NCBI GenBank assembly: GCA_040755755.1
Contig: JBFLZW010000006.1
Span: 62,001 to 126,000 of the forward strand
Direction: 5' to 3'
DNA length: 64,000 bases
DNA from: a bacterium
GTDB taxonomy: Bacteria; SZUA-182; DTGQ01
In this document: positions 1 through 64,000 of the stretch, in pieces
Layout of the letters: every line of letters begins with the position of its first letter
Numbering within the stretch: position 1 is the stretch's first letter
The notes under the pieces: generated by a model
What the model saw: only the letters and a program-made list of their open reading frames with translations
Told to the model about the DNA's origin: nothing
The model's database searches: none
Translations under genes and position numbers: made by a program

Positions 1-2
1 GA

Positions 3-1952
3 GAATCCTTCTCCGATCCGGAGGTCGCCCGGATCCTCAACGGGCATTTTGTGCCGATCAAGGTCGACCGGGAAGAGCGTCCCGACATCGACAATTTTTA
101 CCTGAAGGCGGTCATGGCCATAACCGGCAGTGGGGGCTGGCCATTGACCACTTTCCTGACTCCCGACAAGAAGCCTTTTTGGGGCGGCACGTACTACCCC
201 CCGGAAGACAGGCCGGGAACGCCCGGATTCAAAACCCTTCTTCTGACAATCGCCCATGAATGGGAAAACCAGCGGATACGGCTGCTCACCTCAGCGGAAA
301 GCGTCATTCATGCCTTTATCGAGCAGCAAAAGGTGGAAAGAGGCAAAGTCGTTCCCCTGGACAGGAAAGAATTCGTCAAGGCCTATCATAATCTTTCCTC
401 CCATTTCGATGAGCGATTCGGAGGATTCGGCGGTGCACCGAAATTTCCAAGACCCCATCTGTTATCATTCCTGCTGAGATACTGGAAGCGCACTGGTGAA
501 GAACGGGCCTTGTGGATGGTGGAGCATACCCTCCTGCAGATGGCCAGGGGAGGGATTTACGACCACATCGGAGGAGGTTTCCACCGCTATGCCACCGATG
601 CCCAGTGGCGAATCCCCCATTTTGAAAAGATGCTGTATGATCAGGCACTTGCTTCCAAAATCTGCCTTGAGGCCTATCAGTCAACCGGACGAAGAGAGCA
701 TGCGCAAACAGCCAGGGAGATTTTCGAGTATGTGCTTCGTTCTCTGACTGACCCGGAAGGGGGATTTTATTCCGGCCAGGATGCGGACTCTGCCCCGGAC
801 CCACGTCATCCTGAAGACAAGAAAGAGGGAGCATTTTATCTTTTCAATCATGACGAAATAATGGCTGCCCTGGGCAGGGAGCGGGGAGAAATCGTCAGCT
901 CGTATTTTGGCCTGAGCCCGCAGGGGGGAGATGGACCCCTTCAGCAAGGCGAAGAATTCATGGGGAAAAACATTCTTTGCATTTCCCGCAGCCTGCCTGA
1001 TATTGCACACCTTTTCAACCGGAGCACCGGAGAGATTGAAGCAATCATCCGGGAATCGAAGGATATGCTCCTGAAAATCCGCTCGAAGCGGCCAAAGCCC
1101 CATCTCGACGACAAGATACTGACTGACTGGAATGGATTGATGATCTCCGCACTGTCTCTGGGATCGCGAGTCCTCGGCGAGCCGCGCTATCAGGAGCGGG
1201 CAGAAAAAGCAGCCCGCTTCATCCTGCACAACCTCATGGACCGGGGCGGAAGACTCTTGCACCGCTATCGCGACCAGGAAGCGGCAATTTCCGGAATGCT
1301 TTCCGATTATGCCTTTTTCATTCAGGGATTGCTCGATCTCTATGAAGCATCCTTCAATCCGGCATACCTCAAGCAGGCCAGGTTCCTTGCCGGGCAGATG
1401 CTCGACCTTTTCTGGGATGAGAAGGCAGAAGGCGGCTTTCTCTTTACCGCCAGGGACCGGGAGCAAATGCCCCTGCCACTGAAAGAAGCCTACGACGGCG
1501 CTATCCCGTCTGGAAATTCTCTGGCTGCCCTGGACCTGATCCGGCTGAGCAGGCTTACGATGGACCGGGCGCTCGAAGAGAAAGCAGCCGCAGTGTTTAA
1601 AACCTTCTCCCAGGAGATATCCCAGGCACCTGATTCATACTGCCAGATGCTGATGGCCTTTGATTTCGCTCAAGGCCCACCCCTGGAGATTGTCCTGGCC
1701 GCACATGGCGATAATAGAGAGCTTGCAGCTATGGTCAATCTTGTGTTCCAAAAGTTCATACCGAATCGAACCATAGCCTTCCGCCCGCCTTCGGGCAGAG
1801 AGCTTGAGGAAACCCTGGACATCATGCCCCACCTGCAAAACCAGCCGCCCCTGGAGGGAAAGACCACGGCCTATGTATGCGAAAAATATACCTGCAAGCC
1901 CCCGGTGCACAGCGCAGCGGAGCTTGGGGAGATGCTCAAAGGGGGGGAGTAG
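3..1952 (+). CDS. DUF255/YyaL-type thioredoxin-fold and six-hairpin glycosidase-like protein (5' partial)
   Basis: The reading frame is open from the first bases of the window, so the start and the N-terminal CHWC-type thioredoxin motif lie outside. The visible start (ESFSDPEVA, then FVPIKVDREERPDID) is the hallmark of the DUF255 N-terminal domain. A GGWPLTTFLTPD segment and a GGTYYPP motif follow. The remaining ~500 residues match the (alpha/alpha)-barrel half seen in YyaL and human SPATA20, with HFEKMLYDQA and DDKILTDWNGLM. About 650 residues are visible against a usual 670-700. The family is widespread, but its substrate is not established. A GTG at 51 is only an internal codon. The gene is transcribed toward the minus-strand cluster that follows. 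Confidence 0.9.
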   Translation, partial: ESFSDPEVARILNGHFVPIKVDREERPDIDNFYLKAVMAITGSGGWPLTTFLTPDKKPFWGGTYYPPEDRPGTPGFKTLLLTIAHEWENQRIRLLTSAESVIHAFIEQQKVERGKVVPLDRKEFVKAYHNLSSHFDERFGGFGGAPKFPRPHLLSFLLRYWKRTGEERALWMVEHTLLQMARGGIYDHIGGGFHRYATDAQWRIPHFEKMLYDQALASKICLEAYQSTGRREHAQTAREIFEYVLRSLTDPEGGFYSGQDADSAPDPRHPEDKKEGAFYLFNHDEIMAALGRERGEIVSSYFGLSPQGGDGPLQQGEEFMGKNILCISRSLPDIAHLFNRSTGEIEAIIRESKDMLLKIRSKRPKPHLDDKILTDWNGLMISALSLGSRVLGEPRYQERAEKAARFILHNLMDRGGRLLHRYRDQEAAISGMLSDYAFFIQGLLDLYEASFNPAYLKQARFLAGQMLDLFWDEKAEGGFLFTARDREQMPLPLKEAYDGAIPSGNSLAALDLIRLSRLTMDRALEEKAAAVFKTFSQEISQAPDSYCQMLMAFDFAQGPPLEIVLAAHGDNRELAAMVNLVFQKFIPNRTIAFRPPSGRELEETLDIMPHLQNQPPLEGKTTAYVCEKYTCKPPVHSAAELGEMLKGGE

Positions 1953-2154
1953 GAAGAGATTGGCCGTGGGGAAGAACAAGCGGGGATTGGGTCCAATCAG
2001 CATCCAGGGTTGGGACCATCATTTTTTTATCATGTCGATTGGCCCCATCTACAGCTATTGTATCATACTTCCCGTTATTTTTCGGATAGCTCTTAGTGAG
2101 AGGACCACTGCGCGACTCCCCACAGAGAATGCTGGCCGCCTTCTAACATGGCAT

Positions 2155-2184
2155 TAACAAAAAAGCGGGGTTTTGTGACCCCGC
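2155..2184 (-). terminator. Rho-independent terminator of the minus-strand pgm cluster
   Basis: GCGGGG (2165-2170) pairs with CCCCGC (2179-2184) around an 8-nt loop. Read on the minus strand, the stem is followed by a run of T (the A run at 2157-2164). It lies about 45 nt after the stop of the phosphomannomutase gene, so it probably ends the 9.6-2.2 kb transcript. Confidence 0.75.
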
Positions 2185-2230
2185 CTGTCAAAATCTTTGC
2201 AGAATGTAATACTATCTTCACAATGAAGGG

Positions 2231-3592
2231 CTAACACCTTACCCCCGGAACCTGCTGAAGTCTGTTCATGACCAGGCTCTTGATCTCCTCAAGACCGTGG
2301 CTGGTGGTGGATTCAAATCGCAGGACGAGCGCAGGCTGAGTGTTCGAGGCACGGATAAGGGCCCATCCATGATCGAACAGGATGCGGATGCCGTCAATAT
2401 CTATCAGCTTATATTTACTCTGGAAATATTCCTTTAAAACCTCGATGGTATGAAATTTCTCCTCATCTGCGCAGTCGACCCTGATCTCCGGGGTGGAATA
2501 GGTTTTGGGTAAATCGCAGATCAGGTCTGAAATCTTCCGTGAAGTCTCGGACAGGATTTCCGCCAGGCGGCATGAAGCGTAAATGGCATCGTCATAGCCG
2601 AAGTACCCATCGGCAATGAAGATATGGCCGCTCATCTCCCCTGCCAGCAGGGCATGTTCTTCCTTCATTTTCTTTTTAATCAGGGAGTGCCCTGTTTTCC
2701 ACATAATGGGCTTTCCGCCATGCCTGGCAATGTCCTGTTCGAGATTCTGCGAGCATTTCACCTCAAAGATAATACTGGCTCCCGGATTACGGCTCAGGAT
2801 ATCGCGGCTGAAGATGACCATGAGCTGGTCGCCCCAGATAATTTCCCCCCGATTATCCACAACACCGATCCGGTCAGAATCTCCGTCATAGGCAACCCCA
2901 AAATCAGCGCCGCTCTCTCGCACCCGCCTGATCAGGGTGGTCAGGTTTTCGGGAACCGTAGGATCGGGAAAATGGTTGGGAAAATTGCCATCCATTTCGC
3001 AAAAGAGTGCCTCGACCTCACATCCCAGGCTCTTCAGCAGATCGGGTGCAATGGGGCCGGCTGTGCCGTTGCCTGCATCCACAATAATTTTCAGTCTCCT
3101 TTTGAGCCGGATTTTTTCCCGGATCATGGCCATATAGGGCTCGACGATCTGATATGTGCTTACCGTTGCTCCCTTTCCCTGGGTAAATTCTCCCCGTTCG
3201 GCAATCTTTCGGATGTTCTGAATCTGCTCCCCATACAGGCTGTCTTTCCCATCGCAGAGCTTGAAGCCATTGAACTGAGGAGGATTATGACTGGCGGTAA
3301 TCATTATCCCGGCGTCAGGGTTCAGGTGATACAGAGAATAGTAAAAGGCCGGTGTAGGGCAGATACCGAGATCGATCACGCTGCAGCCGGTCGATAAAAG
3401 CCCTTCCACCAGGGCATTGCGAAAGCTCCCGGAGCTTAAGCGGTTATCCCTTCCGACAGTAAGGCTTTTCTTGCCCCGCTGCCTCAGATAGGTACCATAG
3501 GCTTTTCCCAGCGTGGTAACATGCTCCTCGGTCAAGTCCTTGTTTACTATACCCCGGATATCATACTCCCGAAAAATTTGTGGATTTATCAT
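2231..3592 (-). CDS. Phosphomannomutase/phosphoglucomutase (alpha-D-phosphohexomutase)
   Basis: This cytoplasmic enzyme interconverts hexose 6- and 1-phosphates (mannose or glucose) for sugar-nucleotide, polysaccharide and LPS synthesis. All four family signatures are present in order: the catalytic phosphoserine loop TASHNP, the metal loop DGDSDR, the sugar-specificity loop GEMSGH, and the C-terminal phosphate-binding RASNTQP. The frame can open 14 codons upstream at 3634. I chose the ATG at 3592 (MINPQIFREYDIRG) because a GGGAG ribosome site precedes it and family members begin close to FREYDIRG. It is the last gene of the minus-strand cluster, directly after the PilM/GspL-like gene, and is followed by a terminator. 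GEMSGH suits the AlgC/ManB type, but the sequence cannot decide between PMM and PGM. Confidence 0.93.
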   Translation of the reverse strand: MINPQIFREYDIRGIVNKDLTEEHVTTLGKAYGTYLRQRGKKSLTVGRDNRLSSGSFRNALVEGLLSTGCSVIDLGICPTPAFYYSLYHLNPDAGIMITASHNPPQFNGFKLCDGKDSLYGEQIQNIRKIAERGEFTQGKGATVSTYQIVEPYMAMIREKIRLKRRLKIIVDAGNGTAGPIAPDLLKSLGCEVEALFCEMDGNFPNHFPDPTVPENLTTLIRRVRESGADFGVAYDGDSDRIGVVDNRGEIIWGDQLMVIFSRDILSRNPGASIIFEVKCSQNLEQDIARHGGKPIMWKTGHSLIKKKMKEEHALLAGEMSGHIFIADGYFGYDDAIYASCRLAEILSETSRKISDLICDLPKTYSTPEIRVDCADEEKFHTIEVLKEYFQSKYKLIDIDGIRILFDHGWALIRASNTQPALVLRFESTTSHGLEEIKSLVMNRLQQVPGVRC

Positions 3593-3660
3593 TGCTCTCC
3601 CATCCCCTCCCATTTGGTTAGACGATAAATACATGAAATACCTGGAAATTCCTGATACGG

Positions 3661-5328
3661 TTACGAATCGGATACCGTAATGCTGAGCCGGAAGTCTACC
3701 TTGTTATCGCTTCCCTTGACTTTGGCGCTTTCAACAACCGCCTGAGCATACTGCCGGGTTTTCTGGAGGCTGCTCTTGAGCCGGTCAACCGCTTCGAAGG
3801 AATCGGCTATGCCTTTGATTTTAATCTGATTTTTATCAATTGATAGGTCAAGGAATTCGACCTTGATTTCATCGGATATCCGGATGCTCAGATCCCGAAA
3901 AATTTCAAGATGAGTCAACGACTTACCGGCAAAGGTTTTATATATCTCGTATTTCTCCCTTTCCTTGTTCAGGGCTTTCTTTACCTGCTCAAGCTCATTG
4001 CCCGCTCCCTTGGCCGCAGGAAGAATCTCTCGATAAACCTGATAGATATCACGATTAATCTGGTTGAGTTTCTTCTGCTGGACTGTGGTCCGATAATGAA
4101 TATTGACTGTCAGGAGAGAAGCAGCCACAACAAGCAGCACTGCCAGGACAAGAGCCATTTCCTTATACTGACTGTATTTCTTTTGAAAGACCAGGTCCTC
4201 CTGCCGGAGATTGAACCGGCTTTTCCTGTCCTTCCTTGCCCCGAAAACCAGTCCCAGGGGAACAGACCAGCAAAGGGACTGATCACGGAACGGGGCATTC
4301 TCTTCTCCCAGTGCCTCACAAGGATCAAAGATCGAGGTTTCGATCTGGAGCCTCTCGGTGAAGTAATCGCTGATTCCTTCACAACCGGCAGCCGACCCCG
4401 TCAGCAGTATCCGGGAAATCGAACCATCCAGCCGGTACTGAGAGGAGAAAGCATACAGGGTAAGGTCAACCTGATCCAGGATTTGATCCATCATCTCTCG
4501 GGAGAGATCCACAACTTCAGGCTGGCTTTCATCAATGGCCGGGCTGTCTGGCCGGGCCTCAAGGGCCGCTTCCTGGCCAGGATATCCTTCCCCCTCTTCC
4601 ACCCTTTCCACTCCTTCTTCCCGGCCGTCGCTGGCCGGACTCTCGGATTGCTGCGGCTCAAGGGCTGGCTCAGGGGCCGCTATCCTCTCTCCCGCTTCTT
4701 TCCGGCTGTCATTATCTGTCCGGGACCGTATTGGATGTGAGATATTGCGGGAAAACAGCAGGTGTTCTCCCTGAACAATGACCACCAGAATCCTTTCTTC
4801 ATTGATGTCGATCAGAGCGACAATGTCCTGACTGGATGGGCAGGCATGCAGATAGAGATTGTACAAAGCCGTACAATCCAGCAGAACGTATTGGGGGTCG
4901 ATTCCGGCATCGTTCAGAGACTGGCAGCAGGAAATTATAGCTTCTTTTCTGACCGCTGCAATGAACAGATCAGAGGCACCCTCATCCTTGCCGTCTCGTA
5001 CCTGGAGAGCGAGGACAGCCTCTTCTGCCGGATATGGCAGAGATGATTCCACTTCATATTTGACTATTTTCGCAATCTTGGCAAAATCCCGAAATGGCAG
5101 GGTGATATCTCTGAACACGGCCTGTTGGCTTGAGATCCCCGCGACGATCATGTCTCCCCGGATCCTGTTTTCGGACAGGATCCGTTTGATGGCCGAAGGC
5201 ATGTCCTCTTCGGAAGACAGCCGGTAGCGGCACGACTTGACAACTTCGATCGAATTAATCTTTTTACTGACCTGGATGACCTTGATTTCCGCCAGGCCAA
5301 TTTCTATTCCCATCACAGAGGAATGCAT
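3661..5328 (-). CDS. PilM-PilN fusion / GspL-like inner-membrane assembly protein
   Basis: The N-terminal half is an actin-like (ASKHA) cytoplasmic domain of the PilM/GspL type: it opens with GIEIGLAEIKVIQVS and later has VALIDINEE and ILLTGSAAGCEGI. An acidic, low-complexity insertion rich in E, P and S (about residues 205-270) interrupts it. One membrane helix follows (ALVLAVLLVVAASLLTV), then a coiled coil and a periplasmic ferredoxin-like domain ending in VDFRLSITV, as in PilN or the C-terminus of GspL. The protein would link the cytoplasmic ATPase to the inner-membrane platform of a type IV pilus or type II secretion machine. No PilO/GspM, PilQ or ATPase gene is adjacent, so the choice between the two systems is open. 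GAGGAG lies 11 nt before the ATG. Confidence 0.82.
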   Translation of the reverse strand: MHSSVMGIEIGLAEIKVIQVSKKINSIEVVKSCRYRLSSEEDMPSAIKRILSENRIRGDMIVAGISSQQAVFRDITLPFRDFAKIAKIVKYEVESSLPYPAEEAVLALQVRDGKDEGASDLFIAAVRKEAIISCCQSLNDAGIDPQYVLLDCTALYNLYLHACPSSQDIVALIDINEERILVVIVQGEHLLFSRNISHPIRSRTDNDSRKEAGERIAAPEPALEPQQSESPASDGREEGVERVEEGEGYPGQEAALEARPDSPAIDESQPEVVDLSREMMDQILDQVDLTLYAFSSQYRLDGSISRILLTGSAAGCEGISDYFTERLQIETSIFDPCEALGEENAPFRDQSLCWSVPLGLVFGARKDRKSRFNLRQEDLVFQKKYSQYKEMALVLAVLLVVAASLLTVNIHYRTTVQQKKLNQINRDIYQVYREILPAAKGAGNELEQVKKALNKEREKYEIYKTFAGKSLTHLEIFRDLSIRISDEIKVEFLDLSIDKNQIKIKGIADSFEAVDRLKSSLQKTRQYAQAVVESAKVKGSDNKVDFRLSITVSDS

Positions 5329-5375
5329 GTTAGGGTAATCTCCTCATGAATTGCTGAAGCTGCTTCTCAATGTTG

Positions 5376-6431
5376 TCAGGACTTTTCCGGCTGGTTCTTT
5401 TCCTGCTGGTTCTTGGCGTAATTATTCGATGAGTCCTGAATCAGTAATTCCTCGGTTATCGGATAAAACCGGTCTGCGATTTCTTTCAGGTCAATGGCTG
5501 TATTATAGGCAAACGAGACGATTTCCACCCGAACACCTCTCTTCTGAAAGAGCTTGACAATGGGCACAAAATCTCCGTCTCCGGTTGCCAGGATCAGAGC
5601 GTCGACTTTATCAATCATATTCAGGATGTCGATCGTCATGCCCACATCCCAGTTTCCTTTGGCAAACCCGCCAGTACCGGTTTTTAAATCCATGGTCCGT
5701 ACTACATAGCCGATGCTCTTGAGCAGCGAAATAAATTTAGTCTGATCAATGTCCGGGGTCTGGACAATATAGGCGGTTGCCTGGACCAGCGTGCGGTCAC
5801 CAACCGTGGTTTCCAGGAATTTTTCATAATCCAGCCGTCCGTTATAGAGGTTCTTGGCCGAATAAAACATATTCTGCACATCCACAAACAGAGCAACCTG
5901 TGCATTTTTCCCTGTTCTGTGCTTGGCCCTGTTAGCCAGCCTCATCTTTTTTTCAATATCCTTGTAATCAACAGGAATATCACGGATCAGCCCCTTCAAC
6001 CGGCTGATCAGGTCATACCGCTCGGCAAGGGCAATCTCCACCATGTAGGCTATCTGCTTTCTGGCTTCCTCATATTTGGAAATTACCAGGCTTCGCTCCG
6101 CCTTGAGGGCAGCCAGTTCCTTCTGTTTCTCCTTCTCTCTGGCCAGCTCTTCTTTCAGCTCTTTATTTTCCTGCTCCAGTTCCTGAACTCTGTCGAGTTT
6201 CTCCAGAATCGATTTCGTTCTCTTTTTGAGTTTCTGATTTTCCTGGGCAAGCCGATTCAGGTCTTGTTTCAGATTATTTTTGTCCAGGATAAGCTTTTCG
6301 ATAGTCTTTTTGAATCTTTTATTTTCGCGGTACTGAAACTTGCTTCTCTCGAGTAACTTAGCTCGTGTTTTTTCTGATTCCTGTAATTCTGCGGATAAAT
6401 CGGTCGCCTTGTCGTCAATTAGCCCATCCAT
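5376..6431 (-). CDS. NYN-domain (LabA/DUF88-type) protein with N-terminal coiled coil
   Basis: About 165 N-terminal residues are a long charged coiled coil rich in K, E, L and R. The C-terminal ~170 residues form a NYN (PIN-like) domain: ALFVDVQNMFYSAKN supplies the first acidic residue, GNWDVGMTIDIL the second, and ATGDGDFVPIV the third. NYN domains are predicted metal-dependent ribonucleases, and the acidic residues are all kept, so activity is plausible. The substrate is unknown. It lies between surE and the PilM-like gene with short gaps, in the same direction. The coiled coil probably drives oligomerisation; this is inferred from composition only. Confidence 0.85.
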   Translation of the reverse strand: MDGLIDDKATDLSAELQESEKTRAKLLERSKFQYRENKRFKKTIEKLILDKNNLKQDLNRLAQENQKLKKRTKSILEKLDRVQELEQENKELKEELAREKEKQKELAALKAERSLVISKYEEARKQIAYMVEIALAERYDLISRLKGLIRDIPVDYKDIEKKMRLANRAKHRTGKNAQVALFVDVQNMFYSAKNLYNGRLDYEKFLETTVGDRTLVQATAYIVQTPDIDQTKFISLLKSIGYVVRTMDLKTGTGGFAKGNWDVGMTIDILNMIDKVDALILATGDGDFVPIVKLFQKRGVRVEIVSFAYNTAIDLKEIADRFYPITEELLIQDSSNNYAKNQQEKNQPEKS

Positions 6432-6595
6432 TTTTCAATTATCACCCATGAGATAAGGTTGCGAATCAATTATCCATAAGCTCATGTCCTGATTGCCGTC
6501 CTCATATACCGTGGAGCGAAATTTATCAGCAGCAGTCTACCTTCATCACTGGTTGGTTGACCTGTCATGATCATATGAGGGTTCATGTGCATGGA

Positions 6596-7396
6596 TTATT
6601 TATCTTTGCCGAGGTCCAAGATCGGCCATGTCTGTAACGAATGCATAAATTGATGATCCGTCAGATCAAAACGGATCGGTGTTATGGAAATTTTACCCTC
6701 CCGAACGGCATCAACATCGCCTCCTCCTCCTTCCTCCGGAATCATTTCCTCAGCATCAAGCCAGTAATAGGTATTGTTTCTTGGATCGGTTCTCTTTTCA
6801 AAACAATCCTTCAGAAAGCACCTGGCCTGTCTGGTTATGGCCACTTCGGGAAACCGGTTCGATTCCAGGGATGGTACATTAATATTTAAAAGTGTGCCGG
6901 CAGGCAAGCCCTGATGGAGAATAGTCAGAGCCATCTTCCGGGCAAACCGGGCGGAAAGAGCGAAATGAGCGGGGTCCACCGGGGCCAGTGACACGGCCAT
7001 GGCCGGGATGCCCAGCATCGCAGCCTCTACGGCAGCGGATACCGTACCGGAATACATGAGATGCACACCGGTATTCAATCCCCAGTTTATTCCCGAAATA
7101 ACCATATCCGGCGGGGATTCCAGAAGGACACTGATGGCCAGTTTCACACAGTCCACCGGAGTTCCGCTTACCCCATACCCGTAAAACCGATCGCCTTTGT
7201 GGATCGTCTCGACTCGCAAGGGATCAGAGAGGGTAATAGAGTGACCGCAAGCGCTTCGCTCCCCACGGGGTGCAACAACGATCACTTCGGCAATATCGCC
7301 CACTGCCTGATACAGAGCATACAGACCTTCTGAATGTATCCCGTCATCGTTGGTTAATAATATCCGAATTTTTTTCCTGTCGCTATCCTTTTCCAT
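6596..7396 (-). CDS. surE: 5'/3'-nucleotidase SurE
   Basis: SurE removes phosphate from nucleoside monophosphates and sometimes polyphosphate, and is a stationary-phase survival factor in other bacteria. The start RILLTNDDGIHSEGL carries the metal-binding NDD (about residues 16-18). APRGERSACGHSIT, GVSGTPVDCVKLAI and SGINWGLNTG are the other active-site segments, and GTLLNINVP is the usual later signature. Its length (266) is normal. The start codon lies 2 nt after the dnaN stop, so the two genes are very probably co-transcribed and translated together. Confidence 0.95.
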   Translation of the reverse strand: MEKDSDRKKIRILLTNDDGIHSEGLYALYQAVGDIAEVIVVAPRGERSACGHSITLSDPLRVETIHKGDRFYGYGVSGTPVDCVKLAISVLLESPPDMVISGINWGLNTGVHLMYSGTVSAAVEAAMLGIPAMAVSLAPVDPAHFALSARFARKMALTILHQGLPAGTLLNINVPSLESNRFPEVAITRQARCFLKDCFEKRTDPRNNTYYWLDAEEMIPEEGGGGDVDAVREGKISITPIRFDLTDHQFMHSLQTWPILDLGKDK

Positions 7397-7398
7397 GA

Positions 7399-8532
7399 CT
7401 AAAACTCATCTTCAAACAGCTTGATAGGCATAATGAGATAGAGATAATCGCGGTTATCCACCTGGCGGATAATCCCATGAGAGTTATGGTCGCTCATTTC
7501 CAGAACCACCTGCTCTTCATTGAGGATATTTAAAATATCCAGAATAAAGTTTGAATTAAATCCAATCTCCAGTGGTTCTCCGTTATAGTTAACCGAAAGC
7601 TGATCTTCAGCATCTCCTACCCCAAGGTTCTGTGAGCTGAGGAAAAGGGTTCCATCCTCAAGTCTCAACCGGATATACTTTTCCTTTTCCTCGGTAAAAA
7701 TCGAGACTCTTTTGACCGACTGCCGCAGCTCCTGGCGGTTGATCTGTATCACCTTGTCATTCACCTTGGCAATTCTAGGCCGGATATTCGGGAAGTAGGT
7801 CTCAAGCAGACGGGAGAATAATTCTACGGGGCCGATTTTAAAAACTGTCTGATTTTCGAAAAATCCTACCAGAACGCTGTCATCACTACCTTGTGAGTCA
7901 TCCAGAATCCGCTTCAATTCATTCATTGATTTTTTCGGCAAAATCACCTTGATCTTCCGGCTGAACTCGCTGATCCCCGGTTTTTTTATATACGAGAGCC
8001 GGTGTCCATCCGTCCCCATCATTTCCATGGATTCCCGGTCAATCTCCAGCAGTGCCCCATTGGGCGCACTGAGATGCTTTTGCTCAACCAGGGGGACGGT
8101 GATATTGATTTTCACGATCATATCCCGCAGAGTCTCCCGGGGAATGGAAACCAGCTTTTCCATCTCATAAACCGGGAAGGGAGGAAACTCTTCTGCCGGC
8201 AGTCCGGCTAAATGGCAGCAGGTTTTCCCGCAGGCAATTCTGACCAGGTTATTTTCCTCCAGAGAAACATGGACTTGCTCTCCTTCCGGCAACTCCCGGA
8301 GGATATCGGCCAGCATCCTGGCTGACAGGCAGATACTCCCCTCCTGGAAAACCTGGGCCTCCGCTTCCCCCTTGATTCCCAGCTCCAGATCCGTTCCATA
8401 CAGATAAATCCGGTTGTCCAGTGCCTGAACCAAAAGATGGGACAGGATAGGCATGGTCCCCCTGAGGACAGCTACATTATGAACAGTATTAACACCTCGT
8501 AAGAATTCATCTCTGCATATGCTCAATTCCAT
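7399..8532 (-). CDS. dnaN: DNA polymerase III beta sliding clamp
   Basis: This is the ring-shaped processivity clamp of the replicative polymerase. It begins MELSICRDEFLRGVNTVHNV, the normal clamp N-terminus, has NLVRIACGKTCCHLAGLPAEEFPP in the first domain, and ends YLYLIMPIKL, the conserved C-terminal strand. The frame extends six codons upstream to a TTG at 8550. The ATG at 8532 is preferred because AGGGAG lies about 9 nt before it and the product then starts like other clamps. Unusually, dnaA, recF and gyrB are not beside it; instead an unrecognised gene precedes it and surE follows. Confidence 0.95.
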   Translation of the reverse strand: MELSICRDEFLRGVNTVHNVAVLRGTMPILSHLLVQALDNRIYLYGTDLELGIKGEAEAQVFQEGSICLSARMLADILRELPEGEQVHVSLEENNLVRIACGKTCCHLAGLPAEEFPPFPVYEMEKLVSIPRETLRDMIVKINITVPLVEQKHLSAPNGALLEIDRESMEMMGTDGHRLSYIKKPGISEFSRKIKVILPKKSMNELKRILDDSQGSDDSVLVGFFENQTVFKIGPVELFSRLLETYFPNIRPRIAKVNDKVIQINRQELRQSVKRVSIFTEEKEKYIRLRLEDGTLFLSSQNLGVGDAEDQLSVNYNGEPLEIGFNSNFILDILNILNEEQVVLEMSDHNSHGIIRQVDNRDYLYLIMPIKLFEDEF

Positions 8533-8581
8533 ATGGTATTCTCCCTGCAAATGCTATATTTCTCATTACTCCAAATAAACA

Positions 8582-9643
8582 CTATACTGCATAACCCACT
8601 GAATAGCGAACAGGACGGACATCTGCAACCGACGGCTTCGGGATCAGCAGTTGACAGGCAATGGTCAGCCACCGATAATCAGGATTCAGAGGCCGTGATT
8701 TACCATCTGCCGGGGGCTTCGAATGGATGGTGCGTTCATAGGTTATCAGAAAGATAGCCACCCCATAGTCCTCTTCCCGATGAATGAGAAATCCATTCTG
8801 GAAAGCGTCAAGCGCCATATTGTTTGCTTTCGCCACCTGAGCCATCTCCTCGGAATTTAATTTGATCAGCAGATAGCGGGATATCTCACCATCAGCTATC
8901 CTGGTCAGGGTTCGGGAACTGGACGAAGCCACGTAAACCGTTGACAGAAAGTCCAGTTTCCGGCTGAATTGGGCTGCAACCACAGCAGCGGCTCTGCGGC
9001 CTCCTGCGGTATGGTGAAACCCATAACATTCAAACAGCTTTTGCTGCACCTGTTCGGCGTATTTTTCCCCCCGCTCATAGAGATCCCTGGTCAGATAGCC
9101 AAGCTCTTTGCCCATATCTTCCGCAGCGCTGGCTATGGGCCAGTCAATTTTAACATGAAAATGAGAAAGCAGGTACCGATTTTTCAGCCGGGATGTCGGA
9201 TCTTTCTGGAGCAGGAGAGCATAATCGACCGGCAGCAGGGAACGGCAGAACTGGCTGAACTGATAACTCTCAAAGTATTTGAGATTCGGGTAAAAGTCAC
9301 CATGAATTTCAACATCTACTAAATGAGAGGCCAGGTTGTCCCTGGCCACTTTGTTGGCATCAAAAAACCGGATATACTTTTTATCACTACTGGGCAGGGT
9401 CCCTTCGTAAAACAGGACCAGGAAACTATTTTGATACTGATATTCCCGTTCGGGAATCCGGGCTCTTGGTTTTAATTCCCTCTTTTCAACAAACGGGTAG
9501 GGCTGGTTTCGGCTCTGATAATTTCTGAATGAGTCAACGAGCGAATATTCGATCAGGTCTCGATCCAGTCCATCCCGTAAAACCTCATAGAGAGATCTGC
9601 CTATCTTTTCATTCAGGCTTAAGTTCAGTCTTTTAATCGCCAT
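8582..9643 (-). CDS. Conserved-looking protein of unknown function upstream of dnaN
   Basis: I do not recognise this 353-residue protein. It starts MAIKRLNLSLNEKIGRSLYEVLRDGLDRD and is a soluble, mixed-charge protein without signal peptide or membrane helices. The middle is rich in aromatic and basic residues (YFESYQFSQFCRSLLPVDY). The C-terminal half has an Ala-rich helix (AAAVVAAQFSRKL) and a strand-rich end. The coding signal is clean, and it ends about 50 nt before dnaN in the same direction, so it may share the dnaN-surE transcript. There is no visible nucleotide-binding or catalytic motif. Confidence 0.7.
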   Translation of the reverse strand: MAIKRLNLSLNEKIGRSLYEVLRDGLDRDLIEYSLVDSFRNYQSRNQPYPFVEKRELKPRARIPEREYQYQNSFLVLFYEGTLPSSDKKYIRFFDANKVARDNLASHLVDVEIHGDFYPNLKYFESYQFSQFCRSLLPVDYALLLQKDPTSRLKNRYLLSHFHVKIDWPIASAAEDMGKELGYLTRDLYERGEKYAEQVQQKLFECYGFHHTAGGRRAAAVVAAQFSRKLDFLSTVYVASSSSRTLTRIADGEISRYLLIKLNSEEMAQVAKANNMALDAFQNGFLIHREEDYGVAIFLITYERTIHSKPPADGKSRPLNPDYRWLTIACQLLIPKPSVADVRPVRYSVGYAV

Positions 9644-9983
9644 AAACTGTAAAATTAAGAGTCAGAAGTCAGGAGCCAAAAGACAGAACAAATACTTTTT
9701 CTTCTGCCTAACCCCATTGATTATTCGAATAAAACTCAAAGGCCAGGAATTTATTATATAGCTAAAATGTTTTTTCTTCAAGCGATTTTGCACATCAGCC
9801 CCAAGTTTTCATCGAGGCCGAAGATCAGGAAGGAGGGAAGAATCATGGTCTATGAATCGTACTCAGGCACAAGGCACAAAGGGGCAAAGAAGATAAAAAT
9901 GAATGCTGAGCAATTAAGCAGCAAACAGGCAAGGAAACTTTCTGCCTCTGTGCCTTTGTCCCTTTGTGCCTGAGTAGTTGTTA
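9644..9983. repeat. Intergenic gap with two dispersed-repeat families
   Basis: A copy of the GAGTCAGAAGTCAGGAG family lies at 9659-9685. An imperfect inverted repeat built on the CAGGCACAAAGG family has arms at about 9861-9891 and 9939-9974, ending just 10 nt beyond the beta-helix gene stop. Similar sequence recurs at 51981-52018. No gene is supported. Confidence 0.6.
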
Positions 9984-12182
9984 CTATACTTTAAAATTGA
10001 GGCTATATTCTTTTGTCAAAATATTATTCCCTGATGAACTAAAAATAGCGCCAATTGGAATTATTAACTTATAAGCGCTGCCGGATTCAAAATAATTTGA
10101 TCGTATATTCAAAATATTTTTATTAATAAATTTATTAATAGAGATTATCATGCCATTTGATTTCTTAATTATAATATTATTATAAACAGCTCCTTCTTTA
10201 ATATTCTCGGCAAAATCGATAACAACAGGATGATTAATCTCCAAGGTCCCGCCTTCCTTAGGAATAGATCCAATGATTCCCAAGCCTGGATATGCGTACT
10301 CATATAAAATAGAATTTGTATCTTTTCCTGTGTCATTCTTATATTGATTAAAATCATCAGTAGTATAAATCCTATGGTAATGCCAATTTATTACCGGATC
10401 ACCATCTTTTTCATAATAGTAATTATTATCAAGAATTAGATTGTCAAGCACTGAGCTATCCCACGTCATTCCTACACTCCATTCTGACGCATCAGAAAAA
10501 ATATTATTTTTTATAATAAGATTTGCAACATTTGCTATAGAAGATAAAACTAAATGCCTTCCATTTACTCCATCAGGTCGCTGGTTATGCCCCCATCCTC
10601 CGCCAGCATTAAAACAGATATTATTTTCAAAATAAATATCGTGGACATCAGGAGTATTAAAATTATCATAAAATTCAAAAGAATATTCACAGTTCCAAAT
10701 TTTATTGTTTCTATAATAAATATTATATTGGATATTATCAGCTCCAGATCCTTGATTCGTAACGGCAGCATCATATATCTCCCAAATATTGCAGCCTTCG
10801 ACCAGATTGTTGCTCGCCGCATTCCAGAATTCTATAGCGTTTCCAGCTCTGGCAACAGTATCTGTGCCTGACCAATCTCCTCCTCCAATAAAATTAATGT
10901 CGCAATTTCTAACTACAATATCATGTGCATATCCCCCTCCTATACCACCAAACGCCCCGTAAGCCAAATGTAAATCTTCATAAATAATATGATGCTTATA
11001 AGTTTCATCTATTATATTTCTCGATAAAGCACATTCTATATCGCTATAAAAAGTTGCCGGATTTTGGATAGAATACAAGCTGACTGTCATGTTATTGTTA
11101 TCATACCAGAAATCGCCCTGGTTGATTAAATCACCTTCTGCCCAAACTTTTTTTCCTGTTGATAAGCCATCGTTGAAAATAATATTCCCGACATCGACAA
11201 GAAAAGGAGTTTCCTTCAGTTCCTTAAAGCTTACCGAATCAATAAAAAAATCCGAGTTTTCAGGCAAGGCATTGCCCATGAAAAATACCATTATTGCATC
11301 TGAGGCAGTTCGATTGGATTGATAATAAAGTTTATATGTTTTCCAATCCGTATTGATGGAAGCAGATAATAATTGCTTCTGCCTGGCTGGATTATAGGGG
11401 TACATACTCCAGTAATATTCAGAATAAGGGCTTACTCTCTGAATAAGAGTAACGTAAGGAATGGTAAATGGCGCGGTAGCTTTAGCCCTGAAACTCAATT
11501 CATAATATTTTCCCCTCACGATTTGGGAAAGCTGCGCGCTCAACTGAATGCTCGACTCTCTGTTACCATTATTGTCTCCGCAAGTCAGCTTGTAGGCTGC
11601 CGGAAATGAATCATAAATTCTCATATCTCTTACTCCGGTTACCTGAGCTCCATCAGCTCCCCATAATCCCCAGTTAGCGATATTTTGGGTAAAAGTAGGG
11701 TTCAGCAGCAGCTCACTGCCATTTGGAACAGGAAATTTTGTTGACCAAATATTTCCTCCCTTATCTACCCAATCAGACACATTATTTTTTTCCTGCGATC
11801 CAAGCAGAATCGGCTTATTTCCGCTGCCATAAGAAGTGTATTTTATGCTTCCACTCGCATCTCCGCTTGAAGGATACAAATTTTCTCTCCATACCCCTCC
11901 TTTTTTAAAATGTATTATATCGCCGGGAGAAAAATCGAATTCATTTACTTTAGCTATTGACTTCCAGGGAGAAGAAGGGCTTGTCCCATTATTGCTGTCA
12001 TCTCCGGCATTGCTTACATAATAATTTTTCGAAATAGAAGATGTATAAACCAAAGATCTTTCTACCGGCAATTTATATTTACAACTTCCAAAAATATAAA
12101 TACAAACAACCGCAAATAAGACGATAGTGGATGCCAAATTAAAAGACTTGAAACCTCTTTTTAATAAATTTTCATTAGACAT
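9984..12182 (-). CDS. Exported right-handed beta-helix protein with carbohydrate-binding-like and Ig-like domains
   Basis: A hydrophobic N-terminal segment (ASTIVLFAVVCIYIFGSC) could be a signal anchor or a poor lipobox. Next comes the common start of bacterial beta-helix proteins, YYVSNAGDDSNNGTSPSSPW and GDIIHFKKGGVW. Residues about 165-335 resemble a CBM4/9-like galactose-binding domain, with NPTFTQNIANWGLWG and SFRAKATAPFTIPYV. A parallel beta-helix follows, with NNIIF and NNKIW type turns, and the last ~90 residues are Ig-like (HPVVIDFAENI). It probably binds or cleaves a polysaccharide outside the cell. The gene is much richer in A and T than its neighbours and is flanked by gaps and repeats, suggesting acquisition by transfer. 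Confidence 0.75.
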   Translation of the reverse strand: MSNENLLKRGFKSFNLASTIVLFAVVCIYIFGSCKYKLPVERSLVYTSSISKNYYVSNAGDDSNNGTSPSSPWKSIAKVNEFDFSPGDIIHFKKGGVWRENLYPSSGDASGSIKYTSYGSGNKPILLGSQEKNNVSDWVDKGGNIWSTKFPVPNGSELLLNPTFTQNIANWGLWGADGAQVTGVRDMRIYDSFPAAYKLTCGDNNGNRESSIQLSAQLSQIVRGKYYELSFRAKATAPFTIPYVTLIQRVSPYSEYYWSMYPYNPARQKQLLSASINTDWKTYKLYYQSNRTASDAIMVFFMGNALPENSDFFIDSVSFKELKETPFLVDVGNIIFNDGLSTGKKVWAEGDLINQGDFWYDNNNMTVSLYSIQNPATFYSDIECALSRNIIDETYKHHIIYEDLHLAYGAFGGIGGGYAHDIVVRNCDINFIGGGDWSGTDTVARAGNAIEFWNAASNNLVEGCNIWEIYDAAVTNQGSGADNIQYNIYYRNNKIWNCEYSFEFYDNFNTPDVHDIYFENNICFNAGGGWGHNQRPDGVNGRHLVLSSIANVANLIIKNNIFSDASEWSVGMTWDSSVLDNLILDNNYYYEKDGDPVINWHYHRIYTTDDFNQYKNDTGKDTNSILYEYAYPGLGIIGSIPKEGGTLEINHPVVIDFAENIKEGAVYNNIIIKKSNGMIISINKFINKNILNIRSNYFESGSAYKLIIPIGAIFSSSGNNILTKEYSLNFKV

Positions 12183-12637
12183 ATGCTTATTCCCCCATAA
12201 ATACGCAAGAATGAATTCCAGCCAGGTTAACCTGAAAGCTCACTTCGGGCAAAGGAGTCAGTAAGGTGCGGTACTCAATTTTGGAGATGAAACAAACAGC
12301 CTTACTCCTCTGGACAACCCAATATCCAAAAGACGGCTGAAGCTGTGGATGACCAGGCCGATGGTGTCTTTCTCAAAGAAAAGGGTTGATCTATTTATAA
12401 TATAATATATATATAGATGTTTGTCAATATAATGGATAAATTAAGTATTAATTAAAAAACCAAATACAGCGTTCTTCTCCGGATTGTTTGGCAAGTACTT
12501 TTCCTGGAATTAAATGCCCAATCCGGTAAACGATCACTGCTGAACTTTCCATCACAATTAGCTCAATTTATACCAATCTGCCGATTGAAAATGCATGATA
12601 AACAGTACGTACATGCATAAGGAATTAAGTAAAAATT
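12183..12637. other. Gene-free AT-rich gap
   Basis: No gene is visible. The stretch at 12390-12440 is almost pure A/T and could hold promoters for either side. A 7-bp inverted repeat, ATGCATG (12591-12597) and CATGCAT (12612-12618), sits 20 nt before the CocE-type gene and is a possible operator. Confidence 0.4.
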
Positions 12638-14470
12638 ATGACCAAACCAAGCGGCAGTTGTCTGCTCCCTGTTCCTCCTTCGTCTGAGCGGGTCAGGACC
12701 AATCAGGTCATTGTTACCCGGGAAGGAATTGAGCTTTTTGCTGATCTTTATATACCTTCAGGCGATCCGCCCTTTCCGGCAGTAATCGAGATCACTCCTT
12801 ACTGCACCCAGGGGCTTGCCAGGATCGGTGAGATTTATGCCGCCAGAGGCTATCTTTTCCTGGCGGTCGATAGCCGTGGCCGCTACCGTTCCTCCGGAGT
12901 CTGGTCCCCCCTGACTTATGACCGGACCGATGGACAGGAAGTTATCCGGTGGATGGCCCATCATGAGCTCTGCAATGGACGGATCGGCACCCGTGGTCAT
13001 TCTTACAGCGGTTATAATCAGCTTCTGGCTGCCATCGATGCGCCTCCTGAGCTAAAAGCAATGGTAGTGGGGGTAGCGCCGGGTGATCCCTTCGAAAATG
13101 TACCATTTCAGGGTGGGGCTTATGATCTGAACGATTTTTTCTGGCTTATGAGCATGACCGGACGGGTCTGCACTAACGGAATTGAAGAGGAAGATGCCGG
13201 GGAGGGGAGATTCGAATTCGAGGAGGAGAATGAGGGCAAGCAGGCCGAAACAGCGCAGGACCAATCCAGAGAGGATCAGGAAGAGGATGAATTTGACCTT
13301 CTTTTCGACCACGCACTCTCCAGCCGGCCTTTGCGTGACATGGATCTTCGCTTTGGCGTCCGTCAGGAAACTTTCCGGGAATGGATCAGCCACTGGCAGC
13401 TCGATGATTTCTGGAGAGCCCGCTCAGTCGGTCCCCGCCTGGATCGCACGGCAGTTGCAACCCTCCACATCTCGGGCTGGTGGGATGGCAATGGCCGGGG
13501 CTCGACAGCCTTTTTCAAGGGAATGCGTCAGCGGGCGGCCACAGCAGAAGCCAGAGAGTCGCAAAGGCTTCTGATCGGGGCCTGGGACCACGACACGGCA
13601 GCTCCTGACTGCGAAGATTTACCTGAAGAGGAAGCTGCAATGATCCAGCGGGCAGCGCTTCGGAGCCCTCTCAACGATGAGCTGGCCTGGTTCGATCAGC
13701 ATCTTTTGGGTATGGATCCCGGCCCCTCTACCAGGTCGAGAGTCACTCTTTACCTGACCGGCCTTCATTGCTGGATGGATTTTGAGGACTGGCCCCCTCC
13801 AGACACCCGGCCAACTGACTATTATCTTGGCGCTGCACGGAGCGGGCGTTTTGGCAGCCTCCGGAGCAGTGCTCCCGCCAGGGGGCCGCAGGAATCCACC
13901 TATCTCTTTGATCCGGATGATCCTACTCCTTTTGCCCATCCCGATATCGACGGCGAGCGGATGCCTTTTGATAATGCGCAAATCGAGGAAGAGCGCACCG
14001 ACATTCTCCTGTTCGATACTGTACCGATGAAAAAGTCATTGACGCTCATCGGCGAGTTGTCACTCATTCTCTATGCCCGGTCGGATGCCCCGGATTTTGA
14101 TCTGTGTGCGAAGCTTCTGGATGTATACCCGGACGGCCGGGCAATCTACCTGGCCGATGGCATCATCCGGGCCCGCTTCAGAAAAGGGTGGGACCGGCCC
14201 GAACTGGTAATGCCGCTGGAGACAGCCGAATATGTCATCGACTTATGGCACATCGGGCATGTCCTTCAACCCGGTCATGCCCTGAGGCTGGAAGTCTCTT
14301 CAGGTGCCTTCCTGCGCTTTGATATCAATCCCTGCACAGGAGGCAATCTGGCCGATGAGACCGGATGCCGGAAGGCCAGGGTGACCATCCTGCACAGCCC
14401 GGACTATCCGTCACGGCTCATTCTTCCCATCTGCCATGATCCACGCCTTGCTGAGTTTGGGGAGGAGTAA
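12638..14470 (+). CDS. CocE/NonD-family alpha/beta hydrolase (X-Pro dipeptidyl-peptidase-like)
   Basis: Serine hydrolase of the cocaine esterase / X-prolyl dipeptidase S15 group. The nucleophile elbow GHSYSG puts the catalytic Ser at residue 122. GWWDG gives the Asp (283) and GAWDHD the His (318), so the triad is complete. The C-terminal ~200 residues form the PepX_C jelly-roll domain. An acidic insertion of about 45 residues (EEEDAGEGRFEFEEENEG and onward, about 182-226) sits in the cap region and is not typical. There is no signal peptide. The product could hydrolyse an ester or amide bond of a small molecule or peptide. It precedes an MFS exporter and an ATP-grasp-like gene in the same direction, which fits a small-molecule pathway, but this is inference. 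Confidence 0.88.
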   Translation: MTKPSGSCLLPVPPSSERVRTNQVIVTREGIELFADLYIPSGDPPFPAVIEITPYCTQGLARIGEIYAARGYLFLAVDSRGRYRSSGVWSPLTYDRTDGQEVIRWMAHHELCNGRIGTRGHSYSGYNQLLAAIDAPPELKAMVVGVAPGDPFENVPFQGGAYDLNDFFWLMSMTGRVCTNGIEEEDAGEGRFEFEEENEGKQAETAQDQSREDQEEDEFDLLFDHALSSRPLRDMDLRFGVRQETFREWISHWQLDDFWRARSVGPRLDRTAVATLHISGWWDGNGRGSTAFFKGMRQRAATAEARESQRLLIGAWDHDTAAPDCEDLPEEEAAMIQRAALRSPLNDELAWFDQHLLGMDPGPSTRSRVTLYLTGLHCWMDFEDWPPPDTRPTDYYLGAARSGRFGSLRSSAPARGPQESTYLFDPDDPTPFAHPDIDGERMPFDNAQIEEERTDILLFDTVPMKKSLTLIGELSLILYARSDAPDFDLCAKLLDVYPDGRAIYLADGIIRARFRKGWDRPELVMPLETAEYVIDLWHIGHVLQPGHALRLEVSSGAFLRFDINPCTGGNLADETGCRKARVTILHSPDYPSRLILPICHDPRLAEFGEE

Positions 14471-14631
14471 GGGTATCGTACGCAAGAGAGAATGAAATAT
14501 AAATACAAATACAAATACAAAGACAAATACAAAAGACACCACAGAGACACAGAGGCACAGAGAAAAACAAATGAGTGACTTATTCAGGGGATGGCTTATA
14601 ACCGTGGCTGATTTTCTGAGGAGGAACAAGG
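14471..14631. repeat. Short A-rich hexamer repeat and dispersed CACAGAGRCACAGAGG repeat
   Basis: Tandem AAATAC units occupy about 14500-14532. A copy of the ACAGAGACACAGAGGCACAG family lies at 14536-14568. No gene is present. Confidence 0.55.
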
Positions 14632-16098
14632 GTGGCCAATAGGCAACTTTTCTGGCCGGGCAGGGAAGAGCGGACGCTGGTTGGCCGCTTTTACCTTGCC
14701 AGCAGCCTGAGCGAGGCAATGAATGTTATTTTCCCGTTCCAGTTCATTTATCTCTATCTGGTCATGGAATGGCCGGAATGGGCCATTCTTCCAACCCTGG
14801 TAGAAACGGTCACCGTCTGGCTGATGGAAATCCCAACCGGCATCGTGGCTGACCGGTGGGGCAGAAAGCTTTCGGTGATCAGCGGGGATCTGTTGAGTGC
14901 CATCTCCTGGGTGATCATTCCCCTGGCTGTATCATTCCGCGGCCCGGCTCAGTTATATATGGTCTGCGCCTGTTTTTTTCTGGAGGGAATCGGGCAGACC
15001 CTGGTCTCAGGTGCCGAAGATGCCTGGGTAGTGGATAATCTGGCCAGTGCCGGAAGGGAAGATTTGATGGAGCAATACTTTGCCAGAATCAGGTCTTTCA
15101 GCTCTCTTGGCGGAGTTATTGCCGGAAGCCTCTCGCTGCTGCTCCTTCTGGTCAGCAGAGTGGACCGGAGCACCCTGAACTTTTTATGGTACATCGCAGC
15201 TTGCGGCCAGCTCATCTCGGTCGCCATCTCCCTGACCATACCCGAACATCAGCCCGAAGGTGATCAACCGGACTATGACCAGGACGAGGCTGATGAGCTT
15301 GAAATGGCACCTTTTCTCGACCGGGCCAGGCAGGGATTTTCTGCCATCTTTCAGTTCCGGCCCCTTTTTTCATTCTTTCTGGCCCTGTGTGTAACCTCCT
15401 TTGCCGGCTCGATCACCGGCGAAGCCTTTGAGATTTCACTCCTGACCAAGGGGCTGGATGCGCGGGGTCTTGCCCCCCTTGGCGTTATCGGAGACCTTAC
15501 CGGCATGGTTGTGCCGCTCTGGGGTGTGGCTATTTCCCAATGGCTTGGATCAACAGCCAGCCTGGTGCTCTTTGTGCTGGTTCCAGCCGGCGTGGTATCG
15601 CTTTTTTTTGCCCGGCCAGGGCTTTTGCTGGTGGTCGGGCTCTACCTGATTTTCAGCATTGTCGATGACCTGTGGGACCCGGTTGCGGATGCACGGCTCC
15701 AATCCCTGATCCCCTCATCATGCCGCGCTACAGCCGGATCGATCACCAACCAGGCAACCGAACTGGCAAATTCGGCAGGCATCGGAGCCTTTGCCCTGCT
15801 CCTTGGCAAGCACAGCCGGGAACTGCGTGAAGCCACACCGGACCTTATGGAGGCTTTCTCCGGCGGAGCATCGACCAGACCAAAGGTCCCCAAAGGGCTC
15901 TTCGGCCTGCCGGTTCCGGACCTCGCTCTGGTGCTCTTTACCTTTTTCGGTCTTGCGGCCATTCCGTTCCTTGTCCACAGCCAAAGGAGCGGTTGTCAGG
16001 ACGAGGAAATCATGAGTCGCCGGGCGAAGAGCACATGTCAGGAAAAAAGGAGCAGATGTCAGGAGAAGACAAGTAACTGTCAGGAGGAAGAGATATGA
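14632..16098 (+). CDS. MFS-type transporter
   Basis: A polytopic membrane protein with about 12 hydrophobic segments and the major-facilitator loop 2-3 signature as ADRWGRKLS. The substrate cannot be read from the sequence. The GTG start is supported by GAGGAGG about 8 nt upstream. After the last membrane helix there is an odd hydrophilic tail of about 35 residues. It contains four Cys-Gln repeats (CQDEE, CQEKR, CQEKT, CQEEE) and is encoded by repetitive TGTCAGGA units, possibly a replicated DNA motif. The stop overlaps the start of the next gene by 4 nt (ATGA), so the two are coupled. Confidence 0.85.
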   Translation: MANRQLFWPGREERTLVGRFYLASSLSEAMNVIFPFQFIYLYLVMEWPEWAILPTLVETVTVWLMEIPTGIVADRWGRKLSVISGDLLSAISWVIIPLAVSFRGPAQLYMVCACFFLEGIGQTLVSGAEDAWVVDNLASAGREDLMEQYFARIRSFSSLGGVIAGSLSLLLLLVSRVDRSTLNFLWYIAACGQLISVAISLTIPEHQPEGDQPDYDQDEADELEMAPFLDRARQGFSAIFQFRPLFSFFLALCVTSFAGSITGEAFEISLLTKGLDARGLAPLGVIGDLTGMVVPLWGVAISQWLGSTASLVLFVLVPAGVVSLFFARPGLLLVVGLYLIFSIVDDLWDPVADARLQSLIPSSCRATAGSITNQATELANSAGIGAFALLLGKHSRELREATPDLMEAFSGGASTRPKVPKGLFGLPVPDLALVLFTFFGLAAIPFLVHSQRSGCQDEEIMSRRAKSTCQEKRSRCQEKTSNCQEEEI

Positions 16099-17477
16099 GG
16101 CTTGCTTTCGGTCCACAAAAGGCTGAAACCATTGTTTCAACTGAGTCATCACCTGAGCGCGACCGGCTGCTTGAGGTAAAGCGGGGGCTTGATGAAAAAC
16201 TGACCCGCTATAATCCGGGCGAGCTTTTGAGCTGGTGGGTGGCTGAGGATGCCTTTGAGCTGCCGGATGAAACGATCACCGGGCTTCGCCGGGGCGGAGA
16301 AGCCTTAAACCGCTTTTTTCAGAAGGCCAATGACCTGTTCTACCGTGAGCCGTGGATCCAAAAGCGCCTGGAGAAGAAAATTTCCCCGCATTACCGGCTG
16401 CTCAACCGGGCACAAATCCAAGCCCTCCCCAGAATGCCCCGGCCCGATGTAGTCCTTGACCGCAGGTGGCAGCCGAAATTCGTGGAGCTTGAAATTACCG
16501 TCGGATCACGGGCTGATACCGCTATCATGGCCGAGGAGTATGGCCTCAATCATCACCGCGGGCTGATCAGATCCTATGCGGACTTTGTCAAAACCTACTG
16601 GCCGGACAAAACTCTGGCTATGGTCACTGCCCCCCACCCCTTTTTCCTGGATCTTCCCGATGACGCCAGGGCCTTTGCCTCAATGCTCCGGCGGGAGGGT
16701 ATTCCGGTTGTGGTCCTGACCGGTGAGAACCTGCCCCATCTTCGGTTTGACGGCCAGAGGCTGCTCCTTTACCAGCGCTCCGGCGACCCCATACCGATTC
16801 ACCTTATGGACCGGTTTATCGATATCTATGAAATTGCCGAGCTGCAGCACCCTGGCATGGCCGCCATTCTCGATGCCTATCTGTCCGGTGCGGTTGTCGA
16901 TGTGAACACCTGCAAGCAGTTTCTGGATGAAAAGGACTGGATGGCCATTTTCTGGGAGGAAGGAATGCGAAGTATCTGGCGCGCTGAGCTGGGAGAAGAG
17001 CATGACCAGGTACTGCGCACCACCATCCCCCGGACCTGGCTGGTCCGCGAAGGACAGCAGGTGGAGCTGCCCGGGGGAGAAAAAGTGCCGATTCTCCGGC
17101 TGGGAGACATTCCAGCCCAGGAGCGGCAATTTGTCATCAAGGAAAGCGGCACATCGACAACTTCTTCGGGAGCCCAATCCCTGCGGGTGCTCTCCGAGAT
17201 GAGCAGGAAGGAGGTCCAGGAGCTGCTGCGAAGCCTGATGAAAAGCAGGGTTAAATTCATCATCCAGGAGATAATCGACTCGCCCAGAGTCAGCTTCACC
17301 GCCCTTGACCCCGATGATGACCGGGTAATCACCCAGCATGGAGCCCGGCTCAAACTCAGCGCCTTCTACTGCGACGGCAAGCTGATGGATATCAGGCTGG
17401 TGGCCAGCAATGCCAAACTGGCTGTCAATGACCAGGATTATGTGGTCGGCGTGGTCCGCTATGACGGAGAGGAGTAA
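16095..17477 (+). CDS. ATP-grasp-like protein of unknown substrate
   Basis: The C-terminal third looks like an ATP-grasp ligase fold: RQFVIKESGTS (nucleotide-binding Lys strand), VKFIIQEIIDSPRVSF, then GKLMDIRLVASN. This would make it an acid-amine or acid-thiol ligase, as in circularly permuted ATP-grasp proteins. The first ~300 residues are less clear, with VVLDRRWQPKFVELEITVG in the middle. It starts inside the MFS gene's stop codon (ATGA) and so should be made with the transporter. CocE-type hydrolase, MFS and ATP-grasp ligase together suggest making and exporting a small peptide-like or conjugated compound. The family assignment rests on motif shape only. Confidence 0.6.
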   Translation: MRLAFGPQKAETIVSTESSPERDRLLEVKRGLDEKLTRYNPGELLSWWVAEDAFELPDETITGLRRGGEALNRFFQKANDLFYREPWIQKRLEKKISPHYRLLNRAQIQALPRMPRPDVVLDRRWQPKFVELEITVGSRADTAIMAEEYGLNHHRGLIRSYADFVKTYWPDKTLAMVTAPHPFFLDLPDDARAFASMLRREGIPVVVLTGENLPHLRFDGQRLLLYQRSGDPIPIHLMDRFIDIYEIAELQHPGMAAILDAYLSGAVVDVNTCKQFLDEKDWMAIFWEEGMRSIWRAELGEEHDQVLRTTIPRTWLVREGQQVELPGGEKVPILRLGDIPAQERQFVIKESGTSTTSSGAQSLRVLSEMSRKEVQELLRSLMKSRVKFIIQEIIDSPRVSFTALDPDDDRVITQHGARLKLSAFYCDGKLMDIRLVASNAKLAVNDQDYVVGVVRYDGEE

Positions 17478-17823
17478 GAGGGAGCGAGTGCGAAGAGAAG
17501 GCAATCTGATACCATTTCGACATTCAACTGCAGCATAAGTAGAGAATTCAGAATTCAGGAGTCAGGAGTCAGAATTCAGAATAAGGCTTTCGTTTCTCCT
17601 GACTTCTGACTCCCTTGGCCGGTTTATGCTCAATTTCAGGTGAGAAATGGTATGAGTAAGTTAACATTGTCAAGGTAATCCATATTGAAAATTTGATTAT
17701 GTTATGTTATACTATATGTGCTATATGGATAATTTATCGATTTTCCGGGTTTATAGTAACCTTTATATCCCGTATCTATTCAATTCAATATCACAGGTTA
17801 ATGGCTGTAAGGAGTTGATTTAA
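17478..17823. repeat. Gap with an inverted dispersed repeat before the caspase operon
   Basis: GAATTCAGGAGTCAGGAGTC and its reverse-complement-like partner CTCCTGACTTCTGACTCC (17543-17615) form a long imperfect hairpin. The same family recurs near 29.8 and 38.8 kb. The promoter described separately follows. Confidence 0.6.
17685..17713 (+). promoter_or_regulatory. Predicted sigma-70 promoter for the caspase operon
   Basis: TTGAAA (17685-17690), a 17-nt spacer and TATACT (17708-17713) match the sigma-70 pattern. They lie about 110 nt before the caspase-like gene with no gene between. Confidence 0.5.
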
Positions 17824-19110
17824 GTGTTAAATAAAACGCCAAAAGCATATCATATCTGTCTATTCTTTTGCGCCTTTATTCTTTCATGCAGTTCTTCGCT
17901 CAAGCAGTCGCAAAAAAAGCTGCCGCTCAGATTTGTTGGACCGACACTATCTAAAGGCGTGGATACCAGCGGCTCAACAAGTACCCCTGTGGAACCATCG
18001 AGCACATTTTCGGCTGAAGACGCTCAGGTTATTGCCCACCTCAAGATTGAAAACCTCACCGGGAAACACCAGTTGCGATGGGAGTGGTATAATCCGGACG
18101 GCAGTCTCTATTGCGCTTCTCGTAATTTCCCCGTCGGGGCTTCCAAAGGAAGGTATCTTCCCCAGGCGAGTGCATGGCATAAGTTATCTGTTCATGGTGA
18201 CAAGGCGCAAACCTGCCAGGGGCAGTGGGTGGTAAAGGTCTTCTGTGATGATGCCCTCATAGGGTCTGCACCCTTTTCGCTGCAGGCACCGGCAGAGGCG
18301 GCAGACCTCATTCAACTGCCCAAGGACCTTTCCGTGAAGCCCTATCCCAGGGATTGGGGCCTCATCATCGGCATAGAAGATTATGCTCATTTACCCAAAG
18401 TGGAATATGCCAAAAAAGATGCCCTGATTGTAAGGGATTATTATATGAAGATTTTGGGAGTTCCGGAAGAAAATATCATTTTTCTCATAGACGGCGATGC
18501 AACCAAAGCCAGAATAGAGGGTTATCTCAGAAAGTATATCCCCAATAATGTTGATAAAGAGACCACACTGTACGTCTACTTTGCGGGACATGGTGCCCCG
18601 GACATCGAACAGGGCGATCCCTTCCTGGTTCCTCACGATGGCGATACTCAGTTTCTGGCACAGACAGGTTATAGCCTGAAAACCTTCTATCAAGACCTGG
18701 ATAACCTGAAGGTAAAAAAGGTTTACGTGTTTCTCGACTCATGCTTCAGCGGCGTGGCTTCCCGGGCTGCTGGCATGCTGGTAAAAGGGCTCAGGCCAGC
18801 CCTCATCCATGTCAAGGATGTACCGCTTCAATCTGAAGCTGTCGTGGCTCTCAGTGCCTCGCAATCAGGACAGGTCAGTAATGCCTATCCTGAAACAAAA
18901 CATGGGCTTTTCACCTATTTCCTCCTGCGGGCACTGCGGGGTGAAGCGGATGAAAATGATGATCACTGGGTTAGTGTGAAAGAAGTCTTGAATTATGTAA
19001 AAAGTCATGTCTCACGGGTTTCACACCGAATGGGCGCGGATCAAGTCCCTGCTATCGCTCCTCCTCTGGAAATACTCAAAGATGCAGCTATCAGCAGGGT
19101 ACTGAAGTAA
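17824..19110 (+). CDS. Caspase-like (peptidase C14) lipoprotein
   Basis: The N-terminus has a short hydrophobic stretch and the lipobox FILSC, so the mature protein should begin at Cys22 as a lipoprotein. Residues about 60-155 form a beta-rich domain. Residues about 173-400 are a caspase/metacaspase domain: WGLIIGIEDYAHLP, then the catalytic His in YFAGHGAP (His256) and the catalytic Cys in LDSCFSG (Cys307). Both catalytic residues are present, so it should be an active cysteine protease; bacterial C14 enzymes usually cut after Arg or Lys. AAGGAG lies before the GTG start. It is the first gene of a plus-strand run with a DUF4384-type protein, a small membrane protein and an RCC1/kelch lipoprotein. 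A periplasmic or surface location is inferred from the lipobox. Confidence 0.9.
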   Translation: MLNKTPKAYHICLFFCAFILSCSSSLKQSQKKLPLRFVGPTLSKGVDTSGSTSTPVEPSSTFSAEDAQVIAHLKIENLTGKHQLRWEWYNPDGSLYCASRNFPVGASKGRYLPQASAWHKLSVHGDKAQTCQGQWVVKVFCDDALIGSAPFSLQAPAEAADLIQLPKDLSVKPYPRDWGLIIGIEDYAHLPKVEYAKKDALIVRDYYMKILGVPEENIIFLIDGDATKARIEGYLRKYIPNNVDKETTLYVYFAGHGAPDIEQGDPFLVPHDGDTQFLAQTGYSLKTFYQDLDNLKVKKVYVFLDSCFSGVASRAAGMLVKGLRPALIHVKDVPLQSEAVVALSASQSGQVSNAYPETKHGLFTYFLLRALRGEADENDDHWVSVKEVLNYVKSHVSRVSHRMGADQVPAIAPPLEILKDAAISRVLK

Positions 19111-19323
19111 CTTTGGAGAAACCAGGCCCTCGGAATTATCACAGATGTTCCCCATCTTGTATGGGAGCCTCTCCTCAACTCCTCCCCCTTGATGGGGGAG
19201 TCTGGGTGGGGGTGATGGTTATCTTCACCATCCTCATGGAGAAAAGGAACATGGGGAACATCGGTAAACGTCACATCTTTTCCATCGGGAAACCCGCATG
19301 ACCGTTGAGCAGGCGAACGTAAG
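19111..19323. repeat. Dispersed G/C-rich hairpin repeat between operon genes
   Basis: CTCCTCCCCCTTGATGGGGG and the flanking GGGTGGGGGTGATG (about 19171-19217) belong to the same family as the repeats near 25.1, 33.8 and 37.0 kb. A run CAGGCGAACGTAAG precedes the next gene. Confidence 0.55.
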
Positions 19324-20226
19324 ATGTCAGGCAGGAAGAGTAAAATCAGGATTACAACTAGACCTGAAGTATGGATTATTGTTATCCTGCTATACTGCAT
19401 AGTCATCCCTTCCGTGCTTACGGCCCAAGATGTCACCTGGATTACCGCTGAAGGCACAGCCCCCCTGAAAAATACCGGCAAAGAAGAGGCCAGAAAACTG
19501 GCCCTGGAAGATGCCCTCCATAAAGCCCGCGAGAAAGCCGTAGCTGCCAATGTTTCAGCCCAGACCCTGATCGTTAATCTCAGACTCTCAGGCAGTATAC
19601 TTGGCGCCATACCCTACGGCAGGGTAATTGAGCAGACAATAATCGAAGAGGGCGTCGAAGACGTGCACAAGGGCGATGGGAATAAGGAAGGTAGTCAGGT
19701 GTACAGAGTCAGGATAAAGGCACGGGTTGCCGAGGAAACAACAGGCCAGGATCCCGATTTCAGGCTGGAGGTATCACTCAACAAGTCCAGCTTCACCGAG
19801 GGCGAGGAGATGGTGATCACCATCAAAGCGACACGGGACTGCTGCCTTGCGGTTTTCAATCTCTTTGAGGATGATAAAATTCTCAGGCTTATCCCCAACC
19901 GGTTCAAACGGGATGTCCTGCTCAAAGCCGGTCAGCCCTTTCTTTTTCCCGATCAGAATGACATAAAAAAGGGCATAACTCTCAAAGTACATGTGCCGGA
20001 GGGCAGGGAAACTGTCAGAGAGTCATTCTATGTCCTGGCGCTCAAACAGCCCTTCCATCTCATCAACAATGACCAGTACCAGGAAGGCATTTTCGGCCTC
20101 TACAACGGCAAGGCAGCACTTATGAGCGATCTGATCGGGGAAATTGTTGATATCCCCTTTAGCCAGAGAGCGGAACAATTAGTGTCATATCAAATCAGGA
20201 AAAGCAGCAGGAGGATGTCCAATTAA
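19324..20226 (+). CDS. Exported DUF4384-type protein with N-terminal FlgT/LPP20-like domain
   Basis: A signal sequence ending near VLTAQD is followed by a domain with EGTAPLKNTGKEEARKLALE and ALHKAREKAVAANVS, like the FlgT N-terminal or LPP20 fold. The second half (DPDFRLEVSLNKSSFTEGEE, then CCLAVFNLFEDDKILRLIPN) is the DUF4384 pattern. DUF4384 domains are often found with caspase-like proteins in other bacteria, which fits its position after the C14 gene. Its exact role is unknown; a partner or regulator of the protease is a guess. Confidence 0.75.
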   Translation: MSGRKSKIRITTRPEVWIIVILLYCIVIPSVLTAQDVTWITAEGTAPLKNTGKEEARKLALEDALHKAREKAVAANVSAQTLIVNLRLSGSILGAIPYGRVIEQTIIEEGVEDVHKGDGNKEGSQVYRVRIKARVAEETTGQDPDFRLEVSLNKSSFTEGEEMVITIKATRDCCLAVFNLFEDDKILRLIPNRFKRDVLLKAGQPFLFPDQNDIKKGITLKVHVPEGRETVRESFYVLALKQPFHLINNDQYQEGIFGLYNGKAALMSDLIGEIVDIPFSQRAEQLVSYQIRKSSRRMSN

Positions 20227-20288
20227 TCAAGTTCGATATTCCTGTCCACTGGTTAAATTCAGTATCCTCGTTTATCAGGAGGTGTTAG

Positions 20289-20648
20289 ATGAACCTTTTC
20301 AGAAAAACCGTCGGATTAGTGGCCATTGCTTCAATCGTTGGCCTGCATTTTCCTCAGATAAGCCGTGCAATGCAAAATCCACCCTCTTCAGAAAGTGATA
20401 AAGCGTTGGGTATAACAGAGCATGATCCTGAATTCCTTGCCCCGCCTGAAATCGAAATACCTGTTGAGACCACAATAGAGGGGAAAAAGAAAGAGAAGAA
20501 GAAAACAAGTAAATGGGTCTGGATCGGGGCCGGGGTTCTGATTACCGGCGCTATTGCCGCAGCAGCGAGTGGCGGGGGTGATGGCAATAGTGGAAAGTCA
20601 TCGCAACAGGGGGAAGGAGAGATAACCGTTCAATGGAATGAACAATAA
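20289..20648 (+). CDS. Small exported or membrane protein of the caspase operon
   Basis: 119 residues: an N-terminal signal-like segment (TVGLVAIASIVGLHFPQ), a Lys-rich stretch (GKKKEKKKTSK), a single hydrophobic helix (WVWIGAGVLITGAIAAAAS) and a Gly-rich end. I do not recognise a named family. GGAGG lies about 7 nt before the ATG. Its location between the DUF4384-type gene and the RCC1 lipoprotein gene suggests it is part of the same assembly. Confidence 0.7.
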   Translation: MNLFRKTVGLVAIASIVGLHFPQISRAMQNPPSSESDKALGITEHDPEFLAPPEIEIPVETTIEGKKKEKKKTSKWVWIGAGVLITGAIAAAASGGGDGNSGKSSQQGEGEITVQWNEQ

Positions 20649-20733
20649 CCCTGGGATAGAACCAGGTCTTAAAAAGACTTTTGATCCAGGCCAGGCCAGG
20701 ATTGGTATATAAGAGCAAGTAAAGGAAGAGACT

Positions 20734-23700
20734 ATGAAGTGCCCTGACACGAGGATTCATCGTGATTTACCAATAGGTCGTATAGTAGGTATCTATGGTG
20801 CATTGTGTGCGCTGCTTATTCTCCTTTCAGCCTGTGGTAGTAATTACTCTGAAGATACTGGTCATAACACAGGCTCGATAGGCTTTAGCCTCACCTGGGA
20901 GCGTCCTGAACAGTCTCCTGTCATTGGTCAATTCCCTGCCATTCGGACCAAAGCAGCGCCGGGCGGTGATTGTTGTGAAAGCTATGGAATAGAGTATATC
21001 AATGCTTATGTTTATAACGCAGCAGGTAAAGAAGTCGCTTCCAGAAACTGGCCCTGTTCTGCTGGACAAGGCACAATCTCCAATGTGCCTTCAGGAACTG
21101 GCCTTCGGGTCAGGATTGAAGGCACCATTACTGGCGCTGTTGTGTGGGAGGGGGAGAGAACGGGCATTTCCGTTATGGCTGGGCAGAGCACAAATGCAGG
21201 GGTAGTCTCTATGTCATATAAAGGCACTGATAAAACTCCACCAGTAGTTATCTCTTCAGTTCCCCTGAATGGAGCCATTGATGTTCCTCTTACCCAACGT
21301 ATAACAGTCACTTTCAACGAGGACGTGGCTCCACCCTCAGTGAATACCACAACTTTTACCCTGGTCAGTGGCTCAACCCTGATAAGAGGCATAGTGACCT
21401 ATGATGCTGACAGCAAGACCGCATCCTTCATACCGGCTGGCGGCAGCTTTTCTCCCTCGACAGCCTATACAGTAACTATAACCAATGGGGTGGAGGACAG
21501 GGCTGGCAACTCTATGGCCTCAAATTATATCGGGAGTTTCACTACCGTTCCTCTCCAATCAGGCAGGACCCTATGGGCCTGGGGATGGAACGAGGAGGGT
21601 CAATTAGGAGATGGTGCCAATACTGATAAGAATACCCCTGTCCAGATCGGGACTGATAACCAATGGGTATCAATCGCAGCAGGATGGGCTCACACGGTAG
21701 CCCTTAAATCAGATGGAACCTTGTGGGCCTGGGGAAGGAACGATGTAGGCCAATTAGGAGATGGCACCAATAGTGATAAGAATATCCCTGTCCAGATCGG
21801 GACTGATAACCAATGGGTATCAATTTCAGCAAATAGCGAATCCCATCATACCCTAGCCCTGAAATCAGATGGGACCTTATGGGCTTGGGGAAGGAACGAT
21901 GCAGGCCAGTTAGGAGATGGCACCAATAGTGATAAGAATACTCCTGTTCAGATTGGGACTGATAACCAATGGGCAGCAATCGCAGCAGGATGGGGTAATT
22001 CGCTAGCCCTGAAATCAGATGGAACCTTGTGGGCCTGGGGAAGGAACGATGTAGGCCAATTAGGAGATGGCACCAATATTGATAAAAATACCCCTGTTCG
22101 GATAGGGACCGATAACGAATGGATAGCAATTGCAGCCGGAGGCAAACACACGGTAGCCCTGAAATCAGACGGAACCTTATGGGCCTGGGGAAGGAACGAG
22201 GAGGGTCAATTAGGAGATGGTACCAATATTGATAAGAATACCCCTGTTCGGATAGGGACCGATAACAAATGGGTATCGATTGCAGAAGGGGGCTTTCACA
22301 CCATAGCTCTGAAATCAGATGGGACCTTATGGGCCTGGGGAAGTAATGGTAGCGGCGAATTAGGAGATGGCACCAATATCGGGAAGAATATCCCCGTTCG
22401 GATAGGGACCGATAACAATTGGGTATCAATTGCAGCAGGATGGTTTTATACTACAGCTCTAAAATCAAATGGGACTTTATGGGCTTGGGGGAGTAATGGT
22501 AATGGCAAATTAGGAAATGGCACATATATTGATAAGAATACCCCTGTCCAAATAGGGACTGATGCTCAATGGATATCAATTGCAGCCGGATATTGTCATA
22601 CTGCAGCCCTTAAATCAGGGAATATTGCTCATCCTTCTGCACCCACGCAGGTAAGTGCCACAGCAGGAGATGCAAAGGTAACTATAAGTTGGCAGCCGGT
22701 TGAAATAAAATATGAAATAAATAGCCCTCCGGAAAACATTGCTTACAATCCTGCCGGGAGTGGATATCCTGATCCATCGGAGTCAGATCCAGGGTGGGGT
22801 GGCGGTAGCTGGCCTTGGCAAATGATCGATGGTTTGCGATGGTATGAGGGGCAATGGCAGGGGGGACTGGCGTTCACCGGTGGGACATCGAGTTGGGGAG
22901 GACCTTGTGGATGGAGGCAGGCAACAATAAACTTCGGAGAACCCAAGACATTTAACAGAGTTGCAGTATGGCATCACGGTTGTGGACATTTACCCAATAC
23001 CTACAAAATCCAATACTGGGATGGAACAAACTGGATAGATGTATTTTCAACCGGCAGGGGACATGACTATCTGCCATTTCCAGAATTGTGCTGGTCAACG
23101 CCTACCGTAAATCTGTTCGATCCCGTAACATCGGATAAGGTGAGGCTTACCTTAAACAACTGCGATATGGATCATGGTTGGATTTATGAGCTGGAGGTAT
23201 ATAATAACCCTCATCCTATCCCTGTATCATACGCTATTTACTGGTCGAAAAGTCCTGGAGTATCAAAGACCAACTATGAGGGCAAGATTGACGATATTAC
23301 TGCCACCTCGTACACTCACACTGGCCTTATAAACGGCACGACTTACTATTACAGAGTCACAGCGAAAAATAGTTCGGGAGAAAGTGATATGTCAGATGAA
23401 GTATGGGCTAAGCCGGATAAGGTTACCTGGACTGAAAAGACTCCTATGCCCAATCCCGTTAGTGCTTTTGGTTATGCAGTGGTAGATGGAGTTATTTACA
23501 TCATTGGCGGCGATAGCTCCGCGTCGAGCACGAGCACTGTCCAAAGGTACAATCCGGCAACTGATACCTGGCAATCGGACACCGATCATGGTGGAACCTT
23601 AGCACCTTTACCAAAACCAAGGTCGTTATTATTTTGCGGTGTTATAAATAGAAAGATCCATGCCATAGGCGGGTGGGAGAATGGCTCTTATAAAGGTGAT

Positions 23701-24270
23701 CATTTCGTTTACGAACCAGATACCAATACCTGGCAAACCGGCCCATCAATTCCTCAGTGCCCTATCGGTCAATTTTCAGCAACCATAAACAACAAAATAT
23801 ACGTTTTTGGAGGATGGAGGGGAATTTATAATAACCTTGTTTTCGAATATTCTGAAGAAACTGGTTGGTCTTCGAAGAGTCCTATGCCAACTCCAAGGAA
23901 TCATGGGATTACTGGGGTATATGATGGAAAGCTCTATGTGATTGGAGGCCAGGGTGGACAGCCAGCGCAACAACAACCTTTGGATGTGGTTGAAATATAT
24001 GATCCCCAAACTGATACCTGGTCTACTGGTTTAGCACCAATGCCCAGTCCGCAACATTGGTTAGGCAGCTCTGGTTCTCCAGTGCTCAATGGAATAATCT
24101 ATGTTCTTGGGCCAGGGAATACAGCGTATAGTTACAATCCACAGTCTGATTCATGGGAAATACTGAATTCAATGCCTGATCCCACTTGCTCAGCTTCAGG
24201 AATTTCTGCAATCAACGACTCACTCTATGCAATAGGACCAAAACATACTTTCAAAGGCATACGTAATTAG
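20734..24270 (+). CDS. Large lipoprotein with Ig-like, RCC1, FN3 (with nested discoidin-like) and kelch domains
   Basis: The signal peptide ends in the lipobox LLSAC (Cys34). Residues about 165-270 are an SbsA/Big_5-like Ig domain ([19 protein letters not shown]). Residues about 277-629 hold seven RCC1 repeats of ~50 residues ([19 protein letters not shown]), enough for one seven-blade propeller. An FN3 domain starts near 635 ([17 protein letters not shown]), is broken by a discoidin/F5/8C-like insertion (about 660-825), and resumes at [12 protein letters not shown]. The C-terminal 280 residues are kelch repeats ([18 protein letters not shown]), a second propeller. It is probably an outer-surface binding protein, last gene of the caspase operon. 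The RCC1 units are nearly identical in DNA (about 150 bp each), so they were recently amplified. Confidence 0.88.
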
Positions 24271-24294
24271 CGAAGCCCTATTGACCTGGCCTCT

Positions 24295-24540
24295 CTACCG
24301 CCTCCTCACAACCAGTCGAAACCCGGCCGCTTCAGAAGCAGCATCGGGCAGGAGGCTCCAGCGTCTGGCGGAGCAGCATCCCCGGGCATCAGTTGCCCAG
24401 TGGCCGCCGCGCATTACGCGCTCCGTGCCTTCTGGTGGTCCTTTGGGGGTCCGTAGCCGGGCCGTCGGGGTAAGGGGCATACCAGTCCTGGCACCACTCG
24501 GCAACATTTCCTCTCCAGGTTCGAGGGTGATCCACTCTGC
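24295..24540 (-). pseudogene. Formylglycine-generating-enzyme-like (SUMF1) C-terminal fragment, frameshifted
   Basis: On the minus strand one frame reads [20 protein letters not shown], the classic FGE segment. The next frame continues as [17 protein letters not shown] and ends ARGCCSARRW...AAGFRLV, the usual FGE C-terminus. An extra C in a C5 run (GACCCCCAAAGG) joins the two frames, so the reading frame is broken. The N-terminal two thirds are missing. FGE converts a sulfatase Cys to formylglycine; this copy cannot be functional. Confidence 0.7.
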
Positions 24541-24649
24541 CTGGTTAAGAGCCGAAAAATAACGGGAAGTATGATACACTAGATGAGGATAAATCAATAT
24601 GTCAATGGAAAGCACTGCCTCGATGTCTTGGGGCAGCCAGCACGGTGCA

Positions 24650-25085
24650 TGATCGATTCCAGGAGTGGGAGATAGGAGTGGCGGTAGATGGGGCCAATCG
24701 AGATGATAAGAAAATGATGCTCCCAACCCTGGAGGCTGATGTTATTGAGCCTCCAAAGCCCACAGAAGATAACCCAAGATATACGGGATATTCTTATAGC
24801 CAGGGGATATATTCCTCAATGTGCGGGCTCGGGGGGAAGAATCAAAACAAAAGAGGGAAATCCCCAACTATCGGGCAAGACGATGGGTAGTTGAACGTAC
24901 TCACTCATGGCTCATGGCTCAATCGCTTTCGGCGATTACTTATCCGTTGGGAGAAAGAAGTTGACAATTATTTGGCTATGGTAGACTTCGCTTGCGCCTG
25001 GATCGTCTTCCATGCAGCAGGACTTTTCGGACAGGCTCTAATATTACAACGAGACTTTCAATTAATGAAAGAGGAATGGTCATAA
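24650..25085 (+). pseudogene. IS5-type transposase remnant
   Basis: Fragments in different frames match an IS5-family transposase: VAVDGANRDDKKMMLPTLE, then (frame-shifted) the arginine-rich stretch before THSWLNRFRRLLIRWEK, then NYLAMVDFACAWIVFHAAG. A 7-bp tandem duplication (ATGGCTCATGGCTC near 24906-24919) shifts the frame between the WVVERTHSW part and the NRFRRLL part. The first half of the transposase is absent. It is a decayed element, further interrupted by the MITE-like element that starts at 25042. Confidence 0.75.
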
Positions 25086-25378
25086 TACATCACCCCCACC
25101 CAGCCTCCCCCCTCAAGGGGGAGGAGTATGGAGGACATCTTAAGGGGGAGGAGTTAGAAGACGCCTCACTTGCCACAGAGGGGGCTTCCCTGCTGCCGTA
25201 TGGGCTCCCTGCTGCCAGAGGGACTTCCCTGCTATCGGGAGGGACTTCCCTGCCCCTTGAGGAGTAACTTCAATCCCTCCCCCTTGAGGGGGAGGTTAGG
25301 TGGGGGTGAATAAAACCAAGGGAGTCCTCTAACCACTCCTCTTATGTGAAGGGGAAAGGAAAAAGTCTCGTTGTAATA
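25042..25378. mobile_element. MITE-like element with 17-bp inverted ends and CTAA target duplication
   Basis: TATTACAACGAGACTTT (25042-25058) is exactly repeated in reverse complement at 25362-25378. Both ends are flanked by CTAA (25038-25041 and 25379-25382), as expected for an IS5-type YTAR target duplication. Inside lies a second inverted pair: CACCCCCACCCAGCCTCCCC (from 25089) and its inverse near 25268-25305. No transposase is encoded, so it would have been mobilised in trans. Confidence 0.65.
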
Positions 25379-25738
25379 CTAAATGCCTGATTACTTATTT
25401 AGCGAGAGAACCATTTAGATTACCACAACCAATGAGAGGAACAGAAAAAAAATTTTTAATTGACAGTAATCCCTCAGCGATGTACTCCGTCTTTTAATGC
25501 ATAGTACTTTTGACATCCACTTCTTCTGCCTCGTGTACTTATTCCGCCACTGGATTGATAATTGGAAAACCACGATGATCACCTGAAATTAAGGGAGGTG
25601 AGGATTCTATTTCGTAAATTGGATATTTACAAGCAGTAAATTTTCCTCAGCAGCGGGCTTTTATAAAGCTCATTCAGTAATTATCTTGATTATCCTCAGA
25701 TGTATGAGAGAATGTTTTATTTTTCAAGGGAGTATGAA
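25379..25738. other. Gene-free leader of the Thr-rich exported protein
   Basis: AT-rich DNA after the MITE-like element, with no supported gene. It probably contains the promoter and 5' leader of the gene at 25739; I see no clear riboswitch or strong promoter. Confidence 0.35.
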
Positions 25739-26260
25739 ATGAATTCAATGAAAAAGAACTGGTTAACCTTTGGTTTGATGATTTTGGTGTTAGTGGCCTT
25801 AACGAGTGCAGCTCAAGCCCAATTTTATCCACCTATCGTGCCTCCCTTCTATGGGTATGGCTATAGTCCGGTGCCTCCGGGTTTCGGATATTATCCAGTG
25901 CCTTCGTCAGCCACTGTCGTGCCCTATGGATATCGCGGTCCCCACGCTCTGCTCACTACCCTGGCACTCCTGGGCCTTTTGCCAACGACTACAACTACTA
26001 CCACACTTTTGCCGACGACTACAACCACCAGCACGCTTCTGCCGACCTACACTGTCCCCACTACCACGGTTCCAACCACGACCGTTGGGACCACCACTGC
26101 TCTGCTGCTGGGCGGATCGATTTCCCCGACTACTGCTTTGCTGCTGTCTTCTACTACACCTACCACAACCTATCCTACGACGACTTCTACCATTGGGACC
26201 ACGACAGCTTTACTGCTGGGAGGCACCTCTACGACAACACTGCTGGCCCTGGGTATCTAA
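25739..26260 (+). CDS. Exported Tyr/Pro- and Thr-rich low-complexity protein
   Basis: A good signal peptide (MNSMKKNWLTFGLMILVLVA, with cleavage after SAAQA) is followed by a Pro/Tyr/Gly-rich stretch (PPFYGYGYSPVPPGFGYYP) and long Thr/Leu/Pro repeats (TTTTTTLLPTTTTTSTLLP). The frame opens 13 codons earlier at 25700. I chose 25739 because AAGGGAG lies 6 nt upstream and the signal peptide then starts cleanly. It resembles the Gly/Tyr-rich exported proteins at 34.3 and 36.2 kb in design: signal peptide, repeats, and a hydrophobic end LLALGI (compare LLGLGII at 34.3 kb). A surface matrix or glycosylated role is possible but not shown. Confidence 0.75.
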   Translation: MNSMKKNWLTFGLMILVLVALTSAAQAQFYPPIVPPFYGYGYSPVPPGFGYYPVPSSATVVPYGYRGPHALLTTLALLGLLPTTTTTTTLLPTTTTTSTLLPTYTVPTTTVPTTTVGTTTALLLGGSISPTTALLLSSTTPTTTYPTTTSTIGTTTALLLGGTSTTTLLALGI

Positions 26261-26317
26261 GCTCATAAGTAAGTAAATCATAAAAAAGATCTAACGATCA
26301 TCGTGCTTTTCACATAT

Positions 26318-26370
26318 CGCCTTTTCGGGCATTGAATATTAAACCCGGAAAGGCGAATTTTTTATTTTTT
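26318..26370 (+). terminator. Strong Rho-independent terminator
   Basis: CGCCTTTTCGGG (26318-26329) pairs with CCCGGAAAGGCG (26344-26355), with one bulge or mismatch, and is followed by a T-rich run (26358-26370). It lies about 58 nt after the Thr-rich protein stop. Confidence 0.85.
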
Positions 26371-26479
26371 GACTATTATCGGCCGACCTGGAGCCGATCA
26401 GAGAAATAGCAGAAAAAAACTATCGTTTCTCCCCGCTGATGTCAGGTTAAAACCGTCAAGATAACAGAAAGGGATAGAA

Positions 26480-29089
26480 GTGAGCATGAAGATTAATCCT
26501 GATCGAGGAGGATCGGCTCCATTTCCGGACTGGAGCAGGCTTATTGTTTTTCCTGTTTTTTTCCTCATGGCAGTCATGGCCGCGGGAGGCATGTCCTGGG
26601 CAGCAGGTGCCGATCCGGCGGTCCCCCCGCATCTCAATGTTCTGGTGATTACCATTGATACCTTACGAGCCGATCATCTTGGGTGTTACGGATATCAGGG
26701 AGTAAAGACTCCCAATATCGACACCCTGGCCCGGCAGGGAACAGTGTTCCAGCAGAGCTTCACTCCGGTTCCGGTTACCCTTCCCTCTCATGTTTCCATC
26801 TTCACCGGAACCTATCCTCCTTTTCATGGGGTCCGCAATAACGGGAATTTTATTCTTGACGCTCAGGCACTCACGCTGGCAGAGGTTCTGGCTGACCAGG
26901 GGTATCGGACGGCAGCGTTTATCGGAGCCTATGTCCTGGACTCTTATTACGGATTAGATCAGGGATTTCAATGGTATGATGATGATTTTTCCGAAGGGGC
27001 AAGCAATGAGGAGGAATTGTATCAGGAAAAAAACGCCGAGCAGATCACCCGGGAGGCGGTGAAGTGGCTGGAGAACAACGGTCAATCCCGTTTTTTTATC
27101 TGGCTTCACTATTTCGATCCCCACTCACCCTACAGTCCGCCATCTCCCTTTCTGGAAGAATACCGCCAAAACCCCTACGATGGGGAAATCGCCTATACCG
27201 ACCACTGGCTTGGAGTTTTATTCCATAAGCTGCGGGAGCAGAAGCTCGACGACAAGACCCTGATCATTCTCACCTCAGACCATGGTGAAAGCCTGGGAGA
27301 GCACAATGAGCTGACTCACGGAGTATTTATTTACGATGCTACCTTGCGGGTGCCTCTGATACTGAAGGGTGGTCCACTTCCTTCCTCCAAAACGGTTTCC
27401 TCCCAGGTCCGGACCCTGGACCTTATGCCAACCGTTTTACAGATCCTGGGAATCGACTGTCCAGGTTCAGTGCAGGGGAAGAGTCTGGTGAATTTAATCA
27501 ATGGCCAGCCGGATAAAGAAGAGCGGGTTTTGTACTGCGAGTCCTATTTGCCGTATTACAATCATGGCTGGAGCCCGCTGGCAGGAATCCGGGCCGGTAA
27601 TTGGAAATACATCAAGGCCCCGAAACCAGAGCTTTACGATCTTCAGAAAGACGCTGCGGAGAAGCAAAACCGGATCAGGGAGCTTTCGGCCACCCAGGAT
27701 CAGATGGAAGCAAAGCTTAAGGCAATGCTATCTTCAATAGCCCCCCCCGAAATGAAAGGGGACCGGAAAGCGGAACCACAAGGTGATCATGCGCTCCCTG
27801 TGCCGGATCAGGATCGTCTGAAGAAGTTAATGAGCCTGGGATATATTTCCACTGCACCCGCCGGCAAGAAAAAAGATGGCTCTCTGGCTGACCCGAAGGA
27901 TAAGATCGGGCTTATGGATTATTTAAACCGCGGCATGGGATTTTTGGAGGCCCGGGATCCCAACCAGGCGATCAGGGAGTTCAAAGCTTTGATCAGCCAG
28001 GATCCGCAAAATATTTTCGCTCATCTGATACTTGGCTCAACCTATTGTAAAGTTAAACTTTACGATTTGGCTTTAGAGGAGTTCACTACCGTTGCCCGGA
28101 TGGATGATTCCTATATGGATATCCACAACCGGCTGGCCTCTGTCTATCAGATAAAGGGGATGAGCGACCGGGCTATTGAGGAATACAAGACAGCTATTCA
28201 GAAGTATCCCCGATGTGCGGAAAACTATAACCTTCTGGCCACGGTATATCTTGATATCCACCGCTATGATGAGGCTATCGAGCAATTGAAGGAAGGCATC
28301 AGACTTAAGCCCGGCTTTATCCGGGCCCATAATAACCTCGGACTGGCCTATGGCAGGAAAAAGAACTACGCTCTGGCCATAGAGGAGTTCCAGACTGCCC
28401 TGAAAAGCAGTCCTTCGATTGCTGAAATTTACAATAACCTGGGCTGTGTTTATCTGGAACTGGGTATCCTGCTCAACCAGAAAGAAAATATCCCTCAATT
28501 TCCCATCGATCCCCAGGAAATGGAAAAAATTTATCAGAAGATTCCGAATCTGCAGGACCATCCGGCCATAGCCTTTGATCTGGCCAGAGAGTCGTTTGAA
28601 AATTCCTTAAAGATTGATCCCCGATTCAAGGATGCCAGAATAAACCTGGGAATAGCTTACCTGAATGCCGGTTCCGGAGACAAGGCCGTAGCTGAGTATA
28701 AAAAGATACTGGCCGATGATCCTTCGGATATCCAGTCCCGGTTGAATCTGGCTGTCGTGTATTTGCAGGGGGGGCAGGTTGAGCAGGGGAGGGAAAGCCT
28801 TCAGGAAGTCCTCATCCGGGACCCTAACAATATGCCTGCTCATTACTACCTTGGCTCAACCTACATGCAGGCAGGTCAAATTGAAAACGCTCTTGCTGAA
28901 TACCGCCGGATGGTTCAGATTCAGCCCCGGAATCCTGATGCTCATTTTTATCTGGGAGAGGCCTATCGGGCCAAAGGTCAAACCAGGCAGGCCATTGAAG
29001 AGTATCAGCAATCACTGAAAATCAATCCCCTTCACATAAGAGCGCAGCAGAGCCTTTCCGCAGTGACCTTGAAAAATAACTCACCATGA
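26480..29089 (+). CDS. Sulfatase-fold protein fused to a TPR array
   Basis: After a signal anchor (LIVFPVFFLMAVMAAGG) comes an alkaline-phosphatase/sulfatase domain: NVLVITIDTLRADHLGCYGY (metal Asp60), PVTLPSHVSIFTG and TSDHGESLGEHNE. The usual sulfatase nucleophile motif C/S-x-P-S-R is replaced by T-L-P-S-H (Thr100), so it would not need formylglycine. Residues ~475-865 are about ten TPRs (PNNMPAHYYLGSTYMQAGQ). The domain pair is known in several bacterial phyla, often annotated as sulfatase. The true substrate is open; a phosphatase, phosphotransferase or lipid-modifying enzyme fits the Thr nucleophile. It is probably periplasmic. Confidence 0.85.
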   Translation: MSMKINPDRGGSAPFPDWSRLIVFPVFFLMAVMAAGGMSWAAGADPAVPPHLNVLVITIDTLRADHLGCYGYQGVKTPNIDTLARQGTVFQQSFTPVPVTLPSHVSIFTGTYPPFHGVRNNGNFILDAQALTLAEVLADQGYRTAAFIGAYVLDSYYGLDQGFQWYDDDFSEGASNEEELYQEKNAEQITREAVKWLENNGQSRFFIWLHYFDPHSPYSPPSPFLEEYRQNPYDGEIAYTDHWLGVLFHKLREQKLDDKTLIILTSDHGESLGEHNELTHGVFIYDATLRVPLILKGGPLPSSKTVSSQVRTLDLMPTVLQILGIDCPGSVQGKSLVNLINGQPDKEERVLYCESYLPYYNHGWSPLAGIRAGNWKYIKAPKPELYDLQKDAAEKQNRIRELSATQDQMEAKLKAMLSSIAPPEMKGDRKAEPQGDHALPVPDQDRLKKLMSLGYISTAPAGKKKDGSLADPKDKIGLMDYLNRGMGFLEARDPNQAIREFKALISQDPQNIFAHLILGSTYCKVKLYDLALEEFTTVARMDDSYMDIHNRLASVYQIKGMSDRAIEEYKTAIQKYPRCAENYNLLATVYLDIHRYDEAIEQLKEGIRLKPGFIRAHNNLGLAYGRKKNYALAIEEFQTALKSSPSIAEIYNNLGCVYLELGILLNQKENIPQFPIDPQEMEKIYQKIPNLQDHPAIAFDLARESFENSLKIDPRFKDARINLGIAYLNAGSGDKAVAEYKKILADDPSDIQSRLNLAVVYLQGGQVEQGRESLQEVLIRDPNNMPAHYYLGSTYMQAGQIENALAEYRRMVQIQPRNPDAHFYLGEAYRAKGQTRQAIEEYQQSLKINPLHIRAQQSLSAVTLKNNSP

Positions 29090-29189
29090 AATTCAAAATC
29101 GAATAAATCCTGCCGATATTCCGATAAGTATTGTTATCAAGGGTGAGGTGTGAGTATGTATTAACCAGTCAGGTGGAGGGGGAAAGCTG

Positions 29190-29399
29190 ATGAATACTTT
29201 GGAACATTACCAGCATGCGAACTATGCAAACCATACGGTCATGTCCGGGCCGAAAGAGTCAAACCCGATGAATAAAATTGAATTTTCCATTCTGCCCAGA
29301 GAAAGGTTAGTGAGCGATATCGAGAAGCGGATGATGGCTGTCGAAAAGATGTTGTACAGGCTGGATAATGAGCCACCTGATGAGAGAGTCACACCGTAA
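29190..29399 (+). CDS. Small hypothetical protein
   Basis: 69 residues, MNTLEHYQHANYANHTVMS..., with a helical, charged C-terminal half (EKRMMAVEKMLYRLDNEPP). GGTGGAGGGGG lies about 8 nt before the ATG. No family is recognised. It may be co-transcribed with the sulfatase/TPR gene, about 100 nt upstream. Coding status is uncertain. Confidence 0.45.
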   Translation: MNTLEHYQHANYANHTVMSGPKESNPMNKIEFSILPRERLVSDIEKRMMAVEKMLYRLDNEPPDERVTP

Positions 29400-29957
29400 T
29401 CGGGACCCCAGGCGGTTCCTTTGCCTGCGTCTCTTTGCCGGTATTTTCATTTCCCTTCGATGAGGAGAGCAGGAATCCCCCGGTGGAGAGTCTTGTCACC
29501 ACTTTATCTTTATTTTATAATTAGCCGATGTAAGAATTTGACAATCGCCACACTTGTTTACTATACTATAAATATAGCTGCCTATATAGATAGCTTATTC
29601 TGTTTATGTGTCCATGCCTTTCCTTTTTGAACTTGGAAGAGCTCTTCCTGGCGAGAACACGGGAGAGCGATTTTTTTTCAATTCTGCAGATACGTAATTA
29701 CTCAGGTAGATAGACTGCAGGTATTTGACTTGCAGAAAACCATTGAGAAAAACAGAAGCCGGAATGCAGGGAAAATGCTTTTATTCTGATTCCTGATTTC
29801 TGACTCCTGACTCCTGAATTCTCAAGAATGCAGTTTCACCAACTTGCGTAATTATGCGGATAAAATTTTACCTCATACTTGATGTGAGGAGGTATAATCC
29901 CCGGCTTTTCGACAGCCAAAAAAGAACAACTTATTTATGAGGTTAGTGAGGTTTACT
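29400..29957. repeat. Gap before the cytochrome gene with a dispersed repeat
   Basis: 29786-29822 is a copy of the TTTCTGACTCCTGACTCCTG family. CCTCA and TGAGG around 29871-29891 form a short hairpin just before the cytochrome gene. No gene is supported. I looked for a c-di-GMP riboswitch and did not find its core. Confidence 0.5.
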
Positions 29958-32900
29958 ATGGTTAAAACAAGCAAAACGAAACAAAAATTACCCTTATTCC
30001 AAGTAAACGCGGCCTGCTTCTTTTTCATGTCATTTATCATACTTTCCACTATCTTACCTTCGGCAACTCCATCTCTTGCCAATCCCCTTTGCACTATACA
30101 TCAGAGCAGCTCCCGAGGACCACAGGTCAACTGTACCTATTGCCATGCTGATCCCTATCCAGGATATCTCAATGACGGACTGCTCCTGGACGACACCACC
30201 GTCTGCGATCAATGCCACAGCCCGACAGGGCAATTTAACGGGACGGGGAGCGCCAAGGACAACTGGCAGGACGGGGGGGTGTATAACGGCAATCAATTAA
30301 AGCCGGGCAGGGAAAAATGGTGTGTCAACTGTCATGATGACGGAGCTTGTACGATCAATGGTGTTCCTGCACCCAATATTGCAGGTCTATCCATGAGCGG
30401 AGACTGGCAAAATTCGGCCACCATAGTGTATCCGACTGGCCCGGATGCGGGGAAAATCCTGGACGGGGACCCTGAAACCGGTATCAACAGCGGGGTAATT
30501 ATCTTTGATCTGGGTGATCCTGCCGTCGTTTCTCATGTCAGGCTTTATACCGCTGCTGGGGAGTCGGCCCAATGGGAACTCTGGGGAGGAAACGATCTCA
30601 ACACCTGGAGCAGAGTATTGCTTGGACCATCAGTGATTTATGCCGCACCGGTCTGGCTGACAGAGCTTGCAGGTGAATGGAATGAAATCAGGCTGGATAA
30701 ATTTATCCCGGTTCGGTACCTCAAACTGGTCAAGGCGAGTGCGTGGCCGCTCAGTGGAAATTACCTGCGCGAATTTGAATACAAAAAGGACTTGCAATAT
30801 GGCTACTACGTTACCGGCCATAAGATCGAATGCGATAACTGCCACGATCTGGCCAGCGTCCACATCGATGGTGAGAGCAGGACCTACAGTGCCAGTGCCA
30901 GTCCCAACAACTACCAGGCAGGCTACCGCCTGAAGGACGTGGAGGTGGATGGAGAGATGAAGCCTCCGCTCGAGATTCCCCGGATAGGGTGCAACAGTGG
31001 GACAAATCCCAAAACCAGCAATGACTTTGCTCTCTGCTTCGCCTGCCATAATAAATATAAGCTCCTGGGTGATGCCTATGGAGCGGACCAATTTATGCAG
31101 GATCCCCTGGCTACGAATTTCCGCAATGACGATCATGTCGATGAAAACCTGAAGGTGAAAAACGAGCACCTTCGCCATCTCCAGGGAAGGGGCTACTGCG
31201 GTAACAGTAAGGACTGGGACTCTGACTGGGATGGTACCGGAGATTCACCTCAGAGCTGCACGGCCTGTCACAATGTTCACGGTTCTCCCTCTCCGGCCAT
31301 GATCAGGCATGGAGAACTGGCCAGTACACCGGGCACTGCCAACAAATCTCCCCTGCTGAACTTTCAGTATCTCAAGAGAGGTGTGGAAGGAGATGTAACT
31401 GATTCGAGCCTGATGAGCGTTTCTGAAAGCGCTGGCGGACAGACCCAGTTCAGGGGATCGGGGCCAGGGACGATAGGGAAAAATCAGATGTGCAACATGT
31501 GTCATAATGATAAAATAACCTATCACCGTGAGCCGGTAACTTCACCCATCGCCCAGTGTCTGGACTGCCACACCACTGCGAGCGTAGCTGCAATCAATCC
31601 AAGTCATGCCACTCACCTGTCGGTGGATCCCCGTGGCCCGACCATTAGCTGCAAGATCTGCCATAGTGATTGCAGCCAAGGCAGCCCTCATCTGAAATTG
31701 ATGGCTGATGGTAAATCATTACCAGAGACTACGGCCTGCGATATCTGTCATAGCAAGGACGGTGTCTTTGACGGAGTGAACGATCAGGTGATCGGTGCTA
31801 AAATTAATTGGCAGGATGGAGTATACCAGAAGCCGGAACGCCTTGATCTGAAGCAAGGTCTGGAAAACTGGTGCGCCACTTGTCATGATGCGGGGACTTC
31901 ACTCTGCAGCGAAGTATCGGCCCCGAACGTCATGGGGGATAACGCTACCTATGGTTATAATATCAATGGCCACAAAATCGCCTGCTCGGCCTGTCACGAC
32001 CTGACCCTGGCCCACATTGATGCTGATGCCCGGACGTATTCGAAAAATTCCAATCCCCTGGATACCAGCGATCCTCATAATTACCAGAATGGATATCGGT
32101 TGAAACACCGGATGATTATCCCTCTGACTATCGGCAACCAGGGATCCGATGTCAGGGCAAGGTTTGCCCTCTGCTTTGAATGCCACGATTATGATAAAAT
32201 CATGGATAGCAGCGCTCCGTATCAGACCAATTTCCAGGATGATGATGTCAACCGGCATCTTTACCATTTAAACGCCGGAAGAACAGCCTGGGATTCCGAC
32301 TGGAATTACCTGCAGACGGACGATGAGCCTTTAGACTCCCGCCTGAGTTGTCCCGCCTGCCATAACGTACACGGTGCTCCCAATCCGGCCATGATTCGGC
32401 ATGGTGAGTTAATCAGTACTCCCGGAACCCAGGATAAGGTGCCGGCTTTGGATTTTCGCTGGTACAAAGAGGATGGGTTTACTCTGACCGTACTTGGTGA
32501 GGAGAGCCGCTATGGAGATATGCCGCCGCTTGGTGGAGCGGGAGAAGGATCCTTTGAGGATAACAGAGTATGCATTGGCTGTCATAGTGGCGGTAATCTT
32601 ATCAAATATGACCGGGTCTATCAGCATATAACCATGCCTCAAGGTACCTGGGCCAAACCTCCGCTGCCCCCATCGGTGCGAATCCTGAATCCGGTTTCAG
32701 GCAGCGAGGATGTGGCCGTAGATGGCAATTTGAGTTTTCTGCTTCTCTCAAACGGCCAGAATGCACTTGAGCTGGGCACCTTCTCGGTTTCCATTGAGGG
32801 GTCAATCTCCTATGACCAGAATTATCATTATGGCGATAGCGAACTTGAAGTTACCTCTCTTCCGTGGAGACCTCTGGATTATCAGGTGACAGTCTTCCCC

Positions 32901-33806
32901 TCGGCTAATTTCGGTGATCAGGAAAGAATCACGGTGACTATTTCTGTCCAGGATAGTGCAGGCCACCGATTGACTTCTCCTGCCTGGTCCTTTATAACCA
33001 GCGGTTCCATTCCCGTGATCTGGAAGACTCCTCAGGCAGTGCGTACCGCAACCTTCTTCTATCCGGAACGCCTGATCGATGATCAGCTGGAGACCGGAAA
33101 TCCCTTTGCCGGGGGTGCTGCTCACTCAGTAGTTTTCGATTTGGGACAAAGCTATGAAGTAAGCTGGATTCGCCTACTGCTTCCTTCTCCTGAGTCTCGC
33201 AGGTGGACAATATGGGTGAGTGACGATCCGGAAAATTTCGGGACTGCCGTGAAATCGAACTGGATAGCTCAGCCATCCTGGATTACGGTAGATAATACCG
33301 AGGCAACCTTTACGCCTGATTCTGATACCTGGCCTTCCTCGACCGCACCGGCCGGCTATATCGGAACCGATTATCAAACCTGCGCAACCTCAGCCAGTGG
33401 TGATACAGCCACCTGCACCTGGACCCCGCAGATTCCTGCGGAAGGGGATTACCTGGTTTATGCCCTCTGTATCAGCAGTGCCGACAGGGCTCCGGATGCG
33501 GTTTACACCATCAATTATGATGGCGGATCACAGTCAGTAACTGTAAACCAGCAGGGAGATGGAAAAGTGTGGAACTTTCTGGGTACCTATCATTTTGCTC
33601 AAGGAGATTCCGGCAGTATTATCCTGGGCAATGGATCCTCTTCTGACGGCTTCTTTGTAGTAGCGGATGCTATTCGGCTCGTTCCGGTGCCGGCATGGGT
33701 TCAAACTTCCGTCACTCCGAAAACAGGAAGGTATCTTAAGCTCTATACGGATATGGGGCCTTTATCTGAAGATACTATCAAGGAGGTTGACTTCGGCGGG
33801 AATTGA
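29958..33806 (+). CDS. Exported 15-haem c-type cytochrome with discoidin-, Ig- and golvesin-like domains
   Basis: After the signal peptide there are 15 CxxCH motifs between about residues 59 and 876: CTYCH, CDQCH, CVNCH, CDNCH, CFACH, CTACH, CNMCH, CLDCH, CKICH, CDICH, CATCH, CSACH, CFECH, CPACH, CIGCH. They lie in two tandem modules of the same order (NWQDG, APN, GHKI, HID, NYQ, CHNVHG). Only module 1 has a ~130-residue discoidin-like insertion (about 150-270). After the haems come an Ig-like domain (~908-1014), another discoidin-like domain (~1025-1095) and a golvesin/xanthan-lyase C-terminal-like domain (~1128-1248). The frame extends 7 codons upstream; the ATG at 29958 has GTGAGG before it. 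It is probably an extracellular or surface electron carrier. No porin or quinol oxidoreductase is adjacent. Confidence 0.9.
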   Translation: MVKTSKTKQKLPLFQVNAACFFFMSFIILSTILPSATPSLANPLCTIHQSSSRGPQVNCTYCHADPYPGYLNDGLLLDDTTVCDQCHSPTGQFNGTGSAKDNWQDGGVYNGNQLKPGREKWCVNCHDDGACTINGVPAPNIAGLSMSGDWQNSATIVYPTGPDAGKILDGDPETGINSGVIIFDLGDPAVVSHVRLYTAAGESAQWELWGGNDLNTWSRVLLGPSVIYAAPVWLTELAGEWNEIRLDKFIPVRYLKLVKASAWPLSGNYLREFEYKKDLQYGYYVTGHKIECDNCHDLASVHIDGESRTYSASASPNNYQAGYRLKDVEVDGEMKPPLEIPRIGCNSGTNPKTSNDFALCFACHNKYKLLGDAYGADQFMQDPLATNFRNDDHVDENLKVKNEHLRHLQGRGYCGNSKDWDSDWDGTGDSPQSCTACHNVHGSPSPAMIRHGELASTPGTANKSPLLNFQYLKRGVEGDVTDSSLMSVSESAGGQTQFRGSGPGTIGKNQMCNMCHNDKITYHREPVTSPIAQCLDCHTTASVAAINPSHATHLSVDPRGPTISCKICHSDCSQGSPHLKLMADGKSLPETTACDICHSKDGVFDGVNDQVIGAKINWQDGVYQKPERLDLKQGLENWCATCHDAGTSLCSEVSAPNVMGDNATYGYNINGHKIACSACHDLTLAHIDADARTYSKNSNPLDTSDPHNYQNGYRLKHRMIIPLTIGNQGSDVRARFALCFECHDYDKIMDSSAPYQTNFQDDDVNRHLYHLNAGRTAWDSDWNYLQTDDEPLDSRLSCPACHNVHGAPNPAMIRHGELISTPGTQDKVPALDFRWYKEDGFTLTVLGEESRYGDMPPLGGAGEGSFEDNRVCIGCHSGGNLIKYDRVYQHITMPQGTWAKPPLPPSVRILNPVSGSEDVAVDGNLSFLLLSNGQNALELGTFSVSIEGSISYDQNYHYGDSELEVTSLPWRPLDYQVTVFPSANFGDQERITVTISVQDSAGHRLTSPAWSFITSGSIPVIWKTPQAVRTATFFYPERLIDDQLETGNPFAGGAAHSVVFDLGQSYEVSWIRLLLPSPESRRWTIWVSDDPENFGTAVKSNWIAQPSWITVDNTEATFTPDSDTWPSSTAPAGYIGTDYQTCATSASGDTATCTWTPQIPAEGDYLVYALCISSADRAPDAVYTINYDGGSQSVTVNQQGDGKVWNFLGTYHFAQGDSGSIILGNGSSSDGFFVVADAIRLVPVPAWVQTSVTPKTGRYLKLYTDMGPLSEDTIKEVDFGGN

Positions 33807-34340
33807 TCAGCCGGTATAATTGATTATTCTGCCTTACCCTATCCATCTCCCCCAAAGGGGGAGATGGATAGGCATTAACTTGACAATGGTAAATTAGCCA
33901 GCTTGCCTTAACCATACTGAACCACCTTAATAAGGTGAGCATCTTTTCTCCTGACGCCACTCACCCCAACCCTCTCCCCGGAGGGGCAAGGGAGAAAAAC
34001 GCTGCCCCGAATTCTGGGCATGAACTCCGCTATCCCTTAATAGCATTGTATCCCCAAAGGGACGAGGGGGAAAAACGTTGCCCTTGCTCAGGCTCAATCC
34101 CCTGAGCCCAATGCAATGGGTGGAACTGGTTAATACGCAGGGAGTCTGTCATTTCGGAAGGGAAAACTAAAAGGGCCTTGTCTTTCGGCTTGTCATAAGC
34201 CTGTGAAGAGCAAGGCCCTTTGCTGAAATCAGGGGAATAAGGGGGGGATGGGAAAATTCCCCTGATTTTCATTTTATGATAGCTTACAGAACCTCATATC
34301 CATCCGGAGATCATTTCGGTTCCCCCCATACCGATTCCGG
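33807..34340. repeat. Gap with several hairpins and dispersed repeats
   Basis: TCTCCCCCAAAGGGGGAGA near 33847-33867 and a relative at 33958-33993 belong to the GC-rich hairpin family. The two perfect stem-loops at 34171-34268 are described separately. No gene is supported. Confidence 0.5.
34171..34268 (-). terminator. Two adjacent perfect stem-loops after the Gly/Tyr-rich gene
   Basis: Stem 1: AAATCAGGGGAAT (34226-34238) pairs with ATTCCCCTGATTT (34256-34268), 13 bp. Stem 2: AAGGGCCTTG (34171-34180) pairs with CAAGGCCCTT (34211-34220), enclosing GGCTT-gtcat-AAGCC. They lie 70-170 nt downstream of the minus-strand gene that ends at 34341. They could act as a terminator or as a structured RNA; there is only a weak T run. 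Confidence 0.45.
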
Positions 34341-35366
34341 CTAGATTATTCCTAATCCCAGTAACGACAGGCTGGATAAGCCAGCCCCAGCCAACCCAAG
34401 GCCGCCAAGGCCACCCATGGCCAGTCCGGCCAGGGGATCCATGGCTATCCCGGCGGTCAGGGGATCTAATCCGTACAGTCCACCGTATAAGCCTAATCCA
34501 CCTAATCCAGCACCATACAGTCCCAGTCCGCCCAGGGCTGGGATTCCAGCTAATCCGCCTAATGCGGCACCATACAGTCCCAGTCCGCCCAATCCATACA
34601 TTCCAGCGCCATACAATCCACCCAAGCCGTAGAGTCCAGCGCCGTACATTCCACCATAGAGTCCGGCTGTTCCGTAGAGGCTGCCGCCATAGAGTCCGCC
34701 ATAAAGGCCGCTGCCATACACTCCGCCATAAACGCCCATCCCGCCGCCATAACCAGCATATCCACCGCTTGTGTAGGTGCTGTAGCCGTATCCACTGCCG
34801 TAGGGGGAGTATCCGCCGTATGAGCCATAGCTGCTGCCATAGGGGGAATAACCATAACTGCTGCCATAAGGAGAATAGCTGCCGTAGGTGCCGTATGTAC
34901 TATAGGGAGAATAGCTGCCGTAGGGGGAGTATCCGCCATATGAGCCATAGCTGCCATAAGGGGAGTAACCATAGCTACTTCCATAGGGAGAATAGCTGCC
35001 ATAGGTGCCGTATGTACTGTAGGGAGAATAGCTGCCATAGGTGCCGTATGTACTGTAGGGAGAATAGCTGCCATAGGTGCCGTATGTGCTGTAGGGAGAA
35101 TAGCTGCCGTAGGTGCCGTATGTGCTGTAGGGAGAATAGCTGCCGTAGGTGCCGTATGTACTGTAGGGAGAATAGCTGCCATAGGTGCCGTATGTACTGT
35201 AGGGAGAATAGCTGCCATAGGTGCTATAGCTGCTGGAATAAGGATAACTACTATACGTGGAGTAGTCGTACTGAGCCCGGGAAGAGGGAATAAAAACTAT
35301 GAAATTCAGTATTAAAAGTAATGTCCAAAAACCTGGAAAGGTTAGATAGCAAGCTCTTCTCTTCAT
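34341..35366 (-). CDS. Exported Gly/Tyr/Ser-rich repeat protein
   Basis: 341 residues. A signal peptide (MKRRACYLTFPGFWTLLLIL, cleavage near SSRA) is followed by a low-complexity chain dominated by Y, S, G and P. A 12-residue unit YSPYSTYGTYGS is repeated about seven times without gaps (36-bp DNA repeats), then looser YGSYSPYG units and a Gly/Leu-rich half (GLYGGLYG, GLGLYGA) with a hydrophobic tail LLGLGII. Start chosen at 35366: AAGGAG lies 10 nt upstream, whereas the M at 35375 is too close to it and the one at 35399 has no site. No enzyme motif. It is probably an extracellular fibre, coat or adhesin. Confidence 0.75.
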   Translation of the reverse strand: MKRRACYLTFPGFWTLLLILNFIVFIPSSRAQYDYSTYSSYPYSSSYSTYGSYSPYSTYGTYGSYSPYSTYGTYGSYSPYSTYGTYGSYSPYSTYGTYGSYSPYSTYGTYGSYSPYSTYGTYGSYSPYGSSYGYSPYGSYGSYGGYSPYGSYSPYSTYGTYGSYSPYGSSYGYSPYGSSYGSYGGYSPYGSGYGYSTYTSGGYAGYGGGMGVYGGVYGSGLYGGLYGGSLYGTAGLYGGMYGAGLYGLGGLYGAGMYGLGGLGLYGAALGGLAGIPALGGLGLYGAGLGGLGLYGGLYGLDPLTAGIAMDPLAGLAMGGLGGLGLAGAGLSSLSLLGLGII

Positions 35367-36169
35367 TATTTCCATGCTCCTTATAATTAGGTAAAACAAA
35401 CGGTCTTGAGTTCCAGTAACCAGAATACTCCCATCTCAGCGTACAACTTATTTATTCATTCACCCCCCTTGTCCCCTATCCTGCACAGACTCACGCATAC
35501 AGTGATCCAGCAGGTTCGCCCTCAAAGTCACTTTTTTTGCGATATCTGAAGAAGGCAGCAAAAAGAATGCCATAGAGCTTGGACCCTCATGTTATCCAGG
35601 ATTTGTGGCAGGACAGGGCAGGTAAGGCTTATGTACATCCTTAAGTAGAATCTTTTCAAGAAATGGGATCGTAATATTTCAAGTTCCCTGGAATACTTTG
35701 GACTGAAAGTCCCTCCATTGACGCTGGCTTGCAGGAAATCATACAAAATATACTTTAATCATAAACCCTATGTCATTATTATCCACTTTTTGAGAGTTGA
35801 CATACCCTAATTCAGGGGGGACACATTTTTCCTAACCAGCTATTTTTTCTCCGGAAAGACGGATCAGCCCGGAAAAGAAAATTTTTTCCGGATCTGGTGA
35901 AATATTTGCATAAAACTCCAGGGTAGAATGGAGAAGCTTTTTCAGCAGAGATATCTGTTTATTGTTTTGGTAAAGTAAATCATGACTGGTAAGAAACCTT
36001 GTCATAACTATAAGCTTTAATGCAGCCTCTGGAGAGTTTTTTGACACTACCAGAGATATTTTATCAGCAGAGGAGGTGGATAAAACCAGCGATTTTACTC
36101 GAGTTTTCAGGTTTTAGGGATCGTTTTAGGGACTATGTGGATTAATATTCGCTTTCTTGAGGTAGAAAT
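35367..36169. other. Gene-free divergent region between two Gly/Tyr-rich genes
   Basis: About 800 nt between diverging genes. Small frames exist on the minus strand (35528-35746 and 35832-36047) but have neither ribosome site nor recognisable product. CTCTGG...CCAGAG and GGAAAA...TTTTTTCC inverted repeats are present near 35870-36055. It probably carries promoters for both genes. Confidence 0.35.
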
Positions 36170-36910
36170 ATGAAGAGGGAGTTCTTGAATCTTTGTAAGG
36201 TGAGTTTGGTTCTTATCCTTTCTGTAATGTTACTTTCAGTTATGAGTGTCAGACAAGCCCATAGTTATTATGGAGGGCTGTATGGAGGGCTGTATGGTGG
36301 ACTATACGGCGGTCTGTATGGCGGTCTGTATGGCGGTCTGGGTGGTCTGTACGGCCTGAGCAGCCTTTATGGCGGCCTCTATGGCATGTACGGCGGCCTC
36401 TACGGATTGTACGGTGGAGGCCTGTATGGGCTGTATGGCGCTTATAGCCCCTTTAGTCTCCAGAATATGTATTTCCCGATTCAAACCGGAACGGGCTTGA
36501 CCTATCAGGTACCTTTCCTCCAGATCGCTCCGCTTCTTGGAATTGCGGGATTGTATAACAGCCTGTTTCCCAATTTGTTTGGTTCTTCCTCTTCTGGTTA
36601 TGGGAGAGCTTCTCAGCAGGTTATCGCCGCTCTGTATACTGCTCTGACTACTGATCCGGTTCTGGGGCCGGTCCTCTTGGCTGATACAGTTACCTTGAAT
36701 ATTCTGGCCGCTGATGCCGTTCTGGCTGCAGTTGTCGCCGGAGACCCGTTATGGCTGTCTTTCCACGGCTGGCAGGTATTACCACCGAATATTGTCCCTG
36801 CACAGCCTCTCTTGCTTTCAAAGATGGCGGTATCCTGTACTCAGTGTCATTCCAATGTAAACAGCGGCACTTTGTTAGCTGTTGTTCCACTGCCGACTCA
36901 GTTGATATAA
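36170..36910 (+). CDS. Exported Gly/Tyr-rich protein with a C-terminal CxxCH haem motif
   Basis: 246 residues. A signal peptide (VSLVLILSVMLLSVMSVRQA, cleaved near AHS) leads into tandem YGGLYGGL units (about residues 34-95), then a less repetitive domain rich in Ala, Leu and Pro (LLADTVTLNILAADAVLAAV). Near the C-terminus is CTQCH (Cys223-His227), a standard c-type haem attachment motif. A single haem site in a Gly/Tyr-rich exported protein is unusual. GAGG lies 7 nt before the ATG. It is near the multihaem cytochrome gene and a second Gly/Tyr-rich gene, suggesting a shared extracellular structure. No named family is recognised. Confidence 0.75.
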   Translation: MKREFLNLCKVSLVLILSVMLLSVMSVRQAHSYYGGLYGGLYGGLYGGLYGGLYGGLGGLYGLSSLYGGLYGMYGGLYGLYGGGLYGLYGAYSPFSLQNMYFPIQTGTGLTYQVPFLQIAPLLGIAGLYNSLFPNLFGSSSSGYGRASQQVIAALYTALTTDPVLGPVLLADTVTLNILAADAVLAAVVAGDPLWLSFHGWQVLPPNIVPAQPLLLSKMAVSCTQCHSNVNSGTLLAVVPLPTQLI

Positions 36911-37380
36911 TGTGGAGGGTTTGAGAAAAGCACCATCTGGATTACCCTGATTAACGTCTGGTTATTTGATTGCAGAGGAATTTCCATATTTCCATCGATG
37001 CAGGTTTCCAGGCGGTCTAAAAGCCCCCTCAGCCCTGCCTCTCCCCCCACAGGGGGCGAGGGGGCAGGGTGAGGGGATATCTTTTGAGATCGAGGTGACC
37101 TATTATTTCTGTATCGGATGAGGAAAATTATAGCCGGCTTGACAGGCACGCCCGCAGGTTAAAAATATCAGAGAGAGGGTAGTGTCAGAAGTATCTCTTG
37201 CTCCCCTGGGAGAAGAGTCAAGGGGTGTGTTGAGAGAGAGATGGGCAGCCTTATGGTTATGGTAGGCCAGATAAAGGTGATTGCTAGGTTTTCACTTTCA
37301 ATCCCAGGTGATGGGAATGAGAGCCAGGCTCCTGCCTGATTGGGTCCGAGCCCGGAGAGACCCGGAGACGCCGGAGACCA
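36911..37380. repeat. Gap with GC-rich dispersed repeat
   Basis: About 37018-37075 holds CCCCCTCAGCCCTGCCTCTC and CCCCACAGGGGGCGAGG, a member of the same family as 25.1 and 33.8 kb. No gene is supported; 37340-37380 is a GC-rich stretch next to the nuclease gene stop. Confidence 0.5.
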
Positions 37381-38202
37381 CTACGGCTCTCGGCAGGCAT
37401 CGGGCAGGCAGGCAACTGTGGCGCTTTCTGTGGCGCCTTCAGGCTCCAGAGGAAGGCTGTGGACATGCTCGGAGAATATCTTTCTGAACATCAGTTCATA
37501 CGATTTTTCCATCAGGTGTTGCAGGTTTTGGGTGTCATGGGTATTGTATTGCAGCAGAGTGGAAAGAGCCTGCCGGTTACCCTTCTGATACTGTTTCCAG
37601 AGCAGGACCGCATCGTAGCCGGTAAGTCCTCTGACCTCATCCGGCCGGATGATGCCAAACTCTTTTTCGATCCCTTTCAGCCCTCCGGTAAAACCCAGGC
37701 GCTTGAGGAAAAACCGCAGATCAACATGGACATGAGGGAAGTTCATCTGAAGTTGCCGCCGGAGAACCGGAAGGTCGAAACAAACTCCATTATAGGTGAT
37801 AACCAGGTCGTAATTGGCAATCTCCTTTCGAAAAGCTTCCATGTTGTGCCCATTGATAAAGCTCTTCATCTGGTTCTTCCCGTAGAGACCAATTACCGTT
37901 ACCTCATGAGAGGAATTGACATAGATGGATTCGATATCAAGGCAGGCGGCCCGATCGCGAAAGTGGTAAAAGAGTCTCCATAATTCCCGTGAGGGGAGAA
38001 GCTTTTTAAAAAAGTAGATATTATTCTGATTTTGCCTGGATCTTTCGATGTATTTTACCATGGTGCGGTATCTGCGTCCGACCAGTTGTTGACTTGCCGG
38101 TGATTTCAGAAAATCATCCCAGGTAAGAATATTGTTACGCCACAGCATTTGCTCTATTCGGTCCCCAACGCCCGGGATGTGTAAAAATGTATGAAAGAGC
38201 AT
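37381..38202 (-). CDS. YprB-like ribonuclease H-fold (DEDD) nuclease
   Basis: Probable 3'-5' exonuclease of the DEDDy type. The metal-binding motifs appear in order: CLDIES (Asp89, Glu91), VITYNGVCFDLPVLR, and YNTHDTQNL near the C-terminus. The N-terminal part (HIPGVGDRIEQMLW, LTWDDFL) is the helical region seen in YprB. The last ~17 residues are low complexity. It lies 4 nt after the Nudix gene, so it is likely co-transcribed. Substrate (DNA or RNA) unknown. Confidence 0.85.
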   Translation of the reverse strand: MLFHTFLHIPGVGDRIEQMLWRNNILTWDDFLKSPASQQLVGRRYRTMVKYIERSRQNQNNIYFFKKLLPSRELWRLFYHFRDRAACLDIESIYVNSSHEVTVIGLYGKNQMKSFINGHNMEAFRKEIANYDLVITYNGVCFDLPVLRRQLQMNFPHVHVDLRFFLKRLGFTGGLKGIEKEFGIIRPDEVRGLTGYDAVLLWKQYQKGNRQALSTLLQYNTHDTQNLQHLMEKSYELMFRKIFSEHVHSLPLEPEGATESATVACLPDACREP

Positions 38203-38206
38203 CTTC

Positions 38207-38752
38207 TCATTCCTTCTTCCTTGATCGGTTATTCAGCTTTTTCCAGGTAAGGTACCTGTGCAGTTCTTCTCTCAGGTTGGGAGTAAAAATATCAGTATCA
38301 ATCTGTGACAGCAGATGATCCAGATCCCAAAACCGCGCTTCCGCTATTTCGTCCGCATTGGAGAAGATCGGTCCGTTAAAACAGCAGGTGAAGGTTTTCA
38401 CCATTTCCGTTTCGACGGATGTTCGAAAGAGGTAATCATACAGGTAGTGAATCGGGACATTTCTGATGGATAACTCCTCTTCCATTTCCCGGCAGGCTGC
38501 TTGTTCGAATGTTTCGCCAGCAGCCAGATGACCGCCTACCGAAGTGTCCCATTTGCCAGGTTGAATATCTTTGCTCAAGGCTCTCTTTTGCAGCAGGATT
38601 TGGCCTGCATCGTTAAAGACCAGAACATGAATCACCCGGTGAATCAGGTCAGGATTGCCATGACAGACGGACCGCGGAGCCGTGCCCACAATTTCCCCCT
38701 TCTGGTTCACGACCTCAAAGTATTCTTCGATCTCTTTGTCCGTCCTGGCCAA
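38207..38752 (-). CDS. Nudix hydrolase, IDI-like type
   Basis: The Nudix box G-x5-E-x7-REUxEE is present as GHLAAGETFEQAACREMEEELSI, which binds Mg2+ for hydrolysis of nucleoside diphosphates linked to another group. The N-terminus (EYFEVVNQKGEIVGTAPRSV) is like the YfcD / isopentenyl-diphosphate isomerase-like subgroup, whose true substrates are mostly unknown. Length 181 is normal. It is followed after 4 nt by the YprB-like gene. Confidence 0.9.
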   Translation of the reverse strand: MARTDKEIEEYFEVVNQKGEIVGTAPRSVCHGNPDLIHRVIHVLVFNDAGQILLQKRALSKDIQPGKWDTSVGGHLAAGETFEQAACREMEEELSIRNVPIHYLYDYLFRTSVETEMVKTFTCCFNGPIFSNADEIAEARFWDLDHLLSQIDTDIFTPNLREELHRYLTWKKLNNRSRKKE

Positions 38753-38893
38753 AAATGGTCTCCTTGAGAATTCAGGAGTCAGAATAAAGGCTATCAGATG
38801 TTGCCCATGTTCCTTTGAAAGGCTGTCTTTCTCCCCATTTCTGACTTCTGACTCCTGACTCCTGATTTAACTATTATATGGCATCGGGCGGCT
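38753..38893. repeat. Inverted dispersed repeat between infB and the Nudix gene
   Basis: GAATTCAGGAGTCAGAA (about 38768-38784) and TTCTGACTTCTGACTCCTGA (about 38839-38865) form an imperfect hairpin of the same family as 17.5 kb. Confidence 0.55.
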
Positions 38894-40675
38894 TTATTCA
38901 ATAGAAAGTTCACTTGCTATCTCACCGGGAATCTCCTGCCGGGTAAAAACTTCAACCTGGTCCCTGACCTGATAGCGGGTAAATCCCCTGGACAGAATCA
39001 TGCCACAGGTTTCCCCCTGGCCGATTTCATCCACGAACTGATCGTAATGTTTCAGGGATATGATATCACCGGTGTGGAGGATGATTCCCCGGCGAATTAT
39101 TCTGGCCTGGGAGCCCTTGACAAATTTTCCTTCCTGAACAAGGCAACCGGCCACGACACCCACCCGGGCAATATGGAAAACCTTGATCACCTCACCCCGG
39201 CCAATTATCTGTTCACGGTAGCGGGGAACGACTACCCCTTGAGCGAGCCTGCCGACTTCGCCGATCAGGTCATAGATGACGCTGAACAGCCGGATATCGA
39301 CTCTTTCCTGCTGGGCGAGCAATTCGGCCTTGCTGTCAGGCTTGACATTGAAGCCGATGATGGGTCCGTGACCCGCAGAAGCCAAAAGCACATCCGACTC
39401 GCTGATTGCTCCCACACCACTGTACGCTATGGTAATTCGCGCCCCTGGAATGGCCAGATTCTGCAGGGATTGAATGATGGGCTGTAAAGACCCGAAGACA
39501 TCCACCTTCAGAACAATGGGCAGGGCCGGAATGGTCTCTTTGCGGATTTCCTGCTGCATTTCCTGGATGGTAGCCGGTCTTGGCCTTTGCTTCTCCGCCT
39601 CCTGTTCCTGCCTGCTGAGCAGGTCAGCCAGTTTCCTGGCCTCTTTTTCTCCGGAGATAACCAGAAAAGGGTCTCCGGCTTTTGGGACCTGGGAAAAGTA
39701 AGAAACCTGCACCGGGGTCGAAGGACCGGCCGTGTCCACCCTCATGCCCCATTCGTTCATCATCAGTCTCACCCGTCCGGAGGTCTGGCCGCACAGGAAA
39801 AAATCCCGTATCCGCAAGGTTCCATCCTGAACCAATACTGTAGCTGTCGGACCAAGCTGCGGATCAATCTGGCTTTCCAGAACTGTTCCCCGGGCCGGTC
39901 TTTTCGGATCGGCCTTAAGCTCCATGATCTCGGACAGCAGTAAAATCATTTCGAGCAGATGATCCAGGTTCTTGTGGTGCTTGGCGGAAATGTCTACAGT
40001 GATGGTCTCTCCCTGCCACTCTTCGGGGATCAATCCGTGTTTGGCCAATTCCTCCCGGACCCGGAGCGGGTTTGCCTGCGGCTTATCGATTTTGTTGACA
40101 GCCACAAGAATCGGGACCCGGGCCGCCTGGGCATGCTGAATGGCCTCGACGGTTTGAGGTTTGACACCCTCATCCGCTGCCACAACCAGAACCACGATGT
40201 CGGTAACCTGTGCACCTCTGGCCCTCATGGCCGCAAATGCCTCATGCCCCGGTGTGTCCAGAAAGACGATATCTCCTCCCGGCGTATGGATCCTGTAGGC
40301 CCCGATGTGCTGGGTTATGGCTCCCGGTTCCTGACCTGCCAGATTGGTATGCCGGATGGCATCGAGGAGAACGGTCTTGCCATGGTCCACATGACCCATG
40401 ACCGTTACGACCGGCGGACGTGCCTGGACCTGGAGTTTTTTTTCCGGCTCTATGGATAGGATATCCTTTCTGCCCTGAATCAGTACCCTGACCTTGAAAC
40501 CCTCCTGTTCGGCAATCCAGATGGCCTGGTCCACTTTCATGCCGTCCCCGGCACTGACGCTTTTCCCCATGCTCCGCAAAGAGCTTTCGATTTCTTCCGG
40601 TGTCTTGTGAATCGCTTTCGACAACTGCCGGATAGGTATTGATGGTTCGAGGTCGATTCTCATAACTTTCCCCAT
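38894..40675 (-). CDS. infB: Translation initiation factor IF-2 (short form)
   Basis: GTPase that places initiator tRNA on the ribosome. All GTP motifs are present: GHVDHGKT (94-101), DTPGHEAF and [16 protein letters not shown] is the conserved switch I sequence. The C-terminal domains end [17 protein letters not shown]. Its N-terminal region is short: one IF2_N-like helical unit ([19 protein letters not shown]) and no long charged linker. At 593 residues it is smaller than the usual 700-1000 and is not in a nusA-infB-rbfA operon. It could be the only infB or a second, reduced copy. Divergent from lon. Confidence 0.93.
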
Positions 40676-40758
40676 ATCTTTCTCAAAAAAACTGCACCTT
40701 GATTCTTATTCGTCCTTTCTCCGGGAAGTTCAGGAGAAGAAAAAGGCGGGTTTTTTTC

Positions 40759-40788
40759 TTGCCATTGTATCTAAGACTATGTTATAAA
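40759..40788 (+). promoter_or_regulatory. Predicted promoter of lon
   Basis: TTGCCA, an 18-nt spacer and TATAAA lie about 25 nt before the lon start. Weak but well placed in the divergent infB-lon gap. Confidence 0.35.
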
Positions 40789-40813
40789 TTCAGTTTTAAT
40801 ACTGGTTATTTTA

Positions 40814-43255
40814 ATGGATAAAGATAGGGAGATTTTTGCTATAATTATGGGAAGTGAAAATCATAATATATTGGAACCGCAGATGGAGCAGGAAGAAAAA
40901 CAGATCAGCCTGACTTCAGAGGTTTTGCCGGAAAGCCTGGCTATCATTCCGATCAATGACCGTCCGATATTTCCGGGGATCGTTATACCCATAATCATTG
41001 AAAACGACACGCTGAAAAATGCCATTGAAACCGTTCATCAGTCCTCTCATAAAACTGTGGGCCTGTTCCTGACCAGAGGGGAGGAAGAGGAAAAGGAGAC
41101 CTACAACCTGGAGGACATTTATCAGGTTGGCGTGGCGGCTAAAATTCTCAAGCTTATTCCTACGGAAACTAATGAATTGCATGTGCTTATCTCTTCCCAG
41201 GAAAGGATCCGGCTGCAGGAGATCGTGACCCAGCATCCCTATCCGATCGGGAAAGTGGAATACCACCACGAAGCCAGGTTCTCGATGAATGAAGAGCTGA
41301 AGGCCTATTCAATGGCTATCGTATCCTCCATCAAGGAACTTTTGAAGCTCAATCCCCTGTTTAAAGAAGAGCTGAAAATATTTCTGACCCGCTCCACCCT
41401 GGAAGAGCCGGGTAAACTGGCGGATTTTGCAGCCTCTCTGACCACAGCCGACCGGGAACAGCTTCAGGATATCCTGGAGACCATCAAGGTCAGAGACCGG
41501 ATCGACAAGGTGCTGCTGCTCCTTCGCAAAGAGCTCGATGTCACCAAACTCCAGGCCAAGATTACCAAGCAGATCGAGGACAAAATCTCAAAGCATCAGC
41601 GGACCTTCTTCCTCAAGGAGCAACTGCGGGCCATTCAGAAGGAACTGGGGATCATCAAGGACGAGCGGGCTGCGGCTGCCGAGCGGTTCATCAAGCGACT
41701 GAAAAAGTTAAAGCTCAGCCCTGAAGCGATGAAGGTTGTCGATGAGGAGCTGGAAAAGGTTTCGCTTCTGGAGCCTGCTTCCCCGGAGTATCATGTTTCC
41801 TACAATTATCTGGAATGGCTGACCTCTCTGCCGTGGGGAAAGCAGTCGAAAGACAATTATGACCAGGAAGCGGCTAAAAAGATCCTTGACCAGGACCACT
41901 ATGGTCTTACGGACGTCAAGGAAAGGATCCTCGAATTCATCAGCGTCGGAAAGCTCCGAAAGAGCATAACCGGCTCCATCATCTGCCTCATTGGCCCGCC
42001 GGGGGTAGGCAAAACCTCGCTCGGCAAATCCATTGCCCGGACCCTGGGCAGGAAGTTTTACCGCTTCTCCCTGGGCGGCATGCGGGATGAGGCGGAAATC
42101 AAAGGCCACAGGCGCACCTATATCGGAGCCATGCCGGGGAAATTTATCCAGAGCCTCAAGGTTGTCCAGACTTCCAATCCGGTTATCATGCTGGATGAAA
42201 TTGACAAGGTGGGGAAAAGCTTTCAGGGTGATCCTGCCTCCGCCCTTCTGGAAGTCCTCGACCCTGAGCAAAATGTGGAATTTCTCGACCACTTTCTCGA
42301 TGTCCGGTTCGACCTGTCCAATATCCTCTTTATCGCTACCGCCAATCAGCCGGACACCATTCCCGCTCCTCTGCTCGACCGGATGGAAATCATGCGGCTT
42401 TCCGGATATGTGCTGGAAGAGAAAATCGAGATTGCCAAACGGTTTCTCATTCCCAAGCAGATCAAAAACCACGGCCTGAGCCGCAAGAGACTGATCATTC
42501 ATGAGGATGCTCTCCGGCAGATGATCGACCAGTATGCCCGTGAGGCTGGCGTGCGGAGCCTGGAAAATCAGATCAAGAAAATCTGCCGCAAGGCTGCCCG
42601 GCTTATTGTCAGCGGAGAGAAAAAAACCGTGGTCATTACTCCGCAGAATCTGAATCATTATCTGGGTATACCCCTCTTTGCCAGGGAGGAAATCAGCAAG
42701 GAGAGAATGCCCGGACTGGCTACCGGCCTGGCATGGACCGAGACCGGAGGAGCTATTCTGTCGATCGAGGCTGCGGGTATTTTCTCCCGGCGAAAAGGAT
42801 TCAAACAGACAGGGCAATTGGGTGAGGTCATGGTCGAATCTTCCGAAATCGCCTATAGTTATATCATGTCTGCCCTGCCAAGGTATCAGGCCAACCCGAA
42901 ATATTTCGACCAGCACTTTGTCCACCTTCACGTTCCGGCAGGCGCTACGCCCAAAGACGGCCCTTCTGCCGGAATAACCATGGCCACCGCTCTTCTTTCC
43001 CTGGTGCTGGAAAAACCGGTCTCGCCGGAGATAGCCATGACCGGAGAGATCACTCTCACCGGCCAGGTCCTGCCCATTGGCGGAGTAAAAGAGAAGACCA
43101 TCGCCGCCCGCAGGGCGAATATCAGGGAATTGATCCTCCCCTGGGAAAATAAAAAAGACTTCGATGAGCTTGCCGACTATATCAAGGAAGGACTGATCGT
43201 TCACTATGTCAAAAAGTATGACGAGGTCTATCAGTTGTTGTTTCTGAACGGATAG
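40814..43255 (+). CDS. lon: ATP-dependent protease Lon
   Basis: Degrades misfolded and short-lived regulatory proteins. The N-terminal substrate domain opens [20 protein letters not shown]. The AAA+ motor has Walker [10 protein letters not shown] and Walker [10 protein letters not shown]. The protease domain has the catalytic Ser in PKDGPSAG (Ser718) and Lys in GGVKEKT (Lys759). Length 813 is standard. The ATG at 40814 adds a ~30-residue extension before the domain. A DUF2283 gene and a frameshifted hicB-like gene follow in the same direction. Confidence 0.96.
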
Positions 43256-43287
43256 GAGAGTTGCGAGCAATAGGCGAAGTAACGTCC

Positions 43288-43515
43288 ATGAACGATCTTA
43301 CGGTCTTTTATGATGAAAAAGAGGATATACTCTATCTTGCCAAAGAGGGACGAGAGGAAGAGATTGGAGAAATTTCACCCGGAGTAAATGTTGAACTTGA
43401 CAGCTCAGGCAATCTCATAGGAATAGAAATTTTCCAGGCATCAACTTTATTCAAGGATGTAATAAAACTGATGGAGAGAAGGCTTCAGGCTGCCTCGGAT
43501 ATCAACCTTAAGTAG
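43288..43515 (+). CDS. DUF2283 family protein
   Basis: 75 residues. VFYDEKEDILYLAKEG, then VNVELDSSGNLIGIEIFQAS, are the conserved DUF2283 segments (MxVxYDxxxDxLYI; DxxGxxxGIEIL). Small soluble proteins of this kind are often found next to toxin-antitoxin genes and may be antitoxin-like, but function is not established. The frame opens at a TTG at 43261; the ATG at 43288 fits the family start better. Confidence 0.8.
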   Translation: MNDLTVFYDEKEDILYLAKEGREEEIGEISPGVNVELDSSGNLIGIEIFQASTLFKDVIKLMERRLQAASDINLK

Positions 43516-43560
43516 AGGCCGTACTTAAGCCCTTCTCCAATCTCTGAATGAGGTGATCCA

Positions 43561-43765
43561 ATGAAGCCATTAAGCTATAGAGTTCTCCTGAGAAAAGAAC
43601 ATGAGGGAGGCTACACGGTTATAGTTCCTTCTCTTCCTGGATGTGTCACCTTCGGCGATGATAGAGGAGGGGATCGAGATGGCCAGGGAAGCTATCCAGT
43701 TGTATATCGATAGCCTCAAAGAACATAGGGAAGAGATTCCAATAGAAGAAAAAACTCTGGAATAG
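43561..43765 (+). pseudogene. HicB-like antitoxin gene, frameshifted
   Basis: ATG at 43561 with GAGGTGA upstream starts a HicB-type protein: YRVLLRKEHEGGYTVIVPSL and PGCVTFGDD. At about 43659 the reading frame breaks; the rest of the family pattern, IEEGIEMAREAIQLYIDSLK, continues in the +1 frame to a stop at 43763-43765. About two bases are missing relative to a complete gene. Either a real pseudogene or a sequencing/assembly error. No hicA-like gene lies beside it. Confidence 0.75.
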
Positions 43766-43828
43766 CGACTAACCGTTGTTGTCAAGGTAAGCAACATTGT
43801 TCAGTGGAGAAACAGAAAGGAAAAAGCC

Positions 43829-44632
43829 ATGCTGGGTATAGGGAAAAACATCCGACTGGAGAGAATTATCGATCGAAACACGAATCGGACCGTTATCGTG
43901 CCCATGGATCATGGAGTGACCCTTGGCCCGATCAAGGGGCTCGTTGATATGCGGGATATGGTCAATGAGATTGCCGAGGGAGGAGCCAATGCCGTACTGG
44001 GGCACATCGGGCTTCCCCGCCATGGCCATCGCAAGCACGGGAGGGACCTTGGTCTCATTCTTCATCTTTCGGGAAGTACCGTCTGGGCGCCGGACCCGAA
44101 TGCCAAGGTTTTGGTTAATACCGTGGAGATGGCCTTGCGGATCGGAGCTGATGCGGTATCCGTTCATATTAATATCGGAGCTGAAAGCGAATCACAAATG
44201 CTTCAGGACCTTGGCGAAGTGTCGGTAAAATGTCTGGAATGGGGCATGCCTCTTCTGGCCATGATGTATACCCGGGGTGAAAAGTTCCAGGAAGAAAGCT
44301 CCGTCGAGGGCGTAAAGCATGCTGCCCGGATTGCAGCCGAACTCGGGGCCGATCTTGTCAAGGTAAGTTATACGGGCTCGAAAGAAACTTTCCGGGAAGT
44401 TGTTGAAGGGTGCCCCATTCCGGTCCTGATTGCCGGGGGCGAAAAGACCAAAAACGAACAGGAAATCCTCCAGATTATCAAAGATGCCCTGGATGCTGGC
44501 GGATCAGGGGTTTCGATTGGCCGCAATATCTTCCAGCATGAAAAGAAGCAGGCTATGGTCAGAGCAATCTGCAAAATGGTTCATGAGAATATTTCTGTTA
44601 ATGAAGCCCTGGAGATTCTTGCCAGAGAGTAA
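43829..44632 (+). CDS. DhnA-type aldolase, probable ADTH synthase (AroA'-like)
   Basis: Resembles the archaeal 2-amino-3,7-dideoxy-D-threo-hept-6-ulosonate synthase / DhnA-type fructose-bisphosphate aldolase family. IGKNIRLERIIDRNTNRTVI and VPMDHGVTLGPIKGL are the family N-terminus. The Schiff-base Lys is in DLVKVSYTG (Lys178), and AMMYTRGE carries a likely catalytic Tyr. In archaea and some bacteria the enzyme starts an alternative route to 3-dehydroquinate. An aroB'-type partner is not in the window, so a plain aldolase role cannot be excluded. Confidence 0.85.
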   Translation: MLGIGKNIRLERIIDRNTNRTVIVPMDHGVTLGPIKGLVDMRDMVNEIAEGGANAVLGHIGLPRHGHRKHGRDLGLILHLSGSTVWAPDPNAKVLVNTVEMALRIGADAVSVHINIGAESESQMLQDLGEVSVKCLEWGMPLLAMMYTRGEKFQEESSVEGVKHAARIAAELGADLVKVSYTGSKETFREVVEGCPIPVLIAGGEKTKNEQEILQIIKDALDAGGSGVSIGRNIFQHEKKQAMVRAICKMVHENISVNEALEILARE

Positions 44633-45082
44633 TGAAGAAGTTCCGGGTGAAGAGAAAAAGCTCCGCCCATGCTGGCCGTGCCAGTTAGCCAGGACCTGGT
44701 TAAGCCGGTCAAGGGCGGGGCACGGTGCTCCATCCTGCAAATGATCTCTGCCGGATTCGCCTTCATGGAAGCGATTCTCAACAAGGATGCAGTCTGAAGC
44801 TTCTGTCGTTTTATAGGTAATCTTGAACTTTTCGGCAAACCCAAACCTATCAATCAGATTTTACCTGCATCTGTAGGTGTAGGCATTTCACGTCATTTCC
44901 GCGAAAGCGGGAATCCATGATCTGTGCTTTCCGATAGCTGATTTATATGAAAATAATGTATAATATTGTAGCTCATATGCGATAGCCATCACACCCTTTG
45001 CCATTTCCGCCTTCGCGGGAATGACAAAGTATAATGCTTTTAAAAGGTGTGTTATATTCCCAAATCTGTTGAGGGATGCAGT
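44633..45082. repeat. Gap with dispersed GCG-hairpin repeats and a coding remnant
   Basis: TCATTTCCGCGAAAGCGGGA (44893-44912) and CATTTCCGCCTTCGCGGGAA (45002-45021) form an inverted pair of the common CCGCGAAAGCGGG family. Between them lies a remnant of a coding end (CFPIADLYENNV, stop at 44961-44963) identical over 33 bp to 46689-46721. A 42-codon frame at 44669-44797 has no supporting evidence. Confidence 0.55.
44931..44963 (+). repeat. 33-bp direct repeat, copy 1 (segment A of a duplicated block)
   Basis: Identical to 46689-46721. Codes for the end of a lost protein (FPIADLYENNV). It is the first of three homologous segments in the same order in two copies, showing an old tandem duplication. 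Confidence 0.8.
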
Positions 45083-45355
45083 ATGAAAACTGAAGAGGTA
45101 AAATTCGATATTTCGGAAGATATTCTTGCCTCTCTAAAGAGTGGCATAGAGGATTTTAAACGTGAGATACGGTCGATAGCAGCCATAGCCTATTACAAAG
45201 AGAAGAAATTGTCGCTCGGCAAAGCCGCTCAACTGGCCGGGATGAATAGGCTTGACTTCATGGATTTATTAGCTGAAAAGAGGATTACTGTTTTCGATCT
45301 GGATGAGAGTGCCGCGAAAGCTGAAGTAGAAAGTGCCAGGAAAATAATAAGGTGA
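45083..45355 (+). CDS. UPF0175-family antitoxin
   Basis: 90 residues. VKFDISEDILASLKSG, then IAAIAYYKEKKLSLGKAAQLAGMNRLDFMDLL, are the UPF0175 signatures; the C-terminal half is a helix-turn-helix-like DNA-binding region. The start at 45083 has GAGGGA before it and drops 12 upstream codons that are not family-like. The partner DUF3368 toxin follows after 12 nt. A tail remnant of a second copy (EVESARKN) lies at 46768-46796, just before rarA. Confidence 0.85.
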   Translation: MKTEEVKFDISEDILASLKSGIEDFKREIRSIAAIAYYKEKKLSLGKAAQLAGMNRLDFMDLLAEKRITVFDLDESAAKAEVESARKIIR

Positions 45356-45367
45356 TTAAGGTAAGTC

Positions 45368-45853
45368 ATGGTTATTGTATCTAATTCTACACCAATTATC
45401 GCCTTCTCCCGAATCAATCAAATGGACCTCCTCCAGGCAATCGTTAACAAGCTGTCGATTCCCTTAGAAATAGCCAATGAATTATCAGAATATGGGAAAG
45501 TAAAGAGAAAGAGTCTTGACCTTAATGAATATCAATGGATTACAATTCAGGAAATTCAGGATAGATCCAAAGTGGAACTGCTCCTTCCTTCTCTCGATAA
45601 GGGAGAGGCAGAAGTAATCGAGCTGGCGATTGAAACTAAGGCGGATTTAATTTTAATTGATGAACTAACCGGCAGGAAAGTAGCAGAGTCGTTTGATTTG
45701 AATGTTATTGGCTCGGTGGGAATTTTGATAAAGGCAAAGGAGGCAGGGAAAATACGGGCAGTTAAACCTTTTATAGACGAAATGATTGAAAAGGGGATAA
45801 GGTATAGTGAGCGGTTTTATAAGAGCCTGTTATATCAAATAGGAGAATTGTAA
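45368..45853 (+). CDS. DUF3368 PIN-like toxin
   Basis: 161 residues of the DUF3368 family, a PIN-type nuclease toxin usually paired with a UPF0175 antitoxin. VIVSNSTPIIAFSRI is the start motif (Asn in place of the usual first Asp, typical of this family), LDKGEAEVIELA holds the central acidic residues, and LILIDELTGRKVA the later ones. Directly downstream of its antitoxin. Confidence 0.85.
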   Translation: MVIVSNSTPIIAFSRINQMDLLQAIVNKLSIPLEIANELSEYGKVKRKSLDLNEYQWITIQEIQDRSKVELLLPSLDKGEAEVIELAIETKADLILIDELTGRKVAESFDLNVIGSVGILIKAKEAGKIRAVKPFIDEMIEKGIRYSERFYKSLLYQIGEL

Positions 45854-45870
45854 ACTGTGAAAACCGTACC

Positions 45871-45931
45871 GAAGTTTTGCCGATGAAAATTAGAAGATCG
45901 TCGCCTCTGGTTGACCGGATGCGGCCGCCAT
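45871..45931 (+). pseudogene. Duplicated 5' fragment of rarA
   Basis: About 60 bp including GTTTTGCCGATGAAAATTAG and the following codons match 46806-46865 (start of rarA) with four differences. Translation MKIRRSSPLVDRMRPP then leaves the family pattern, so only the first ~15 codons remain. Confidence 0.8.
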
Positions 45932-45995
45932 CAGGGGCGGCCTGTCGAGCGGCTTGTCTAATCGCAGTCTTGGATATGGTTGTAGGAGTTTATGA

Positions 45996-46283
45996 GTGGC
46001 TACTATTCATATAATCAGAGAAAAGGTAGCTAACCAGGAATATGAATTTGCTATTCCGCACTTTTTTGAAGAAATGGCTGATGACGATATCAGCTTCGCG
46101 GATATCGAGATGGCTATTGCTAATGGGCGAATAAGGCGTAAGTTTACCCGGGATCCGAGAGGAACACGGTATGAAGTTGTTGGTTCTACGGCAGAGGGGA
46201 GAGAAATTGCAATCATTTGCAGGATTAAAAGTACAGGGAAATTATTGTTAATTACAACTTACGCTTTGGAGAAAATGAGATGA
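45996..46283 (+). CDS. DUF4258-family protein, probable toxin
   Basis: 95 residues, small and basic, with FAIPHFFEEMADDDISFADIE and GRIRRKFTRDPRGTRYEVVG, then ICRIKSTGKLLLITTYAL, which fit DUF4258. TAGGAG precedes the GTG start. Its last codons overlap the following YgiT-type gene by 4 nt (ATGA), the usual toxin-antitoxin arrangement. Confidence 0.8.
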   Translation: MATIHIIREKVANQEYEFAIPHFFEEMADDDISFADIEMAIANGRIRRKFTRDPRGTRYEVVGSTAEGREIAIICRIKSTGKLLLITTYALEKMR

Positions 46284-46558
46284 AGATAAAAGCAACAGGA
46301 TATGATTATGGGGAATGTGAGATTTGCGGCACTCCTATGCAAGAGAAACTTATAAAACAGGATGTTTGGATTAGAGGAGAGCTTATTATTGTGGAAGATA
46401 TACCGGCAGGGGTTTGTCCACAGTGTGGTGAAAAAGTTGTTAAGGCAGATGTGGGACAATGGATTATGAAGTTAATAGAAAATTCTGAACGGATCGCAAA
46501 TGCCCCTAAAATTTCCGTACCTGCAATTAAGTTTGATGCCGAGGAAGTAAAAGTTTGA
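46280..46558 (+). CDS. YgiT-type zinc-finger (MqsA N-terminal-like) antitoxin
   Basis: 92 residues with two CxxC pairs: CEICGTPM and CPQCGEK, around IVEDIPAG, the pattern of the Zn-binding YgiT/MqsA N-terminal domain. No HTH domain is attached, so it would neutralise its partner by direct binding. Overlaps the DUF4258 gene by 4 nt. Confidence 0.85.
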   Translation: MKIKATGYDYGECEICGTPMQEKLIKQDVWIRGELIIVEDIPAGVCPQCGEKVVKADVGQWIMKLIENSERIANAPKISVPAIKFDAEEVKV

Positions 46559-46583
46559 TAATACAGGATATAGGTGTCAAGTC

Positions 46584-46721
46584 TTGAGTGCGCCAGGCGA
46601 AGCCTGCGCGATCCAGTATATAGATGAATTTAAAAAATTTGAAATACATGAAGGTGATTGGGAGTGGAATGATTATGATTTGTGTTTCCCGATAGCTGAT
46701 TTATATGAAAATAATGTATAA
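46584..46721 (+). pseudogene. C-terminal coding remnant and copy 2 of the 33-bp repeat
   Basis: A 45-codon frame with no clear start site (IQYIDEFKKFEIHEGDWEWN, then CFPIADLYENNV) shares its last 33 bp exactly with 44931-44963. Probably the end of a lost protein, not a functional gene. Confidence 0.5.
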
Positions 46722-46767
46722 AATTATAACGTCATAATAATGCAGGAAACAGGCGTCATGCACCTGA

Positions 46768-46806
46768 TAATTGAAGTTGAAAGCGCCAGGAAAAATTAAG
46801 GTGATG
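46768..46806 (+). repeat. Antitoxin tail remnant before rarA
   Basis: The DNA encoding EVESARKN, then TAAGGTGATGAGG, resembles 45327-45362 (antitoxin C-terminus and intergenic). Together with 46689 and 46806 it completes the second copy of the duplicated block. Confidence 0.7.
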
Positions 46807-46817
46807 AGGTTTTGCCG

Positions 46818-48281
46818 ATGAAAATTGGAAGATCGTCGCCTCTGGCTGACCGGATGCGGCCGCAATCCCTTGATGAATTTGTGGGGCAGGAGCATATTCT
46901 CGGCCCGGACAAACTGGTCCGCAAGGCCCTGGAAGAGGACCGGCTTCCATCGCTCATTCTCTGGGGACCGCCGGGCAGCGGGAAAACCACCCTGGCTATG
47001 GTCATTGCCCGGATGACTTCGGCCAATTTTGTTCCGTTCTCGGCCGTGCTTTCCGGAGTCAAGGAAGTCAAGGATATCCTGAAAGCTGCCGAAGGGGAGA
47101 AGAAGTATTACGGCAAGAAGACCATTCTGTTTGTCGATGAGATTCATCGCTTCAACAAGGCTCAGCAGGATGCCTTCTTGCACCATGTGGAAAACGGCAC
47201 CATCACCCTGATCGGGGCCACGACGGAAAACCCCTCCTTTCAGGTGATTCCAGCCCTGTTGTCCAGAACCACGGTCCTGGTTCTGCAGCAGCTTTCCGCG
47301 GAGGATATCCGGAAGCTGCTGAAGCGGGCACTGACTGATCCGGTGCGCGGGCTGGGCTCGGCAAATCTCGATATCGAAGAGGATGCCCTGGATTTTCTCA
47401 GCCACTCCTGTCATGGGGATGCCCGCACTGCACTCAATGCCCTCGAATCCAGCCTGGCCCTGCTTCCTCTAAAATCCCCTGCCGCAGCAGGAGGCAGGAC
47501 AATCACGCTGGCTATGGCCGAAGAGGCCCTGCAGCGAAAAGCCCTGCTCTATGACAAGACCGGTGAGGAGCACTATAATATCATCTCGGCTTTCATCAAG
47601 AGCATGCGGGGAAGCGATCCGGATGCGGCGGTGTACTGGCTGGCCCGGATGCTGGAGGCGGGCGAGGATCCCCTGTTCGTTGCCAGGCGGATGATCATCT
47701 TTGCCTCTGAGGATATCGGCAATGCCGACCCCCAGGCCCTCCAGGTGGCGGTTTCGGCCAAGGATGCCTTTCATTTTGTCGGCCTGCCGGAAGGCTGGAT
47801 TCCCCTGGCTCAGGCAGCCACGTATCTGGCCAGCGCCCCCAAGAGCAATGCCTCCTATATGGCTTACCGGAAGGCCAAAGAGGATGTAACCGGCTACGGC
47901 CCGCTGCCGGTGCCTCTGCACCTTCGCAATGCTCCGACCGGATTGATGAAAAAGCTGGGCTATGGTCAAGGGTATCAATATCCACATGATGCCAGAGAAG
48001 GGTTTGTGGCCGATAATTATTTGCCCGACCAACTGCGGGAGAAAAGGTATTACTTTCCTTCCGATCGCGGCTATGAGGGGCTGATCAGCCAGCATCTGGC
48101 CAGGCTCCGGAAAATGAAGGAGGAGCGGCAGAGCAGGGCGGGGGAGGGGAAGGAAGAAGCGGCACCGGAAGAGCTGGAACCGAAGGAAGCGCAAGACCGG
48201 GATGTCCGGGCTGAAGAGGGCAGGGGAGAGGATGCCCCCTGGGAAGACTCCGGGGAAGAAGAGGATGAAGGCTCCACGTGA
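46818..48281 (+). CDS. rarA: Replication-associated recombination protein A (RarA/MgsA), AAA+ ATPase
   Basis: Acts at stalled replication forks in other bacteria. PLADRMRPQSLDEFVGQEH is the family start. Walker A GPPGSGKTT lies near residues 50-58, Walker B is LFVDEIHRFNKAQQDAF, and LIGATTENPSF is sensor 1. The C-terminal MgsA-like helical domain contains YRKAKEDV. A ~50-residue acidic tail (EEAAPEELEPKEAQDRDV) is extra. ATG at 46818 has GAGG at a good distance. The first 15 codons exist as a second copy at 45871. Confidence 0.94.
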   Translation: MKIGRSSPLADRMRPQSLDEFVGQEHILGPDKLVRKALEEDRLPSLILWGPPGSGKTTLAMVIARMTSANFVPFSAVLSGVKEVKDILKAAEGEKKYYGKKTILFVDEIHRFNKAQQDAFLHHVENGTITLIGATTENPSFQVIPALLSRTTVLVLQQLSAEDIRKLLKRALTDPVRGLGSANLDIEEDALDFLSHSCHGDARTALNALESSLALLPLKSPAAAGGRTITLAMAEEALQRKALLYDKTGEEHYNIISAFIKSMRGSDPDAAVYWLARMLEAGEDPLFVARRMIIFASEDIGNADPQALQVAVSAKDAFHFVGLPEGWIPLAQAATYLASAPKSNASYMAYRKAKEDVTGYGPLPVPLHLRNAPTGLMKKLGYGQGYQYPHDAREGFVADNYLPDQLREKRYYFPSDRGYEGLISQHLARLRKMKEERQSRAGEGKEEAAPEELEPKEAQDRDVRAEEGRGEDAPWEDSGEEEDEGST

Positions 48282-48313
48282 AGAATAGTTAAGGAAAAAG
48301 GATTGGGGGGAAG

Positions 48314-49327
48314 ATGGACCGCCAGCCAGGGAGCGGCATGGTCAGCAGGTTGAGTCTATGGTCAGGCTTTACTTTTGTGGCCGTTGTGCCTCTGATGCTC
48401 CTTATGCTCCTTGCGGTTATCCGGCAGACGGGGGCCGAGGTGATAGCCCTTTCTTCAGAAAAGGAAAAAATCCTGGCCTTTGCCGATCACCTTTTTGAAA
48501 CCGGCGAATATTACCGGGCCATCACCGAATATTCCCGTTTCCTGTTCTTTTTCCCGGATGATCCGCTCATCAAGCTGGTTCGTTTAAAGGTTGCCTATGC
48601 CTACCAGAAGGGAGAGCAGTGGGAGGATGCAGGCAAACAGTTTGAAATCCTGTGCCGGGATTATCAGGGACAGGATATCGGCAGGGAAGCCTGTTTTCAA
48701 TCCGCCGAGACCCTGCGGCTGGGAGGGCATAACCGGCAGGCCATCACCCGGTACCGGCAGTTCATGGAGGCCTATCCTGAAGATGATGATCGGGTGAGTC
48801 TGGCCTTTTTCAGGACCGGCTGCCTTCACCTGGAGCTTCAGGAATGGCAGGAAGCGGCTTCAGCCTTCTCCGCAGTCAAATCGGACAGCCGGCTCTTCAC
48901 CGAGGCAGCATATCTTGGCCGGGAAGCCAGGCGGCTGGCCGCTCTCCCCTTGAAAAAACCTGTCCTGGCCGGTATTCTGTCCGCGGCCATCCCCGGTGCC
49001 GGGCAGATATATGCCAGGCGCTACCGGGACGGTGCCACTGCTCTTTTAGTCAATGGAGGCTTCATCTGGGGTGCAGCCGAGGCCTTCGATCAGAACCAGC
49101 ATGGGCTGGGGAGCATCCTCCTGGTCATGGAATTCGGCTGGTATGCAGGCAATATCTACAGCGCCATCAACAGCACCGCAAAGCTCAATCAGCGCACCCT
49201 GGAGAAAAATCTCGCTCCTCTGCTGGAGCGATGCTCCTTCTCCCTCGGCATCAGGGAAAGCACGTTGGTTCATAAGCAGCTAACCGGGGTTGAAAAGTAT
49301 CGATTAAGTTTCGATTTTCGGTTCTGA
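48314..49327 (+). CDS. TPR membrane protein (DUF5683-like C-terminal)
   Basis: After an N-terminal hydrophobic stretch (FVAVVPLMLLMLLAVI) come several TPR-like helices (GEYYRAITEYSRFLFFFPDD, HNRQAITRYRQFMEAYPED). The last ~130 residues carry the membrane-associated AAIPGAGQIYARRYRDG and FGWYAGNIYSAINS of DUF5683-type proteins. Probably anchored in the inner membrane with the repeats outside. Begins 33 nt after rarA. Confidence 0.8.
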   Translation: MDRQPGSGMVSRLSLWSGFTFVAVVPLMLLMLLAVIRQTGAEVIALSSEKEKILAFADHLFETGEYYRAITEYSRFLFFFPDDPLIKLVRLKVAYAYQKGEQWEDAGKQFEILCRDYQGQDIGREACFQSAETLRLGGHNRQAITRYRQFMEAYPEDDDRVSLAFFRTGCLHLELQEWQEAASAFSAVKSDSRLFTEAAYLGREARRLAALPLKKPVLAGILSAAIPGAGQIYARRYRDGATALLVNGGFIWGAAEAFDQNQHGLGSILLVMEFGWYAGNIYSAINSTAKLNQRTLEKNLAPLLERCSFSLGIRESTLVHKQLTGVEKYRLSFDFRF

Positions 49328-49487
49328 TTTTGCATTTTTTTTCGACATCCGCTGCCGGGCATGCATAATGGAATTGGCCGCAAGTCGTCCATTAGGTTGA
49401 GAATGCCGATGAGAACAGAGAAAAAGCTGAAGCTCGATAACAACAATTATAGAAGAAGCGGGGGGCCCACTAGAGGGGGTGTTAACC

Positions 49488-49604
49488 ATGATAGCCAGAA
49501 TTAAAGAATTGGAAACTTACGAGAGGGTTGTTTGGGGAATCTGTGGATCCTTTACCCTTTTGATACTGGTATTGATCTTGTTGAACGCATTAACAGCACA
49601 CTAA
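49488..49604 (+). CDS. 38-residue membrane peptide
   Basis: ATG at 49488 with AGGGGGTG six nt upstream, 38 codons, stop at 49602-49604. It starts MIARIKELETYERVVWG, and a hydrophobic helix (SFTLLILVLILLNALT) reaches the end. It is too short for a family call, but the ribosome site and single clean helix support a real gene. A strong hairpin follows. Confidence 0.65.
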   Translation: MIARIKELETYERVVWGICGSFTLLILVLILLNALTAH

Positions 49605-49618
49605 GCCGAATGGGAGAC

Positions 49619-49658
49619 CAGGGGCCTCACCAATCCTGAGAGGGTGGTGAGGCCCCTG
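49619..49658. terminator. 13-bp GC-rich hairpin between converging genes
   Basis: CAGGGGCCTCACC (49619-49631) pairs with GGTGAGGCCCCTG (49646-49658). Lies after the small membrane peptide gene and 75 nt after the end of phoU on the minus strand. It could end both transcripts; the T run is weak. Confidence 0.6.
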
Positions 49659-49670
49659 CTGTTTGTGGCT

Positions 49671-49705
49671 ATCAGTGGTCAGTGATCAGTGCTCAGTGGT
49701 CAGAA
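49671..49705. repeat. TCAGTGGTCAGTGATCAGTG dispersed repeat
   Basis: Tandem CAGTG(A/G)TCAGTG units of a type seen commonly in dispersed repeats. It lies just before the phoU stop. Confidence 0.5.
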
Positions 49706-49733
49706 GAGAGAACTGATAACTGAAAACTTCCTT

Positions 49734-50426
49734 TTACGGGGCAGTGGATTTGTTCATTTGTGGTTTATACTCCTCCGTTTTATGCCTGCTGATCTCACCA
49801 TCGACCATATAGATTACATCTTCGGCAATATTGGTAGCATGATCGGCTATCCGCTCCAGGTGGCGGGAGACCGAGAGAAGGTGAATCAGGGACTCCACTT
49901 CTTCAGGATGGCGATTGATGCCAGCCTGGACTTGGCTATACATCTCACGGTTGATGGCGTCCACCTCGTCGTCTGAGGCGCAGACCTCACGGGCCAGTTG
50001 AGAATCCATATTAACCAGGGCATCCAGGCTCTGCCTGAGCATTAATTGGGCTTTCTCAGCCATACCGGCAAGATCAAACGGGATATTCACCTTTGACTGT
50101 GCGGCTAAAAAGGTAGCCCGCTCGGCAATGTTAACGGCAAGGTCACCAATCCGTTCCAGGTCATTATTAATTTTCAGGACAGCCACAATAAACCGCAGGT
50201 CGATAGCTACCGGCTGATAGAGAGCGAGCACTTTCAGACATTCCTCTTCCACATCCACTTCAGTATGGTCGATTTTCAGGTCATTTTCGATCACGCTCAC
50301 GGCCAGTTTTGTATTTCTCTGTTCGATGGACTTGACGGCTTTTTGAACGCTCTCCTCAACCAACGTGCTGAGGGATAATAGGTTACGTTTCAGCTTTTCG
50401 ATTTCTCGCTGCAAATGTTGAGGCAT
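49734..50426 (-). CDS. phoU: Phosphate-transport regulator PhoU
   Basis: Two three-helix bundles with the metal-binding signatures DLERIGDLAVNIAE and HLERIADHATNIAEDV. Starts MPQHLQREIEKLKRNLLSLS. PhoU couples the Pst phosphate transporter to PhoR signalling, but no pst or phoB/R gene is in the window. Length 230 is normal. Confidence 0.95.
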   Translation of the reverse strand: MPQHLQREIEKLKRNLLSLSTLVEESVQKAVKSIEQRNTKLAVSVIENDLKIDHTEVDVEEECLKVLALYQPVAIDLRFIVAVLKINNDLERIGDLAVNIAERATFLAAQSKVNIPFDLAGMAEKAQLMLRQSLDALVNMDSQLAREVCASDDEVDAINREMYSQVQAGINRHPEEVESLIHLLSVSRHLERIADHATNIAEDVIYMVDGEISRHKTEEYKPQMNKSTAP

Positions 50427-50620
50427 ATGACTTTCTTTTCCTCCTTATCCGAAAATGGTCGGCAGTATATCGCCTTGTCATTCCTCAGTAGTCAAAATAT
50501 AGCATAATATATGCCAAAACTCCAGGGGGAGTAAATCTGACCGGCGTGCCCGACCTAAGCCGTGCTTTCATCTTCCTGCCGCCCTGTGAGGATACAAACT
50601 GGATAAGGCTCGGTAAGAAT

Positions 50621-50782
50621 TTAATTGAGCGGAGAAAATTCACTTTTGGGTGCTCCGCAGACAGGGCATACCCATTCATCAGGCAGATCTTTAAAGGCTG
50701 TTCCGGGACCGATACCACCATCAGGGTCTCCATCAGCCGGGTCATAAATGTATCCACATACGTCACAGACATACTTTCCCAT
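50621..50782 (-). CDS. Rubredoxin
   Basis: 53 residues: [20 protein letters not shown], then [11 protein letters not shown]. The two CxxC pairs bind one Fe. Start at 50782 has GGGAG; the open frame extends 33 codons upstream but this part is not rubredoxin. An electron donor to rubrerythrin, encoded just upstream, in oxidative-stress defence. Confidence 0.93.
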
Positions 50783-50885
50783 ATGTTTTGACTCCCGTTC
50801 CTGACCGCTTGATCTTAAGGTCTTATCTTCTCGAATGATCTCATTGTCGAGCGGAAAAAGGTGATTGCTGCTTTTCGGCATAAAT

Positions 50886-50920
50886 CACAAAAGAGCATGC
50901 AGAAAAATTTCTGCATGCTC
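50886..50920 (-). terminator. Terminator after rubrerythrin
   Basis: GAGCATGCAGAAA (50893-50905) pairs with TTTCTGCATGCTC (50908-50920), 13 bp, followed on the minus strand by TTTTGTG. It lies between rubrerythrin and rubredoxin. Confidence 0.75.
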
Positions 50921-50941
50921 ATGTTCAGGATATGTACATGG

Positions 50942-51517
50942 CTACCAGTTCTCCGCCAGCACCTCAAAATACCCTTGAGGATGAGCGCAGGCCGGGCAGG
51001 AGTCTGGTGATTCCACTCCCCGATGAAGATAACCGCAATTGCGGCATCGCCAGACAATAGCTTCTTTCTTTTTAAAGACCGTACCTGCCTCGATATTGGC
51101 CAGGAGGCCAAGGTATCGCTTCTCGTGCTGTTTTTCAGCTACAGCAACAGCCTCGAATATTTTGGCAATGCTCGCAAGACCTTCATCCTGGGCTATCCTG
51201 GCAAATGATGGATACATCACCTCCCACTCATGATGCTCTCCCTGAGCAGCGGCTTTCAGAGCTTCGGCAGTTGTGCTGATGATGCCAGCCGGAAATGCGG
51301 CCTGAATTTCGACATCCCCTCCCTCAAGCAGTTTGAAGAAACGTTTGGCATGTTCCTTCTCCTGGTTGGCGGTTTCCTCGAATATATCCGCGATCTGGAT
51401 ATAGCCCTCTTTTCTGGCTTGGCTGGCAAAGTAGGTATAGCGGTTCCTGGCCTGTGATTCTCCGGCAAAGGCAGTCAAAATATTTCTTTCTGTTTTCAGA
51501 CCCTTCAGACTCATCAT
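50942..51517 (-). CDS. Rubrerythrin
   Basis: A diiron peroxidase of anaerobes: ExxH pairs in the four-helix bundle (ESQARNRYTYF, EETANQEKEHAKRFF, EHHEWEVMYP, EAVAVAEKQHEKRY) and a C-terminal rubredoxin-like domain (CRNCGYLHRG, CPACAHPQGYF). It reduces hydrogen peroxide and takes electrons from rubredoxin. AAGGAGGAG precedes the ATG. Confidence 0.95.
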   Translation of the reverse strand: MMSLKGLKTERNILTAFAGESQARNRYTYFASQARKEGYIQIADIFEETANQEKEHAKRFFKLLEGGDVEIQAAFPAGIISTTAEALKAAAQGEHHEWEVMYPSFARIAQDEGLASIAKIFEAVAVAEKQHEKRYLGLLANIEAGTVFKKKEAIVWRCRNCGYLHRGVESPDSCPACAHPQGYFEVLAENW

Positions 51518-52051
51518 TACTCCTCCTTGATTAAGGTGTGGTAGAAAGCTGGCAGAGAGATTAAAAAAGAGTATAATAATTTCAAACTATTTTCCTGTCA
51601 AGCAATTTCCAGACACTGATGCGGACCGCGTTTTTCCCCTTTACTCAAAGGGGAAAGAAGAGGGATTTCGGATTATGCCAGAGGACCTTGGGGAACAAGG
51701 TCCCTGACCCCAGGATTATCTATACGCTTAAAAAAGCGCAAGGAGGACGGACCCAAGGCCAGGGACCCTGTTAATACACGATAACCATCAGGTTTATTTC
51801 GATCCTCGACCCGCGCCCGCCAGGGCCAAGATGCTAACCCGCTATTGTGGAGCTCTGGAGCATGAAAGGTTAACCACAAGGAGTATCTCTTTTTAATTCG
51901 GCATAAAACCAGGAAAGAATCGGGAGTATCACTTTGAATTTTTTACTAACCGGCAATATTTACTAGTTTATATTTTATTGCTCAGGCACAAAGGCACAGC
52001 GGGGCAAAGAAGATAAACTGATCACTGACCACTTCCCTCCCGCAAGAGCCG
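51518..52051. repeat. Gap with hairpin and dispersed repeat
   Basis: GGACCTTG (51683-51690) and CAAGGTCC (51696-51703) form a hairpin. CAGGCACAAAGGCACAGCGG (51983-52002 and beyond) is a copy of the repeat at 9.9 kb. No gene is supported. Confidence 0.5.
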
Positions 52052-52948
52052 TCACTGAGCTGCAACCGGCGACCTGTCACCCTCCCTCCGGCTCAGATTC
52101 TCCTTTGCCGGACCGGGGAGCATGAGGGGCGTCTTGCCCAGGGTTTGAAGTTTGGCATGGCCGAGAGAATTATACGGCAAAAGGGCATATTCTTTGATGC
52201 TCAATTTCCGGAACAGGACAGACATTGACTGGCGGGCTTCATTCGTGGTCGTGATGCCGGGAACAAGGGGGATGCGGGGAATCATCTTTTCAGGACAGAG
52301 GCTCATGAGCATAGTCAGATTGTCCAGAATCTGCTCATTGCCTTGCCCGGTATAGAGGCGGTGGAGATCAGGGTGAACCAGTTTGACGTCAAAATAAATA
52401 AGATCGAGGAATTCAAGGATGGTTTTCTGAAATTCAGCTCCTGAGAAAAGTCCATTGGTTTCAATAGCCGTGTGAACCCCATCCTTTTTCAGCATTCGGA
52501 GGAGGATCGAGATATAATCCATGTGAAGTGTAGGTTCCCCTCCCGATAAAGTGACGCCTCCATCCAAACCACGGAATAATTGCTGATCCTGGAGTACCAG
52601 TTCAAGGATCTGTTCAGGCGAGTAATAAGTGCCAATGCGCTGCAAGCTCAGTCCGGTGCAAACTTCCGTGCATCGACCGCACCGGATGCACCGCTCCCGG
52701 TCTATCCGGGCAGGATTATCCAGGCTGCAGGCTTTAGTTGGACAAACATCCACACAATCCCCGCACAAAAGGCATTTGGATGGGTAAAAACCGATTTCCA
52801 TGTCCGGATCAATGGCTTCCGGATTATGGCACCACAAACAGTTCAACTGGCAGCCTTTGAAAAAGATCGTGGTTCGAATGCCCGAACTACCGGCTAGAGC
52901 ATGTCTTTTAATATCGATGACCAATGGACGGTTCACTATGCACCTCAA
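52052..52948 (-). CDS. Glycyl-radical-enzyme activase-type radical SAM protein
   Basis: A PflA-like radical SAM protein. The SAM-cluster motif is CQLNCLWCHNP; two extra 4Fe-4S clusters are CLLCGDCVDVCP and CIRCGRCTEVC, and GGVTLSGGEPTLH is the SAM-binding GGE motif. Such proteins make the glycyl radical on a partner enzyme, but no glycyl-radical enzyme gene is present nearby. The frame opens at a TTG (52948); a GTG at 52936 with GAGGTG just upstream is an alternative start. Probably co-transcribed with the SCP2 gene, 22 nt upstream. Confidence 0.9.
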   Translation of the reverse strand: MRCIVNRPLVIDIKRHALAGSSGIRTTIFFKGCQLNCLWCHNPEAIDPDMEIGFYPSKCLLCGDCVDVCPTKACSLDNPARIDRERCIRCGRCTEVCTGLSLQRIGTYYSPEQILELVLQDQQLFRGLDGGVTLSGGEPTLHMDYISILLRMLKKDGVHTAIETNGLFSGAEFQKTILEFLDLIYFDVKLVHPDLHRLYTGQGNEQILDNLTMLMSLCPEKMIPRIPLVPGITTTNEARQSMSVLFRKLSIKEYALLPYNSLGHAKLQTLGKTPLMLPGPAKENLSRREGDRSPVAAQ

Positions 52949-52970
52949 CAGGTAAAAAGGGTTGATCCGG

Positions 52971-53432
52971 CTACTGAGGCAGATCTTCGTTCAGAGCCAA
53001 TTGAATGTGATCAGTTAAGAATCCCAGCTTATAAAAATAATTCGGATTTCCTTGAAGAGCCACTGCATTGTCATGGAGAGTTTTTAAGATGTCTTTCCTG
53101 GGTGAACACAATGAATTCATGATACCCTGGTTATCTTTGAAGGTTATGGTGATATCAGCCTCAGGAGAAACGGCCTCTTCAATTATCAGCCCGTCATCGT
53201 CAAAGGTAGCCAGAAAAGCCACCTGATTCTCCTTGCTCATGAATTGGTACTTCCCGGTAAAACCCTGAATATTTTTCCGAAAATCAGGGCTGACCTGAGA
53301 AAGCAGATCCATCACTTGGAAGAGAACCTCCGGAAAGGTCTCATCCGATTCTCCAGCCATGCATTGCTGATATTTTTTCTTTGCCTTCCGAAATTGCCAC
53401 CGCTGCACCTGCCTTTGGATCCAGGTACCCAT
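52971..53432 (-). CDS. SCP2 sterol-transfer-like protein
   Basis: About 153 residues. The second half (FMSKENQVAFLATFDDDGLI, DITITFKDNQGIMNSL, NPNYFYKLGFLTDHI) matches the SCP2 lipid-binding fold. Start at 53432 chosen since AGGGAGAGG lies 5 nt upstream; the frame opens 10 codons earlier. It precedes the radical SAM activase gene in the same direction, with unknown connection. Confidence 0.7.
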   Translation of the reverse strand: MGTWIQRQVQRWQFRKAKKKYQQCMAGESDETFPEVLFQVMDLLSQVSPDFRKNIQGFTGKYQFMSKENQVAFLATFDDDGLIIEEAVSPEADITITFKDNQGIMNSLCSPRKDILKTLHDNAVALQGNPNYFYKLGFLTDHIQLALNEDLPQ

Positions 53433-54019
53433 CTTGTCCTCTCCCTCCACTTTTTTCATCAAGAAATAGCCGTATCTTCAAGAGATACGAAGGAGCATAA
53501 GGCACTCCCTTCAGTTCATGGAATCCTCCCGTGCTGCTGGGGAAATTACGTTCATTCGTCCACATCCTGAGTCGAATAATAAGTTTAGTTCAAAAGGAAA
53601 GTTAGCATGCGGTTTACTGAAAGAGAAAGATAATTGCAGGTTCGTTTGCTGCTCATGACTACTGAAGAGAACCCCTTTTCGGCTGACATCCCTGGATGTT
53701 ATCCGAATCATCCCCTGTATCTCCTCAATAGGGTGATTGACCGTGATTTGTGATTAAGGAAACAATGATAAGCTCTATATCGGTGAATATACTAAAAACC
53801 CGGGGGCAAGGCAAGAGAAATTTTTATCAACTACATTTGAAAGTACGCAACTACACGCTCCGTCTCTTTTCCGTTAAGGGCAATCTGTATCTCTGGAGGG
53901 ACGGTCTCTGACACAGGGGCTCCCTGCTGTGGCCGCCCGAATGGGGCAGGCAAGGGGCCTGCCCCTCCAATGTCATTGCCTGTTTTGGAACACGGGAATG
54001 TCTTCTTTATCTGCACTCT
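53433..54019. other. Gap downstream of htpG
   Basis: No gene. A GC-rich hairpin, GGGGCAGG (53943-53950) and CCTGCCCC (53958-53965), lies 55 nt after the htpG stop and may act as a weak terminator (no T run). Confidence 0.4.
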
Positions 54020-55903
54020 TTATTTAACGGCCCGCTCCAGAATATGGTACATCCGATCCACCATATTTCTGGGCTCAGCGAGGAGACCGGCGGCAATCAG
54101 GGCGTTATCGAAGATCTGCTCCCCGATGGTTTTGGCAAACTCCGCATCCTGCGTCCGCAGGGTGTCCAGGCCGCGAATCAGAGGATGGCGGGGATTGATT
54201 TCCATGGTCAGAGGGGAAGGCCCTTCACCAAGGTTTCTATCCATGACCTGCATGACCCTTCGCATGGCGCTGCTCATGCTGCTGTCAGGATTGACCACAA
54301 TGGCCGGGCTTTCCACCAGGCGGTGGGACTCGATGACCTCCTTGACCCGGTTGCCCAGAATATCCTTGAGCCAACTGGTAAGGGATTTGATCTGGTCAGT
54401 GCTCAGGGATTCCCTGAATTTCGGCTCCTCCGCTTTTTCTTCCTTTTTCCCTGATTCCGGCAGCTCCAGATTGGCCTGATCGGCAGAAAGCAGCTTTTTG
54501 CCATCGAATTCGTGCAGGTTGCTCATAACGAAGTCATCAATAGGATCATGGGTATATATGACCTCAAGATCACGGCTCCGGAAAGTCTCCAGGTAAGGGC
54601 CAGACTCGATGACCTCCCGCGAAGGACCGTTGAAGTAATAGATGACCTTCTGCCCCTCCTTCATCCGCTCGACATATTCAGCCAGAGAGGTCAGTTTGCC
54701 CTTGTCGGTCCTGGATGACTCGAAGCGCAGCAGTCTGGCAATATCTTTCTGGTGGGTGAAGTCATTGACGATTCCCTCTTTCAGGAATATTCCAAAGGTG
54801 TTCCAGAAGCCGGTGTATTTTTCCGGATTCTGTTTGGCTTCATCTTCCAGATACTTGATGAACCGGCCGCTGATCACCTGGTTGATCTTTCTGACAATGG
54901 TACTATCCTGCAGGGTCTCCCGCGAAATATTCAGGGGCAGGTCCTCACTGTCGATAACTCCCCGCAGGAACCTCATCCATTCCGGCAGGAGCCCTTCCGG
55001 GTGTTTGGCGATCAGCACCTTGCGGCAGTAGAGGTCCACGCCGGGCTCCATTCTGCCAAAGCCGAACCGCTCAAGATTCTCTTTGGGAACAAACAGGAGT
55101 GCCTTGATGGCCAGCGGGGCATCGGCACTGAAATGCAGATAGTACGAAGGATCGTCGAAGGCATTGGCCACGAACCGGTAAAACTCGGCGTACTCCTCCT
55201 CTTTAATCTCGCTCTTGTTGCGGGTCCAGATAGCCTGGATGGTGTTGACCTTCTCCCCCTTGACCAGAATGGGGAAGGGGACGAAGTTCGAGTAGCGCTT
55301 GATGACCCGTTTGATGGTTTCCGGATCGGCGAATTCGCGGGCATCTTCCTTCAGCTCAAGGATGATCTTGGTCCCCCGGCGAACCCCTTCCAGCGGTGCT
55401 ATGGTGTAGGTGCCAGATCCGTCACTGACCCACTCCCATCCCTGGTCGTCCATCCGAAAGCTCCGGGTCTGAACCCTTACCCGGTCAGCCACCATAAAGG
55501 CGGAGTAGAAGCCGACACCGAACTGGCCGATCAGGTTGATATCCTCGCGGGCCGCTTCAGCCAGTTGGGCCAGAAAGCTCTGGGACCCGGAGTGGGCGAT
55601 CGAGCCAAGGTTAGCCACCAGCTCATCGCGGGTCATGCCGATACCGGTATCGATAATGGTCAGGGTACGGGCCTTTTCATCCGTGTTGATCAGAATCTCC
55701 AGGGAAAGGTGCCCGTCGAAAACTTCCTTGTGAATCAGACTCTCATGCCGGAACTTTTCGAGAGCATCAACCGCATTGGATACCAGCTCGCGGACGAAAA
55801 TTTCACGGTCCGTATACAGAGAGTGGATAACAATGTCCAGGACCTTTTTTACCTCGGCCTGGAATTGAAAGGTTTCAGCAGTAATTGTTCCTTCATTTGG
55901 CAT
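54020..55903 (-). CDS. htpG: Hsp90-family chaperone HtpG
   Basis: ATP-dependent chaperone. The GHKL ATPase is clear: ELVSNAVDALEKFRH, IIDTGIGMTRDEL, LGSIAHSGSQSF and GQFGVGFYSAFMV. ATG at 55903 (MPNEGTITAETFQF) has AGGAGG upstream; a TTG 13 codons earlier is not favoured. About 627 residues, normal. It follows the dnaK-grpE-cbpA-cbpM genes in the same direction, so it is probably part of one heat-shock regulon. Confidence 0.95.
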   Translation of the reverse strand: MPNEGTITAETFQFQAEVKKVLDIVIHSLYTDREIFVRELVSNAVDALEKFRHESLIHKEVFDGHLSLEILINTDEKARTLTIIDTGIGMTRDELVANLGSIAHSGSQSFLAQLAEAAREDINLIGQFGVGFYSAFMVADRVRVQTRSFRMDDQGWEWVSDGSGTYTIAPLEGVRRGTKIILELKEDAREFADPETIKRVIKRYSNFVPFPILVKGEKVNTIQAIWTRNKSEIKEEEYAEFYRFVANAFDDPSYYLHFSADAPLAIKALLFVPKENLERFGFGRMEPGVDLYCRKVLIAKHPEGLLPEWMRFLRGVIDSEDLPLNISRETLQDSTIVRKINQVISGRFIKYLEDEAKQNPEKYTGFWNTFGIFLKEGIVNDFTHQKDIARLLRFESSRTDKGKLTSLAEYVERMKEGQKVIYYFNGPSREVIESGPYLETFRSRDLEVIYTHDPIDDFVMSNLHEFDGKKLLSADQANLELPESGKKEEKAEEPKFRESLSTDQIKSLTSWLKDILGNRVKEVIESHRLVESPAIVVNPDSSMSSAMRRVMQVMDRNLGEGPSPLTMEINPRHPLIRGLDTLRTQDAEFAKTIGEQIFDNALIAAGLLAEPRNMVDRMYHILERAVK

Positions 55904-55966
55904 GGGTAAGTGAACCTCCTTTATTTTATTTTGATTGCTCAATACACGGCGCGCTCAATTGCTCCC

Positions 55967-56287
55967 TCACCTTCGCAGCCGGTCCAGTTCTCTTTTCAGC
56001 TCCTCGATCTGGTCGAGAAGGTCGAGGATGATTCCCGCGGAAGCCAGATTCACTCCCATGTCCCGGCGCAGCCGGAGGATGCGGCAGATGCGAAGGACTG
56101 CATCGTCGGTGAACAGGGGTTCGGGCCGCTGCGTTGCCGGCTCGATAAGTCCAAGGGAAAAAAATCGGTCGATAAGGTCCGGGTGCAGTCCGGCCATATT
56201 GGCCAGATCGGACAGGCGAAACAGTCTTCCATCGGGAAGATCCGAATCCGAACAGCGGATCACAATTTCATAGCGATGCTCTCTCAT
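55967..56287 (-). CDS. CbpM/HspR-like MerR-type chaperone modulator
   Basis: 106 residues: FRLSDLANMAGLHPDLIDRF and GLIEP are the MerR-type winged-helix start. The rest is a coiled-coil (LLDQIEELKRELDRLRR). Such CbpM/HspR-like proteins bind the J-domain protein and/or repress the dnaK operon; which applies here is not decidable. Located 12 nt after cbpA. Confidence 0.82.
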   Translation of the reverse strand: MREHRYEIVIRCSDSDLPDGRLFRLSDLANMAGLHPDLIDRFFSLGLIEPATQRPEPLFTDDAVLRICRILRLRRDMGVNLASAGIILDLLDQIEELKRELDRLRR

Positions 56288-56299
56288 GGTCTTTCCCTC

Positions 56300-57307
56300 T
56301 TATCGCTGGCGCGGCTGGAAAGAGGAGTGCCTGGCCAGTTCCTCAAAAAGCTCCCGCTCTTTCGGATCAAGTGTTTTCGGCACTGCTACCTGAATCATGG
56401 CATACAGATCACCGCGCATCCCTCCCGACATGGGAAGCCCTTTGCCTCGCAGCCGAAGCCGCTGCCCGCTTTGGACACCGGCAGGAATCTTCACCCTGGC
56501 TGTTCCTTCCATAGTCGGCACTTCCACCTGTGCACCCAGGGCCGCTTCCCAGGGTGTCACGGGCACTTCCACGATCAAATCATGACCTTTTAATTGGAAA
56601 ACCGGATGAGGAGCGATATGCACCCTCAGATACAAGTCTCCGGGCGGGCCGCCGCCCATCCCTTTCTCTCCCTGGCCACTGAGCCGGATCCGCTTGCCGT
56701 CCGTTATTCCTGCCGGAATCGTGACCTCAAGATTCTGGGTAACGCGCTGGGGCTGACCTGCGGCATCCGGCCTCACGGATTCCAGAGAAATGGTTTTCTT
56801 TGCGCCCTGGTAAGCATCTTCCAGAGGAATGGTGATTTCGGCCTCCCGGTCCTGACCACGCGCAGTCCAGTCCCCCGCCTGTGTCCGGCCACCGGCGGTC
56901 CGAAAACCGCCCAGTCCTGCACCAAAGAGCGTTTCGAAGAAATCGCTGAACTTTCCGCCACCAAGACCGCCAATATCCCCCAGGTCGCTGAAATTGACAC
57001 CTCTCCATGTTCCTCCGCCAGTCCCGGCAGCCCGTCCGCCCCGGAAATCCCATCCTGGCGGAGGAGTGAAATCCTGGCCAGCACGCCAGTTTTCTCCGAG
57101 CATATCATAGCGTTTACGCTTTTCGGGATCTTTCAGAACTTCGTAAGCCTCATTGATCTTCTTAAACCGCTCTTCCGCGTCCGGGCTCTTGTTAATATCG
57201 GGATGATACTTTCGGGCCAGTTTCCGGTAAGCACGCTGGATGTCATCCTGTGAGGCATTTCGGGGAACGCCCAGTACCTGATAATAATCCTGAAATTTAA
57301 TGGCCAT
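56300..57307 (-). CDS. cbpA: CbpA-type DnaJ homologue
   Basis: J-domain with HPD at 35-37 (KYHPDINK), a Gly/Phe-rich linker, and C-terminal substrate-binding domains ([20 protein letters not shown]). The zinc-finger region of canonical DnaJ is absent, so it is a type II (CbpA) co-chaperone. It lies between grpE and the MerR-like modulator gene. Confidence 0.93.
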
Positions 57308-57330
57308 CAGTTACCCTTTCAATTTACTGA

Positions 57331-57957
57331 TTACTTTTTGGCCTGATGCCTCACCGGGATGACTTTTGCCGGCCGCAGGATACGATCGCTGATGGTGTAG
57401 CCGGGTTCAACTACTTCGGCGATGATCCCTTCCGGCTGATCCGCAAGATCAACCGTGGCTACCGCATCGTGACGCTGCGGATCGAAGGGTTCCCCTTTCG
57501 GGATGATTGGATCCACCCGAAAATGGCGAAGAACACCCTGCATCTGCTGATATATGGCCTGCATGCCCTGATACCAGGGGTTATCCGATGCCTTTTCCGC
57601 TGCTTTGATGGCCCGCTCCATATTGTCCACCACTGCCAGCCACTGGTGCAGGACATAGTCCCGCTCGGCAAAGCGAAGCCGCTCAAGCTCCCGCTCAAAG
57701 CGCTTTCGGTAGTTGTCAAGGTCGGCAGCGGCTCTCTTCCACCGGTCTTCCATCTCCTGAAGCTGCTGCCTCAGGCTGGTCACGACCTGTTCCGTTTCCT
57801 CAATTTCCTTGCGGGCGGCAGCCTCCTGCTCGGAGAGGATTTCCTCCTCCTCTCCGGCAGGAAGATCAGGCCGGGGTGTTTCCAGCCCGGCCTCCTGTGA
57901 TTCGGGTGAATCCCCTGCGGGAATTCTCCGGGATTTTTCTTCCTGATGTCTCTTCAT
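57331..57957 (-). CDS. grpE: Nucleotide-exchange factor GrpE
   Basis: 208 residues. A charged N-terminus and coiled coil (RKEIEETEQVVTSLRQQLQE) are followed by the conserved DLDNYRKRFERE and GMQAIYQQMQGVLRHF, and the beta domain (PEGIIAEVVEPGYTISDRIL). Start at 57957 has AAGGAG upstream; the frame opens 9 codons earlier, overlapping the dnaK stop. Confidence 0.92.
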   Translation of the reverse strand: MKRHQEEKSRRIPAGDSPESQEAGLETPRPDLPAGEEEEILSEQEAAARKEIEETEQVVTSLRQQLQEMEDRWKRAAADLDNYRKRFERELERLRFAERDYVLHQWLAVVDNMERAIKAAEKASDNPWYQGMQAIYQQMQGVLRHFRVDPIIPKGEPFDPQRHDAVATVDLADQPEGIIAEVVEPGYTISDRILRPAKVIPVRHQAKK

Positions 57958-57980
57958 CGTCTGCTCCTTCAAGCGTGGAA

Positions 57981-59909
57981 TCACTTTTCAGTAAATTCAG
58001 CGTCAATCACGTCTTCACCGCCACCGCCTGAAGGCTGTCTGCCGCCTCCTGCTCCCGGTCCGCCTGCACCACCGGCAGCGCCTGCACCGGCGGCAGGACC
58101 ACCTGCCCCGGCCTGCTGTGCGGCAGCGCCGAGGCTATACGAAGCCTGCTGCAGATCGTTCTTCAACTGCCTGACCCGCTCCACCGGAGCCTCATCTTTG
58201 ATGGCCTGACGGATATCGGCAATCAGTTGTTCGCAGCGGGCCTTTTCATGGACCGGAACCCGGTCGCCCAGCTCGTGCAGCATTCTCTCCACCTGATAGG
58301 CCAAAGAGTCTGCCTGATTGCGCTCTTCAATGGCTTCTTTGCGGCTTCGGTCCTCTGCTGCATGGGCTTCGGCATCGTGAACCATGCGGTCAATCTCGCC
58401 CTTGTCCAGATTGGTCGATCCGCTGATCGTAATCTTCTGTTCCTTGTTCGTGTCCCGGTCTTTGGCCGAGACGTTCAGGATTCCGTTAGCGTCGATATCG
58501 AAGGTCACCTCGATCTGCGGTACTCCCCGCGGCGCCGGGCGAATGCCTTCCAGCTTGAACCGGCCCAGTTGGCGGTTATCCCTGGCCATTGGCCGCTCTC
58601 CCTGGAGCACCACAATGTCCACAGCAGGCTGGCTGTCCTCGGCTGTGGAGAAAACCTCGGACCTTCGGGTCGGGATGGTGGTGTTGCGCTCGATCAGCCT
58701 GGTCATGACACCGCCAAGGGTCTCTACGCCAAGAGACAGGGGGGTTACGTCCAGCAGCAGGACATCCCGCACTTCTCCCTGAATGATTCCAGCCTGAATG
58801 GCTGCTCCTACGGCAACGACCTCATCCGGGTTCACCGACATGTTCGGCTGCTTGCCGCCGGTCATCTTGCGCACCAGTTCCTGGACCGCCGGCATTCGGG
58901 TGGCACCACCCACCAGGATAACTTCGTCGATGTCTTTCTCGGTCAGTTTGGCATCGTTCAAAGCCTGTTTGACCGGCCCGATGCAGCGCTCGACCAGTTG
59001 GTGAGTCAACTGTTCAAACTTGGCCCTGGTCAGGGTCATGGACAGATGCTTGGGCCCTGTGGCATCGGCAGTGATAAAGGGAAGATTGACAATGGTCTGG
59101 GCCATGCTCGAAAGCTCACACTTGGCCTTTTCAGCAGCCTCATACAGCCGCTGCAGTGCCTGGCGGTCCTTCCGAAGGTCAATCCCCTGTTCCCTGCGGA
59201 ATTCATCGGCCAGCCAGTCGACTATGGCCTTGTCAAAATCGTCGCCGCCAAGGTGCGTATCGCCTGAAGTCGAGCGGACCTCGCAGACACCTTCGCCTAC
59301 TTCCAGAATGGACACATCAAAAGTCCCTCCGCCAAGGTCAAAAACCATGATGGTCTCGTTTTTCTTTTTCTCCATGCCGTAGGCCAAAGCCGCTGCCGTC
59401 GGCTCGTTGATGACCCTGAGCACCTCAAGCCCGGCAATCTTGCCCGCGTCCTTGGTCGCCTGACGCTGAGCATCGTTAAAATACGCGGGTACAGTGATGA
59501 CCGCCTGCTTCACCTTCTCACCCAGGTAATTGGAGGCATCATCGACCAGTTTGCGAAGCACCTGGGCCGAGATCTCCTCCGGCGCATACTGTTTATTCCG
59601 GATATCGAACCGGACCGCATTGTTGGGACCGGAGACTACCTTATACGGAACGATCTTGATTTCCGATTGTACTTCATCATAATTCCGGCCAATGAACCGC
59701 TTGGCCGAAAAGACCGTGGATTCCGGATTAATAACTGCCTGGCGTTTGGCTATCTGCCCTACCAAACGCTGGCCATCTTCAGTAAAAGCCACAACTGAGG
59801 GAGTGGTCCGCCCCCCCTCGGCATTGGGAATAACTACCGGCTTTCCCGCTTCCATGACGGCTATACAGGAATTTGTAGTACCGAGGTCAATTCCAACTGC
59901 CTTGGCCAT
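57981..59909 (-). CDS. dnaK: Hsp70 chaperone DnaK
   Basis: The central Hsp70. [21 protein letters not shown] is the nucleotide-binding start; [35 protein letters not shown] and [12 protein letters not shown] follow. The C-terminal lid and [10 protein letters not shown] end are intact. 642 residues. First gene of the chaperone block, behind the promoter at 60154-60182. Confidence 0.97.
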
Positions 59910-60088
59910 GATCGACTACCTCCTTACTTGATTGATCTTTTTGTTTTTGCGGGTAATTGCCCATCCCGCCCATTGTTTTCTTTACTCTGCGGACTGCTTT
60001 TTCGCCATGCAGTGCCGTTTCCGGCACTCCGTTGTATTTTCCCGCAATTGTCCAAAGTTACTATTGACTGCCATTTGTTCTGAGAAGA

Positions 60089-60115
60089 TAAATATCTATT
60101 AATCGGAGATATTTA
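60089..60115 (-). promoter_or_regulatory. 9-N9-9 inverted repeat in the dnaK leader (operator candidate)
   Basis: TAAATATCT, nine nt, AGATATTTA is a perfect palindromic pair. The geometry is the same as CIRCE (TTAGCACTC-N9-GAGTGCTAA) but the sequence differs. It lies about 40 nt downstream of the predicted -10 and about 180 nt before the dnaK ATG, so it would be inside the transcript. Confidence 0.6.
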
Positions 60116-60153
60116 CCTTGTTGAATAAATATGCAAAGCATATGCCAGAGACT

Positions 60154-60182
60154 ATTATAACACTTAAATCATATATTATCAA
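60154..60182 (-). promoter_or_regulatory. Sigma-70-like promoter of the dnaK block
   Basis: On the minus strand TTGATA, 17 nt, TATAAT: near-consensus. Transcription would begin about 60147 and give a ~240-nt leader containing the inverted repeat. Confidence 0.65.
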
Positions 60183-60339
60183 TACATTAAGGGTTGCATT
60201 TGACGGCCTTTTCCCCGACGAGCTGCTCCCGGTGTGACGTCGCATGCGACGCAGGATATGTCCACCGGCGCATGACGGTGGATGTATCGTATGACCATGA
60301 CCGCCTCATGCTCTCCGAGGGCAAATAGTACAATATTTT

Positions 60340-60368
60340 TTGACAGGTGTATATAATGATTTTATGAT
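60340..60368 (+). promoter_or_regulatory. Predicted promoter of the patatin gene
   Basis: TTGACA (60340-60345), a 17-nt spacer and TATGAT (60363-60368). Lies about 70 nt before the patatin-like gene. Confidence 0.5.
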
Positions 60369-60437
60369 ATAATACATTTTTCTCAGAGTTCAGGATTCCA
60401 GACATATTCACGGATTTACCATGAGAGAGGGGGCAGT

Positions 60438-61454
60438 ATGGCCGGTAATAAAATCGATGGTGTTTTTGAAGGCGGTGGAGTTAAAGGCATTGGTCTTGTC
60501 GGAGCAGTTACGGTCATGGAAGAGAAGGGTTTTCAATTTGAGAATGTGGCCGGTACATCCGCGGGAGCTATCGTCGCCAGTCTGATTGCCGCGGGATATA
60601 CAGCCGGAGATTTGAAAAAAATCGTTCAGGGCATGGATTACCGCAAATTCCAGGATAAAGGATGGCTGGACAAAATTCCGGGTCTGGGGCCTGCCTTGAG
60701 CCTTGGCTTTGAAAAAGGCATCTACGAAGGGAAATTCTTCGAATCCTGGCTGCGGGGTCTTCTCGCTCATGCCCCGAAAGGAAAAGTTACAACCTTCAAG
60801 GACCTGGTTATGGATGAATATAAGGATGACCCCCAGTTTCGGTATAAGCTCCAGGTCATTGCCGCCGATATTACCCGGGGGAAAATGCTGATACTTCCCC
60901 GGGATATTGTCGATTACGGGATAGAGCCTGATAATCTGGAGGTAGCCCTGGCAGTCAGGATGAGCATGAGCATACCTTTTTTCTACGAACCCGTTATCCT
61001 GAAGGACACCAGCGGCACCCCCTGCTACATCGTGGATGGCGGCATCCTGAGCAACTTCCCCGTCTGGCTGATGGATGACCACACCGCCAATCCTCCCTGG
61101 CCTACCTTTGGCTTCAAGCTGGTCGGTCCGACGGATGGAAAGCCGAATACCATCAATGGTCCTGTCACCCTGTTCGCCGCACTCTTCCAGACCATGATGG
61201 AAGCTCACGATAATTATCACATCGAGGAAGCCCAGTTTGCCCGCACCATCCCCATTCCCACACTCGGCATAGGAACAACGGAGTTTAACCTGTCGAAGGA
61301 TAAGAGCAACCGGCTTTTTAAATCAGGGGTGGGCGCTGCCGAAAAATTCCTCCAGGGATGGGACTTTGAGCAATATAAACAGAAGTACCGGCAGAAGAGG
61401 TCTGCGGCACCTCAAAAGGCCGTACTACCCCGAAAACCCGGAGTACCCCAGTGA
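60438..61454 (+). CDS. Patatin-like phospholipase
   Basis: Acyl-hydrolase with a Ser-Asp dyad: GGGVKG oxyanion motif, GTSAG (Ser41) and VDGGILSNFP (Asp200). No signal peptide; bacterial patatins may be cytosolic or secreted. GAGGGGG lies before the ATG. The downstream propeller protein gene overlaps its stop. Confidence 0.9.
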   Translation: MAGNKIDGVFEGGGVKGIGLVGAVTVMEEKGFQFENVAGTSAGAIVASLIAAGYTAGDLKKIVQGMDYRKFQDKGWLDKIPGLGPALSLGFEKGIYEGKFFESWLRGLLAHAPKGKVTTFKDLVMDEYKDDPQFRYKLQVIAADITRGKMLILPRDIVDYGIEPDNLEVALAVRMSMSIPFFYEPVILKDTSGTPCYIVDGGILSNFPVWLMDDHTANPPWPTFGFKLVGPTDGKPNTINGPVTLFAALFQTMMEAHDNYHIEEAQFARTIPIPTLGIGTTEFNLSKDKSNRLFKSGVGAAEKFLQGWDFEQYKQKYRQKRSAAPQKAVLPRKPGVPQ

Positions 61455-61471
61455 AAGAATGGGGGAGAAGA

Positions 61472-62836
61472 ATGAAGGTTAAGATATCTACCAGCATCCA
61501 CCATTTCAGTATGGAGAGCTCATTACTTCCCGTTTCGAGGGTATCATCCGCTGTGCTCGGCGGGTTTGTCCTGCTTGTTCACCTGTTTTTCCCGGTTCGG
61601 GCCGGTGCACTGCCGAGCATGTGGCAGGTAAATTACGGCGGAAAGTTGGACGATTCGGCTCAGGCCGTTCAGCAGACTTCCGATGGCGGATATATTGTAG
61701 TTGGATGGACGAGGTCTTTTGGGGGAGATCAAGACTGCTACATCATAAAACTCAACAGCAATGGCGAAGAAGTCTGGCCGGAAACAAAGCGCTATGGGGG
61801 AAAAGGTAACCAGAGAGCTAACGCCGTTGTGCAGACTTCCAACGGCGGGTACATAATAGCCGGAGTAACGGATTCTACTGAGAGCGGGATGGAAGATTGC
61901 TACCTTATCAGGCTTGACCGGGATGGAAACAGAGTCGGCAATGATAAAACCTATGGTGGAAGCTCCGATGATTCAGCCAACTCGATTCAGAAGACTTCCG
62001 ATGGCAATTATATTATAGCTGGCTCGACGAAATCATTCGGGGGGCAAGACTGTTATATCGTAAAATTTGACAGCAATCTTCAAGAAATATGGTCCCGGCA
62101 TTTTGGCACTGATGGTAACGATTCATTAAACTTCATTCAGGAGACTTCCGATCAGGGATTTATTGCGGCTGGATGGACACAATCTTTCGAAGGCTCGAAC
62201 AGGCGTTCCTCTGTTGTTAAACTTGGCAGTGACGGTAGTGTGAATTGGTATAGAACCTTCGGTGGCGGCATCCATGATGCAGCTTACTCGGTTGCGGAAA
62301 TCAGCGGTGTCGGGTATTTGGTGGCCGGGGTGGCAAGCTCTCCCCCTACCGGAGATAACTGTTATGTCAGGAAACTGGACAAAAGCGGATCGTTTATCTG
62401 GGAAAAGACTTATGGCGGAAGCGGTGACGATGCGGCTTATTCCCTGCAACTGACTTCTGATGGCGGATATGTTCTTGCCGGAGAGAAAAGCTCTTCCGGT
62501 ACTAATGGGAAAGACTGCTACTGTGTAAAGGTTGATTATTTGGGTGATACGGCCTGGGAAAAAACCTATGGCTGGAGCGGTGACGACATATGTTACTGCA
62601 TCCAGCCGACTAAAGATGGCGGCTATGTCCTGGCGGGGGCTACTCTGACGGCAGCCTACGGTCTTGAACTTTATATTATCAAAACCGATTCCAAAGGCAA
62701 TACCACGGCCAGACAAGGCGGTCCAGGTGGTAGTTCTTCCAGGAATTCCCCACCGAGTTATGTGAACCCGGATCAAATCTTTCATCTCGACTCAGGCGGC
62801 TGTTTCCTGCACAGCATTCTGCTGACCTGCCGGTAA
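61472..62836 (+). CDS. Exported seven-repeat beta-propeller protein
   Basis: A signal sequence (SSAVLGGFVLLVHLFF) is followed by seven units of ~50 residues, each like KTYGGSSDDSANSIQKTSDG followed by NYIIAGSTKS...DCYIVKFD. This corresponds to a seven-blade propeller of unknown ligand. The end (SGGCFLHSILLTCR) carries two Cys. A GTG at 61451 overlapping the patatin stop is an alternative start; the ATG at 61472 has GGGGGAG. It may form a unit with the patatin. Confidence 0.78.
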   Translation: MKVKISTSIHHFSMESSLLPVSRVSSAVLGGFVLLVHLFFPVRAGALPSMWQVNYGGKLDDSAQAVQQTSDGGYIVVGWTRSFGGDQDCYIIKLNSNGEEVWPETKRYGGKGNQRANAVVQTSNGGYIIAGVTDSTESGMEDCYLIRLDRDGNRVGNDKTYGGSSDDSANSIQKTSDGNYIIAGSTKSFGGQDCYIVKFDSNLQEIWSRHFGTDGNDSLNFIQETSDQGFIAAGWTQSFEGSNRRSSVVKLGSDGSVNWYRTFGGGIHDAAYSVAEISGVGYLVAGVASSPPTGDNCYVRKLDKSGSFIWEKTYGGSGDDAAYSLQLTSDGGYVLAGEKSSSGTNGKDCYCVKVDYLGDTAWEKTYGWSGDDICYCIQPTKDGGYVLAGATLTAAYGLELYIIKTDSKGNTTARQGGPGGSSSRNSPPSYVNPDQIFHLDSGGCFLHSILLTCR

Positions 62837-62929
62837 TTGTCCGGCATGGCCTTTGATTCAGGTGATCGGTCGGGGAGTACGGGAGTACTCCCCCGATTCC
62901 TTCCTCGGTCATTCCCCGCTGCTGCCTGC

Positions 62930-63080
62930 TCACTCCGCCTCTGTCCCGGCCGCCAGCGGCGGTCCGATTGGCAGTCCTTCCTGCTGCATGATCTTCAGGG
63001 CATTGGTGGTTGGACAGACCCCTGGCCGGAGCCGATAGTCGAATTGCATCCGGTCGGTTTCTATTGACTTGTACATATTG
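62930..63080 (-). pseudogene. MutS-family C-terminal fragment
   Basis: On the minus strand DRMQFDYRLRPGVCPTTNAL and KIMQQEGLPIG are the conserved end of MutS-family proteins. The upstream portion of the gene reappears at 63850-64000. Open frame to 63115; homology is clear only up to about 63080. Confidence 0.8.
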
Positions 63081-63091
63081 CCGACTATATT
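63064..63091 (+). promoter_or_regulatory. Predicted vapBC promoter
   Basis: TTGACT (63064-63069), a 16-nt spacer and TATATT (63086-63091), about 50 nt before vapB. Confidence 0.45.
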
Positions 63092-63141
63092 ATTTAGCTG
63101 AGGGACATTGTGCATGAAAATGTAATGGAGAGGTATAATAC

Positions 63142-63342
63142 ATGGAAATTAATCTGGCAATAGACGATAAATTGCTGTCAGAAGCCCAGGAGGTCGGTGG
63201 GCATAAGGACCAAAAAGATATAGTAACGGAAGCACTCAAAGAATATATTCAGCGCCGAAAACAAAGGGAGATCATAGAACTATTCGGTAAGATTGATTAC
63301 GACCAGGATTACGACTATAAAAGTGGCAGGTTCCATAGATGA
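63142..63342 (+). CDS. VapB-type antitoxin
   Basis: 66 residues: LAIDDKLLSEAQEVGGHKDQ, then EALKEYIQRRKQREIIELFG, typical of VapB (ribbon-helix-helix-like N-terminus). GGAGAGG precedes the ATG. Overlaps vapC by 4 nt (ATGA). Confidence 0.88.
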   Translation: MEINLAIDDKLLSEAQEVGGHKDQKDIVTEALKEYIQRRKQREIIELFGKIDYDQDYDYKSGRFHR

Positions 63343-63776
63343 GAGTATTAGTGGATACTTCTATCTGGTCTTTAGCCTTCAGGCGGAATAAAAATATCAG
63401 CATTGAAGAAGCAGGTTTAATCAAGGAACTTGTCAGAATTATTCAGGAAATGAAAGCTGCAATCATAGGCCCCATCAGGCAAGAATTGTTATCGGGTATT
63501 TCTGCCCCTGAGCAATATAAAACTCTCAGGGATAAGCTCAGAGCGTTTGAAGACATGCCTATAGATTCAGATGATTATGAGGTAGCAGCAGATTTCTTTA
63601 ATAGATGCCGTAAGAAAGGTATTCAAGGTTCGCACATCGATTTTTTAATCTGTGCAGTAGCCTGCCGGAATAATATGCCACTTTTTACTCTTGATAAGGA
63701 TTTTGAGCTCTACTCAAGGCATGTGGAAGTTTCTCTTTACATCCCGAATCCTCCGAAAGATAGGTCTTCGTCTTAA
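63339..63776 (+). CDS. VapC-type PIN-domain ribonuclease toxin
   Basis: 145 residues with VDTSIW (Asp6), IGPIRQELLSG, GSHIDFLICAVA and LFTLDKDF, the four acidic PIN positions. The VapB-VapC pair lies between the two fragments of the MutS-family gene. Confidence 0.9.
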   Translation: MRVLVDTSIWSLAFRRNKNISIEEAGLIKELVRIIQEMKAAIIGPIRQELLSGISAPEQYKTLRDKLRAFEDMPIDSDDYEVAADFFNRCRKKGIQGSHIDFLICAVACRNNMPLFTLDKDFELYSRHVEVSLYIPNPPKDRSSS

Positions 63777-63849
63777 GTGGTCCTCTCGCTAACATGGCGA
63801 GGGAACTACGCGGCCGGTTAAATAAAAGCCCCCTCACCCATCCCACACT

Positions 63850-64000
63850 GTTGCCTCTGCTCACTCCGATGATTCTCTCCCGGTTGTTGGTTCCCCGGAA
63901 AATTTCGTCGATGAGGGCCAGGACAGGGGGAGCGCTCCAATCCCCGGCAGCTTCGAGAATGCTTTTCAGCAGCTTGACCTCCGCGTAAAAGGAGGACAGA
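63850..64000 (-). pseudogene. MutS-family Walker B fragment (3' side lost, 5' beyond the window)
   Basis: On the minus strand SSFYAEVKLLKSILEAAG, then VLALIDEIFRGTNNRERIIG, is the MutS-family ATPase region with the Walker B Asp-Glu. The natural continuation (about 40 residues) is missing and vapBC follows; the C-terminal end is at 62930. The gene continues beyond 64000. Confidence 0.8.

Follow-up and report, generated by a model that had tools for sequence, protein, structure and literature searches.

Monohaem proteins tethered by low-complexity sequence are already known. The monohaem domains of Geobacter sulfurreducens PgcA are parted by (PT)x repeats and the protein works by tethered diffusion (PMC11520253, PMC5732950); its mineral binding owes little to the linkers (PMC11520253), and some putative homologues have a single CxxCH (PMC5732950). 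Compared by its description, PgcA appears to be the closest functional analogue, similar in kind and not a homologue, of the protein studied here. This protein, P0001, is the 246-aa product of an open reading frame at 36170..36910 (+) in the window, the whole 64,000-nucleotide stretch of DNA that we analyzed. Like PgcA, P0001 combines low-complexity repeats with a monohaem c-type motif, is predicted to be exported and comes from a host rich in multihaem cytochromes. In PgcA, three monohaem domains are combined with a lipid anchor and (PT)x repeats; P0001 instead has YGGL repeats, one near-C-terminal CxxCH and an otherwise haem-free family. The features of PgcA-like proteins, namely several monohaem domains, PT or PA repeats and a lipid anchor, were thus not found in P0001, which lacks a lipobox Cys at its predicted cleavage site.

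Other known groups share single features with P0001. Class II cytochromes c (c', c-556) carry CxxCH near the C-terminus, as P0001 does, and the P0001 tail is, at low confidence, predicted to be helical; P0001 differs from them in its candidate distal His 24 residues before CxxCH, in the Gly/Tyr repeat ahead and in having no match to their Pfam family at E up to 1. Silks and cell-wall glycine-rich proteins are Gly/Tyr-rich structural proteins with short Gly-Tyr repeats, and P0001 resembles them in composition and in such repeats but is bacterial, has no Pfam match and bears a haem motif. With OmcS, OmcZ and MtrC it shares the c-type haem motif, and multihaem genes are abundant in its genome; unlike those proteins, it has one motif per chain, short of the two or more that define a multihaem protein, and hence its monomer contains no unbroken chain of haems. 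The open literature yielded no precedent for a Gly/Tyr-rich or YGGL-type repeat with a haem motif. What is new here is a predicted secreted monohaem protein on an apparently undescribed repeat scaffold.

We compared the window genome (G000) with a congener (G001) and with further genomes of the same order (G002, G003 and G004); orthologues of P0001 were present in G001 and G002. The reading frame proved exactly as the first-pass annotation had given it, and the signal peptide, tandem Gly/Tyr units and C-terminal CTQCH described there were all recovered. By eye, a Shine-Dalgarno-like GAGG lies ~10 bases upstream of the ATG. Residues 1-32 (36170..36265, +) form an apparent Sec signal peptide, predicted by eye and by family comparison, with a Lys/Arg start, a hydrophobic core and an A-x-A/S-like site before YYGG (...RQAHS|YYGG). 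Cleavage just before the repeat, which opens at 36266, is supported because family members show A-x-A|YYG at the same place. The mature chain would then run from a YGGL repeat through a 47-aa module, also present in paralogues, to a CxxCH tail of ~108 aa. The YGGL tract spans residues 33-92 (36266..36445, +); counted over ~60 residues (~33-93), this region contains 26 Gly, 16 Tyr and 14 Leu, and its units are encoded in part by a 12-bp tandem DNA repeat at 36269-36340 (six copies, 86% match). The module (YSPFSLQNMYFPIQTGTGLTYQVPFLQIAPLLGIAGLYNSLFPNLF) occupies residues ~92-137 (36446..36580, +) and was delimited in a 15-sequence alignment with the consensus SPFGLQNMYYxIxTGTGLxYQVPFLQIAPLLGIAGLYNxLFPxLFN. 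The tail, residues 138-246 (36581..36907, +), bears the CTQCH haem-attachment motif at residues 223-227 (36836..36850, +) and the HGW His199 (codon 36764..36766, +), a candidate sixth haem ligand. The mature chain has exactly two Cys (223 and 226) and two His (199 and 227), and CxxCH arises in ~1e-4 of shuffled versions of it.

The tail appears specific to this lineage. In 386 genomes, a profile of residues 138-246 recovered only P0001 and its orthologues (G001:C157 and G002:C11), besides a weak match in G181 that falls in an unrelated Ig-like ORF and was rejected as chance; G003 and G004 yielded no tail in this search. Whole P0001 had no match in Pfam (E up to 1), NCBIfam, PHROGs or the plasmids searched, and the tail had none among PDB sequences or in the phages and viral contigs searched. 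C-terminal identity of the orthologues is 86% and 67%. In all three tail sequences, CxxCH and the HGW His are invariant, the CxxC residues are the only Cys of the mature chain, and the His of CxxCH and of HGW are its only His. Four conserved residues at ~63% tail identity would not by themselves be strong evidence; the weight lies in their combination with the absence of every other Cys and His. Met219, near CxxCH, varies among the three sequences, making His199 the better sixth-ligand candidate. Over the last 100 codons, the window and G001 differ by 32 synonymous and 16 nonsynonymous changes, which fits purifying constraint on the reading frame. Structure prediction was of low confidence, with AlphaFold giving a pLDDT of 37 for full-length P0001 and of 45 for its last 155 aa run with 15 rows. 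Both runs placed a beta-hairpin and helix in the 47-aa module and helices in the tail; the CxxCH region scored below 35, and neither model defined a haem pocket.

P0001 belongs to a larger family. A degenerate codon pattern for YGGLYG occurred 143 times in its genome, 140 times in G001, 26 in G002, 11 in G003 and 47 in G004; the count was 0-3 in 55 other genomes, the same range as for a reversed control pattern. A search of the P0001 genome returned 40 matching stretches. The family ORFs that we read open with a common signal peptide and a YGGL tract and continue into varied C-terminal modules. P0001 shows the marks of this YGGL-repeat, LQNMYY-module family, with the A-x-A/S|YYG start, the YGGL tract and the 47-aa module, after which its own tail follows. 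Among the 386 genomes, strong matches to the 47-aa module were confined to four of a single order; a weak one (E 1.5e-4) falls within a frame of 411 aa (L058, G230:C17:164876-164986) in a genome that belongs to another class. A second C-terminal module of ~117 aa (EQxGxWxGxW...MTLNLVxDPL...) was seen at L008, L001, L015, L086 and other loci (G000 C5, C34, C61 and C87). It has at least 15 copies in each of G000 and G001, was confined, in a search of 290 genomes, to five of this order and had no convincing relative in Pfam or the PDB. On sequence grounds, we regard the family as a large modular set of apparently secreted proteins, expanded in one little-known bacterial order. With two modules that lack a convincing Pfam match, it appears to be undescribed in the literature searched.

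Within this set, the predicted haem site stands out. P0001 and its two orthologues are the only family members with a haem-attachment motif among those read: ~30 other YGGL ORFs lack CxxCH, and most lack any Cys or His. The motif is thus conserved and specific to one member, to which it has been added. The haem-free paralogues read in the P0001 genome number ~25, a lower bound counted from loci read. The first-pass annotation had held that homologues without CxxCH would count against a haem-bearing protein. The outcome is divided, since the two orthologues keep both the motif and the upstream His while the other YGGL ORFs do not have the motif.

The genome is apparently equipped to attach haem. 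A ResB gene (E 2e-95) adjoins a CcsA-type gene at C17:20.3-22.5 kb, a pair that we assign by sequence to System II cytochrome c biogenesis, and ~18 ORFs with doubled CxxCH motifs were counted over the listed open frames. Near P0001, the 15-haem cytochrome and the second Gly/Tyr-rich gene reported earlier are both in place. The cytochrome (29937..33806, +, 1,289 aa) has 15 CxxCH by our count, with Cytochrome_C7, Paired_CXXCH and C-terminal golvesin-C matches. Several paralogues that match it closely over part of its length occur in G000 (C18, C11 and C10) and G003, a lineage-specific expansion. The Gly/Tyr-rich gene (34341..35399, −) runs divergently from P0001 and encodes an apparently secreted protein without CxxCH, in which SPYSTYGTYGSY repeats (36-bp units, ~9.6 copies) pass into YGGL/GLYG repeats. 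In G001, this divergent pair is kept and is followed by pgm and not by a cytochrome, and the 15-haem orthologue lies on contig C41, apart from the P0001 orthologue on C157; we accordingly downgraded the 15-haem adjacency as functional evidence. Gene order is rearranged between G001:C157 (L046) and window positions 2.2-35 kb, with pgm (window 2231-3634) adjoining the Gly/Tyr-rich gene in G001. In G002, convergent genes for 8-, 8- and 4-CxxCH cytochromes begin 180 bp past the P0001 orthologue. In two of the three genomes there are thus multihaem genes no more than ~3 kb away, but the cytochromes differ between them and as a functional hint are suggestive only. Octahaem relatives in G000, G001 and G003 had no YGGL gene in the flanks examined, which told further against cytochrome adjacency as evidence of function.

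These observations are best accounted for, with a confidence that we would call middling for the statement as a whole, if P0001 is secreted as a monohaem c-type protein on a lineage-specific YGGL scaffold that provides a surface or matrix redox site. Haem attachment, taken separately, is considerably firmer and, judged from sequence features, probable. After export through Sec, the System II machinery would attach one haem to the tail at C223/C226; H227 would be the proximal ligand and H199, as its conservation suggests, probably the distal one. The YGGL tract and 47-aa module would place P0001 in a surface or matrix assembly with haem-free paralogues, and its haem could then equip that layer with a tethered redox site for electron exchange, the partners being multihaem cytochromes or external acceptors. 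The intact ORF, the repeats, the conserved CxxCH and H199, codon constraint on the tail, the lack of CxxCH in the YGGL paralogues, ResB/CcsA-type genes, the cytochrome-rich genome and the three cytochrome genes beside the G002 orthologue count in favor of this explanation; the low AlphaFold confidence, the lack of a cytochrome-family match for the tail, the varying neighboring cytochromes and the existence of only three tail sequences count against it. A periplasmic location is possible.

The main competing explanations concern what the scaffold does and whether the motif holds haem. P0001 might be a monohaem electron carrier, periplasmic or tethered to the outer membrane, that belongs to no structural assembly and uses YGGL as a mere flexible or sticky linker. 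Its single CxxCH per chain, the low-complexity linkers between the haem domains of PgcA (PMC11520253) and the multihaem cytochromes close by in two of three genomes would agree with this; the YGGL tract nevertheless makes up most of many paralogues that have no haem motif, an argument that it has its own role, and we consider the linker-only carrier unlikely. Somewhat less likely still is that CxxCH binds no haem and that C223, C226 and H227, perhaps with H199, form a redox-active disulfide or a Zn/Cu site. A CxxCH motif alone is no proof of haem, the tail matches no cytochrome family, and a metal site with four ligands would fit the Cys/His pattern as well. Against this, the motif is apparently exported in a host with System II and many c-type cytochromes, a setting in which exported CxxCH is normally haemylated.

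We assign very low probability to a catalytic or sensing haem, for example one that drives peroxide-dependent dityrosine cross-linking of YGGL chains in a coat and is not an electron relay. The Tyr-rich repeat could conceivably be oxidised by haem on the scaffold, but the conserved second His suggests a six-coordinate bis-His haem, usually a poor peroxidase, and no supporting literature was found. Least probable, by a little, is that CxxCH arose by chance or is decaying and has no function; the restriction of the tail to three sequences and its absence from G003 and G004 would be compatible with this, whereas the shuffle frequency, the retention of CxxCH with its His partner in two genera and the constrained codon changes oppose it.

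Returning to the surface or matrix redox protein that we prefer, the suggestion in the first-pass annotation of a haem-bearing structural or conductive protein can be split. A haem-bearing repeat protein is likely, P0001 being one specialised member of a family that looks structural. The conductive part found no support: there is no evidence of polymerisation, and one haem per chain gives no continuous haem chain unless a polymer packs very densely. An extended version, in which a coat or fibre of the ~25 YGGL paralogues is doped with c-type haem by P0001 and multihaem cytochromes feed the dispersed monohaem subunits, strikes us as doubtful; if true, it would amount to a protein matrix that owes its redox activity to these subunits and not to a polymer of cytochromes. 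At the level of sequence, the locus documents a family of repeat-scaffold proteins that has expanded in a single bacterial order, itself uncharacterised; one member of the family has a conserved haem-attachment site. Should the haem be real, P0001 would use low-complexity sequence to tether a single extracytoplasmic haem in a way different from that of PgcA, and a structural secretome could be linked to extracellular electron transfer.

Low-complexity sequence also occurs in other proteins of these genomes. The 8-CxxCH cytochromes of G002 (L048:14786-18629) and their relatives (L094, L095 and L096) have long low-complexity C-terminal tails; conservation is seen in the haem part, and tail composition changes from Phe/Asn-rich in G002 and G003 to Ser/Gly/Pro-rich in G000 and G001. 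At window positions 25700-26260 (+), a small, apparently exported protein with no Pfam match is of low complexity and rich in Thr and Leu-Leu-Pro (TTTTTTLLPTTTTT).

Follow-up and report, generated by a model that had tools for sequence, protein, structure and literature searches.

A vapBC toxin–antitoxin module inside a MutS-like pseudogene of a draft bacterial genome

Toxin–antitoxin (TA) modules are described as mobile. How a module that lacks a transposase inserts is seldom visible, and the locus described here displays both edges of the insert, a measured deletion and a fragment of a repeat. A comparable case is the MNT-HEPN TA-like module inserted in the lysine operon of Thermus thermophilus HB8 and not of strain HB27; in the part of that report used here, the authors do not decide whether MNT-HEPN is a genuine TA system (PMC2701414). 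The present locus is a new example of this known kind, a TA-like module inserted at a host locus. A literature search of titles and abstract openings turned up no case of vapBC inserted into a mutS-like gene.

The locus lies at the end of the window, the whole 64,000-nucleotide stretch of DNA that was analyzed (G000:C6:62001-126000), inside a contig of 141,981 bases from a draft assembly of 88 contigs and 5.26 Mb. The interrupted gene runs on beyond the window end to position 5163 of the stretch L003, which extends past that end and in which position p equals window position 60000 + p (here 65163). We consider it likely that the locus is a decayed gene of the membrane-type MutS family that gained an ordinary vapBC module. 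"Membrane-type MutS relative" is a label coined here for proteins with MutS_V, a partial MutS_III and hydrophobic segments.

A vapBC module between two pieces of a MutS-like gene

The first-pass annotation placed a MutS Walker B segment, a MutS end and an intervening vapBC pair here, and all three are found at its positions (Table 1). VapB reaches 64.7 bits against PF09957 (cut-off 23.4) and VapC 90.4 bits against the NCBIfam VapC equivalog NF047959 (cut-off 80). The antitoxin gene is directly upstream of the toxin gene and overlaps its start. Residues D6, E49, D101 and D119 of VapC, which we take to be the catalytic acidic residues, are invariant in all four aligned sequences. Judging from its sequence, the module would still work as a normal VapC ribonuclease with its VapB antitoxin. 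G+C content is 40% in vapBC, 57-63% in the MutS pieces and 50% in the window.

Table 1 Features of the interrupted locus (positions are those of the window).
Feature	Position	Strand	Basis and remarks
CTGCTCACTCCG copy over the mutS stop codon	62926..62937	+	~130 bp beyond the other insert edge
MutS-like pseudogene, 3' tail (SIETDRMQFDYRLRPGVCPTTNALKIMQQEGLPI...)	62930..63068	-	stop 62930-62932; found by tblastn with the whole proteins of G002 and G003
Promoter-like TTGACT-16-TATATT, upstream of vapB	63064..63091	+	overlaps left junction; resembles G002 vapBC promoter region
Inserted segment, ~800 bp, replaces ~41 MutS codons	63065..63864	+	left edge uncertain by ~10 nt (63059-63075); alignment with intact relatives
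vapB antitoxin, 66 aa	63142..63342	+	PF09957, E 7.1e-18
vapC toxin, 145 aa, PIN domain	63339..63776	+	PF01850, E 4e-11
Truncated dispersed repeat copy, positions 1-48 of 84, 92%	63792..63839	+	follows vapC
Filler between repeat fragment and MutS core	63840..63864		resembles DNA at and beyond the mutS stop codon
CTGCTCACTCCG copy at insert edge	63857..63868	+	straddles right edge of insert
MutS-like pseudogene, core with Walker B (IDEIFRGTNNRERIIG)	63865..64000	-	continues beyond window; tblastn, family HMM

Among nine genomes of the phylum, its own included, the nearest VapC (67%) is that of a vapBC pair in G002, a genome of the same family as the source, and the DNA similarity covers both genes and, more weakly, the promoter region. 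The G002 pair sits between other ORFs and not in a MutS-like gene. The five other VapC matches in the source genome are at most 33% identical, and G001, the one congeneric genome compared, yielded no close match to this VapC. A scan of named genomes returned 86 candidate stretches, none of them confirmed, and a search of plasmid records gave three Nostoc matches with 42-47% identity. Adjoining the G002 pair is what we take to be the start of a REP-associated tyrosine transposase-like gene (L034:1-171, from G002:C152; MSRPLRIEFPGAIYHLISRGN), an observation possibly relevant to the movement of this vapBC family.

The proposal that vapBC has its own promoter is moderately supported by the promoter-like element TTGACT-16-TATATT. 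Its likeness holds against one of the three vapBC relatives compared, that of G002 (L034; 67 of 5000 resampled sequences reach its score), and finds no support in L036 and L035, for which 721 and 1754 of 5000 do so.

The pieces on either side of the module come from one gene. That they might belong to different proteins had been named as a reason to doubt the interruption; this is not so, as G002 and G003, both of the same family as the source genome, carry the gene whole (620 and 609 aa) and their proteins align with both fragments. With the G002 protein as tblastn query, the middle and ATPase pieces are found at E 2.7e-117 and the tail at E 2.1e-11 (1.6e-11 with the G003 protein). On the minus strand the core ends in the glycine of RERIIG (63865), and the tail starts near 63068 with SIETDRMQFDYRLRPG..., covering model positions 571-606 of 611 in a family HMM profile built from 73 relatives. 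From that glycine to FDY there are 49 residues in both G002 and G003, of which about 8 are kept in the broken copy. The roughly 40 MutS residues originally reported as gone come to about 41 codons in comparison with either relative, the exact figure varying with the placement of the left edge. A possible continuation of MutS homology further into the insert (VPQLNN, compare VPxLxN of relatives) was set aside: the family HMM alignment begins at YKSIETD and the same stretch lies within the G002 vapBC promoter alignment, and the left edge is therefore uncertain by about 10 nt.

The missing codons include the xTHD motif. Of the 66 relatives with a readable Walker B pattern, 64 have this motif and two lack it; a further 14 of the 80 loci had no match to the Walker B pattern used and were left out. 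Within the 66, the FDY pattern is readable in 54 loci, at distance 49 in 53 and at distance 37 in one. A stop codon follows 75-90 codons past the Walker B region in 77 of the 80 named relatives, and three run off their contigs. These 80, the best among 586 confirmed candidates, sample the family unevenly, and L061 among them is apparently a second entry of G003. At our locus a near-perfect inverted repeat, TCGGGGAGTAC-GGGA-GTACTCCCCCGA (62870-62896), closely follows the mutS stop codon, between two convergent genes; a terminator scan did not call it.

Family and decay of the MutS-like gene

Since the intact relatives are without detected domains I, II and IV and a separate mutS is present in the genome, we conclude from the domain matches that the interrupted gene is not a canonical mismatch-repair MutS. 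In the domain search the G002 and G003 homologues were matched by MutS_V and by a part of MutS_III (33.0 bits, below the cut-off of 34.1, and 44.9 bits, respectively), and neither was matched by domain I, II or IV. They score 118.5 and 118.8 bits against the MutS model NF003810 (cut-off 480) and 99.0 and 92.8 bits against TIGR01070 (cut-off 641.7). A Kyte-Doolittle scan places hydrophobic regions near residues 25-78 and 208-270 of both homologues, which thus combine hydrophobic segments with a C-terminal MutS_V ATPase in about 600-650 aa, as membrane-type MutS relatives do. Such relatives occur, among the matches listed, in contigs titled Nitrospira, Bacteroidetes, Chloroflexi and others. The separate mutS, at C44, is a 904-codon frame in which domains II-V were matched in a searched stretch that begins inside the gene.

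As the gene is not canonical MutS and a separate mutS is kept, the knockout of a repair gene is not supported. Loss of the MutS-like gene would have been tolerated, and on its sequence the locus has the look of a gene in ordinary decay, not of a functioning DNA-repair gene that was lost. A vapBC module within a repair-like gene need not signal the loss of mismatch repair.

Matches of the family HMM to the locus fall at model positions 19-94, 191-396, 389-532 and 571-606 in alternating frames, and tblastn agrees. The segment 191-396 lies in another frame than 19-94, 389-532 is back in the first frame and 571-606 in the second. Past the window end about 96-109 codons are lost, with a frame change, near L003 4855-4870. 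The frame changes again, and some sequence is lost, near L003 4250-4275, and the vapBC insertion makes a third lesion. Because of this insertion and the two lesions past the window end, the gene reads as a pseudogene with at least three lesions and not as one cut once by vapBC. The original picture of a vapBC pair splitting a MutS-family gene is right in that a TA module lies inside the gene with a short deletion, but it misses at least two more lesions beyond the window, in sequence that the first-pass annotation did not have before it.

Between the ATPase piece and G002 there are 27, 14 and 79 differences at codon positions 1, 2 and 3; the corresponding counts are 75, 50 and 131 in the middle piece and 196, 114 and 370 in a control comparison of two intact genes. 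The MutS-like gene was probably constrained until recently and, given the third-position-biased differences in its pieces, its decay would be recent or incomplete.

In the congener G001 a single MutS-like match was found (E 3.6e-8, 34%, in a 926-codon frame), with no close match, and the ancestral, empty site was not seen there. G001 does have neighbouring genes for proteins of 818 and 855 aa, followed by a different gene that is not MutS-like and that we presume, from reading its sequence, to be of GAF/HD type. G002 and G003 showed no gene order in common with the locus, their 818-aa and 855-aa genes being on other contigs than the MutS-like gene. At our locus the 855-aa and 818-aa proteins, large and membrane-like, adjoin the pseudogene beyond the window end (L003:5418-10449), and relatives of the pair are found in G001, G002 and G003 without a MutS-like neighbour in the stretches examined. 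On the other side is a gene that we take from its motifs to be patatin-like (60438-61454); its match in G001 is 83% identical, two in-frame TAA codons were counted inside it, and the G001 homologue is at a contig end.

Edges of the insert and possible routes of entry

vapB and vapC occupy nearly all of the insert, as the ORF listing shows, and a transposase gene would hardly fit beside them. Behind them comes part of a dispersed repeat, about 84 nt long and with a hairpin half, which breaks off in this copy at consensus position 48. The source genome holds at least 42 matches to this repeat at E ≤ 1e-4 (40 of 106 candidates scored); 22 of them, the insert copy included, cover the left half, and 20 cover only the hairpin half, the one missing in the insert. 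No copy was found in G001, G002, G004 and G006, while G003, G005, G007 and G008 have 2 to 15 matches, mostly to the hairpin half. The consensus folds into hairpins somewhat better than its shuffled versions do (z -2.1, equalled by 8 of 200), and the repeat stretch in the insert folds no better than its shuffles (z 0.14).

In the 5.26 Mb genome there are exactly two occurrences of the 12-mer CTGCTCACTCCG and none of its reversed control pattern; with only these two, plain chance is an unlikely source of the pair. The first-pass annotation had pointed to CGGAGTGAGCAG near both edges as a possible recombination trace. The pair is real and found nowhere else, but it is not a target duplication, since only one copy is at an insert edge, while its partner spans the mutS stop codon. 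When the insert edges were compared directly with each other, no signal emerged: neither inverted ends nor a target duplication was found, with 1147 and 1419 of 2000 resampled pairs scoring as high.

The filler resembles the mutS end over 37 aligned positions with one 2-nt gap, a score reached by 15 of 5000 resampled pairs; this likeness is a post hoc finding, and the aligned stretch reaches into the repeat copy by a few nt. In a scan of an 18-kb stretch, 12 of 3588 windows reached the filler score, nine being the edge itself and three the mutS-end copy.

The most likely account of the locus is that a gene in decay passively captured a TA module. Some 800 bp of AT-rich DNA, comprising the vapBC promoter, vapB, vapC and the first 48 repeat positions, would have taken the place of about 41 codons of the MutS-like gene, with the Walker B region on one side and the C-terminal tail on the other. 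Entry would have been by non-site-specific (illegitimate) recombination or template switching, as the edges yielded neither inverted ends nor a target duplication and vapBC fills nearly the whole insert, and the vapBC-plus-repeat segment would have entered a gene already decaying or about to decay. In a specific form of template switching, the broken mutS end would first have copied a few dozen bases of the gene's own 3' end (the second CGGAGTGAGCAG and its flanks), then vapBC plus repeat from elsewhere, and rejoined about 41 codons on. We regard this course as doubtful; copying of the gene's own end as filler would explain the 12-mer likeness, on thin evidence. If true, it would provide a readable example of transposase-free TA spread within genomes, with dispersed repeats carried along.

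How the three lesions followed one another is a separate matter. Within passive capture, the vapBC insertion may have inactivated the gene and the two other lesions followed in the dead gene, an order to which we give somewhat less than an even chance: the insertion by itself removes the xTHD motif, and the coding-type substitution pattern that persists in the MutS pieces suggests that the gene's death was probably recent, but no evidence orders the lesions and the N-terminal loss of some 96-109 codons would destroy the protein too. That the junctions or frame changes are artefacts of assembly is very improbable. The genome is a draft of 88 contigs and the closest relatives with the gene belong to other genera; against this, both gene halves flank the insert in order and orientation within a contig of 141,981 bases, which a random chimera would not produce, and the abrupt change in G+C and the complete vapBC fit a real insertion. 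Equally remote, if not slightly more so, is a mobile element moved by a recombinase that recognizes the repeat or the 12-nt pair. The dispersed nature of the repeat, the uniqueness of the 12-mer to this site in the genome and what we take to be the start of a transposase-like gene beside the G002 vapBC would fit such an element, but the insert edges lack inverted ends or a target duplication, the second 12-mer is found at the mutS stop codon and away from the insert edges, the repeat is cut short in this copy, and the other five VapC matches in the genome share 33% identity or less.

Comparison with known systems

With VapBC type II TA systems (PF09957, PF01850, NF047959) the module shares gene order, gene overlap, sizes, a VapB-family antitoxin, the conserved PIN acidic residues and, with moderate support, its own promoter. 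It differs in its setting inside a pseudogene, whereas the G002 homologue is between other ORFs. The interrupted gene has the Walker A, Walker B, GTNNR and FDYxLRPG...PTTNAL segments of membrane-type MutS relatives, but unlike them it is in pieces and is short of about 41 codons at the insert and about 96-109 upstream. As in the part of the account of MNT-HEPN in T. thermophilus HB8 considered here, a compact two-gene module is found at a locus that lacks it in relatives; in contrast to that insertion, as described there, the vapBC insert breaks a coding region and is accompanied by a deletion.
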